From assembly GCA_025934355.1 (NCBI GenBank), contig JAICYF010000006.1, positions 1-40,010 of the forward strand: a stretch of 40,010 nt of DNA, in the 5' to 3' direction. The number at the start of each line of letters is the position of its first letter. Within the stretch, counting starts at the first letter, position 1. Source of the stretch: Acidothermaceae bacterium (GTDB lineage: Bacteria; Actinomycetota; Actinomycetes; Acidothermales; Acidothermaceae). Positions 1 to 40,010 of this stretch are shown here, piece by piece. The notes under the pieces were generated by a model. It saw only the letters and a list, made by a program, of their open reading frames with translations, was not told the DNA's origin and did no database searches. The position numbers and the translations under genes were made by a program.

Positions 1-70
1 CGAACGACCCCGCAGGCGAATCGACGGTGCGGTCGTCGATCGCATCGGTGGCGGGCATCGCGAGGAGCAT
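1..70 (-). CDS. 5' end of an unidentified gene (partial)
   Basis: An open frame starts at ATG 70 (second ATG at 58) and runs off the left window edge without a stop, giving about 23 residues (MLLAMPATDAIDD, then a stretch ending SPAGSF). It is too short to assign. The acidic, low-complexity start ending in AGSF is the sort of leader seen before the first domain of actinobacterial replicative helicase DnaB, but this is only a guess from 23 residues. DnaA-box-like 9-mers lie just upstream. Confidence 0.3.
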   Translation of the reverse strand, partial: MLLAMPATDAIDDRTVDSPAGSF

Positions 71-135
71 GCGCTGACGCTATCCGCGGCCACCGACAAA
101 AACCGGCCAGAAAACCCTGCAGACAAAGAAAAAAG

Positions 136-156
136 TTATCCTCAGATTTGTCCACA
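136..156 (+). promoter_or_regulatory. Two adjacent DnaA-box-like 9-mers
   Basis: Seen: TTATCCTCA at 136-144 and TTGTCCACA at 148-156, in the same orientation with a 3-bp gap, inside an A-rich patch. TTGTCCACA is the DnaA-box form usual in high-GC actinobacteria; the first copy differs from TTATCCACA at one base. A third, one-mismatch copy (TCGTCCACA) lies at 226-234. They may titrate DnaA or regulate the gene at the left edge. No dnaA or dnaN flanks them, so oriC is not claimed. Confidence 0.4.
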
Positions 157-208
157 GCGGGCTGAATCGCGGTCAGTGTGACCGGACGGGAGCGGTCAGC
201 CGTGTTCG

Positions 209-225
209 CGCGCGCAGCACGCGCG
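209..225. terminator. GC hairpin downstream of the FNT gene
   Basis: CGCGCG (209-214), loop CAGCA, CGCGCG (220-225) forms a short perfect stem about 22 bases past the stop of the minus-strand FNT gene. There is no U-tract, so it would at most be a weak or Rho-assisted terminator. Confidence 0.25.
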
Positions 226-247
226 TCGTCCACACTCAGTCACGGCG

Positions 248-1018
248 TTAAGCGTCGACCGCCGCGCGCTGTTCCTCGACGACTTTCTTTCCTGCTTGCA
301 GCAGGCGCAGTGCGGTGACCAAGCCGATCCCGCCGATTATGTTGCCTAGCGCGGCCCATCCGGCTGCGGCCGCCCATACGCCGTAACCGAAGGGCGCGCC
401 GTAGATAAGCGCGGCGAACATGGTGAGCGACAGGATGATCGCGTGATGAAGCGAGCCGACGGCCAGCACAAACGCCATCGCGATTGCCGCGACAATGTGC
501 GCGAGGACCGAGTCGTTGCTGTGCTCCATCCAGGTCATCAATGTGATGGCAACGCCCCCGAGAACGGCTAACGCGAAGCTGTGCCAGCCAATTCCTGCGG
601 TGTGGTAACCGTTGCCAGCCGTCACGGCGGTCTCGCGTAGGCTCGGAAACCCGCCAGCGACGAAGGCCATCATCGTCCAGCCGGCCGCGAGATTCGTGAC
701 CGCGGTTGTTGTCCAGAGTCGCATCAGGGAGGCGAATCCGGCGCGTCGCGCCGTCATGGCGGCGATGGGAACCAAGAAGTTCTCGGTGAAGAGCTCACTG
801 TTCGCGAGCGTTAGCGCGATGAACCCGATGGTGAACGCTAAAGAACCCAAGGCCTTGCTGTGGGTGTCGTGCTCGACCAGGAAGTACGCCAGCACACCCA
901 TACTGACGTCGATGCCACCTACGGCCCCGGTCGCGAGGAGCGCTGGCCACGAACGGTTAAGGCGCGTCTCGCCTTCGCTGACGGATCGCTCGTAACCCGC
1001 CGTCGTCTGCTCGTCCAA
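248..1018 (-). CDS. Formate/nitrite transporter (FNT) family channel
   Basis: The 256-residue protein is a membrane pore of the FNT family (FocA/NirC/YfdC-like), moving small monovalent anions such as formate, nitrite or hydrosulfide. The sequence shows six hydrophobic segments, the family stretch NSELFTENFLVP around residues 73-84, a pore-region GSLHHAII segment around residue 187, and the closing ALGNIIGGIGL near residue 225. Length is normal for the family. The start is TTG at 1018, with GGGGAGG only about 2 bases upstream, an unusually short spacing, so the exact start is uncertain. It stands alone; uxaC lies upstream on the same strand behind a gap of about 117 bp. The transported ion cannot be read from sequence. 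Formate or nitrite would fit the hydrogenase and molybdoenzyme locus far downstream, but that is inference. Confidence 0.88.
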   Translation of the reverse strand: MDEQTTAGYERSVSEGETRLNRSWPALLATGAVGGIDVSMGVLAYFLVEHDTHSKALGSLAFTIGFIALTLANSELFTENFLVPIAAMTARRAGFASLMRLWTTTAVTNLAAGWTMMAFVAGGFPSLRETAVTAGNGYHTAGIGWHSFALAVLGGVAITLMTWMEHSNDSVLAHIVAAIAMAFVLAVGSLHHAIILSLTMFAALIYGAPFGYGVWAAAAGWAALGNIIGGIGLVTALRLLQAGKKVVEEQRAAVDA

Positions 1019-1135
1019 CGCGCCTCCCCGCCGAGGGTGCTCAACCGCGGTTGCAGGTCATTTCCCTCGGACGAGCGCTTTCGAACGTGTCGGTGAAGTC
1101 TCGGCGCCGGCCCGGTGCGACGGCATGCGGCGTGA

Positions 1136-2557
1136 CTAGCTCTTCAGCGGCGGATACGCCTCGCGCGGCAGCCTCACGGTGAGGTCGATCGCGGTCTCTA
1201 TGGCTTCGTCAAGGCCGAGCACGCCCCCGGTGACCTGGTTCGCGAGGTAGGCCGCGTCGACTCGGCGGGCAACGTCGTGGCGCGCTGGGATAGACGTGAA
1301 GGCACGCGTGTCGTCGACGAAACCCGCCGTGTTGTAGAAACCCGCGGTCTCGGTGACTGCTTCGCGGAAACGCAGCATCGCGTGCGGCGCGTCGAGAAAC
1401 CACCACGGGACGCCGAGCCGCATCGCCGGGTAAACGCCGGCGAGCGGGGCGAGTTCGCGCGAGTAGGTCGTCTCGTCAATCGTGAACACGACACAGTGAA
1501 AATGCGGGTCGCGACCGAATGCTTGCAGGAGGGGCCGCAGACCGCGCACGAAGTCGACCGGCAACGGGATGTCAAAGCCGACGTCTGGGCCGAAGGTGGC
1601 GTCGACTCGCGAATCGTGCCCGCGCAGCACGCCAGGATGGATTTGCATGACCAGGCCGTCGTCGGCGCTCATGCGCGCCATTTCGAACAGCATGTTGCTC
1701 GCGAACGCAGTGGCGTCGACCACCGACACCGACCCGTTCAACGCGGAACGGTAAATGCGGTCGGCGTCCGCTCGGTCGAGGGGAGTGGAGTCGGCGGTGG
1801 CGTGACCGTGGTCGGTGGCGCGGGCGCCGTTTTGGACGAAGAATGCGCGGCGTTGGCGCAGCGCGGCGAGAAATCCGTCGTAGTCGCCGGTTTCGACGCC
1901 AGATACCGCCGCCAGCCTGGCGACGGCGTCCTTCCAACCGGAGTGGTTGATGTGCACCAGCGCGTCTGGTCGGAATGTCGGCACGACCACGCCGTCCCAA
2001 TCTGACGCGACGATCGCCCGATGGGCCGCAAGGTCTGACAGTGGTGAGTCTGTGGTGGCGAGGATCTCGAGGCCGAAGCGGTCGAAAAGCGCTCGCGGTC
2101 GAAACGCCGGTTCGCGCAGTTTCGCGTCGATGTCCTCGTACAGTTTGTCGGCACTGTCCAGACTCGGTTCTACGGTGATGCCGAAGATCTCGCTGAGCTG
2201 CTGGGTGAGCCACAACCGACTTGGCGTGCCGCGGAAATAACGCCAGCCAGCGCAAAAGGCGCGCCAGATCGCTCGGGGGTCTGTCTCGACGGGCAGGCCG
2301 TCGCGTCGCCCGACGCCCAGACTCTCGAGGCTGACGCCTTGCGACCCAAGCATGCGGGTCACGTAGTGGTCGGGGACGACGAGCAACCGAGCGGGGTCGG
2401 CAAAGGGCTCATCATTTGCGAGCACCGCGGCCTCGACGTGGCCGTGCATGCTGATCAGCGGCAGATTCCTAATTTCGGCGAAGATTTGTCGAGCGACGGC
2501 TCGTGCAGGGGGGTCGATCGGGAAGATGCGGTCGTCGTCGAGGGTCAGCTGGCGCAC
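1136..2557 (-). CDS. uxaC: Glucuronate isomerase
   Basis: Converts D-glucuronate to D-fructuronate (and galacturonate to tagaturonate), the first cytoplasmic step of hexuronate breakdown, in an amidohydrolase-like barrel. Seen: an N-terminal metal-binding HGH in ISMHGHVEA, the family region with FRGTPSRLWLTQQL, an ATTDSPLSDLAAH strand, QIHPGVLRGHDSR, FGPDVGFD, and the C-terminal PWWFLDAP and DDTRAF segments. The frame stays open to a TTG at 2656 (506 residues), but GTG 2557 gives 473 residues, matching the roughly 470 of the family, and begins just before the conserved FPIDPPARAVARQIF helix; I chose it. No other uronate gene (uxaA/B, kdgK) is nearby, so it is an isolated pathway gene in this window. 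Confidence 0.9.
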   Translation of the reverse strand: MRQLTLDDDRIFPIDPPARAVARQIFAEIRNLPLISMHGHVEAAVLANDEPFADPARLLVVPDHYVTRMLGSQGVSLESLGVGRRDGLPVETDPRAIWRAFCAGWRYFRGTPSRLWLTQQLSEIFGITVEPSLDSADKLYEDIDAKLREPAFRPRALFDRFGLEILATTDSPLSDLAAHRAIVASDWDGVVVPTFRPDALVHINHSGWKDAVARLAAVSGVETGDYDGFLAALRQRRAFFVQNGARATDHGHATADSTPLDRADADRIYRSALNGSVSVVDATAFASNMLFEMARMSADDGLVMQIHPGVLRGHDSRVDATFGPDVGFDIPLPVDFVRGLRPLLQAFGRDPHFHCVVFTIDETTYSRELAPLAGVYPAMRLGVPWWFLDAPHAMLRFREAVTETAGFYNTAGFVDDTRAFTSIPARHDVARRVDAAYLANQVTGGVLGLDEAIETAIDLTVRLPREAYPPLKS

Positions 2558-2878
2558 GGTTCGAACCGTTTCGCACTCGTCGATCGCCCGCAAGGAAGCG
2601 CGCAGGGGATTCCGCCGGGAATCGTCGAAGGATGAGCGGTCGGGTCGATCAACCAAGCCTGCCGAGGGACGCGATGGGTGCAGCGAGGGTCGTCGGTCGG
2701 TCCGACGCGCAACAGCCTACGGGCGTGCGCCACTCATCGCCGAGCGAGGGCTGCGCCCGGCCGAAGCGACACGCCAGACGACGACGGGAGTGGGAGCGTC
2801 ACGTGTCGCTGGGCGATAGAAAAGGCGGTCAGAGCCACGTTTTAAATCATTCGATGGCCGCGCCCAGGTGTCGCTAGC
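2558..2878. other. Intergenic stretch between uxaC and the GNAT gene
   Basis: About 320 bases, of which the first 100 could belong to a longer uxaC. The divergent promoters of uxaC and the acetyltransferase should lie here. An AT-rich patch (TTTTAAAT near 2840) is the only promoter-like feature. I see no gene, repeat or clear operator. Confidence 0.4.
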
Positions 2879-3469
2879 GTGACCGCACCCTGTCGTCGTC
2901 AGATGAGATTCGGTGGGTCGTTGACCAGATTGCAGTTTCGAGTGGCTTGCGCGGACGATGCGGCGGCGGTCGCAGCGCTGCACGCCGACAGCTGGCGTCG
3001 GCACTATCGCGGCGCTTATTCCGACGCGTTTCTCGACGGCGACGTCGAATCCGACCGTTTAGCGGTTTGGACGACGCGGCTCGGCGTCGCCGATCCGTTT
3101 CGGCACACCGTGGTCGTGCACGACGACGGAACTCTGGTCGGCTTCGTGCACGTCATGCTTGACGACGACCCCTGTTGGGGGTCGTTGATTGACAACCTGC
3201 ACGTCAGTCACTCGCTCCGGCGCCGTGGGCTCGGCACTCGACTGATGAAGCTGGCCGCCGCGGAGGTCGCCGACAAAGCACCTGGCGGCGGCATGTACCT
3301 CTGGGTGCTCGAGCAGAACACCGACGCCCAAGCGTTCTATCGAGCTCTTGGCGGGGTTGAGGTCGAGAGCGCCCTCGTTGGCGCCCCTGGGGGAGTGCCC
3401 GCTCGTCTCGCCGGCGTGCCCGCCAAGTTGCGGATGGCTTGGCCGGCGCCCGTGCGGTTGAGAGCCTGA
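2879..3469 (+). CDS. GNAT-family N-acetyltransferase
   Basis: A 196-residue cytoplasmic acyl-CoA-dependent transferase; the substrate is unknown. The acetyl-CoA pyrophosphate loop is visible as LRRRGLGTRLM (about residue 114), preceded by the beta-bulge strand SLIDNLHVSHS and followed by LWVLEQNTDAQAFYRALG, the usual motif B. The start is uncertain: GTG 2879, ATG 2903 (in frame) and a TTG near 2920 are all possible, and none has a good ribosome site. The domain proper begins at about residue 20. The last 133 bases overlap the 3' end of the convergent MocR-type regulator in antisense. The tail, ending in an AKLRMAWP-like strand, resembles the closing strand of related acetyltransferases, so the overlap is likely real coding. 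Confidence 0.85.
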   Translation: MTAPCRRQMRFGGSLTRLQFRVACADDAAAVAALHADSWRRHYRGAYSDAFLDGDVESDRLAVWTTRLGVADPFRHTVVVHDDGTLVGFVHVMLDDDPCWGSLIDNLHVSHSLRRRGLGTRLMKLAAAEVADKAPGGGMYLWVLEQNTDAQAFYRALGGVEVESALVGAPGGVPARLAGVPAKLRMAWPAPVRLRA

Positions 3470-4947
3470 GCGATGATCGCGATGCCCTCGCCGATCTCAC
3501 CGGGCGAGCGAGCCGCGTAGCCAAGCACCAACCCCGGCTGACCGGGGGACATGCGATGCATGGAGAGCGGTTGTGTCTTGACACCCTGCGACAACGCAAG
3601 CCGTGCAAGCTCGACGTCGTCGGTCGGCTCATTGAGGGTGATCGTGAGATGCAGGCCGGCCGCCGCGCCGTGCACCGTGGCGGTCGGAATGTGCTCGCGG
3701 AGCGCGTCGACCATCGCGTCGCGGCGACGGCGATGCCGTTGACGAAGCAGCCGAAGGTGCCGTTCAAGGTCGCCGGACTCCATCAACGCCGCAAGGGTGA
3801 GCTGCGGGAGTCCGGCATTGCCCAGGTCGCTGTCGCGTTTCGCGGCGACCACGGCGTCGTGCATCCGCGCAGGCACAACCAGCCAACCGATCCGAAGCGC
3901 GGGCGCCAGCAGTTTCGACACGCTGCTCGCGTAACAGACGTGGTCGGGCAGCATCGACCGAAGTGCGGGCACCGGCGGCCGGTCGTATCGGTGCTCGGCG
4001 TCGTAGTCGTCTTCGATGACCAGGCCGTCGTTGTCAACAGCCCACTGCGCGAGATCGCGCCGCCGATCGCCGTCAAGGACCACGCCCATCGGAAATTGAT
4101 GGGCGGGCGTCAGATGCACGACCCGCGCGGAGGAGTGTTCGAGTTCGTCAACGCGCACTCCCTTGTCATCGACGGCAACCCCGATCGCGTCGATGCCGTT
4201 GGCGCGCAACTGCTCGCGAACACCCAGCGAACCGGGATCCTCAACGGCGACAAGGTGCGAGCCTTCGGCGCGCAGCACCTTGGCCAGCAAGGCCAACGCC
4301 TGGGCCACACCGGCGACGGCGATAACTTGCTCCGGGTCGACGCGAACGCCGCGGTTGCGTGCTAGCCAACGCGACACCGCCAGTCGAAACGCGGCAGTGC
4401 CAGCGGCGGGTGCGTAGCCGAAATCCGCCGGTAGCAGGGCGTCGAGAACTCTGCGCTCGGTGCGCAGCCAGGCACCACGAGGGAAGGCGGCGAGGTCCGG
4501 AACGCCGGGGGAAAGGTCGATCCGGGCGGGGACGGCGCGCAGCTCCTCGAAGCTGAGATTTCCGAATGGGCGTTGAAAAATCGCGTCTAGCAGCGGTGGC
4601 GTCGGGCCCATCACGTCGTCCGACATCGCTTTTTCAGGCGTCGCTTTATCAGGTGCGGGAGTCGCGACAACGACCGTGCCGCCGCGGCCGCGCGCGGCCA
4701 CCTGCCCGCTCTCACCGAGCCGGCGATACGCCTCGGTGACGACGCCGCGCGACACGCCGAGTTCGTCAGCGAGCACGCGGCTCGCGGGGAGACGGGCGCC
4801 GGTCGCCAGCCGGCCGTCAATGATGGCCTGCCGCAATTGCGTGGTCAGCGACTCGCACCGGTCGCCGCGCCTGATGTCGGCGATCGACAGATGGAGGAAG
4901 TCGGTGGCATTGGACCCGTCGACCGCAGCAGTTTTGGACCTGGCCAT
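3337..4947 (-). CDS. MocR/PdxR-type regulator (GntR HTH + aminotransferase fold)
   Basis: A 536-residue PLP-binding transcription factor. The N-terminal GntR winged helix covers about residues 10-95 (LTTQLRQAIIDGRL, then LPASRVLADELGVSRG) and is fused to a fold-type-I aminotransferase domain. That domain shows the PGVPDLAAFP start, an internal EDDYDAEHRYD (the usual cofactor Asp) and SSVSKLLAPALRIGW, where the Lys is the expected PLP Schiff-base residue. Such proteins often regulate vitamin B6 synthesis or an adjacent divergent gene. The start chosen is ATG 4947; a TTG at 4977 is an alternative. Only 9 bp separate it from the divergent EamA gene. The C-terminal ~40 residues (alanine/proline-rich) overlap the GNAT gene and look like readthrough beyond the normal domain end. 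Confidence 0.88.
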   Translation of the reverse strand: MARSKTAAVDGSNATDFLHLSIADIRRGDRCESLTTQLRQAIIDGRLATGARLPASRVLADELGVSRGVVTEAYRRLGESGQVAARGRGGTVVVATPAPDKATPEKAMSDDVMGPTPPLLDAIFQRPFGNLSFEELRAVPARIDLSPGVPDLAAFPRGAWLRTERRVLDALLPADFGYAPAAGTAAFRLAVSRWLARNRGVRVDPEQVIAVAGVAQALALLAKVLRAEGSHLVAVEDPGSLGVREQLRANGIDAIGVAVDDKGVRVDELEHSSARVVHLTPAHQFPMGVVLDGDRRRDLAQWAVDNDGLVIEDDYDAEHRYDRPPVPALRSMLPDHVCYASSVSKLLAPALRIGWLVVPARMHDAVVAAKRDSDLGNAGLPQLTLAALMESGDLERHLRLLRQRHRRRRDAMVDALREHIPTATVHGAAAGLHLTITLNEPTDDVELARLALSQGVKTQPLSMHRMSPGQPGLVLGYAARSPGEIGEGIAIIAQALNRTGAGQAIRNLAGTPARRAGTPPGAPTRALSTSTPPRAR

Positions 4948-4956
4948 GAGGCCATT

Positions 4957-5823
4957 ATGGCGACGATCGTTGATCAAGTGACGACGAGAAACGTGTTGGG
5001 CGCCGCGCAGGGCGCGTCGGGCATGGCGATTGTCGGTGGCAGCGTCGCGGTGTCACGCGCGCTGGTGCACGCGCCGCTGTTCGCCGCGCAGGGCATTCGT
5101 TACACGATCGCGGCCGCATTGCTTTTTGCGGTCGGACGCCGCCGGGTGCGTCGACCCCGCGGACGTGAGTGGGCGTGGCTCGCCGCGGTCGCGTTGAGCG
5201 GGCTCGTTCTGTTCAACATCGCGGTGGTACGCGGCGTGCAGCACGCCAGCCCGGCGGCGATCGGCGTGGCGGTCGCGCTCGTCCCGATGGCGCTCGCGGT
5301 GGTCGGCGCGATGCTGGAGGGACGTCGCCCGCGGCAGCGGGTGCTAGCAGCCGCGATGGTCGTCACGGCCGGAAGTTGCTTGGTCGAAGGGTTCGGTCAC
5401 GCCAGCGTGGAAGGGGCGTTGTGGGCCGCGCTCGTCCTGTGTTGCGAGGCAGGCTTCACGCTCCTCGCGCTGCCGGTGTTGCCTGGGCAGGGCTCGTGGG
5501 GGGTCTCGTTGCACGCGACCTGGATGGGGGCAGCTGCCTACGTCGTCCTGGCGCTTTCTTTTGAGGGTGCGGGCGCGTTTGAGTCGTTGACCGCGCCGCA
5601 GTGGGGCGCAGTGTTGTTCCTCGCGGTGATGGTGACGGCGGTGGCGTTTGTGCTTTGGTACACGGCAGTTTCATCACTCGGGCCTGACCGCGCCGGGTTG
5701 TTGACCGGCGTGGTTCCGGCCTCCGCGGCGCTCCTTGGCGTTGCGACAGGCGCGGCCTGGCCCGCGATGTTGGCCTGGGTTGGCATCGCCGTCGTGGGTG
5801 GGGGATTGACGTTTGGGCTTTAG
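4957..5823 (+). CDS. EamA/DMT-family membrane transporter
   Basis: A 288-residue inner-membrane exporter of the drug/metabolite transporter superfamily, with about ten hydrophobic segments in two EamA repeats (residues ~10-140 and ~150-288). The family feature in each half is a short conserved stretch after a helix, for example GVQHASPAAIGVAVALVP and SSLGPDRAGLLTGVVP. ATG 4957 is chosen because GAGG lies 5 bases upstream; a GTG at 4978 is the fallback. It sits back-to-back with the MocR-type regulator, a common arrangement in which the regulator controls a B6- or amine-related exporter. Substrate is unknown. Confidence 0.85.
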   Translation: MATIVDQVTTRNVLGAAQGASGMAIVGGSVAVSRALVHAPLFAAQGIRYTIAAALLFAVGRRRVRRPRGREWAWLAAVALSGLVLFNIAVVRGVQHASPAAIGVAVALVPMALAVVGAMLEGRRPRQRVLAAAMVVTAGSCLVEGFGHASVEGALWAALVLCCEAGFTLLALPVLPGQGSWGVSLHATWMGAAAYVVLALSFEGAGAFESLTAPQWGAVLFLAVMVTAVAFVLWYTAVSSLGPDRAGLLTGVVPASAALLGVATGAAWPAMLAWVGIAVVGGGLTFGL

Positions 5824-5861
5824 CCGCGGGCGCCGACTAACGGCCGGAAGCGGATGGTCGG

Positions 5862-6161
5862 TCACTCGTCGATTTGAAACCGCAGCTCACTCCGGTAAGC
5901 GCCCGAAGGGGGAGCCTCGTCGACGTTCGTGGGCTGCGGTTCCGCATCCTGAGGCCAGAATCTGACGGCTCTGAAATCGAAACCGTCCTGGCCTGGCGCT
6001 TCCGACTCAAGCCAAACGGCCTGACCCGCGACGAATGAGCGGTAGCCGTCGACCGCCGCCTGACTGTAGTGCGCCCAACATCCACCGGGCGTGTCACGTG
6101 ACTCGATGACGCCCCAGCCGTCGTCTCGATGCCATTCGCGAATGACCCCTGGCGACAGCAC
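5862..6161 (-). CDS. Cold-shock-domain protein
   Basis: A 99-residue protein that is essentially one CSD/OB fold: GVIREWHRDDGWGVIES is the first strand pair with the RNP1-like GWGVI, followed by CWAHYSQA (replacing the usual FVHFSAI) and DGFDFRAVRFWP. CSD proteins bind single-stranded nucleic acid; this actinobacterial branch has a divergent RNP2. A longer frame exists upstream, but the start is GTG 6161 because AAAGGAGG sits five bases before it, the strongest ribosome site noticed in the window, and the upstream part is antisense to the recombinase pseudogene. The acidic tail (QPTNVDEAPPS) is variable. It stands alone, next to the mobile island. Confidence 0.8.
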   Translation of the reverse strand: MLSPGVIREWHRDDGWGVIESRDTPGGCWAHYSQAAVDGYRSFVAGQAVWLESEAPGQDGFDFRAVRFWPQDAEPQPTNVDEAPPSGAYRSELRFQIDE

Positions 6162-6271
6162 GGCGGCCTCCTTTGCTGCTGCATCGACTATGCCGAACCA
6201 CGATATGGACGCAAACAACGCCTTGGGCGCGGGGAGCTGCCCGCGGGCCGATTTTCGGTGAGGCTGGGATA

Positions 6272-6299
6272 AGTTGACATAATGTCTCTTATCGGCGCT
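6272..6299 (-). other. dif-like XerC/XerD recombination site
   Basis: Read on the minus strand, an 11-bp XerC-like half (AGCGCCGATAA, 6299-6289), a 6-bp centre (GAGACA) and an 11-bp XerD-like half (TTATGTCAACT, 6282-6272) make a 28-mer. From memory of the published actinobacterial dif consensus, 24 of 28 positions agree, including the whole CCGATAA and ACATTATGTCAA blocks. It lies 19 bp before the truncated recombinase. It could be the chromosomal dif or the attachment site of an element that borrows XerCD. The palindromic nature (GATAAG...CTTATC) is directly visible. Confidence 0.6.
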
Positions 6300-6318
6300 T
6301 AAACAACGGGAGCGCCGG

Positions 6319-7111
6319 ATGAACCAGCTCGACGTGGTCACCCAGGGCACCTTCCTGCGCGCCAAGCAGGCGGTCACCGTCGCGATCGACTTCCTGAACT
6401 GGCTCGCTGACCACGACGTCGAACTCGCCGAGCTGGAGCAAGGCCATCGCGACGCGTGGCAGGCCTCCGGGCCGTCGACCCGGCTGGTCGTGGACCGCTT
6501 CCTCACTTGGGCCGTCAAGGCCCGGCTTGTTCGAGCCGACCTCAAGGTTGCGCGACACCGCCGCGGAACGAGTCCGCGCATGAATGCCGAAGACCAACAG
6601 CGGACGGTTCAGCGCGTCGTCCACAGCGACGAACTCAACCCGCGCGACCGTGCCGTGGCGATCCTCGTCGTCGTCTTCGGCCAACAGATCGAGGACGTCG
6701 TCGCACTCACCTGGGACGACGTCGCGGTCGCCGACGCCACCGTCACCGTCAGGGTCGGCACGATCCGGATCACGATGCCAGAGCCGCTCGACCTGCCCTG
6801 GCGCGAGCTGGCCACCAAGCCCGGCAATGACGACCGCGACACACCCCAACAGCGACTGGGTTTTTCGGGGCTACTCTCCCGGTCGCCACATCGACGCCGG
6901 GCACCTGCGAGCCCGGCTGCGCGACGTGTTCAGCACTCGCGCCGCGCGGCTGGGAACACTGCACGAACTCACGAAAACCACGCCCGTCGCCATCCTCGCC
7001 GAGGCCCTCGGCTACCACCCGGCAACCATCGAGCGGCACACCATAGACTCGGCTGCCGCCTACAGCCGATACGTCGCCGCCAGCCCTGGAAACAAGGCGA
7101 AACCCCGGTGA
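6319..7111 (+). pseudogene. Tyrosine-recombinase-type integrase, 5'-truncated and frameshifted
   Basis: The first frame (from ATG 6319) encodes an actinobacterial integrase segment: helix-rich LNWLADHDVELAELEQ, then DRFLTWAVKARL, then NPRDRAVAILVVVFGQQIEDV. Around 6830-6850 the similarity jumps to the next frame (+1), which continues SDWVFRGYSPGRHIDAGHL, VAILAEALGYHPATIERH and AAYSRYVAA, to TGA 7109-7111. A single indel therefore split one gene. Compared with full members of this family (as I recall, more than 400 residues) the N-terminal half is missing, so the gene is doubly dead. A second, shorter copy of the middle part lies at 8900-9032, and a dif-like site lies immediately upstream. Confidence 0.8.
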
Positions 7112-7311
7112 CATAACCAGGCCAGGATTGTTCGGGGTGTCGGCCATACCCCGTAATAAGTCGCAACTGACCGGCCCACAGGCCCCTACGTGTCGACGAA
7201 CGTGCTCTCGGCCGCCGGGGCGCGTGACGCGTCGCGCGAGGAACTGCGCCCGGCTCATCGCCTGATTACCGACCTGGCCGATCTGATCTGACGTTTTGCG
7301 ATGGGCGAACG
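7112..7311. other. Intergenic remnant between recombinase and lipoprotein
   Basis: A 200-base gap. On the plus strand about 7150-7291 is open and reads GPYVSTNVLSAAGARDASRE, ending in ITDLADLI and a stop. It looks like the C-terminus of a lost gene rather than a start-to-stop gene. I do not recognise the family. Confidence 0.3.
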
Positions 7312-7905
7312 CTACGAGCGCTTCGGGTTCAGGTCTTGTATGGGCAGGTTTTTCGGCAGGACATCAATCAGATCGGCGGTGGTGAGCGGTGTCCCGGAGG
7401 CCGCAAGAGGGTGGAGTGGGTCTCGTTGGTTCTTGCATTGCCGCACCGCTTGCCCGCCCTTTATTTCGAAGAGTCCTTGATATCCGTCTGTCACAAAGTA
7501 ATGCCCAGGTGCTTGCGCTGCGTTTTGCAGTAAGAAGAGGATGTAGTCGCCGGGCGGCAGGAGAGGATCGCCAGCAACGCCGATCTCCGAAATAACGGTA
7601 GGCGTCGTCGCGCCCGGCGCGGCGCTGATCACCGAGACGTTCTGGAGTGGGAATGTCCAGACTCCGGCAGGGCCTTGTTTTTTGAAGCTGCCAGTCATGA
7701 CGCTTGCCTTGGTCACCACGTTACTGGCGTCGGCAAGCTGCACTAGCTGCGGCGCGGTCGGGTAGACGCACGGCGTCTCTGGCCCGAGTGGTAGGTGCTG
7801 CTGCGAGAGCGAAGATTCTTTGTTGTTAGACGAGCTGCAGCCCGCTAATGCTAATAGCAACGCGGCGGTAGCCAGGGTGAGTACCCGGATGCGAGTAGGT
7901 GTCAT
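7312..7905 (-). CDS. Putative lipoprotein, function unknown
   Basis: A 197-residue exported protein. The N-terminus is a textbook lipoprotein signal: TPTRIRV, hydrophobic LTLATAALLLALAG, then Cys in LALAGC (about residue 23), followed by a Ser/Asn-rich linker. It should be anchored on the outer face of the membrane. The mature part (about 170 residues) has the feel of a small beta-sandwich (GVWTFPLQNVSVISA; LLPPGDYILFLLQ) and two further Cys. Not recognised. It follows the secreted protein gene by 8 bp, and its ribosome site (TAGGAAATGAG) overlaps that gene's stop, so the two are co-translated cargo between two recombinase remnants. Confidence 0.75.
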   Translation of the reverse strand: MTPTRIRVLTLATAALLLALAGCSSSNNKESSLSQQHLPLGPETPCVYPTAPQLVQLADASNVVTKASVMTGSFKKQGPAGVWTFPLQNVSVISAAPGATTPTVISEIGVAGDPLLPPGDYILFLLQNAAQAPGHYFVTDGYQGLFEIKGGQAVRQCKNQRDPLHPLAASGTPLTTADLIDVLPKNLPIQDLNPKRS

Positions 7906-7913
7906 CTCATTTC

Positions 7914-8681
7914 CTACCAGAGTGGAGAACCATTGCTCACGCAGGAGCCAGATTGAGGGCTCCCAAGCCCGACATGGTTATAGCCAAGGTAGATCACTTT
8001 GTATGGCGGACAGACGCCGTATGTATAGCCGAAGTAGGCTTTCGCGCTTAGGGTGGCGTAATAACTCCCGCTACCATGTTTCGTCTCCAGAGCGGGGTAG
8101 TATCCAGTCGGGCCGAGCTGATCGGACGTTCCCGTTGTCTGAGTCAGCTCCGCGACGATGTAGGGGAAATTGTTGCCCGTGTTGGCGGCTTCCGCGAAGG
8201 CGTCGAAACCGGACACCAAACCAGCGGCGCCGCCCACTTTCCAGTCGTAATAGCCGGGTGTTAGCTCTTGGTATTCGAAGATGTTGTTCCAGGCGTACGT
8301 CGGAACGGACACGCCGCAGGCCTCGTGCTGGATGGTCCATTGCCCAGTTGGCGTCTCCGTGGCGGCAAAGACTTCCATCTGCGTTTCGCAGGTGCTTGAG
8401 ACGGTGTCAGTACCAACTTGGACGAAGGTGCCGTCCGCCAAATTAACACCGACCCAAAACCAGACCGGCGAGTTGTCGACCGTCGATTGGGGTAGCGGAT
8501 AGTGGCCGATGTAGGAACCTACGCCAGTAGCGTTGTAGTCGGTGGTATCGGTGCTTATAGCACCGACTTGCGCATACCCTTGCGGTCCCGCTGAGGCGGA
8601 TCCGGACGCGGCGAATAGGCCGCCCACGACGAGCGCAACGACGAGCAGCGATCGGCGGGCTGACAGAGGAGACTTATGCAC
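7914..8681 (-). CDS. Secreted protein, possibly beta-sandwich (G1-peptidase-like?)
   Basis: A 255-residue protein with a Sec signal (RRSLLVVALVVGGLFAASG, cleavage likely after ASA near residue 31). The mature region is rich in Tyr, Thr and Gly: SPVWFWVGVNLADGTFVQVG, then a Cys pair, NNIFEYQELTPGYYDWKVGG, a repeat-like ending with two Cys (GVCPPYK and GSCVSNG). The WVGV...VQVGTD pattern recalls secreted glutamic-peptidase/lectin-like jelly rolls of actinobacteria, but I cannot point to the catalytic Gln/Glu pair, so function stays open. It is first gene of a two-gene operon with the lipoprotein. Lower GC in places and location between recombinase remnants suggest transfer. Confidence 0.7.
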   Translation of the reverse strand: MHKSPLSARRSLLVVALVVGGLFAASGSASAGPQGYAQVGAISTDTTDYNATGVGSYIGHYPLPQSTVDNSPVWFWVGVNLADGTFVQVGTDTVSSTCETQMEVFAATETPTGQWTIQHEACGVSVPTYAWNNIFEYQELTPGYYDWKVGGAAGLVSGFDAFAEAANTGNNFPYIVAELTQTTGTSDQLGPTGYYPALETKHGSGSYYATLSAKAYFGYTYGVCPPYKVIYLGYNHVGLGSPQSGSCVSNGSPLW

Positions 8682-8899
8682 AACCTGCCCCTTCCCATCC
8701 CGGGTGCTCCGTCACCATAGGAGTGTCCCAATCTGGAGTCAATACCTCACCTTTTGTCGGACTTCAGCGGGCGGGTCGTGAGTGCACCGCCGGCGAGCGT
8801 CTATCGCGCGCACCCGGCTCGCGAGGGACCTCATCGAGGCTCGTTTCGGCGATCCACGTCATGTCGAACTCCCGGCCCGCCAACTCCCGTGCCTGCCAG
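8682..8899. other. Island spacer without intact gene
   Basis: It holds the promoter of the secreted-protein gene at its left end. From GTG 8782 a 42-codon plus-strand frame ends in TAA at 8905-8907 and encodes TRLARDLIEARFGDPRHVE followed by LPARQLPCLPVK. It looks like the tail of a lost gene, not an intact one. Confidence 0.35.
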
Positions 8900-9032
8900 T
8901 TAAATAACGGGACCCGAACCTCAAGGTTGCGCGCCACCGACGGGGCACGAGCCCTCGCATGAACGCCGAAGACCCACAGCGGACGGTTCAACGCATCATC
9001 CACGGCGACGAACTCAACCCGCGCGACCGTGC
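8900..9032 (+). pseudogene. Second fragment of the same integrase
   Basis: Bases 8920-9032 match 6541-6653 of the first copy with about 12 differences in 113 bp (near 90 % identity) and still encode MNAEDPQRTVQRIIHGDELN followed by PRDRA. Just before, 8900-8912 (TTAAATAACGGGA) matches 6299-6311, the bases immediately beside the dif-like site, with one mismatch. Copy 2 therefore looks like copy 1 with about 225 internal bases deleted and everything after residue ~112 lost. It ends one base before the stop codon of the VOC gene. Confidence 0.75.
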
Positions 9033-9033
9033 G

Positions 9034-9432
9034 TCACGCCTGCGCGATGCGGACCAGGTTGCCCGACGGGTCGCGAAACGCGCAGTCGCGTGCTCCCCAC
9101 GGTTGCGACGTCGGCTCCTGCAGGACTTCGGCACCGGACGCGCGAACCTTCTCGAAGGTGGTGTCGAGGTCGTCGGTTTTGAAGATTGCGGCTTGGATCG
9201 AGCCTTGGGTCACGAGTGACAGCAGGGCGTCGCCCTCCGCCTTCGAACGGCCGCCGTGCGGCTGGAACAGCACGATGCCGAGGTCTTGGCCTGGGGCGCC
9301 CACGGTGACCCAGCGGAAACCTTCGTTCGAAACGTCCATGCGGACTTCGAGTCCCAGCGCGTCACGGTAGAAACCGAGCGCGGCCTCGGGGTCGTGCACC
9401 GGGATGAACATGGCGGAAACAGTGAGTGTCAT
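9034..9432 (-). CDS. VOC-family (glyoxalase-like) protein
   Basis: A 132-residue member of the vicinal oxygen chelate fold, two beta-alpha-beta-beta-beta modules: module 1 with FIPVHDPEAALGFYRDALG, module 2 with FKTDDLDTTFEKVRASGAEV and the closing FRDPSGNLVRI. Such stand-alone proteins may be dioxygenases, isomerases or antibiotic-binding proteins. Start is ATG 9432; the upstream frame to 9483 is antisense to nothing recognisable. It follows the AraC-type regulator by 47 bp on the same strand, a widespread AraC-VOC pairing. The recombinase fragment abuts its stop codon. Confidence 0.85.
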   Translation of the reverse strand: MTLTVSAMFIPVHDPEAALGFYRDALGLEVRMDVSNEGFRWVTVGAPGQDLGIVLFQPHGGRSKAEGDALLSLVTQGSIQAAIFKTDDLDTTFEKVRASGAEVLQEPTSQPWGARDCAFRDPSGNLVRIAQA

Positions 9433-9479
9433 GCGACGACCGTATTGGCCCGCGGCTGGGCGCGCTTCTTCGATCCTGC

Positions 9480-9905
9480 TCAAACCGTGACGGGCGTCCG
9501 CTGGGGTCGAGTCGTGATCATCGCCCAGCAGGACGGAACGTCTTCGAGGTCGCTGTGGTCACGCCCTCGGTATTGCGACGGCGTCTCCCCCACGACCTCC
9601 GTGAATCGCGAGCTAAACGACCCGAGCGACGTGCAACCCACCGCGAAGCACGCGTCGGTGACCGACATCCCCTGCCGCAGCAACGCTTTGGCGCGTTCGA
9701 TGCGCCGGGTCATCAAGTACGTGTAAGGCGTTTCTCCGTACGCAGCACGGAATTTCCGAGAGAAATGCGCCGACGACATGAGCGCCGTGCGAGCCATCGC
9801 AGGGACGTCGAGCGGCTGCGCGTACTCGCGGTCGATGAGGTCGCGCGCCCGCCGCAGATGCGCCAGATCTCGAAGGTGCTGCTCAAGCGCCGGATCGCTG
9901 CTCAC
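9480..9905 (-). CDS. AraC-family transcriptional regulator (DNA-binding domain only)
   Basis: A 141-residue protein made almost only of the two AraC helix-turn-helices: DVPAMARTALMSSAHFSRKF with FRAAYGETPYTYL, and SVTDACFAVGCTSLGSFSSR with FTEVVGETPSQYR. There is no separate ligand domain, so control may be by level or by an unrecognised short N-terminus. The chosen GTG 9905 overlaps the upstream glycosylase stop as GTGA, indicating translational coupling; the open frame further upstream (to 10472) is a shadow of that gene. It probably regulates the downstream VOC gene. Confidence 0.85.
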   Translation of the reverse strand: MSSDPALEQHLRDLAHLRRARDLIDREYAQPLDVPAMARTALMSSAHFSRKFRAAYGETPYTYLMTRRIERAKALLRQGMSVTDACFAVGCTSLGSFSSRFTEVVGETPSQYRGRDHSDLEDVPSCWAMITTRPQRTPVTV

Positions 9906-10762
9906 GTTCGAGATCGTGCCACGTCTTGCGTCGATTCGCGTGATCCGGTCGAACCCGGCGGTTGGCAGGAGGGGCACCAAAACAGATTGCGCGCCGCGAA
10001 CACCTTCGTCGCGACCGGCGTGCCGCACACGTGACACTGCTGCCCGGCGCGCCGGTACACATACACCTCGCCACCGTGCCGGTCGCGTCGTGGCGCTCTT
10101 CCGGTGACCGCGGGGTCGTGCTCCGATCGCACGGTGTCGATGCGGCCAACCCGGACGCCGGCCCGCATCAGCGCGCGCAGGTCTTTCCACATCGCCTGCC
10201 ACACCGGCTCCGGCAACTCGCGGCCCGGCAGCATCGGGTCGACGGCGTGCCGGAACAGCACCTCGGCGCGAAAGATGTTGCCGACGCCAGCCACCACGCC
10301 TTGATCCATCAGCAAACCGGCAAGCGGTGCCCGGCTGGCGTGAATGCGTTGCCACGCCCGCGCGCCATTCGCCCTGCGTTGCAGCGGGTCTGGCCCGAGT
10401 CGGGCGATGACGTCGGCCCGCTCCCCCGAGTCGATCAAGTCGCACTTCGCCGCGCCCCGCAGGTCGGCCCACGCGCGCGGGCCGACAAGCCGCAGCCGCA
10501 CTTGCCCCACGGGCGGCAACGTCGGTGGGACGTCGATCGTCAGGCGACCGTAGATGCCAAGGTGGATGTGCACCAGCCGGTCGCGGCCGAAATCGACGAA
10601 CAGGTGCTTGCCATAGGCTTCCGCGCCGACGCAGGTCGAGCCGTCGAGCTGCTTCGCTGCCTCCGCAAACCGGCCCTGCGGGCTCGACACCTCGACCACG
10701 TCACCAGCGAAGCTACCGTTCACGGCAGCGGCTAGCCGGTGCGTGACATGGCCCTCAGGCAT
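9902..10762 (-). CDS. nei: Fpg/Nei-family DNA glycosylase/AP lyase
   Basis: A 286-residue base-excision repair enzyme removing oxidised bases. Catalytic Pro2-Glu3 follow the initiator Met (MPEGH), as in the endonuclease VIII branch. The catalytic Lys is probably in AYGKHLFVDF. The helix-two-turn-helix has GVVAGVGNIFRAEVLF, and the C-terminal zinc finger has CHVCGTP...NLFWCPSC. PEGHVTHRLA is typical of the actinobacterial Nei group. It heads an operon with the AraC and VOC genes. The ~15 residues after the zinc finger are an unstructured tail. Confidence 0.9.
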   Translation of the reverse strand: MPEGHVTHRLAAAVNGSFAGDVVEVSSPQGRFAEAAKQLDGSTCVGAEAYGKHLFVDFGRDRLVHIHLGIYGRLTIDVPPTLPPVGQVRLRLVGPRAWADLRGAAKCDLIDSGERADVIARLGPDPLQRRANGARAWQRIHASRAPLAGLLMDQGVVAGVGNIFRAEVLFRHAVDPMLPGRELPEPVWQAMWKDLRALMRAGVRVGRIDTVRSEHDPAVTGRAPRRDRHGGEVYVYRRAGQQCHVCGTPVATKVFAARNLFWCPSCQPPGSTGSRESTQDVARSRT

Positions 10763-10792
10763 GCTCGGCAGTCTGCCATCCGCATTCGACGG

Positions 10793-11341
10793 TCAGAATT
10801 TCACGTCGGCCGTTTCGACGGTGCTGGCGGCCCGGCCAGGCGCGTCCTGGAAACCCCAGTACAAGTTCGTGTGCGCGATGACCTGCTCGGGTGGCGGCGC
10901 CCCGTACGCGGTCAGGTCTTCGGTGGTGTGCGCGTCGCTCACCAACGTGGTGTCGTACCCGCGAGTGAAGGCGCCGTGCAAAGTCGATCGCACGCAAGCG
11001 TCGGTTTGCGCGCCCGCGATGATCAGCCGGCCCACTCCCCTAGCGGCGAGCACACTTTCGAGATTGGTGTCTTCGAAAGAATCGCCGTAACGCTTCTGCA
11101 CGACGGGCTCCGACGCCCCGAACTCCAGTTCGGGAACGTACTCCCACGTCTCGCTGCCGGTCGGCAACTCGTCGCTGTTGTGCTGCACCCAAACGACGTC
11201 GACGCCTTCGGCGCGCGCTTTGTCGACCAGCGATCTGACGCGAGCGATCACGTCGTCCCTGTTGTAGGCGTTGTTGACCACCCCGTTTTGGACGTCGATA
11301 ACGATCAGCGCCGTGTTCGGTCGGTTCTTCAGCGTGGTCAT
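10793..11341 (-). CDS. Cysteine hydrolase, isochorismatase family
   Basis: A 182-residue cytoplasmic hydrolase. The catalytic triad of the family is visible: Asp16 in LIVIDVQNG, Lys83 in VVQKRYGDSF and Cys116 in AGAQTDACVRST. Members cleave nicotinamide, N-carbamoyl compounds or isochorismate; specificity cannot be told here. A region ahead of the Lys reads WEYVPELEFGASEPV, common in the uncharacterised 'cysteine hydrolase' branch. Start ATG 11341. It is a single gene; 30 bp separate it from the glycosylase operon, which may be co-transcribed from it. Confidence 0.88.
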   Translation of the reverse strand: MTTLKNRPNTALIVIDVQNGVVNNAYNRDDVIARVRSLVDKARAEGVDVVWVQHNSDELPTGSETWEYVPELEFGASEPVVQKRYGDSFEDTNLESVLAARGVGRLIIAGAQTDACVRSTLHGAFTRGYDTTLVSDAHTTEDLTAYGAPPPEQVIAHTNLYWGFQDAPGRAASTVETADVKF

Positions 11342-11479
11342 CAGGCAGCTCCAAACGTCTCGGATGAACCGTTGCCCACCATGCTAGAAAGCCGCACCGA
11401 CACTAACGTGAGCGAATCGATGGACAGTCGCGCCGGGATATCCGCGCCCCGACACGCGGCGGCTGACGCGCGTTGTCCG

Positions 11480-11647
11480 TCAGCGGATCGCCCGGTTGCG
11501 GCGTCCGCCGCGGAGGGCGCCGCCGAGAAGCGTCAACGCGAAGAGAACGCAGGCCACGACGAAGAGCACGAACAGTCCCTTGACCACGAACCCGATGATG
11601 CCGAGGGCCACCCAAACCAAGATTAGAAAAAGGATGAAGGCGAGCAC
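11480..11647 (-). CDS. Small hydrophobic membrane protein (55 aa)
   Basis: GTG 11647 to TGA 11482-11480 encodes 55 residues: two near-continuous hydrophobic helices (LAFILFLILVWVALGIIGFV, then LFVLFVVACVLFALTLLGG) and a basic tail (RGGRRNRAIR) that predicts an inside C-terminus. A strong ribosome site (GAGGAGAGG) lies 5 bases upstream. It starts 12 bp after the PRC-barrel stop, so it is the third gene of the ATPase operon. Small membrane peptides of this type are frequent in actinobacteria beside stress proteins; function unknown. Confidence 0.75.
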   Translation of the reverse strand: MLAFILFLILVWVALGIIGFVVKGLFVLFVVACVLFALTLLGGALRGGRRNRAIR

Positions 11648-11659
11648 TTACCTCTCCTC

Positions 11660-12016
11660 TCAACGGCGGGCGAGCCGGCGCTCGCCAGTTGGACCAGGGC
11701 TGTAGTCGATGCCGTAGTGGCTGAAGACCTCTGGCTCGGCATCGGCCAACAACTCGCCGTCGGTGTCGATAGCGGGCGCGCTTTTTGCTTGCTTTCGGTC
11801 GACAGTCACCTTCACGTGGTCCGGCGCTACCGTTGCGCCGTCGAGCGGAACGAAAATCAAGCGCGCTCGGCCCAATCCCCCAGTCTTGACGGTTGCAAAC
11901 GCGGGCTCGTCGGTGCGGGTGTCGACGTAGATCGCCTCGAGCGTCCCGATCTTGCCGCCGTCGCTGCCGATGACGCGATGCCCGCGCCAGTCGCGAAGGT
12001 TCTCAGCTGGAAACAT
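11660..12016 (-). CDS. PRC-barrel domain protein
   Basis: A 118-residue protein whose first ~80 residues are a PRC beta-barrel: LRDWRGHRVIGSDGGKIGTL, AIYVDTRTDEPAFATVKTG, and a basic RLIFVPLDGATVAPDHVKV stretch. The rest is an acidic tail (ADAEPEVFSHYG). PRC barrels act in RNA processing and as stress-linked envelope or photosynthetic assembly factors; in actinobacteria stand-alone copies usually sit with stress genes. Start ATG 12016 has GGAGAGG upstream and overlaps the ATPase stop by 14 bases, so the two are translationally linked. Confidence 0.85.
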   Translation of the reverse strand: MFPAENLRDWRGHRVIGSDGGKIGTLEAIYVDTRTDEPAFATVKTGGLGRARLIFVPLDGATVAPDHVKVTVDRKQAKSAPAIDTDGELLADAEPEVFSHYGIDYSPGPTGERRLARR

Positions 12017-14627
12017 CGCGCCTCTCCGTCGATTCTGGTGACGTCGATCTACCCCGGAGTAAATGCGGCATGCCCGGCCGCGCCCGGGATGTCTTCGTCC
12101 GCCGTAAAGCCGTTGGTCGAAACCGATCCTGACGGTCTCGGCGACTCGTGACGACCGCGTCGACGCGGACGGCGAGCCATCCCACGACGCCGAGCGCCGC
12201 CGCGATAGTGGTTTCCGTCCACGTCAACGGCTCGGTGTCGAGAAGTTCGCGCAGCGGCGCGGCGTAGAGACCCGCTAGCACGAGCGCGAACGAGGTCGTC
12301 GCGGCGTAGAGCAGGAATGGGTTCGATCGAAGGTTCGAACCGGCGCGCAGCCCGACGGCTATTCCCAATTGGGTGGCTGTGAGGGTCACGAAGAGCATGC
12401 TTTGCCACGGCCGTTCCGAGGCATGTCCCCACGCCGCCACCCCGAGCGCGACCGCTGTGATCACCGCAGCGAGTCGCAGGACCCGCGCCCAAAGACCGTC
12501 GCCGAGCACACTTTCTCGCGGCGGCCGGGGTGGGCGGCTCATCGAGCCGGGCTCGGCTGGCTCAGCGCCGAGGGCGACGCCCGTCAGCCCGTGGGTCAAC
12601 AAGTTGACCCACAAGATCTGCGCCGCGCGAAGCGGCAGCGCGAATCCGAGGAACGGGCCAAGCAGCATGACGAGGATCTCGCTCGCGCCGCCTGCCAGGC
12701 CGAACGTTAAGAACCGTCGGACGTTCGCGTAGATGCGACGTCCTTCTTCGACGGCTGACACGACCGTGGCGACTTCGTCGTCCGCAAGCACCAGGTCGGC
12801 CGCCTGTCGAGCGACCTCCGTTCCGCGATGTCCCATCGCGACTCCGATGTCAGCCCGGCGCAGCGCCGGTCCGTCGTTCACGCCGTCGCCGACCATGGCG
12901 ACAATCGCGCCGCCCGTGCGCCACGCCTCCACGATCTGGACCTTCTGCTCGGGCGCAATGCGGGCGAAGACGCTGCTGGTGGTGGCGTCGAAACCGGCCT
13001 CCAACTGTCGACCGGTGATCGCTACGTCCTTGCCGCTCGCGATGCCGACCCGACGGGCTATCGCAAGTGCGGTCTCCGCGTGGTCTCCCGTGATCAGAAC
13101 GGGTCGGATGCCGGCCCGTTGACACGCACGCAACGTCTGCGCGGCGTTCTCCTTCGGAGGATCGGCGATGGCGATCAGTCCCAACAGCGCGACCTGCCGC
13201 TCGGCGTCGTCCAACTCCAACGGCACGTGGTCACGGTGGGCGACCGCCACGGCCAACACTCGGTAGCCCTCGGTCGCGAGCGTTGCGGCCTGTGCGTGCG
13301 CGCGCACGGCGAAGCCGTCGCTGTCCGGGTCAGTGGCGCAGCACCGAAGGACCGCTTCCGGTGCCCCTTTCATGCACGTCAAGAAGCCGTTGCCTGCGCG
13401 ATGAATCGTCGTCATCCGGCTTCGGCTGCTGTCGAACGGGATTTCAGCCACGCGTGGCCAGCGACGGCGCACGCCTGCGACGTCAACACCGACCGACGAC
13501 GCGGCGAGCAGCAAGGCGATCTCCGTCGGATCGCCGAGGTGCGCGTCGTCCGTCAACTGGGCGTCATTGCACAGCGCCGCGAACGTCAGCAGATCGGCGA
13601 CGGCGCAGTCGAGGCCTCCCCCGTCGGGACGCTCGCTGAGTGTGTGTGCGCCGTCGCGGGTGTAAACGACTTCGGCGCGCATCTGGCCGGTCGTCAGTGT
13701 TCCCGTCTTGTCAGTGGCGAGCACGGTCACTGAACCGAGCGTCTCGACGGCCGGCAGCCGTCGGACGATGGCGTGCCTGCGTGCCATCTGCCGCGCGCCC
13801 AAAGCGAGGCTCAAGGTGATGACGGCTGGAAGCGACTCCGGGACCGCGGCGACGACCAGGCTGATCGACGTGATGACCATTTGCTCCGCGGGTTGGCCGC
13901 GGAGCAGGCCGAGTAACAGCACCACGCCACAGAGTGCAACCGCGACGCCGGCGAGGACCCGGCCGAGTTGGGCCAGCCGTCGCTGCAACGGTGTCGGCTG
14001 TGAACGGCTGTCAAGTAGCGCGGCGATGCGTCCTAACGCGCTATGCCGCCCGGTTGCGGTGACGACGGCGACCGCGCGACCTTTGACCACCACGGTGCCC
14101 GCGGAGATCGCGAAGTCGTGCGAGGGATCGGCCGACTTTCCGACCGGCACGGACTCACCCGTCAAGGCAGCTTCATCGATGAGAAGGGCATGCGCCTCAA
14201 GCAGTTCTGCGTCGGCGGGCACGATGTCGCCCTCGGACAGCACGAGAAGCTCGCCTGGCACCAGCTCGTACGCCGGTATTTGCGATTCGCCGCCGTCGCG
14301 ACGCACTCGAGCCAATGGCGCCGCGAGTGCTGACAACGCCTCGATGGCCCGCTGAGCGCGCAACTCTTGCCACACTCCAACGCTGGAGTTGACGACGACC
14401 ACGAGGCCCATGACGGCGGCGTCGGTGAAGTCGCCTGTCGCAGACGTCAGCACGGCGGCTGCGAGCAGCACCAGGATGAGCGGGTCGCGCAGCTGAACGG
14501 CGATGCTCGAGGGCACGGAGCGGCGTCTCGGCTGGCCGACGGTGTTTGGGCCGAACTCCTGCAGCCGCCGGGTCGCCTCTTCTGAGGTAAGCCCGTCGGC
14601 GCTGTCGATCAGCGCGCGCTGGGTCAC
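12003..14627 (-). CDS. P-type cation-transporting ATPase (P2 type, likely Ca2+ or Na+/K+)
   Basis: An 874-residue ion pump. Order of elements: N-terminal cation-ATPase domain (LTSEEATRRLQEFGPNTV), actuator loop with ALTGESVPVGK, TM4 motif VPESLP (classical Ca2+ pumps have PEGLP), phosphorylated Asp306 in DKTGTLTTGQM, nucleotide-binding region with CMKGAPEAVL, and hinge VGDGVNDGPALRRADIGVAMG, then a six-helix C-terminal half. Metal-binding CPC motifs are absent, which excludes a heavy-metal P1B pump. Ion specificity is not certain. Start is GTG 14627, without a clear ribosome site. Last gene pair downstream is the PRC-barrel protein and the 55-residue protein. Confidence 0.9.
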   Translation of the reverse strand: MTQRALIDSADGLTSEEATRRLQEFGPNTVGQPRRRSVPSSIAVQLRDPLILVLLAAAVLTSATGDFTDAAVMGLVVVVNSSVGVWQELRAQRAIEALSALAAPLARVRRDGGESQIPAYELVPGELLVLSEGDIVPADAELLEAHALLIDEAALTGESVPVGKSADPSHDFAISAGTVVVKGRAVAVVTATGRHSALGRIAALLDSRSQPTPLQRRLAQLGRVLAGVAVALCGVVLLLGLLRGQPAEQMVITSISLVVAAVPESLPAVITLSLALGARQMARRHAIVRRLPAVETLGSVTVLATDKTGTLTTGQMRAEVVYTRDGAHTLSERPDGGGLDCAVADLLTFAALCNDAQLTDDAHLGDPTEIALLLAASSVGVDVAGVRRRWPRVAEIPFDSSRSRMTTIHRAGNGFLTCMKGAPEAVLRCCATDPDSDGFAVRAHAQAATLATEGYRVLAVAVAHRDHVPLELDDAERQVALLGLIAIADPPKENAAQTLRACQRAGIRPVLITGDHAETALAIARRVGIASGKDVAITGRQLEAGFDATTSSVFARIAPEQKVQIVEAWRTGGAIVAMVGDGVNDGPALRRADIGVAMGHRGTEVARQAADLVLADDEVATVVSAVEEGRRIYANVRRFLTFGLAGGASEILVMLLGPFLGFALPLRAAQILWVNLLTHGLTGVALGAEPAEPGSMSRPPRPPRESVLGDGLWARVLRLAAVITAVALGVAAWGHASERPWQSMLFVTLTATQLGIAVGLRAGSNLRSNPFLLYAATTSFALVLAGLYAAPLRELLDTEPLTWTETTIAAALGVVGWLAVRVDAVVTSRRDRQDRFRPTALRRTKTSRARPGMPHLLRGRSTSPESTERRDVSS

Positions 14628-14721
14628 GGCTTGCGTCCGCTGGTGCCCATGTCGTCATCGTCCGTGTCGGTCGAAGCGACGGGCAGGGCACAACGGCCTG
14701 TTTCGCCTCCCGGATCGCCGA

Positions 14722-15345
14722 CTACTGCGAGAGCGACACCCAAGACCCGAGCGAGTTCAGGCCGTAGACGCCGATGAAGCACGCCAGCACCAGTACCGTG
14801 GCTGCCGTCCAGCGGCGTTTGCCGATTCCGACAACCGCTTCCGTCGCGGCGGGCCGCGGCAACCAATCGCGGGGTCCGATCTTCACGACGTCCAGCAGGT
14901 GCCCCAGCACGTGCACGCTCATGGCCGCAAACCAGATCACGAAACTCGCTTTATGCAGGAAGAGCATCGAGTCGCGCACGCTTCCCCTGGTTGACCCGAG
15001 CGCGACGCCTGACGCGAGCAGCGCGACGGTGGTCAGGACGACGACCGGGCCTAGCACGCGCAGGATCAACGACGGCGGGCCTTTGCGGCGGTACGTCCCG
15101 CTGCCGGTGTAGTAACGCGCGAACCGGTAGCCGGTGGTGCCGATCTTGAGCACGGTCGGCGGGATCAACGCGAACCCGAGGAAGATGTGCGCCTTGAGCA
15201 GACCATGGATGGACAGCAAGGTCGCTCCCTCCGCCGCGAGCATGACCAGGAGCAACCCGGCGGTCGACGAGGTCAGCCGCGCGTTTCCCTCGACGCCGTC
15301 GGCCGTTTGATCCCTCTGGGCGGCGGCCGAAGTCTGGTTACTCAC
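14722..15345 (-). CDS. Integral membrane protein, possible b-type cytochrome
   Basis: A 207-residue protein with four to five helices. Histidines sit at matched depths: in SIHGLLKAH, in FLHKASF and in SVHVLGHLLDV; pairs like these ligate b hemes in cytochrome b561/DUF4405-type proteins. A basic cytoplasmic loop (KIGTTGYRFARYY, RRKGPP) follows helix 2. I infer a transmembrane electron carrier, but no sequence proves heme. GTG 15345 is chosen because the ORF upstream (to 15429) lies over the regulator's operator. It is divergent from the two-component system and the adjacent inverted repeat suggests control by it. Confidence 0.6.
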   Translation of the reverse strand: MSNQTSAAAQRDQTADGVEGNARLTSSTAGLLLVMLAAEGATLLSIHGLLKAHIFLGFALIPPTVLKIGTTGYRFARYYTGSGTYRRKGPPSLILRVLGPVVVLTTVALLASGVALGSTRGSVRDSMLFLHKASFVIWFAAMSVHVLGHLLDVVKIGPRDWLPRPAATEAVVGIGKRRWTAATVLVLACFIGVYGLNSLGSWVSLSQ

Positions 15346-15367
15346 ATCGCGCGATTCTAGGGAGCGA

Positions 15368-15412
15368 CCCTTACGGCTGGCTGAAGCGTGAGTCGTCAGC
15401 CGTCCGTAAGGT
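15368..15412. promoter_or_regulatory. Inverted repeat between membrane protein and response regulator
   Basis: Left arm CCCTTACGGCTGGCTGA (15368-15384) and right arm TCAGCCGTCCGTAAGGT (15396-15412) pair at 15 of 17 positions, with an 11-bp spacer. It lies 23 bp before the membrane-protein start and 21 bp before the response-regulator ATG. I infer an autoregulatory operator for the OmpR-type regulator; a transcription terminator is unlikely because both genes begin here. Confidence 0.55.
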
Positions 15413-15432
15413 CGTTGGCGGACAATCATGGG

Positions 15433-16101
15433 ATGCGCGTCTTGATTGCCGAGGACGACAACGCGCTTCGTGACGTGCTCGCCCGCGCTCTGAAAGAAAG
15501 CGGCTACGTCGCCGACGCGGTCGCAGACGGCGCCGCCGCTCTAGCCCACCTCGCGGTTTACGAATACGACGTCGCGATCCTCGACTGGCGAATGCCCGTG
15601 ATGACCGGCTATGACGCGGTCGCGGCGATGCGGGCTCGCGGCGACCACACGCCGGTGCTGATGCTCACGGCGCGCGATCAGCCGTCCGACCGAGTGGCCG
15701 GACTGGATCGTGGCGCTGACGACTACCTGGTCAAGCCGTTCGACTTTCGAGAGATGCTCGCCAGGGTGCGCGCATTGCAGCGCCGATGGCCCTCGGTTCA
15801 AGGCCCGGTGCTGAGCTGCGGCGACTTGCGGTTCGATCCGGCCACGCATCAGGCCTCCATCGGCGACGACCCGTTCGCTGTGACCACGACCGAGGTCGCG
15901 ATCCTCGAACTGCTCTTGCGACGCTCGCCGAACGTGGTGACGAGACGGCAGATCGTCTTGCATGTCTGGCCGAACGAGAGCGACTCGATCGGGTCGAACG
16001 CGATAGAAGTGCACGTGGCGCGGTTGCGTTCGAAGATTGTCGGATCGCGCGCGCATATCCACACTGTGCGTGGCGTCGGCTATCGGATCGTGCCTGAATG
16101 A
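15433..16101 (+). CDS. OmpR/PhoB-family response regulator
   Basis: A 222-residue DNA-binding regulator. The receiver domain shows the acidic pair in RVLIAEDDN, phosphoacceptor Asp51 (VAILDWRMP), Thr79 region (LMLTARD) and Lys101 (YLVKPFD). The winged helix has TTTEVAILELLLRRSPNVVT, then IEVHVARLRSKI and the final HTVRGVGYRI. Start ATG 15433 is preceded by an out-of-frame ATG at 15428. Its stop overlaps the kinase start as ATGA. It likely acts on the inverted repeat just upstream. Confidence 0.92.
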   Translation: MRVLIAEDDNALRDVLARALKESGYVADAVADGAAALAHLAVYEYDVAILDWRMPVMTGYDAVAAMRARGDHTPVLMLTARDQPSDRVAGLDRGADDYLVKPFDFREMLARVRALQRRWPSVQGPVLSCGDLRFDPATHQASIGDDPFAVTTTEVAILELLLRRSPNVVTRRQIVLHVWPNESDSIGSNAIEVHVARLRSKIVGSRAHIHTVRGVGYRIVPE

Positions 16102-17429
16102 AGCGGGCTCCAATCCGCGCGGGCGCCGCCCTGGCCCCGGCCATTAAGGTCGCGATCGGCGCCGCATTGGTGGTCGCGGGCTTGTACGTCGCGGTCGTCG
16201 CGCTACTGGTGACGTTGGTGGCGCACCGGCTGACCGGCGAGACCGATCACCGGTTGTCGCTGCAGCTGGCGTCGGTGAGGGAGCACGCGAACGAAGAGCG
16301 CCTGACAAGCAAAAGCTTCGGTGACGCGGACGACGCCCCGGTCTACGCGTGGCTCGTCGCGGCAAACGGGGCGGTCACGACGGGTTCAGCGGCCGCGCCG
16401 ACGCTCCCGTCGAGCCTCGCGAACCGCCGCGGCGGATTCCCGCTCACGGCCCACATCGGGGCGGCAGAGTTTCGCGTCGACGCAGCCCCGCTGCCAACCG
16501 GGACGCGTGTCTTCGTCGCCGAGAGCCTCGCCCAGGAGCAACACGTCCGGAACCTGCTTTTGCTCACCGCGCTGATCGTCTCGCCGGTGTTGGTCGGCGG
16601 CGTCTTCGCCGGCGCGCTGGTTGTCGGACGGCGCGCGTCGAAGCCGATCGAACAGGCTCGTAGGCAACAGTTGGAGTTCACCGCTGACGCGTCGCATGAA
16701 TTGCGCACGCCGCTGACCGTCATCGACGCAGAGGTGAACCTCGCATTGAGCGCCGATCGAAGCGCGTCGGCGTATCGAGACAGTCTCGAGCGGGTCGCCG
16801 CCGAGTCGAGCCGGCTCCGGCGGATTGTCGAAGACCTGTTGTGGTTGGCTCGCTTCGACTCACAGCCGCCTCCCCCGCGCGAGGAGTTGGTCGATCTGCC
16901 GACACTGGTCGACCACTGCGCGCAGCGGTTCGCTCCTGTCGCGCGTTCGCGGGGCATCGATTTGCGCGTCCTTGTCACTGACGATCCCGACGCGCTTGTC
17001 GCGGCGCCGCCGGATTGGGTCGATCGACTAACCGGTGTGCTGATCGACAACGCGATCCGCTACGCAGGCGCCGACGCGCACGTCACCGTGGAGGTGACCA
17101 CACCCCCGGGTCATGTCTCGCTGACGGTGGCGGACGACGGACCGGGTATTCCCGAGGAGCAGCAGGCGCGACTCTTCGATCGGTTTCACCGGGGCGCCAC
17201 TGCCGCCGATGAGTCGGGAGCGGGGCTCGGTCTGGCGATCGGTGATGCGGTCGTGCGCTCGACTGGCGGCCGGTGGACCGTCGGGACGTCGACGCTCGGC
17301 GGCGCCCGGATGAGCGTGACGTGGCCGCGGGCTCTCACCGGCCGCCGGTCGACGCGGCCGAGTCCGTCGACTACACCCGATCAGCCTGGAGATCAGTGCA
17401 AAACGCGCCGGGAGTTGTCAGCAGACTGA
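16098..17429 (+). CDS. Sensor histidine kinase
   Basis: A 443-residue membrane kinase, cognate to the regulator before it. TM1 is about residues 17-42, an extracytoplasmic sensor region of ~110 residues follows (no recognised fold), TM2 about 152-177. Dimerisation box FTADASHELRTPLTVIDAEV carries His200. The ATP-binding domain has N box LTGVLIDNAIRYA, G1 VADDGPGIPEEQQ, F box LFDRFHRG and G2 GAGLGLAIGD. The HAMP linker is short or absent. The stimulus is unknown; redox or stress is suggested only by the neighbouring electron-carrier genes. Confidence 0.92.
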   Translation: MKRAPIRAGAALAPAIKVAIGAALVVAGLYVAVVALLVTLVAHRLTGETDHRLSLQLASVREHANEERLTSKSFGDADDAPVYAWLVAANGAVTTGSAAAPTLPSSLANRRGGFPLTAHIGAAEFRVDAAPLPTGTRVFVAESLAQEQHVRNLLLLTALIVSPVLVGGVFAGALVVGRRASKPIEQARRQQLEFTADASHELRTPLTVIDAEVNLALSADRSASAYRDSLERVAAESSRLRRIVEDLLWLARFDSQPPPPREELVDLPTLVDHCAQRFAPVARSRGIDLRVLVTDDPDALVAAPPDWVDRLTGVLIDNAIRYAGADAHVTVEVTTPPGHVSLTVADDGPGIPEEQQARLFDRFHRGATAADESGAGLGLAIGDAVVRSTGGRWTVGTSTLGGARMSVTWPRALTGRRSTRPSPSTTPDQPGDQCKTRRELSAD

Positions 17430-17431
17430 CA
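17416..17431. repeat. Perfect inverted repeat before the DoxX-Rieske gene
   Basis: TGTCAG (17416-17421), spacer CAGA, CTGACA (17426-17431). It overlaps the kinase stop and ends 25 bp before ATG 17457. It could be a small operator or an attenuator stem; it does not resemble the repeat ahead of the response regulator. Confidence 0.35.
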
Positions 17432-17456
17432 GCTACTATCCGCATTGTTGTTGGCC

Positions 17457-18584
17457 ATGAAGCAAAATCGGCTGGCCCGAGGTCGCCCCGTCCGGCCAAC
17501 GCCAGTGCGGCACTCTGACTTGGCTGCCCACGAACTTGCGCTGCTGCCACTGCGGGCGTTCCTGGGTTTCACCTTTTGCTTTGCGGGTCTGCAGAAGCTG
17601 GCGAATCCGAGTTTTTTCAAGGCGAGCTCACCTGGCTCAATCCAGGCGCAGATGCACGGCGCCGCGCGGCACAGTCCGATACACACACTGCTCACGCCGT
17701 TGTCCTCACACGCGCCGATCATCGGGTTGCTGATCGCCTTTGGTGAGCTGGCCGTCGGCGTTGGCGCTTTGGCCGGACTCTTGACTCGCGTCGCCGCCAT
17801 CGGAGGTGCGCTGATCTCACTAAGCCTCTTCCTAGCCGTGAGCTTTCACACCAACCCGTACTACACCGGTTCCGACATCGTCTTCGTATTCGCTTGGCTG
17901 CCGCTCGCGATAGCCGGGGGCGGAGCGTATTCGCTCGACGCGTATGTCTCACAGGTCATGGCCAGACGTCGAGCTGGCCGCACCGCGCATATGGTCGACG
18001 TCGAACGCCGCCGGGTGGTCGGGTCGCTGGCAGCTGCGCTGGGTTTCGGAGCGCTTGTCACCGCCGGCGCCGTCGCTGGCTTCGGTCGCCTGCTGCACTC
18101 CACCAAGGCCGACAGCACCGGCGATCTCAGCAGCGGTTTGGGCGCAACGCCCGGCGCGTCGACGGTTGCCGCGACACCGTCGAGTCCTGCACCGAGCACC
18201 TCGCCGACAACCCAAGCGTCCGCGCCTCCCGCCGCCTCAAGAGCTCCGGCGCATGCAACGACGAAGCCGCTGCCGCGGGGAACGAAAATCGGTCCGGCCA
18301 CCGCGGTGCCGGTGAAAGGCGCCGCGACATTTCAAGATCCCGCCACGGGCGATCCCGCCGTCGTGGTTCAGCCAGCGGCCGGCACCTTCCTCGCGTTCGA
18401 CGCGGTCTGCCCGCACGCCGGCTGCACGGTGGACTACGAACCCGGGCACCGGGTGTTTATCTGTCCATGTCACGGCTCGCAGTTCAACGGTACGAGCGGC
18501 GCGGTCGAGGTCGGGCCGGCCAACAGCGGTCTGCGCAAGATTGCGATCACTGCTGGCCCCGATGGGCAGCTGTACGTCACGTGA
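17457..18584 (+). CDS. DoxX-like membrane domain fused to a Rieske [2Fe-2S] domain
   Basis: A 375-residue fusion. Residues ~20-165 are a four-helix DoxX/DoxD-type domain (LRAFLGFTFCFAGLQKLANP; GELAVGVGALAGLLTRVAAI; HTNPYYTGSDIVFVFAWLPL). A fifth helix (GSLAAALGFGALVTAGAVAG) and a 70-residue Ser/Pro/Ala linker lead to a C-terminal Rieske domain with ligands Cys318-x-His320 and Cys336-x2-His339 and the disulfide Cys323/Cys338. Rieske faces outside the membrane, so the protein probably carries electrons at the outer face, with the quinol-linked DoxD part as partner; the donor is unknown. Start is ATG 17457. It follows the kinase by 27 bp and is likely one operon with it. Confidence 0.85.
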   Translation: MKQNRLARGRPVRPTPVRHSDLAAHELALLPLRAFLGFTFCFAGLQKLANPSFFKASSPGSIQAQMHGAARHSPIHTLLTPLSSHAPIIGLLIAFGELAVGVGALAGLLTRVAAIGGALISLSLFLAVSFHTNPYYTGSDIVFVFAWLPLAIAGGGAYSLDAYVSQVMARRRAGRTAHMVDVERRRVVGSLAAALGFGALVTAGAVAGFGRLLHSTKADSTGDLSSGLGATPGASTVAATPSSPAPSTSPTTQASAPPAASRAPAHATTKPLPRGTKIGPATAVPVKGAATFQDPATGDPAVVVQPAAGTFLAFDAVCPHAGCTVDYEPGHRVFICPCHGSQFNGTSGAVEVGPANSGLRKIAITAGPDGQLYVT

Positions 18585-18600
18585 CATCGAATTTTCCGTC

Positions 18601-18619
18601 GGGCCAGGTCTTTTGGCCC
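18601..18619 (+). terminator. GC hairpin after the DoxX-Rieske gene
   Basis: GGGCCA (18601-18606) and TGGCCC (18614-18619) pair around a T-rich loop (GGTCTTT); an alternative CCAGG/CCTGG stem overlaps. It lies 17 bp after the stop. There is no U-tract after the stem, so termination strength is doubtful. Confidence 0.4.
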
Positions 18620-18626
18620 TGGCAGA

Positions 18627-18659
18627 TGTTCACGAATGCGCCCATTTTGAGGGTGAACA
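18627..18659. promoter_or_regulatory. Inverted repeat upstream of the GyrI-like gene
   Basis: TGTTCAC (18627-18633) and GTGAACA (18653-18659) are a perfect 7-bp inverted repeat with a 19-bp spacer, ending 18 bp before the ATG of the next gene. The long spacer is like a MerR-type operator, but no MerR gene is in the window. Confidence 0.4.
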
Positions 18660-18677
18660 CCGACGGAGGCGAGGACG

Positions 18678-19271
18678 ATGACGCTAACGACGGATCGCGA
18701 GTTGTACCTGGCGACGACAAGTCCTCAGATTGTCGACGTTCCCGATCTCACGTATCTCATGATCAACGGCGAAGGCGCGCCCGATGGCGAGGACTTCGAC
18801 CTGGCTATGCGCGCTCTCTACCAGGTGTCGTACGGGGTGCGCGGCGAGGTCGCAAACTCACCGCGGCAAAGTGCGCTCCCGCTTGAGGCGTTGTGGGGAC
18901 CTCCAGCAGAGCTGACCACTGATCTTGGAGTGGGTTGGCGCTGGACGCTGATGCTGCCGCAGGCGCCGCTCGCCGCCCATCTCCTTGCCGAGCAGCTCAT
19001 TGCGGTGGTCGATCGGGTTCGCGACCTGGTTCCGCCGCTTCCAGTGGACGAAATCTATGTCTCGGTTTTACGTGAAGGCCGTTGCGTGGAAGCGATGCAT
19101 GTCGGCCCGTATGACAAGGAGACAGCGACGATCGCGCGATTGCTCGCGCATGCGGAAGCCAACGGGTACGCGCCGTCCGGCCGTCATCACGAGATCTACC
19201 TGTCCGATCCAGATCAGACCGCGCCACAATGGCTGCGCACGATTGTGCGGCTGCCCGTCGCGCCGCAGTGA
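18678..19271 (+). CDS. GyrI-like small-molecule-binding protein
   Basis: A 197-residue cytoplasmic protein with two SHS2/GyrI-type half-domains: residues ~15-75 (VPDLTYLMINGEGAPDGEDF, then FDLAMRALYQVSYGVRG) and ~95-190 (WRWTLMLPQAP; MHVGPYDKETATIARLLAHA; HHEIYLSDPDQ). This is the ligand-binding fold also fused to MerR-type regulators, but here no DNA-binding domain is present. It may bind or sequester a drug-like molecule. GGAGGCGAGGACG precedes ATG 18678. Single gene. Confidence 0.82.
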   Translation: MTLTTDRELYLATTSPQIVDVPDLTYLMINGEGAPDGEDFDLAMRALYQVSYGVRGEVANSPRQSALPLEALWGPPAELTTDLGVGWRWTLMLPQAPLAAHLLAEQLIAVVDRVRDLVPPLPVDEIYVSVLREGRCVEAMHVGPYDKETATIARLLAHAEANGYAPSGRHHEIYLSDPDQTAPQWLRTIVRLPVAPQ

Positions 19272-19297
19272 CCTGAGGTTGGCGCACGTACCACGGT

Positions 19298-19672
19298 TTA
19301 GGGCACCGAGCGGGACGCCCTGGCCGCGCTGAGTTCGTCAAGGTCGACACCTATCAGCTCCAGCTCGGGCGCCGTCGCGTCGTCCGATATCGCCTCGCAG
19401 CTCGGACACACGCGCACGTGCCCGTACACGTGGTCGTGATCGAGCGCTCCTGCGTAGCCGCACTCGCCGCACGTCATCGACGTGTCGAACTCCTCGGTGT
19501 CGAGGACGGCGTGAGCCAACGGACCGTCCGCGGTGAGCGCGGCGAAGATGGCCTGCAACGAATCGACCTCGATGGACGACGCATGTCGCACGCGCACTCG
19601 GATCACCGGACGGCCCTGCGCACGGCGTTCGCATTCCGCGACGAGTTCTGCGACCAACGACGTCTCATGCAT
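19298..19672 (-). CDS. hypA: Hydrogenase nickel metallochaperone HypA
   Basis: A 124-residue protein that hands nickel to the hydrogenase large subunit. The nickel-site His2 is in place (MHETSLVAEL), and the zinc site shows CGECGYAG and CPSCE (two CxxC). Family length is ~115. Start ATG 19672 lies inside the 3' end of the protease gene (8-bp overlap). The last gene of the hox operon. HypA normally works with the GTPase HypB, which is absent from this window. Confidence 0.92.
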   Translation of the reverse strand: MHETSLVAELVAECERRAQGRPVIRVRVRHASSIEVDSLQAIFAALTADGPLAHAVLDTEEFDTSMTCGECGYAGALDHDHVYGHVRVCPSCEAISDDATAPELELIGVDLDELSAARASRSVP

Positions 19673-20141
19673 CGTCGTCCTCCAACGACAGCCGGGTGAC
19701 GATGGCGACGACGTCGGGAATCGCCGCGGCCACGGGCGGTGACAGTCGCTCCTCGTGCGGTACCGCGTCAAGCGAGACAGTGACCATCTTGGTCGGCGGC
19801 GCGTCGCCGTACAGCGCGTTCGTCAACGCCACAAGCGAGGCCGCGTCGACGTGGTGCGAAAACACGCCGGCCGCCGCGAAGTCGGGCTCAACGTCGACCA
19901 CGTGCACGGTGCCCGGCTCGTCACCGTCGGCCGCCGCGTCGATCAGAACGACGCGCGACGCGGAGGCGAAATCTGCCGCGAGCTCAGGCGTGAGCTGATG
20001 GATCGATAGCACGTCGACGTCGGCGAGCCGTTGTTCCAACGCAAGGAGATCTGCGACATACCAGCCAACGGCGTCGTCGCCTCGCATCGCGGTGCCGTAA
20101 CCGATGACGAGGGGACGACGCAACGCCGTGCCGGTCGTCAT
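19665..20141 (-). CDS. Hydrogenase maturation protease
   Basis: A 158-residue endopeptidase of the HyaD/HycI/HoxW family that removes the C-terminal extension of HoxH once nickel is inserted. Seen: VIGYGTAMRGDDAVGWYVA (usual GIGN replaced by GYGT; the two Asp kept), VVLIDAAADG (nickel-binding Asp) and FSHHVDAASL (His). Start ATG 20141 overlaps the hoxH stop as ATGA. It precedes hypA in the operon. The substrate should be the 24-residue tail of HoxH after His448. Confidence 0.9.
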   Translation of the reverse strand: MTTGTALRRPLVIGYGTAMRGDDAVGWYVADLLALEQRLADVDVLSIHQLTPELAADFASASRVVLIDAAADGDEPGTVHVVDVEPDFAAAGVFSHHVDAASLVALTNALYGDAPPTKMVTVSLDAVPHEERLSPPVAAAIPDVVAIVTRLSLEDDDA

Positions 20142-21556
20142 CGCGAGAGCACCCGGATCACGTCGCCGCGCGAGTCGACCAAGTCGACGATCATCGGCAT
20201 TTGTCCGGCGGCGTGGGTCGAGCAGGACAAACAAGGGTCGTAGCAGCGGATGACGGCCTCGACGCGGTTGAGCATCCCCTCCGCGACGTCCTCCCCATGC
20301 ACATACTTCTTCGCGACCTGAAGCACACCGGCGTTCATCGCCGACGCGTTGTGGCCGGTCGCAATCATCAGGTTGGCGGTCTGCACGATGCCGTCGTCGT
20401 CGACGACATACCGATGCATCAGTGTGCCGCGTGGCGCCTCCGCGACGCCGATGCCGATGTTGCGGTTGACCTGCGCGTTGGAAATCACCCGGTCGGAGAG
20501 GATGTCTGGATCCTTCAACAGCTGCTCGATCTTCTCGATCCCGTGCAGGATCTCGATCAACCGGGTGTGGTGATACAGGAACGAGCTGGAAGGCGTTGGG
20601 CCGAAGACCTTGCGGAACGACTCCAACTCGGCGTCCGCCCGCGGTGTGCCGAATCCCTTCGCCACCACGACGCGAGCCAGTGTTCCCACCCGATACATCC
20701 CGTCGGTCACACCGCGCGACAAGAGGTACGTCGGTTTGAGGAAGGACGCGTCATCGACGAACTCACCGAGGTGCTCGGCGTAGTCACGCGGATCGAACTC
20801 CGCGATGAGCGCGCCGTCGTGGTCGGCGATGCGCAGCCGGCCGTCGTAGTGTGTGACGTTGCCTTCATCTTCGACCATCGCCATAAACGCCGACTTGAAG
20901 TTTCCGAGGCTGGCCTCCTCCTCCGCCCAGCCCATCAGGTTGGCCTTGTACCAAGTCAGGGTGCGGTCGACCGCGGCGTATGCGTCGGGGATCATCGCGC
21001 GGATCTCGTCGCGCTTTTCGGCGGTGAGGGGTGTCTCCACTCCCCCAGGCACGATCCAGGCGGGGTGAATTCGCTTGCCCCCGAGGATCTCGATGACCCG
21101 CTGTCCGAACTTGCGCAGCAAGATGCCATCGCCGGCGAGTTGCGGGTTGGTGCGGGCGATGCCGACGATGTTGCGGGTCGCCGGGTCGGCGTCGAAGCCG
21201 AATACCAGGTCGGGCGCCGCAAGGTAAAACAGGCTCAACGAATGAGACTGCACGATCTGCGCCAGGTTCATCAGCTCACGAAGGTCGGAGCCGGTCTTCG
21301 GCGGCCGCACCGCAAGGATGCGATCGCACGCCTTCGCGGCCGCCACGAGGTGGCTGACCGGGCAGATGCCGCAGATGCGGGCCATCAGCGACGGCATCTC
21401 CGCGAATGGCCGGCCCTCGCAGAGCTTTTCGAAGCCCCTGAACTGCGTGACGTGAAAGTGCGCGTCGGCCACGTTGCCAGCGTCGTCCAACTGAATCGTG
21501 ATGCGCGCGTGCCCCTCGATCCTGGTGATCGGGTCGATCGTCAGTCTCCTGCTCAT
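20138..21556 (-). CDS. hoxH: NAD-linked [NiFe]-hydrogenase large subunit HoxH
   Basis: A 472-residue catalytic subunit holding the Ni-Fe(CN)2CO centre. The N-terminal ligand motif [10 protein letters not shown] gives Cys62 and Cys65; the C-terminal motif DPCLSCSTH gives Cys442, Cys445 and His448, the cleavage point for the protease. The 24 residues after His448 ([11 protein letters not shown] onward) are the maturation peptide. The gene partners place it in group 3d rather than 3b. Start ATG 21556; the longer open frame upstream is a shadow over hoxY. The gene begins 7 bp after the hoxY stop. Confidence 0.95.
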
Positions 21557-21563
21557 CGTCGGC

Positions 21564-22115
21564 TCAACCTCCGAAATGTGTTCCGACGGGCAACTCGGGT
21601 TTCTTTCCGTCAAGCAGCGCGACCAGCGCGTCGAAGATGACGTCGGCCGACGGTGGGCAACCGGGCAAGAACACGTCGACCTCGACCACCTTGTGCACCG
21701 GCAGTGTTCGCGGCAGGTGGTGCGGCACGTCATGCGTTGGTCGAACGACACCGTTGACGACGGCGGTCACGTTCTCGCCATACGCCCGTGCGTACAGCGG
21801 TTCCGCCGCGCCGCCGTCAATGGCGTTTCGCATTCCAGGCACGTTCGTCGTGAGCGCGCAATCGCCGAACGCGACCAGCGTCTTGCTCCGCTTGCGCACC
21901 ATCGTCACCCGCTTGAGGTCCTCGTCGGTCGACACCGCGCCCTCGACCAAGACCACGTCCACGTCGTCCGGGAAGATCTTGTTGTCGACGAGCGGGCTGT
22001 AGACGAGGTCGGCTCGCTCCGTGATGGTCAACAGCCGCTCGTCGATGTCAAGCAGCGACATGTGGCAGCCTGAGCAACCGTCAAGCCACACCGTCGCGAG
22101 CTTCGGCCGGATCAT
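21564..22115 (-). CDS. hoxY: Hydrogenase small subunit HoxY
   Basis: A 183-residue Fe-S subunit carrying the proximal [4Fe-4S] cluster that takes electrons from HoxH. Cluster Cys are seen in [14 protein letters not shown] (Cys14, Cys17), [12 protein letters not shown] and [10 protein letters not shown]. The short length, lacking medial and distal cluster domains, is normal for group 3 small subunits. No Tat signal, so cytoplasmic. Start ATG 22115 overlaps the hoxU stop as ATGA. Confidence 0.94.
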
Positions 22116-22822
22116 GCCGAGACCTCCTGCGAGTTTGTTTTCAAATAGGGCAGGTATGGTCGTGTGACCTTGGTGGTGGCGATGGGTCGGCCTTTCTCGA
22201 AGATGGCACCGGTTGGGCAGACTTGAACGCACTTGCCGCATCCGGTGCACGTCGTCGACTCACCCCACGGCATGCCAAGGTCGGTGACAACACGGGCGTC
22301 AAGCCCGCGACCCATCACGTCCCAGGTGTGCGCGCCTTCAACCTCGTCACACACCCGAACGCAGCGGGTGCACATGATGCAGCGGTTGTGGTCGATGGCA
22401 AAACGCTCGTGGCTGGCGTCGACGTCGAGCGCCGGATTTACCGTGTCAAGCTCGATGTGCGTCAGCCCGAGATCGGCCGCTCGCGCTTGCAGTTCGCAGT
22501 GGTTGTTGGCCACACACACCGCGCAAACGTGGTTCCGCTCGGCGAACAGCATCTCGATGATCGTCCGCCGGTAGGCGGTCAATCGCTTGGAGTCGGTGGT
22601 GACCTCCATGCCCTCCGCTACCGCCGTCGCGCACGACGGCAGGAGCTTCGAGGAGCCCTTCACCTCGACGACGCACAACCGGCAGGCACCCACGTCGCAC
22701 AAGCCGTCGAGGTGGCACAACGTCGGAATCTCGACACCTGACTCGCGCGCGACCTCGAGGACGGTTTGGCCCTCGACGCCAGCTCGCTCTACACCGTCGA
22801 TCGTAAGCGTGTGGACGGTCAT
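22112..22822 (-). CDS. hoxU: Hydrogenase diaphorase Fe-S subunit HoxU
   Basis: A 236-residue protein equivalent to the N-terminal part of NuoG. It shows a plant-type [2Fe-2S] domain (Cys36, Cys42, Cys47, Cys50, and Cys64), the His-ligated [4Fe-4S] region ([16 protein letters not shown]) and two ferredoxin-type [4Fe-4S] motifs ([24 protein letters not shown]). It passes electrons between HoxY and HoxF. Starts at ATG 22822, overlapping the hoxF stop by 4 bp. Confidence 0.95.
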
Positions 22823-24513
22823 GCCACGGACTCTCCTCCAGAGAGGGCGCAAACGCCCGCCGGACAAACGTGGTCGACGATGTGGGCCAGATACTCGTCA
22901 CGGAAGTACCGCAACGTTGAGAACACCGGGTTCGGCGCGCCTTGTCCCAGCCCACATAGGCTCGTGTCGCGCACCATCGCCGCGACGCTTTCCAGTTGCA
23001 CAAGGTCGGCGAGAGTGGCCCTACCTTCGGTAATTTTGGTGAGCATCATGTGCAACTCGGTCGTGCCGACTCGGCACGGCACGCACTTGCCACACGACTC
23101 CTCACGACAGAAGTCCATGAAATACCGGGCGACGTCGACCATGCACGAGGTGTCGTCCATGACGATCATTCCGCCCGATCCCATGAAGGATCCGGCCGCG
23201 AGGAGCGACTCGTAGTCGACGGACATGTCGAGCAAGTCCTCCGGAATGCAGCCGCCCGACGGACCGCCGGTCTGCACGGCTTTGAACTTGCGCCCGTCTG
23301 GGACGCCGCCGCCGATGTCGAAGATGACATCGCGCAGCTTGATCCCAAGCGGCACCTCTATCAGGCCGCCGTTCACGATGCGGCCAGCCAACGCGAACAC
23401 TTTGGTGCCGCGGCTCTTTCCGACGCCGACCTGCGCGTACGCCTCGCCGCCCTCTCGAAGAATCACCGGGACGCTGGCGAAGCTCTCAACGTTGTTGATG
23501 AGCGTGGGCTTGCCGCGCAGGCCGGACGCCGCTGGGAACGGCGGTCGCGGCACCGGTGTCCCGCGACCGCCTTGGATGGACGCGATCAGCGCCGTCTCCT
23601 CGCCGCAGACAAACGCCCCTGCGCCGAGTCGAAGCTCGACGGTGAACTTGAACGTCGACTGGGCGATCGCCGCGCCGAGGTAACCGGCCTTCTCCGCGCG
23701 ATGAATCGCGGCCTTCAGCCGCTGAACGGCGAGTGGGTACTCGGCGCGGCAATACACGTAGCCGTGGCTGGCGCCGACCGCGTACGCGGCGATCGCCATG
23801 CCCTCGAGGACGCGATAAGGATCGCTTTCCAACACCGATCGGTCCATGAAAGCGCCAGGGTCGCCCTCGTCGGCGTTGCAGACCACGTATTTCTCGCCGG
23901 ACGGTTGCTTTGCGACCGTCGCCCATTTCAAGCCCGTCGGGTAACCCGCGCCGCCGCGACCGCGCAACCCGCTTTTCGAAATCTCGTCGATCACTTGCTG
24001 CGGTGTCAGCTCGGTCACAGCGCGCGTGAGCCCGCGGTACCCCTTGCGCGACACGTAGTCGTCGATGTTCTCGGGGTCGACCTTGCCGCAGTTCTCCAGG
24101 ACGACGCGATGTTGGCGGGAGAAGAACGGCTCGAGCGCGGGCTTCGTCTCGACCGGCTTGGCATCCTTCAGCCTGGTGACGAGGTCGCTCACGTCGTCCG
24201 GTGAGACCTGCCTGAACAGCTCGCCGGTCTCGGGCACCTCGACCAACGGCCCGGCGGCGCACAGGCCGAGGCAGCCCACTCTTTTCACCGCGACGTCGGT
24301 GACGCCGTCGGCGATCAACTGCGCGGTGATCTCTTCGAAGACCTGGTCGGATTGCGCGGACAGGCAGCCGGCGGCCTGGCAGACCGCGGCGGTGGCTCGC
24401 GCGTGACCGACGACCTGCGGGCCGGTCATCCGCCTGGATCGCCTGACCGGTTTGTCGACGTCGGCTTCTCTCGCGCCTGGTACACCGTCGGTCGTAACGA
24501 GGTCGGTCACCAT
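22819..24513 (-). CDS. hoxF: NAD-reducing hydrogenase diaphorase subunit HoxF
   Basis: A 564-residue NuoF-like subunit binding FMN and NAD(H). N-terminal thioredoxin-like [2Fe-2S] domain ([17 protein letters not shown]), then the Rossmann-like NAD/FMN part ([51 protein letters not shown]), and the [4Fe-4S] region [16 protein letters not shown]. Start: GGAGGAATGGTG lets ATG 24513 or GTG 24510 serve (GTG has the better spacing); both overlap the hoxE stop. ATG 24429 (536 aa) is a later option. The open frame extends far upstream across hoxE, but that part is shadow. Confidence 0.94.
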
Positions 24514-24992
24514 TCCTCCAAACGCGCGATCACGTCGTCCGGCGCTTGCTTGCCTTTTGCCTCGCCGTCGTAGACGACCGCTGGCGCGATGCTGCACGCG
24601 CCGAGGCAACGGGCGGTCAGCAGAGAGATCTGGTTGTCGGCGGTGGTTTGTTTCGGGCCGATTCCGAACCGGCTGCGTATCCGGTTGAGGATCATCGTCG
24701 AACCCTTGATGTGGCACGCCGTTCCGGTGCACACAACGCAGGTGTGCTCGCCTTGCGGCCTCAGGGTGAACAGCGAGTAGAACGTCGCGACTCCATACGC
24801 CTTGCTGAGCGGCACATGCAGGGAGGTCGACACATAGCGCAGTGCGTCGTCGTCGAGGTAGCCGAACGATTGCTGCACGGTGTGCAACACCTCGATCAGA
24901 GCGTCCGGTCGGTGGCCAAGCCGGAGCATCCTCGCATCGACGGCGCGCCAGCGCTTGTCGTCCGTCGGAGCTGCAGGTCGCGTGGTCAACAA
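24507..24992 (-). CDS. hoxE: Hydrogenase diaphorase accessory subunit HoxE
   Basis: A 161-residue NuoE-like subunit with a thioredoxin-fold [2Fe-2S] site: VCTGTACHIKG and ARCLGACSIAP provide four Cys. Helical N-terminus (ALIEVLHTVQQSFGYL; HVPLSKAYGVATFYSLFTLRP) is the family hallmark. The start is unusual, TTG 24992 (or TTG 24989), six bases after GGGAGG; ATG in ARMLRLGH would be shorter. First gene of the operon hoxE-F-U-Y-H-protease-hypA, divergent from hypF. HoxE, where present, suggests the enzyme may also use ferredoxin or flavodoxin; that is from cyanobacterial work. Confidence 0.92.
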   Translation of the reverse strand: MLTTRPAAPTDDKRWRAVDARMLRLGHRPDALIEVLHTVQQSFGYLDDDALRYVSTSLHVPLSKAYGVATFYSLFTLRPQGEHTCVVCTGTACHIKGSTMILNRIRSRFGIGPKQTTADNQISLLTARCLGACSIAPAVVYDGEAKGKQAPDDVIARLEEW

Positions 24993-25060
24993 ACCGGGCC
25001 TCCCTCGATAGGTCGCATCGCCATCGGGTCGAGCAAACCGCTGCCGGCAACACGGCACTA

Positions 25061-25074
25061 GGGACGAAGGTCCG
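25061..25074. promoter_or_regulatory. DosR/DevR-box-like palindrome 1
   Basis: GGGACGAAGGTCCG matches the DosR/DevR core GGGACTWWAGTCCC at 11 of 14 positions, with a GGAC-N4-GTCC palindrome intact. It lies 68-82 bp upstream of the hoxE start. Paired with a second box at 25120-25133. Confidence 0.5.
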
Positions 25075-25119
25075 CGCGCACCCGGCAGACGGCCCTTGGA
25101 TCTCTTCGCACCAGCCAGA

Positions 25120-25133
25120 TGGACGAAAGTCCC
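25120..25133. promoter_or_regulatory. DosR/DevR-box-like palindrome 2
   Basis: TGGACGAAAGTCCC matches the DosR/DevR core at 12 of 14 positions; the palindrome is GGAC-GAAA-GTCC. It is 76-90 bp upstream of hypF ATG and 59 bp from box 1, so each divergent operon has one box at a similar distance. Confidence 0.55.
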
Positions 25134-25181
25134 TACCGTTTGGGGCTCGCGGACCTGTGTTTCGGAGAGGTGCGTGGCAGA

Positions 25182-25215
25182 GCGTTGTGCACATGAATGC
25201 GTTGTGCGCATGAAT
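25182..25215 (+). repeat. 17-bp tandem duplication at the hypF start
   Basis: GCGTTGTGCACATGAAT (25182-25198) is followed directly by GCGTTGTGCGCATGAAT (25199-25215); one base differs. Because 17 is not a multiple of three, the two ATGs are in different frames. The second is the hypF start. Confidence 0.8.
25193..25213 (+). CDS. Possible 6-codon leader peptide ahead of hypF
   Basis: The ATG in the first copy of the 17-bp repeat reads ATG AAT GCG TTG TGC GCA TGA (MNALCA) and its stop overlaps the hypF ATG as ATGA. It could couple hypF translation to ribosomes from the first start, or be an accident of the duplication. No ribosome site was seen close to either ATG other than GGAGAGG about 20 bases upstream. 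Confidence 0.3.
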   Translation: MNALCA

Positions 25216-27585
25216 GACGACGAGGGTCTTGCCGGCGCCCTCGCGGTCGTCGTCGGCAGGCCCGCCGATGAGGCGGCTTGGCGGCTCGACGTGCGAGGCA
25301 CCGTGCAGGGCGTCGGCTTTCGACCCTTCGTGTACCGGGTGGCTACCGAGCTCGGACTGAACGGCTCGGTTCGCAACGCCGGCGGCCACGTGCTGATCGA
25401 GGCCGCGGGCGACCGAGCCGCGCTGACCGAGCTGGCTCGCCGGTTGGCCGCGGACGCACCGCCCCTGGCACGCGTTCGCGAGGTGGTCGTCGCAGAGCTC
25501 GCCGCCGTCCCTCGTCACGGGCCCTTTCGCATCGAGCGGAGCAACGAGACAGGCACGGTGGCGAACGAAGTGCCGCCGGACATCGCAGTGTGCGCCGACT
25601 GCCTCGCCGAACTCACAGATCCGACCGATCGCCGCTACCGCTATCCGTTCATCAACTGCACGAACTGCGGCCCGCGAGCCACCATCATCGACGAGCTTCC
25701 ATATGACCGGTCACGCACCGCGATGCGGGGATTTCCAATGTGCGCCGAATGCCGACGCGAGTATGAGGACCCGTGGAATCGGCGGTTTCACGCCGAGCCG
25801 ATCGCGTGCCCGGCGTGCGGTCCGGCCCTCAGCTGGTCTGGTGCGCGCCTAGGAAGTGACGCGCACGGGGACCGAGCGCTGGCGGTTGCCGTGGCGGCAC
25901 TGCGTCACGGCGGGCTCATCGCGCTAAAGGGCTTGGGCGGCTATCAGCTTGTCTGCGACGCCACGAACCACGACGTCGTGCAGCGACTGCGCGAAGCCAA
26001 GCATCGTGCGGTGAAACCACTCGCGGTCATGGTCGCCGATCTTCACGCCGCACGCGCGCTCGCAGTCCTCAACGGCGCCGAGCGGATGCTGCTCAGCTCG
26101 TCTTGCGCTCCCATCGTGCTCGCCCAATCGCGCGCGGGTTCCCCACTTGCGGCGGCGATCAATCCGGGAACTCGCCGGCTTGGCGTGTTCTTGCCGAACA
26201 CGCCGTTGCACCACCTGCTCATGACCGACGTCGGGCGTCCGCTGGTTGTGACGAGCGGCAATCTGGCCGACGAGCCGATGGCGATCGACGACGACGCCGC
26301 GGGCCTTGCGCTCTCCGACATCGTCGACGGTTTTCTGACCCACGACCGACCGATCAGAAACCGTTACGACGACTCGGTGATCCACGTCGTGGAGGGCGAG
26401 CCGCGGATGATCCGGCGCGCGCGTGGTTACGCGCCGGCGCCGCGCGCACTGCCGGTTGCCTCGGGGGTTCCATTGCTCGCCGTGGGCGCGGAGTTGAAAC
26501 ACACGTTCACGCTCGCCGCCGACGGGCGCGCCGTGGTGTCGCCGCACATTGGCGACCTTGAGAACGCCGAGGCGTACGGGGCATTCACCACCTCGGTGCG
26601 GCGACTAAGCGCCCTGGTGGGGATCACGCCGCAGGTAGTCGTGCACGACTACCACCCGTCTTACCTGTCGACCCAATACGCGCGTGGCTGGGACGTCGGC
26701 AAGCGGATGGAGGTGCAGCACCATCACGCTCACGTGGCGGCCAGCGCCGCGGAGTTCGGCGTCGACCGTCCGTTTATCGGCGTCGCCTACGACGGGCTTG
26801 GCATGGGCGACGACGGAACGCTTTGGGGCGGCGAGGTGCTCATCGCCGACCTTCAGCGATACCGCCGGATAGGCCGGTTCTCCCTGGCGCCGTTGCCCGG
26901 TGGCGCGGTGGCAGTCAAACGCCCGGTGCGCATGGCACTCGCGTACCTGTTGGGCGGCGAGACCTTTGACCTGCCCGCAGAACGACGCAACGGCAGCGGC
27001 GAGCTCTGGGGGGCGGCTCGTGAGGTGTTGGCGCGCGTCGACGAGCGGGAGTTCGCCGTCGTCGGCAAGCTCATCGCCGCTCGGCTGAACTGCCCGCCCG
27101 CGTCGAGCGCGGGTCGGCTGTTCGATGCCGTCGCCAGTCTGCTCGGGTTGCGCGACGAGACCACATTCGAAGGTGAAGCGGCGATCGCGCTCGAGGAAGT
27201 CGCATCGGCCGATGACTGCGGCGAACTGCCATGGACCTTGCGCAACGTCCAGGGTCTTTGGGTTTACGACGTCCGACCCACGCTGTCGGCGGTCGTTGAC
27301 TCCGTTCGCGGCGAAGTGCCGGCCAGCGTCACGGCCGCTCGGTTCCAAGCGACGGTCGTGGCCGTGACGGCGGCCTTCTGCGACGCCGCGCGAACGTCCA
27401 CCGGCATCAACGAGGTGTGCCTCGGCGGCGGCGTGTTCCAAAACCGCAAGGTCGCGGACGACGTCAGGTCGACGCTGAGCGCGGACGGCTTTGACGTTTA
27501 CCTCGGCAGGGAGATCCCCGTCAACGACGGCGGAATCAGCTTCGGACAGGCCGCGATCGCGGCCGCTCGCACGGCACGGAGATGA
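25210..27585 (+). CDS. hypF: Carbamoyltransferase HypF
   Basis: A 791-residue enzyme that turns carbamoyl phosphate into the cyanide ligands of the [NiFe] centre, together with HypE. Domains in order: acylphosphatase (LDVRGTVQGVGFRPFVYRVA), two zinc fingers (CADCLAEL with NCTNCGPRAT; CAECRREYED with IACPACGPAL), YrdC-like domain (GLIALKGLGGYQLVCDATN), and a Kae1-like carbamoyltransferase domain (QHHHAHVAASAAEFGV; VCLGGGVFQNRKV). Start ATG 25210. The frame remains open upstream to 25096, but that covers the DosR-like boxes. First gene of hypF-C-D-E. Confidence 0.95.
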   Translation: MNDDEGLAGALAVVVGRPADEAAWRLDVRGTVQGVGFRPFVYRVATELGLNGSVRNAGGHVLIEAAGDRAALTELARRLAADAPPLARVREVVVAELAAVPRHGPFRIERSNETGTVANEVPPDIAVCADCLAELTDPTDRRYRYPFINCTNCGPRATIIDELPYDRSRTAMRGFPMCAECRREYEDPWNRRFHAEPIACPACGPALSWSGARLGSDAHGDRALAVAVAALRHGGLIALKGLGGYQLVCDATNHDVVQRLREAKHRAVKPLAVMVADLHAARALAVLNGAERMLLSSSCAPIVLAQSRAGSPLAAAINPGTRRLGVFLPNTPLHHLLMTDVGRPLVVTSGNLADEPMAIDDDAAGLALSDIVDGFLTHDRPIRNRYDDSVIHVVEGEPRMIRRARGYAPAPRALPVASGVPLLAVGAELKHTFTLAADGRAVVSPHIGDLENAEAYGAFTTSVRRLSALVGITPQVVVHDYHPSYLSTQYARGWDVGKRMEVQHHHAHVAASAAEFGVDRPFIGVAYDGLGMGDDGTLWGGEVLIADLQRYRRIGRFSLAPLPGGAVAVKRPVRMALAYLLGGETFDLPAERRNGSGELWGAAREVLARVDEREFAVVGKLIAARLNCPPASSAGRLFDAVASLLGLRDETTFEGEAAIALEEVASADDCGELPWTLRNVQGLWVYDVRPTLSAVVDSVRGEVPASVTAARFQATVVAVTAAFCDAARTSTGINEVCLGGGVFQNRKVADDVRSTLSADGFDVYLGREIPVNDGGISFGQAAIAAARTARR

Positions 27586-27876
27586 ATGCGGATGTGTCTT
27601 GGGATACCGGGTCGGGTGACCTCCGTCGTGGACGACGCGGGCCTGCGCACCGGGGTTGTCGACTTCGGCGGTGTGCGTCGAGAAGTCTGCCTCGCTTACG
27701 TGCCGGACGCTGCGGTCGGCGACTACGTGGTCGTGCACGTCGGGTTTGCCATCAGTCGGCTCGATGAAGACGTGGCGCTGCGCACACTGGAAATCATCGC
27801 CGCGATGCCGGGGGCGATGGAGCAGGAACTCGGGCCGGCCGGGAACAGCGGCGCCCCGATCGGAGGTGCGGCGTGA
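27586..27876 (+). CDS. hypC: Hydrogenase assembly chaperone HypC
   Basis: A 96-residue chaperone, likely in complex with HypD, that brings the Fe(CN)2CO unit to HoxH. The essential Cys follows the second Met in MCLGIPGRV; a start at ATG 27592 rather than 27586 would put it at position 2, as in other HypC proteins. The fold is the usual small beta-barrel ([29 protein letters not shown]). It begins 1 base after the hypF stop and ends overlapping the hypD GTG as GTGA. Confidence 0.93.
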
Positions 27877-28994
27877 AATACGTCGAGGAGTACCGCGACC
27901 CGCAACTCGCTCATCAACTGCTTGAGCAGATCCACGCGGTCACGACGAAGCCGTGGAATCTGATGGAGGTGTGCGGCGGCCAGACGAACACGATTGTGCG
28001 GCAAGGCATTGACGACGTGTTGCCGGCCGGCCTTCGGATGGTGCACGGCCCGGGCTGCCCAGTTTGCGTCACGCCACTGGAGATGGTCGACAAGGCGTGC
28101 GCCATCGCGACCCGGCCTGAGGTCACGTTCACCAGTTACGGCGACATGTTGCGGGTGCCCGGGTCACACAGCGACCTGCTTTCGCTGAAGGCTCGCGGCG
28201 CCGATGTCCGGGTCGTCTACTCCCCCATGGAGGCGGTGCGCATCGCCCGCGAAGACCCGAGCCGCGAGGTCGTGTTTTTCGCGGTTGGTTTTGAGACAAC
28301 CGCACCAGCAAACGCGATGGCGGTGATCCGCGCCCGCGAGCTCGGCTTGACGAACTTCAGCATTCTGGTGAGCCATGTTCTGGTGCCGCCGGCGATGACG
28401 TCGATCCTTGACGACGAGGACTGCGAGATCGACGCGTTTCTTGCCGCCGGGCATGTGTGCGCGGTGATGGGCTGGCGTGAATACGAGCCGATAGCGGCGC
28501 AGTACCGGGTGCCGATCGTGGTGACCGGGTTCGAGCCGCTCGATTTGCTGGAAGGAATCCTGATGGCGGTTCGCCAGCTCGAAACCGGTCGTGCCGAGGT
28601 CGAGAACCAATACATCCGTGCGGTTCGCCGCAATGGAAATGAGCACGCGCAAGACGCGATCCGAACCGTCTTTCGGGTTGATGACCGCACCTGGCGTGGC
28701 GTGGGTCAGATCCCGGGCAGCGGTCTTGAGCTCGCCGCTGACTTCGCGGAATTCGACGCGGCCAGGCGGTTCGCGGTCGACGGCATCGAGACCCTGGAGA
28801 ATCCGGCGTGCATCGCCGGATCGATCTTGCGTGGCACCAAACTGCCGACCGACTGCCCGATGTACGGCATCGCGTGCACGCCGCGCTCGCCGCTCGGCGC
28901 GCCAATGGTTTCAAGCGAAGGAACATGCGCCGCGTTCTTCAATGCCGGACGGGTGGCCGAAGCGACGCCGGCGACCGTAGGGAGCATGACATGA
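27873..28994 (+). CDS. hypD: Hydrogenase formation protein HypD
   Basis: A 373-residue Fe-S scaffold on which the Fe(CN)2CO group is built with HypC and HypE. Family motifs: [15 protein letters not shown] (catalytic Cys), [11 protein letters not shown], a [10 protein letters not shown] segment, [13 protein letters not shown] and the C-terminal cluster region with CAGS-like [24 protein letters not shown]. Length is normal. Start is GTG 27873 overlapping hypC; stop overlaps hypE as ATGA. Confidence 0.95.
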
Positions 28995-30073
28995 CTACCA
29001 CCGACCTCCCCCGCGAGGCAGCCGGATTCAACGGCGCCAACTGTCCGGTGCCGCACGCTGAAGCTGAGCGGGTGCTACTTGGTCACGGTTCTGGTGGCTT
29101 GCTCTCGGCTGAGTTGCTGCGTGACGTCATCATTCCCGCGCTCGGGTCAGCGGCTCCGAGTGGCGCCCTCGAAGACGGCGCGGTCGTTCACGTGTCATCG
29201 CAAGACCTGGTGCTGAGCACCGACTCGTTTGTCGTCAGTCCGCTGTTCTTCGCCGGTGGAGACATCGGCACGCTCGCGGTTCACGGCACGGTGAACGACC
29301 TGGCGATGATGGGTGCGATGCCGGTGGCGTTGACTGTCGCATTCGTGATCGAAGAAGGCTTTCCCATCGCCGACTTGCGCCGGGTCTGCATGTCGATCGG
29401 CGATGCCGCCTCGGCCGCCGGGGTACCCGTCGTCACTGGCGACACCAAGGTGGTCGGGAAGGGCGCGGCCGACGGATTGTTCGTGACGACCACCGGGTTG
29501 GGCCATCGGCTGCCTGGGTTGACACCGAGTGCCGAGCGGGCGAAAGTCGGCGACGTCGTCATCGTGTCAGCACCGATTGGCGCGCACGGCACGACCATTC
29601 TCAGCACTCGCGCAGGGCTGGAGTTCGAGGCTGACATCGTTTCTGACACCCGTCCGCTGCACTGGCTGGTCGCCACGATGGCGACGGCCGCCAGTCATGC
29701 GATTCACGTCTTGCGTGATCCCACTCGCGGCGGAGTCGCGTCGACGCTGAATGAGATAGCGCAAAGCTCGGACGTGCGGATTCGCTTGGAGGAGGCGGCA
29801 ATTCCGATTCCGGCAGCGGTTGGCGCGGTGTGCGAAATGCTCGGGCTCGATCCGTTGCACGTCGCGAACGAGGGGTGTCTGCTCGCTGTCGTGAGCCCCG
29901 ACGCAGCGGATCGGGTGCTCGCCGCCATGCGCACCCTGCGTGCCGGTCAGGATGCGCGGGTGATCGGTGAGGTGATCGATGGCAGCGGTCCGCGCGTCGT
30001 CATGCACACCAGGATCGGCTCGAATCGGATCGTCGACATGTTGATCGGCGAGCAGCTTCCCCGGATCTGTTAG
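28991..30073 (+). CDS. hypE: Carbamoyl-dehydratase HypE
   Basis: A 360-residue PurM-like ATP-dependent enzyme that dehydrates the carbamoyl group on its C-terminal Cys to a cyanide donor. Seen: [12 protein letters not shown] at the N-terminus, [20 protein letters not shown] and [40 protein letters not shown], and the C-terminal PRIC whose final Cys is the acceptor. Start ATG 28991 overlaps hypD. The stop (TAG 30071-30073) shares bases with the opposing operon's stop. No hypA or hypB follow. Confidence 0.95.
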
Positions 30074-31509
30074 GCGGAGCGAGTCGCCGCCGTTCGGCAA
30101 TCGCCGCAGCGACCGTCTTCGGGCACCCGCACGCCGACGTCCGCCAGCCGCGCCATCAGTCCGGGAGCGGCCAACCGCGCGCCGCACACGACGCACCGGC
30201 GAAGGCTGGTTGACACGAGTTCTCGCGCGACATGCAAGTCGGCTGGTTGCACACCTCGGCGCAGCGTCAACGCATGCTCGGGACAGCGGATCACACAGCT
30301 TCCGCAGGCCGCACATCTCGCGTGGGCGAATGACAACGTCCAGGACGACGGCCACTCGGTCGCCTTCAGCGCCCCGGTCGGGCAATGTTCGGCGCATAGC
30401 CCGCAGGCCGTGCAGGATTGATCGGCGCAGGTGACGACACCAAGGGGCGCCCGCTCAGAGGCGATGAACGTGCGTGCCGACGGCGGAAAGTTGACAAGCG
30501 CATCTTCCGTGCCGGCGGGCTCTCGAAGAACAAGCGCGGACGACGACGGCGTCGAGGGAAGGCCGGCAGCCAATGCGGCGAGCAGTCGCGGCGTCGGATC
30601 GCCAGGGCCCCATGCGTCGCCGGCCGCGCCACACGACGTGACGGTCACTTGAGCCGCCCCGCGCGACAGCGGTTGCAGGATCCACGCTGGCGTGAGCGCC
30701 CGCACGCACGGCACGCGCAGCCGCAGCCACGCGGTGCTCGGTTGAGGTCTCGGTGGATCGGCGACGTCGGAGCAACTCCACCAAATGCCAACGGGCAGAC
30801 CGACTTCGCGCGCGCCAACGAGCACATGCTGCACGAAGGACTCCCATATTTGACGCGGCATCGTCGGAGTCTCAAGCAGATCCCGTGGGCAGGCGAGCAC
30901 GCACGCGCCGCAACCGTCGCACGCGCTCGCGTTGACTCTGGGGACGCCGTCGTCCATGAGAAGCGCGGATGTCGGGCACGCTTCGACGCACAGCCGACAC
31001 CCCGCGCTGACGCAGCAACGCTCGCCGACTAGGCGTGGTGTCGGACGTTGTTCACGGAGCCTGCCGGTCAACACCGCACGGCGACTGACGCCGCCAGCGG
31101 TCGGCGTGAAACCGTTCAAAATCGCCGCGACGGAAGAACCGACGAGTGCGGCGGACGACGCAGTGGCGGCGGCTAGCTTGGCCCATTGCCCGACATCGTC
31201 AGAATGCAGGTCTGTGGGGTCGATGATGACGATGCGCGCGGCCACCGCCGACGACTCGTTGACTCGGTCGCGCAGACGCACGGCACGCGGATGGCCGCGA
31301 TGCGACCGGCACGGCAGCAAGACGACGAAGTCGTCGGCGTGCTCGCGCAACGCCCCGAACAGGGCCCGTGAGCCGGTGCACAGGTCTTTCACCGTCTGCG
31401 ACGACGCTCTGGGCGCGAGGTGGCGCAGGTACTCACGCGGCGAGGGCGAAGACCCCGGTTCGTGGCCGTCGCACACCAAGATGACGACCCGCTCGCCGGT
31501 TTGAGCCAT
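30070..31509 (-). CDS. Multi-cluster Fe-S protein of the molybdoenzyme operon
   Basis: A 479-residue cytoplasmic protein. Residues 1-~180 are an unrecognised domain (ERVVILVCDGHEPGSSP; a Cys in VVLLPCRSH; SSVAAILNGFTP). Then come two ferredoxin-type sites (CRLCVEACPTSAL; CDGCGACVLACP), a middle region like the methyl-viologen-reducing hydrogenase delta domain (VPCVRALTPAWILQPLSRGA), two more sites near residues 370-430 (CTACGLCAEHCP; CAACGSCVIRCP) and a zinc-ribbon-like end (CVVCGARL; CGDC). Up to four [4Fe-4S] clusters are predicted, suggesting an electron-transfer hub. ATG 31509 overlaps the torD-like stop as TAATG. Last gene of the operon; its stop overlaps that of hypE. Function is inferred, not recognised. 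Confidence 0.7.
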   Translation of the reverse strand: MAQTGERVVILVCDGHEPGSSPSPREYLRHLAPRASSQTVKDLCTGSRALFGALREHADDFVVLLPCRSHRGHPRAVRLRDRVNESSAVAARIVIIDPTDLHSDDVGQWAKLAAATASSAALVGSSVAAILNGFTPTAGGVSRRAVLTGRLREQRPTPRLVGERCCVSAGCRLCVEACPTSALLMDDGVPRVNASACDGCGACVLACPRDLLETPTMPRQIWESFVQHVLVGAREVGLPVGIWWSCSDVADPPRPQPSTAWLRLRVPCVRALTPAWILQPLSRGAAQVTVTSCGAAGDAWGPGDPTPRLLAALAAGLPSTPSSSALVLREPAGTEDALVNFPPSARTFIASERAPLGVVTCADQSCTACGLCAEHCPTGALKATEWPSSWTLSFAHARCAACGSCVIRCPEHALTLRRGVQPADLHVARELVSTSLRRCVVCGARLAAPGLMARLADVGVRVPEDGRCGDCRTAATRSA

Positions 31510-32162
31510 TATGAATGCGCGGCCCGGGCGTCGACGTGGTGAGCGAGCGCGTCGATCCAGCAGGGTGTCAGTTCCGCGAGCGCCTGGTAGTACGGGTGCC
31601 TTGCCGCCGTCTGAACGGCGGCGCAAAAGCGCGGCACCCACCGAGCGAGATGCTCGGTGATCAGCGCATGGGCGACGGCGGGTCCGCGATTTCGCTCAAG
31701 GCACCACGTCAGCGCCTCGGTCTCCACGACGAGGTGGTCGGGCAACTCCCCCGGGTGGGGTCGCATCGTGAGACCGGCTCGGTGGTACAGGTTGAGCACA
31801 GCGCCTGCGGCCGATCCCATCATGATGCCGCGTTCCGGCGGAGCGTCGTCCATCCACATTGACTCGTAGGGCGGGCACGGCACGCGGCCCGGACCGACAA
31901 ACAACCGTTCGTGTTCGTCCGCGAGACCTGGTGTGTCGGTCGCCATCGCGAGCGCGATGATTTTCTCCGGGTCGATCCCAAGTCGAACCGCCGCCGCGAC
32001 CGCCGCGGCGCTCGCCGGATCGGACCGCTGTTCTCGGCTCGCCTGCACGAGCGGCGACCCGGCCGCGGGCTCGTCGAACGGGTCAGACCACCACTCGGCC
32101 AGCAGTTGCGCCGTGGCCCAGATTGGAAAGGTCTCAGGCAACATGGGAGAAGCCGTTGTCAC
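31509..32162 (-). CDS. TorD/DmsD-family molybdoenzyme chaperone
   Basis: A 217-residue cytoplasmic chaperone that holds the catalytic subunit until cofactor insertion and Tat export. Family sign: EHERLFVGPGRVPCPPYESM near residue 83, followed by the helical NLYHRAGLTM, HPGELPDHLVVETEALTW and WVPRFCAAVQTAARHPYYQA. Start GTG 32162 overlaps the NrfD gene as GTGA. Its presence supports a Tat-exported cofactor-bearing partner, which is the molybdopterin protein at the head of the operon. Confidence 0.88.
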   Translation of the reverse strand: MTTASPMLPETFPIWATAQLLAEWWSDPFDEPAAGSPLVQASREQRSDPASAAAVAAAVRLGIDPEKIIALAMATDTPGLADEHERLFVGPGRVPCPPYESMWMDDAPPERGIMMGSAAGAVLNLYHRAGLTMRPHPGELPDHLVVETEALTWCLERNRGPAVAHALITEHLARWVPRFCAAVQTAARHPYYQALAELTPCWIDALAHHVDARAAHS

Positions 32163-33442
32163 GTGAGGACCTTCCGTGGTTCGGGGATAGGCGACTCAAC
32201 GGTGATCCCCGGCACCGGATGTGACTCGGTCGGCCGCGAGAGCACCTTCAGTCGGCGGTAGCCGACCGTGATGAACGCAGCCAACAAGGCGAACATCCCA
32301 ACGACGATCGCGATCTCGACCCAGGTCGGGTGATAGCCGCCGGTGTACACGAATGATGACTTGTCGCTTTGGTATGAGCCCTTTGCGATGCCGGGAGGCA
32401 GTTGGATGATGGGTCGCACAAGCCCGCCGACAACGAGCTCGATGCGGTAGGCGTAGACACCCACCATGGCGAGCAACGCGGCCAGCGCGACGAGCGCGCG
32501 AGACGCGCGAAGTCGCGGTGTCATAAGCAGCACGAGCGGCGCGACACCGCCGACGATCCACTCCAGCCAGAAGACCGTTTGCCACGACCCGCCAGGCAAG
32601 ATGAGATTCAACGCGGCGCGCTCACGCGGGACGTTTCCCCACAAGATCGTGATGTAGTCGCATGCGACAAGGAACAGGTCGACAAACAAGCTCACCACGA
32701 GCAGATTTGAGACAACCCGCCAGGTCTGCTCCGGCACCCGGACGTGAGCGAACCGTTGTGCGGCAATCGCGGCGACCGCCACCAACGCGGTGCCTGACAG
32801 GATCGCTGATGTGACGAACAACGGCGCCATCAACGCCGTGTTCCACCACGTGCGGGCGATTTGCAGCCCGAAGATCCATGCGGTGATGGAGTGAAGCAGC
32901 ACAGCGGTCGGCAGGCCGATGTAGGCGAGCACCCGCACGGTCTTCGCCAGCCCCGTCGGTGACGTGTCGCGGCGATGCAGCACAGTGAGGTCGACAGCGG
33001 CGAACAAGAAGTACGTCGCGATGATCCCGACGTCCCAGATCAACGGCGACTGCCAGTGTGGATACGCGACCAGGTTGAGGATCCGGTCGGGCCTTCCGAG
33101 ATCTGGGATGATCATCAACCCAGCGCATGTGATCGACGCCAACGCCGTCAGCACGCCGAGTTTCGACAGCGGCTTCAACGACTGGACGCCGAACACTTCG
33201 GCCGCCGACGCGACGATGAGCCCGCCGGCAGACAGACCGACGAAGAACGCGAAGGTGACGATGTAAGCGCCCCACGACACGACGTCCCTCATGCCGGTGA
33301 CGCGCAGGCCTTGCGTCAGCTGATAAATCCAGGTTCCCAATCCGAGTGCGACAAGAAGCCCGAGCAGCGCCGACCACGCCTCGAGTCTGCGCAGAGCCGC
33401 CTTCGGATGACGCGCGTGTGCAGCAGCCGTCATGCCCATCAC
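32159..33442 (-). CDS. nrfD: NrfD/PsrC-type quinone-interacting membrane subunit
   Basis: A 427-residue integral membrane protein with about ten helices. It shows the N-terminal YQLTQGLRVTGMRDVVSWGA, GLSAGGLIVAS, the PDLGRPDRILNLVAYPHWQS stretch typical of the family, PTAVLLHSITAWIFGLQIAR and a C-terminal KGSYQSDKSSFVYTGGYHPT outside loop. NrfD-type anchors exchange electrons between the quinone pool and an outer Fe-S subunit without heme. GTG 33442 overlaps the ferredoxin stop as GTGA. Confidence 0.9.
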   Translation of the reverse strand: MMGMTAAAHARHPKAALRRLEAWSALLGLLVALGLGTWIYQLTQGLRVTGMRDVVSWGAYIVTFAFFVGLSAGGLIVASAAEVFGVQSLKPLSKLGVLTALASITCAGLMIIPDLGRPDRILNLVAYPHWQSPLIWDVGIIATYFLFAAVDLTVLHRRDTSPTGLAKTVRVLAYIGLPTAVLLHSITAWIFGLQIARTWWNTALMAPLFVTSAILSGTALVAVAAIAAQRFAHVRVPEQTWRVVSNLLVVSLFVDLFLVACDYITILWGNVPRERAALNLILPGGSWQTVFWLEWIVGGVAPLVLLMTPRLRASRALVALAALLAMVGVYAYRIELVVGGLVRPIIQLPPGIAKGSYQSDKSSFVYTGGYHPTWVEIAIVVGMFALLAAFITVGYRRLKVLSRPTESHPVPGITVESPIPEPRKVLT

Positions 33443-34173
33443 GAACCACTCCCGCTTTGGGCCGATCCGTCAGTCAGGTCGCGACGACCGGCAGGTTGGT
33501 AGAAGACGTCGGGTTTGGTGCCGAGCTCATCGAGGACCCGTTGTGCGCCCTCCTCATTGACCAGCTTGCTGACCTCGCTGGCGGGATCGTTGAGGTCGCC
33601 AAAGACGCGGGCGCCCGCCGGGCACTGCTTCACGCAGAATGGCTCCTGGCCGGCATCGAGCAGTTCGGCGCACATCGTGCATTTCTCCACCACGCCGCGC
33701 GGTCGTTCCGGCGTGAAGACAAGGCGGCCGTCTGAGCGATAGTCCTTGGCGTAGCCAACCGGGAATTCGTCAGCATGCTTGGCGTCGCCCCAGTTAAACA
33801 CCCGTACGCCGTACGGACACGCGGCGATGCAGTACCTGCAGCCGATGCACCGCTCGTAGTCGATGAGCACCACTCCGTCGTCACGGCGGAACGTCGCCCC
33901 TACCGGGCACACCTTCACGCACGGCGCGTCTTGACAGTGCTGGCATGCGGTCGGTTGGTAGGCGAGCGAGAGATTCGGGAACTCCCCCGCGGGCACATCG
34001 ATGTTGTCACTCGCCGGAGCGTTCGCTTCGGGCGCCGGTGGTGCCGTGAGAACACGGTTCCACCAAAAGCCAAGTGGCTGGTTGTTGATTTCTTTACATG
34101 CCACCGCACACGTCCAGCAGCCTACGCATCGGCTCTGGTCGATGACCATTCCCCAGCGCTTCCCGTCAGCCAT
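33439..34173 (-). CDS. Four-cluster ferredoxin-type electron transfer subunit (DmsB/PhsB-like)
   Basis: A 244-residue Fe-S subunit linking the molybdoenzyme to the NrfD anchor. Four ferredoxin-type motifs are visible: CVGCWTCAVACKE, CQHCQDAPCVKVCPVGA, CIGCRYCIAACPYGVR and CTMCAELLDAGQEPFCVKQC. No signal peptide; such subunits ride out with the Tat-borne partner. A C-terminal tail (ELGTKPDVFYQPAGRRDL) is common to family members. Starts at ATG 34173, six bases after the catalytic gene's stop. Confidence 0.92.
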   Translation of the reverse strand: MADGKRWGMVIDQSRCVGCWTCAVACKEINNQPLGFWWNRVLTAPPAPEANAPASDNIDVPAGEFPNLSLAYQPTACQHCQDAPCVKVCPVGATFRRDDGVVLIDYERCIGCRYCIAACPYGVRVFNWGDAKHADEFPVGYAKDYRSDGRLVFTPERPRGVVEKCTMCAELLDAGQEPFCVKQCPAGARVFGDLNDPASEVSKLVNEEGAQRVLDELGTKPDVFYQPAGRRDLTDGSAQSGSGS

Positions 34174-34179
34174 GACGAC

Positions 34180-36669
34180 TCAGCCCTTCACTCGCTCGAC
34201 CTGCACGAGGCAGTCGAAATAGGCGGCATTTGAACGGAAGTTCGGGACCACTGCCTGCGTGGGATTCGCGATCTGATGGGTCAGATTGTTTGGATGACCC
34301 TCGATGTAGTGCTTGATCTTGACGGTGTCCCAGCCGCCTTGGTAGCAGTTGACCACCCCTGGTTTGATGCTCTCCGTCAACCGCGCGTATACCTTCATAA
34401 CACCGCGGTCGTTGTAGACCCGCACGACGTCGCCGTCGCTAACGCCGCGGGCGTTCGCGTCTTTCGGGTTGATCTCAAGGAATCCTTGCCCGCCGTTGTT
34501 GATTTCCTTGAGCCAGGGCAGGTTGCTGTACTGCGAATGCGTCCTGAACCTGGTGTGGGTGCTCAGAAAGACGAGCGGGTACTTGCTGAACAGCGGGTTC
34601 GTTGGCGACGCCTCGATCGGTTCCTTGTGGTCGCACACCGCTTGGTCGAATGGCACGAGCATCTCGACGTAGAACTCGATCTTTCCCGTCTTCGTCGGGA
34701 ATGACTTGTCGAAGAACGGCACATAAGGGATTGTCGGTGTGTTGCGATGCGGCGCTCCCTCCGTCAACTGCGACCAGGTCAATCCCGCGACGTTGCTGTC
34801 GGCCTCCGGATCGCCGATGTGCAAGATCTCCTTGAGATAGTCGTCGGCTGTCTTGTCGAAGTACTGGCCGACACCCATCTTCTGCGCGACAAGGGTCACG
34901 GCGTCAAGGTCGGACTTCGACTCCCACAGCGGGTCGATAATCTTCGGCATGTACTGCAAGTAGAAGTTGTTGCTTGACAGCAGGTCGGTCTTCTCCAGGT
35001 AGGTGCACGCCGGGAGCACGATGTCGGCGAGATCGGCTGTCGCCGACATCACGTAGTCAGAGACGACGAGGAAGTCGAGCGACTTCAAAGCCTTCACAAC
35101 CTTGTTGCGGTCAGACATCTGCTGCGCGTAGTTGTCCACCATGAACCAGGCGGCCCGAACCGGATACGGCTTGCCATCGAGCATGGCGTCGCATGCCTCC
35201 ATGGGCTCGAGAACGGTGAAGGACGTCGTTCCCTCGGGCGCCCACCACCCGGGCAGGTCGAACGCCGTCGTCGTGAGCCCACCGGCGAAGGTCGTGACGC
35301 CACCGCCATGGACGCCGATGTTGCCGCCTAAGGCCTGCAAAGTGAGGAGCGCTTGCATGGTGAGGTCGCCGTGGTACCAGTGCGAGAGGCCGAAGCCGGC
35401 GCGGATTCCGACCGGGTGGTTGCTCGCGAACAGGCTGGCAAGCGTGTTCACCTGCTCTGCGGTGAGGTCGGTCAGTGCGGCGGTGTGCTCGGGCGTGTAC
35501 TTCGCCATCGTGTCGGCCAGCACTTGAAATGCCGTTGACGCTGACATGGCGCCGACGTTGAAGGTGCCGAGAAGTTGCGTCGACTTCGGGTCCGCCGCAC
35601 CGACCGCCTGGGGTTTGCCGTCGGCACCGACAACGACATAGTCGTCCTTGCCCGGCAGCCCGATTTCCGTGGTGCGCAACAGCTTCTTCGTTTGCGGGTG
35701 AACCAGGTACGGGGCGACCGTGTAGGCCCGCAGGTATGCCTCGTCGTACGCCTTGTGCGTGATGAGGTAGTTGATGACGCCGTCGATGAGCGCGGTGTCG
35801 GAGCCCGGCCGGGCCGGCAACCACAGGTCGGCCGCTGCCGAGGTTGGGGTGAAGCGTGGGTCTACGACGACCAGTTTCGCGCCCTTCTTCTTGGCGTCGA
35901 CGATGGTGCGCCAGTCCGGGATCGAGGTTTCGGCTACGTTGTTGGCCCACAGGACGATCAGATTGGAGTTGAGGAAGTCGGTTCCCTCGTGACCGTCGAA
36001 CAGCCCGCCGCCGTTATCGGGGTTCGTCGGATCGACGAGAACGTAATTCCATCCGGCAGGCGTCGCCGAGTCTCCTTGGTTGTCGCCTTCGAAGTCGCCC
36101 GCGGACGCGCCGATCACGCTGGCCAACCGGAAGCCGACACCAACCACACCTTCGAGCAGCGACAGCGAACCGGTGTAGGGGGCGATCCAGACTGAGCGTT
36201 TGCCGTACTTGTCTTGGATCGCGCCAAACTTCTGCGAGATCGTCGACGCGGCCTCCTCCCAGCTGATCCGCTCCCACTTGCCTGAGCCGCGCTCGCCGAC
36301 ACGCCGGTATGGGTACTTCACGCGGTCAGGGCTGTAGGTGTTCTGAATCTGGCTCAGACCACGTATGCAGATGCGCGGGTTGAACTTCTGCGCGATCGCC
36401 CCCGAGATGGCGGTGTCCTCCCACGGGGCGGCCTTCACCATCACAGGGTGACCGTTTTCGACCTCGACAAGGTGGCCGCAGGCGCCGTCGCAGTTGTTGG
36501 AGTGGCCGGTTCGAAAGACCTGTCGTGGTGCCGACGTCGTGGCGGCAGCGGCGACGCCGGCGCCCTCGGGCTCGGACGCGAAAAGGAAACGCAGCCGTGG
36601 GCCCGCGGCGATCACGCCAGCTCCGACCGCCATCCCGCCAAGAAAATGTCGCCGACGGATCTCAACCAC
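34180..36669 (-). CDS. Molybdopterin oxidoreductase, DMSO-reductase family catalytic subunit
   Basis: An 829-residue bis-MGD enzyme, outside-facing. Tat signal RRRHFLGGMAVGAGVI at residues ~5-20. Cluster motif is His-x3-Cys-x3-Cys (GHSNNCDGACGH) with a later Cys (ICIRGLSQ), i.e. the first Cys of DmsA-type enzymes is His, as in NarG-type enzymes. Next comes YSPDRVKYPYRRVGERGSGK and WEEA. Where DmsA has its Mo-ligating Ser, this protein reads GDFEGDNQGDSATPAG, with Asp residues and no Cys; an Asp ligand is my inference. Later: VLWANNVAETSIPDW, ADIVLPACTYLEK, HTRFRTHSQYSNLPWL and the C-terminal GVSDGDVVRVYNDRG. Start GTG 36669. Substrate (S-oxide, thiosulfate, polysulfide, nitrate-like or other) unknown. 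Confidence 0.88.
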   Translation of the reverse strand: MVEIRRRHFLGGMAVGAGVIAAGPRLRFLFASEPEGAGVAAAATTSAPRQVFRTGHSNNCDGACGHLVEVENGHPVMVKAAPWEDTAISGAIAQKFNPRICIRGLSQIQNTYSPDRVKYPYRRVGERGSGKWERISWEEAASTISQKFGAIQDKYGKRSVWIAPYTGSLSLLEGVVGVGFRLASVIGASAGDFEGDNQGDSATPAGWNYVLVDPTNPDNGGGLFDGHEGTDFLNSNLIVLWANNVAETSIPDWRTIVDAKKKGAKLVVVDPRFTPTSAAADLWLPARPGSDTALIDGVINYLITHKAYDEAYLRAYTVAPYLVHPQTKKLLRTTEIGLPGKDDYVVVGADGKPQAVGAADPKSTQLLGTFNVGAMSASTAFQVLADTMAKYTPEHTAALTDLTAEQVNTLASLFASNHPVGIRAGFGLSHWYHGDLTMQALLTLQALGGNIGVHGGGVTTFAGGLTTTAFDLPGWWAPEGTTSFTVLEPMEACDAMLDGKPYPVRAAWFMVDNYAQQMSDRNKVVKALKSLDFLVVSDYVMSATADLADIVLPACTYLEKTDLLSSNNFYLQYMPKIIDPLWESKSDLDAVTLVAQKMGVGQYFDKTADDYLKEILHIGDPEADSNVAGLTWSQLTEGAPHRNTPTIPYVPFFDKSFPTKTGKIEFYVEMLVPFDQAVCDHKEPIEASPTNPLFSKYPLVFLSTHTRFRTHSQYSNLPWLKEINNGGQGFLEINPKDANARGVSDGDVVRVYNDRGVMKVYARLTESIKPGVVNCYQGGWDTVKIKHYIEGHPNNLTHQIANPTQAVVPNFRSNAAYFDCLVQVERVKG

Positions 36670-36874
36670 GATGACTTACCTCTCGCTCAGGACCGTCGTT
36701 GCCCCGACTGCGGCCACGCCCTCGCCACGAATATTCGACAGGGTCGTCCTCGGCGGGAGCGTGAAATAATGCCAAATGGAGGACGGAGGAGGGTCTTCGG
36801 TCCTGAGTCTTTGCGTACCGCCGCTGGCTACCGTGGATGTTGTATATAAACCGCCGCTATTGCCGAGGTGTGAG

Positions 36875-37141
36875 ATGGCCGACTCGCTTGACGACTGGAC
36901 TCGCGCGATGTGCGAGGTCCTGGAGTTGGACCCCGACGGAGTCGACCGCGACGCCATCCTTGACCTGGCGAAGGCCGCGGCGCACCGGGTGGCTCGCCCC
37001 GCCGCGCCGCTGACTACCTATCTGGTGGGGCTCGCGGTCGGCAAAGCGGGCGGCGACGCAGCCGCGTTCACTCGCTCCGCGTCCGTGGCAGAGCGGCTGA
37101 CGGAGGGCTGGCAGGTGCCGCTCGAGACTGGTGGCGACTGA
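36875..37141 (+). CDS. Small conserved protein, DUF6457-like
   Basis: An 88-residue protein (MADSLDDWTRAMCEVLELDP, then AILDLAKAAAHRVARPAAPL, then TYLVGLAVGKAGG). It is helical and matches the small domain found beside, or fused to, molybdenum-cofactor guanylyltransferase MobA in actinobacteria; that would fit the divergent molybdoenzyme, but MobA is absent here. ATG 36875 is chosen over the upstream 36776 ATG because the domain begins there; TATATAA at 36843-36849 is a likely -10. The last 124 bases overlap the feoC-like gene in antisense. Confidence 0.7.
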   Translation: MADSLDDWTRAMCEVLELDPDGVDRDAILDLAKAAAHRVARPAAPLTTYLVGLAVGKAGGDAAAFTRSASVAERLTEGWQVPLETGGD

Positions 37142-37368
37142 CAGCGTTTCCTTGCCGGGAGGGGACAACCGACGCAATCGCCGACGGCGCAGCCAAGCGT
37201 CATCGGCTGGCTGACGACTCGCCCGCTGCGAATCAGATGGTCGAGCGCCGCATCGATCACGTCGTCCGGAAGGTCAACGGTGCGGCGTAGCTGCGTGCGC
37301 GTGGTCGCGCCAGCCGTCACCGCCGCGAGCACCGCCCGCAACGGGCTCCTGGCGGACGGTGTGGTCAC
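37018..37368 (-). CDS. feoC: FeoC-like winged-helix/Cys-rich regulator
   Basis: A 116-residue protein. Residues ~10-55 are a small winged helix (RAVLAAVTAGATTRTQLRRT, then LPDDVIDAALDHLIRSGRVV) followed by a cluster-type loop LGCAVGDCVGCPLPARKRC (four Cys), as in FeoC proteins. The rest is probably unfolded. GTG 37368 overlaps the feoB stop as GTGA. The tail from ~37141 to 37018 lies antisense over the DUF6457-like gene, so the true end may be readthrough. A longer frame reaching 38124 is a shadow of feoB. Confidence 0.65.
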   Translation of the reverse strand: MTTPSARSPLRAVLAAVTAGATTRTQLRRTVDLPDDVIDAALDHLIRSGRVVSQPMTLGCAVGDCVGCPLPARKRCQSPPVSSGTCQPSVSRSATDAERVNAAASPPALPTASPTR

Positions 37369-39299
37369 CCGAACCACCGGCCGATTTGAAACACGGCAAC
37401 CGCCAGAGTCCACGCGGTCGCGAGCTGGACGACGATGCCGAAGGCGGCGAGTTTGCCTCCGATCTCGCGCCGTTGTGCCGCGAGAGTCGCCGCACACGGG
37501 GTGTAGGCCAGCACGAAAACGAGGAATGCCCACGCTGCGGCATTTTGATGTCCGCCCGACGAAGCGGTGAAATCCGCGCGAACGAGGTTGGCCAACTGCC
37601 CTGGCGTGTGCGGATCGGTCGGTCGTTCGGTGGCATAGGTCTGCGCCCACGACGAGACAACCGCCTCCTTCGCCACGAACCCAGCAGCCAGCGCACCGGT
37701 GGCGTGCCAGTCGCCAAAGCCAGCGAGTTCGAACACCGGCGCGACCGCTCCGGCTGTCGCCGCGTACGCACTGTCTTTCACCGGCACATTGCCGAACCCG
37801 TGATTTCCATCGACCGGTATTGCCTGAAGAAGCCACACTGCTGCGACCGCGACGATGATGACGCCGCCCGCCGTGCGAAGAAACGCGCGCAGTCGCATCC
37901 AGGTGGAGGCCGCTAGGAGTCTCAGGCGCGGCGCCTGATATGGCGGAAGTTCGAGCATGAGCGGCGCCTGGCCAATCGTCCGCCACAATGTGCGACGCAG
38001 AACCACACCAAGGATGAGGACTAGCGCGACCGACGCGATGTACATCACGAAGACCACGTTGCCCACGTTGCTGGGGAAGAACATCGAGGCGACGAGCACA
38101 TAAACCGTGAGCCGGGCGCTGCACGAGGTGAAGGGCACCAATAGCGCGGTCATCACCCGATGCCGGGAGTCGGCGAGCACGCGCGTCGCGCTGATAGCTG
38201 GCACGTTGCAGCCGAAGCCAACGATCAGCGGCAGGAACGCCTGCCCCGGAAGGCCGAGAGCGCGCATCGCGCGATCCGCGACGACGGCGGCGCGCGCGAG
38301 GTAGCCGGAATCCTCAAGTACGGCCAGCAGCCCGAACATCAGCGCCATCAACGGCACGAAGCTCAACAGCAGGCCCACCCCGCCGATGACCCCGTCACTG
38401 ACGAACTGGACAAACCAGCCGCGGCCCAGGCCGATTGTCGTCAGGGGCGTGGTCGTTCCCTTCGTAAGTGGTCCGGAGACAACGGCGCCGATCAGCCGTT
38501 GAAGTGGCGCCGCGAGCGTGGTGGTGGCTTGGAAGACCAGCCACATCGCTGCCAAGAAGGCCAGCGGTCCGACGATCGGCGACATCACCCATCGATCGAG
38601 GCGGTCGGTTCGTGTCCTTCGTTGTTCGGCGATCCGCGAGACTGCGGCGGTGACGACCTCGGCGACCCAATCGAACCGTCGATCCGCGTCGTCCGAGTCC
38701 GCTGCCTCAACAGGCCGGCGAGCGCGGGCCTCCACGGTTAGTGCGCGCGAAGTCATCGCCGCGAGCTCGTCGATCCCTGTGCCTGTTCGCGGGTTTACCG
38801 CGACGACCTCTGCATCGAGCAAGCCGCTTAGCAGCTCGACGTCGATCCGGGCGCCGCGGCGGGTTGCGACGTCGAGCATGGTGACGGCGACGACGAGTGG
38901 CACCCCGCATTCGCGCAGTTGACGGAAGAGGTACAGCCCGGTCGACAGTCGTGCCGCGGACACCGCGACGATCACAGCCGCGGGCCGTTCGTCGAGCGGC
39001 GCGTCGAGCAGCAGTGCCGCGGTCAACTGTTCATCGGGCGAGATACCGTCAAGGCTGTACGCTCCCGGCAGGTCCATGATTTCGACGGTGCGGGCGCCGA
39101 CGCGCCAAGTCGCTCTGCCGACGTCGATGGTGGTGCCTGGCCAGTTCCCCACCGCGGCACGGGCTCCACTTATCGCGTTGAAGAGTGTGGTCTTGCCGAC
39201 GTTCGGCGGACCGATCAGCGCGATGGTGGGTGATGACGACGTGCGTCGACGTCGTGCGGTGTCGCCGTGACAACTCGGGGTGTTCAGCGTGGCGGTCAT
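37365..39299 (-). CDS. feoB: Ferrous iron transporter FeoB
   Basis: A 644-residue membrane Fe(II) permease with a cytoplasmic G domain. G1 GPPNVGKTTLF, G2 PGTTIDVGRATW, G3 DLPGAYSLDG and a G4-like VVAVTMLD (Thr rather than Asn) at residues ~30-150. Membrane core gates are GFGCNVPAI and PFTSCSARLTVYVL (the second normally has Pro after Leu). Last helices end in IGRWFG. It is shorter than the ~770 residues of E. coli FeoB, consistent with actinobacterial members. Start ATG 39299 overlaps feoA. Confidence 0.93.
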   Translation of the reverse strand: MTATLNTPSCHGDTARRRRTSSSPTIALIGPPNVGKTTLFNAISGARAAVGNWPGTTIDVGRATWRVGARTVEIMDLPGAYSLDGISPDEQLTAALLLDAPLDERPAAVIVAVSAARLSTGLYLFRQLRECGVPLVVAVTMLDVATRRGARIDVELLSGLLDAEVVAVNPRTGTGIDELAAMTSRALTVEARARRPVEAADSDDADRRFDWVAEVVTAAVSRIAEQRRTRTDRLDRWVMSPIVGPLAFLAAMWLVFQATTTLAAPLQRLIGAVVSGPLTKGTTTPLTTIGLGRGWFVQFVSDGVIGGVGLLLSFVPLMALMFGLLAVLEDSGYLARAAVVADRAMRALGLPGQAFLPLIVGFGCNVPAISATRVLADSRHRVMTALLVPFTSCSARLTVYVLVASMFFPSNVGNVVFVMYIASVALVLILGVVLRRTLWRTIGQAPLMLELPPYQAPRLRLLAASTWMRLRAFLRTAGGVIIVAVAAVWLLQAIPVDGNHGFGNVPVKDSAYAATAGAVAPVFELAGFGDWHATGALAAGFVAKEAVVSSWAQTYATERPTDPHTPGQLANLVRADFTASSGGHQNAAAWAFLVFVLAYTPCAATLAAQRREIGGKLAAFGIVVQLATAWTLAVAVFQIGRWFG

Positions 39300-39550
39300 G
39301 GCGGCGGCTGTGTCGTCACCGGAATGCGACGGCAGGTGGCATGATCGAGCGCCACCCGGCCGTGTTCGACGACGACCACCTTGCCGCCGCCAACGGCGTT
39401 AAACAGCACGTGAACACGGCTACCGACACGTAGTCCGAGCTCAGCGAGTCGTCGCGTGTGCGCGGCGGCGAGATCTGGAGCGCCGAGAATTACCCAGCTA
39501 CCCAAGGAAATCTCGGCGAGGCTCTGGCCACCCTGCGTGCTCCGGCTCAT
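39296..39550 (-). CDS. feoA: FeoA SH3-like protein
   Basis: An 84-residue SH3-fold partner of FeoB: SLAEISLGSWVILGAPDLAA, RRLAELGLRVGSRVHVLFNA and GGGKVVVVEHGRVALDHATC match the family layout. ATG 39550 lies 21 bp after an iron box. Stop overlaps feoB ATG. Confidence 0.88.
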   Translation of the reverse strand: MSRSTQGGQSLAEISLGSWVILGAPDLAAAHTRRLAELGLRVGSRVHVLFNAVGGGKVVVVEHGRVALDHATCRRIPVTTQPPP

Positions 39551-39571
39551 ACGTCGATGATCCCGCAGCAG

Positions 39572-39588
39572 AGGTTAGCCTCACCTAA
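39572..39588. promoter_or_regulatory. IdeR/DtxR iron box before feoAB
   Basis: AGGTTAGCCTCACCTAA matches the IdeR/DtxR core AGGTTAGSCTAACCTAA at 16 of 17 positions (C for A at one). It ends 22 bp before the feoA ATG, in promoter position. Iron-bound repressor of the DtxR group would shut the operon when iron is sufficient. Confidence 0.75.
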
Positions 39589-39625
39589 GGCAAGTGACCT
39601 GACCGCCCGTGACCTTCGGCCTTAC

Positions 39626-40010
39626 CTACCGAGCGACGACGCCCGCGTGCACCAGCAGGTTGTGGATGTACTGCGCCCGCTCGTAACTGCGAGCGTCGCG
39701 GGCCGCGTTGCTGGCCACGCTTCCCCGCATCTGAGCGACCGCGGAATACTCGTGTGCCGTCATCCACGCGACCAACTCGGTCTCGACTTCGCGTACCCGC
39801 CCAGGGCCGCGTCGCAACAACTCCGACGCCATCATGACGACGTCCGCGCCTGCGAGCACCGCTTTCACGACGTCAAGTCCGGAGCGGGTGCCTGACGAGA
39901 GGGCCAGCGACAAGTCGGGGAACGTCGGCCGAAGCAAGCCGACCCACCGCAGCGGCAACCGCATCTCCGCGTGCTGTGCCAACACGACGCCTGGCACCAC
40001 GTCAAACGTC
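39626..40010 (-). CDS. Dihydroorotate dehydrogenase-like protein (3' part)
   Basis: The C-terminal 127 residues of a longer gene entering from the right edge. LPLRWVGLLRP, SLALSSGTRSGLDVVKAVLA and GADVVMMASELLRRGPGRV make the phosphate-binding end of the FMN barrel in the stand-alone 'dihydroorotate dehydrogenase-like' actinobacterial proteins, distinct from the pyrimidine-pathway enzyme. Helical end AHEYSAVAQMRGSVASNAA. The frame remains open at 40010, so the apparent GTG at 40000 is not its start. Confidence 0.8.
   Translation of the reverse strand, partial: TFDVVPGVVLAQHAEMRLPLRWVGLLRPTFPDLSLALSSGTRSGLDVVKAVLAGADVVMMASELLRRGPGRVREVETELVAWMTAHEYSAVAQMRGSVASNAARDARSYERAQYIHNLLVHAGVVAR

Follow-up and report, generated by a model that had tools for sequence, protein, structure and literature searches.

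A conserved NrfD-anchored branch of the DMSO-reductase molybdoenzyme family, chiefly from acidic-soil and mine-water microbes

Introduction

The haloarchaeal Dms complex is needed, as the product of dmsREABCD, for growth of Halobacterium on DMSO/TMAO (PMC1971269), and an Asp ligand has been reported for the Mo of the haloarchaeal DMSO/TMAO reductase (PMC6650914, PMC10100899). The Halomicrobium loci compared here (L008 and L011; in the latter a regulator and then a small Fe-S gene precede A, B, NrfD and TorD, in that order) were equated with the tested DMSO reductase by operon order, not by a match to Halobacterium DmsA. E. coli DmsABC is a membrane-anchored A-B-C complex with a four-cluster B and a TorD/DmsD-family chaperone; its Mo ligand is Ser, its first FS0 ligand Cys and its anchor DmsC. 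The type II enzymes (PcrA, NarG, ClrA and EbdA) have H-x3-C-x3-C at FS0, an Asp aligned with PcrA Asp170, an aromatic FYDWY loop, a B subunit with 15 Cys and a heme b subunit as anchor.

Here we describe a branch of the DMSO-reductase molybdoenzyme family, most of whose hosts live in acidic soils and mine waters, starting from a 40,010-nucleotide stretch of DNA of an Acidothermaceae bacterium (the window; GCA_025934355.1, contig JAICYF010000006.1, positions 1 to 40,010). The clade is genuine and conserved, and the literature searched contained no description of it; its parts are known, and their arrangement is close to that of the haloarchaeal Dms complex.

Results and Discussion

Gene organization of the operon

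The operon and its divergent neighbor comprise the following genes:

34180..36669, minus strand: A, catalytic molybdopterin subunit of 829 aa with a GTG start (PF00384 and PF01568)
33439..34173, minus strand: B, Fe-S subunit of 244 aa with 16 Cys in four cluster motifs (family matches and subunit comparison)
32159..33442, minus strand: C, NrfD/PsrC-type quinol-interacting membrane anchor of 427 aa (PF03916, 182 bits)
31509..32162, minus strand: D, TorD/DmsD-type chaperone of 217 aa (PF02613)
30070..31641, minus strand: E, accessory polyferredoxin with Fer4 domains (family matches)
36776..37141, plus strand: DUF6457 protein, divergent from A (PF20058, 83.7 bits)

The E ORF as listed overlaps D, and its true start is probably nearer 31505. 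The NrfD gene sits two genes downstream of A, and family matches revealed no heme b gamma subunit among the operon genes, the anchor being NrfD instead. Taken together, the families concerned (A with its Tat motif, B, the NrfD anchor and the TorD chaperone) suggest an extracytoplasmic quinol-linked oxidoreductase. The DUF6457 ORF, for whose product we would guess an accessory role, also lies upstream of the operon in clade locus L045, and beyond it in the window lies feoB. B scores just above the NCBIfam DsrO cut-off (200.6 vs 200), so automatic annotation may label it a sulfate-reduction protein; no dsrA above cut-off was found in the window's genome, which is 84% complete (best 42.8 vs 392.85 bits).

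On the polyferredoxin side, HoxFUYH-like NAD-linked hydrogenase genes together with hypF, hypD and hypE adjoin the operon (20138-30073), and H2 oxidized by this hydrogenase could be an electron source. Elsewhere in the same genome, contig C51 carries a full-length NarG gene followed by ORFs of narH, narJ and narI size (narG alone was family-tested, the other three being named by ORF size), which makes a cytoplasmic nitrate reductase probable for this organism as well.

Distribution and conservation of the clade

One scan of GTDB-representative contigs yielded 26 related loci with 64-74% identity in A, 24 of which hold most of the gene. Their hosts are mainly metagenome-assembled genomes (MAGs) of Actinomycetota and Bacillota, many of them, judged by isolate names, from palsa, bog, soil and mine sites; the one isolate is Acididesulfobacillus acetoxydans. 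In an even sample of 397 genomes from the window's phylum, non-window matches at E <1e-80 were just 33-36% identical, indicating that the clade is rare and patchy, and the two other genomes of the window's family gave no match at 1e-50.

The A-B-NrfD-TorD order recurs at every clade locus whose contig reaches far enough, and 13 of the 26 scanned loci also have a polyferredoxin homologue behind D. H-x3-C-x3-C is kept in 22/23 trimmed clade rows (the remaining row lost this part in trimming, and the motif is present in its untrimmed ORF), with HSNNCDGxCG in every row covering the FS0 motif, and D.[EQ]GDN[EQ]GDS is present in 23/23 rows as well as in the window. Conservation of both the FS0 motif and the Mo loop across the clade shows that they are no sequencing accident.

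Actinomycetota clade loci are flanked by moeA, moaA-like and DUF6457 genes, beyond which these flanks gave no clue to the substrate. A sensor kinase of uncertain type lies near the operon in locus L054. Three loci (L038, L051 and L057) combine a clade-typical A (71-74%) with clearly more distant B and NrfD; the partners in L057 are ~49% (B) and ~42% (NrfD) identical to those of the window, and the B subunits of L038 and L051 group with that of L057. An exchange of the membrane module is possible at these three loci.

Motifs and predicted structure of the catalytic subunit

The following elements were located in A:

36634..36657, minus strand: Tat motif RRRHFLGG, residues 5-12 (read from the sequence)
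36478..36504, minus strand: FS0 motif HSNNCDGAC (H56-SNN-C60-DGA-C64), of the form H-x3-C-x3-C
36367..36369, minus strand: Cys101 (in PRICIRG), fourth FS0 ligand, invariant in the clade alignment
36067..36099, minus strand: putative Mo-ligand loop GDFEGDNQGDS, residues 191-201, Cys-free (alignment with PcrA)

R6, R7 and F9 of the Tat motif are invariant in a 19-member clade alignment. An earlier note on this DNA had claimed a His-x3-Cys-x3-Cys cluster motif, an Asp-rich, Cys-free GDFEGDNQGDS and an NrfD anchor, and each was found where the features above place it. Its description of A as DmsA-spaced proved inexact, the gap between the third and fourth cluster ligands being 36 residues in A vs 32 in E. 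coli DmsA (counted by hand), with 34 in two NarGs and 33 in PcrA. His56, invariant in the clade, aligns in sequence with PcrA His32 and would be an FS0 cluster ligand. When A is aligned with solved structures, D200 pairs with PcrA Asp170, a Mo ligand, and on this sequence alignment Asp200 is the putative Mo ligand of A. The loop around it is strongly acidic and lacks the FYDWY aromatics found in nitrate and perchlorate reductases, and the aromatic gate positions of PcrA, Tyr165 and Trp461, are Glu and Leu in A.

The best NCBIfam match of A, the type II DMSO reductase family TIGR03479, remains far under cut-off (361.8 vs 984.75 bits). PcrA is its best PDB match and the top match (TM 0.79-0.80 over the query) of an AlphaFold2 model with a mean pLDDT of 84.5, followed by EbdA and then NXR. 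Structure prediction had been proposed in the earlier note as a means of seeing which residue meets Mo; an overall PcrA-like fold match was obtained, but the Mo-contacting residue could not be read from the model, in which the Mo loop region (residues 194-225) has a pLDDT <50 and is disordered without cofactor.

EbdA being the next match after PcrA in both sequence and structure, the complex might run in reverse, dehydrogenating or hydroxylating an organic or sulfur compound in the manner of EbdA/DdhA and passing the electrons to menaquinone. Asp-ligated relatives do include hydroxylases (PMC10100899), and a non-aromatic pocket could take a larger organic substrate. We nevertheless consider this improbable: the genes flanking the operon include no recurrent catabolic family, B differs from the type II kind (16 Cys, separate branch), and the likely orthologue in A. 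acetoxydans is induced by a change of acceptor.

Phylogenetic placement and comparison with described complexes

In a careful tree of catalytic subunits the clade is monophyletic (support 100/100), and A falls inside no sampled characterized clade, a phylogeny having been another check put forward in the earlier note. The references were DmsA, NarG, ClrA, PcrA and EbdA, without SerA, DdhA, named PhsA/PsrA or Halobacterium DmsA (Q9HR74), and sulfur-type enzymes were represented solely by unnamed A. acetoxydans rows. The type II enzymes, joined by two further rows, form a separate branch without the clade (100/99), neither group includes E. coli DmsA, and the clade is placed, with weak support, together with haloarchaeal Dms-type and Eggerthellaceae-like enzymes. 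Forcing the clade and type II together cost 11.3 log units (p-AU 0.11), so a sister relation of the two is not rejected, although the clade lies outside the sampled type II enzymes in the tree. The B tree likewise places the clade apart from type II B subunits, with its sister not resolved.

With type II the clade has in common the FS0 motif, the Asp aligned with PcrA Asp170 and its closest solved structure, PcrA, whereas it differs in the NrfD anchor, the 16 Cys of B and the missing aromatic loop. The reading of the His as a NarG/type II trait is correct insofar as NarG, PcrA, ClrA and EbdA all have it, but Eggerthellaceae-like rows share H-x3-C-x3-C and the tree separates the clade, and type II membership inferred from the His alone was rejected on these grounds. 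Membership of the Ser-ligated DmsA group was ruled out by the ligand residues, Ser and a Cys FS0 being absent, and by the tree: the clade resembles E. coli DmsABC in its membrane-anchored A-B-C build, four-cluster B and TorD/DmsD-family chaperone, whereas the catalytic subunits are ~28% identical and branch separately.

The haloarchaeal Dms-type loci share with the window the A-B-NrfD-TorD order and a 16-Cys B, and their B and C are the nearest subunits found outside the clade. The window's B shares 50-51% identity with haloarchaeal Dms-type B vs 30-35% with DmsB/ClrB/PcrB-like subunits, and NrfD is 36-38% identical to its haloarchaeal counterparts vs 27-28% for the other NrfDs compared. The combination of ligands and anchor that had been thought an odd mix is less unusual than it seemed, haloarchaeal Dms-type enzymes being reportedly Asp-ligated and NrfD-anchored too. 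The catalytic subunits, in contrast, are ~33% identical and form separate clades, with Cys as the first FS0 ligand and GIDTNVG as the Mo loop in the haloarchaeal enzymes vs His and D.EGDNEGDS in the clade. The upstream HTH regulator and small Fe-S gene of the haloarchaeal loci were not seen at the window operon, which differs from them also in its polyferredoxin.

The operon of Acididesulfobacillus acetoxydans

The isolate carries the clade operon at 3.532-3.537 Mb (3532073-3537216) of its complete chromosome, with an A 68% identical to that of the window. Locus tags were assigned by position, using hcp, dsrP, narG and ackA as anchors. Linear interpolation between narG (DEACI_1355, 1.480 Mb) and ackA (DEACI_3414, 3.688 Mb) puts DEACI_3268-3271 at ~3.5315-3.5347 Mb; counting ORFs alone gave a tag of ~3285 for A, but ORF calling under-counts genes. 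The next-closest NrfD match, at 3.398 Mb, is ~100 genes off. This positional evidence strongly supports DEACI_3268-3271 as the clade operon, with A, B, NrfD and TorD as in the window; behind TorD, no homologue of the polyferredoxin was detected.

DMSO, nitrate, selenate, arsenate, thiosulfate and sulfur, but not perchlorate, are reported as acceptors of A. acetoxydans. Its chromosome holds 11 PF00384 matches, in which Asp occupies the Mo position in NarG and the clade member only, seven have Cys and two an in-frame TGA; no Ser-type DmsA/TorA was seen among them. One of the Cys-ligated enzymes could be the DMSO reductase of this organism.

Candidate substrates

We tentatively favor, with a probability of about 0.42, a menaquinol:S-/N-oxide reductase of the Asp-ligated DMSO-reductase class, extracytoplasmic and NrfD-anchored. 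In the proposed mechanism, A would fold with the help of TorD and leave the cytoplasm along with B by the Tat route, menaquinol would be oxidized at NrfD, and electrons would move along the four Fe-S clusters in B, then the His/Cys FS0 in A, and finally reach Mo-bisMGD on Asp200; orientation, electron path, Mo ligand and substrate are all predictions. The most likely substrates would be S- or N-oxides of the DMSO/TMAO type, as in the related haloarchaeal Dms complex, because B and C are related to the subunits of that complex, A. acetoxydans grows with DMSO yet shows no Ser-type DmsA/TorA, and the Mo loop lacks the aromatics of nitrate and perchlorate reductases. The identity of ~33% between the catalytic subunits and their not firmly resolved relation in the tree weaken this assignment.

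It is weakened further by the reported inducer of the likely orthologue, which is nitrate and not DMSO: DEACI_3268-3271, described as of unclear function, are ~13-fold up on nitrate vs sulfate (PMC10949509). If the positional match holds, this points to the main rival, a reductase acting outside the cytoplasm on nitrate, or on a nitrogen oxide derived from it at low pH, alongside cytoplasmic NarGHI. In contig G442:C34 the operon stands in the order narGHJI, SLAC1 channel, hemerythrin, LuxR regulator, operon, NarK-like transporter, and in G440:C54 narGHJI lies ~8 kb upstream of it; both belong to one Bacillota lineage, which limits the weight of this synteny, and the L081 copy of the NarK-like gene has NarK as its best family at 149.9 bits, under the cut-off of 311.7. 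NarG above cut-off is encoded in 14 of 23 clade genomes, that of the window included, and in pieces in one more, but was not found in eight, mostly bog and palsa MAGs that may be incomplete. In A. acetoxydans, moreover, the authors credit NarGHI with nitrate reduction, and the strongly acidic loop without FYDWY aromatics fits such a substrate poorly. On balance we regard a nitrate-linked role as rather unlikely. Expression and synteny could be reconciled with an S-/N-oxide reductase if, as we guess, the operon answers a redox or nitrate signal and not its substrate.

The remaining acceptors of A. acetoxydans (selenate, arsenate, thiosulfate and sulfur) are also candidates, the more so as an Asp-ligated selenate reductase, SerA, exists (PMC10100899). 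ArrA-type arsenate enzymes, however, are listed as Cys-ligated (PMC10100899), several Cys-type candidates are available in this organism, the acidic Mo loop disfavors oxyanions, and expression of the likely orthologue is lower on sulfate than on nitrate (PMC10949509), so that we hold a reductase of one of these acceptors to be very doubtful. Less doubtful, though still unlikely, is a separate extracytoplasmic family with an acceptor of its own outside the substrates now assigned to the DMSO-reductase family, which the acidic DxEGDNEGDS loop and a His-ligated FS0 would serve.

A conserved respiratory complex of this kind in acidic soils, peat and mine waters would add an electron-acceptor route that is at present overlooked or mislabelled in genome annotation. 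The clade has a cultured member whose operon, provided the positional match holds, is strongly regulated by nitrate, which makes the substrate question directly testable.

More distant relatives

Deeply branching Asp-type relatives were found at L063 (three ORFs), L028 and L033, the latter two also with H-x3-C-x3-C at FS0, and one Desulfonema-labelled contig bears three Asp-type relative genes in a row. On an Alisedimentitalea plasmid (L010), a PcrA-like gene encoding Asn at the His/Cys position of FS0 adjoins a gene of the chlorite-dismutase family.
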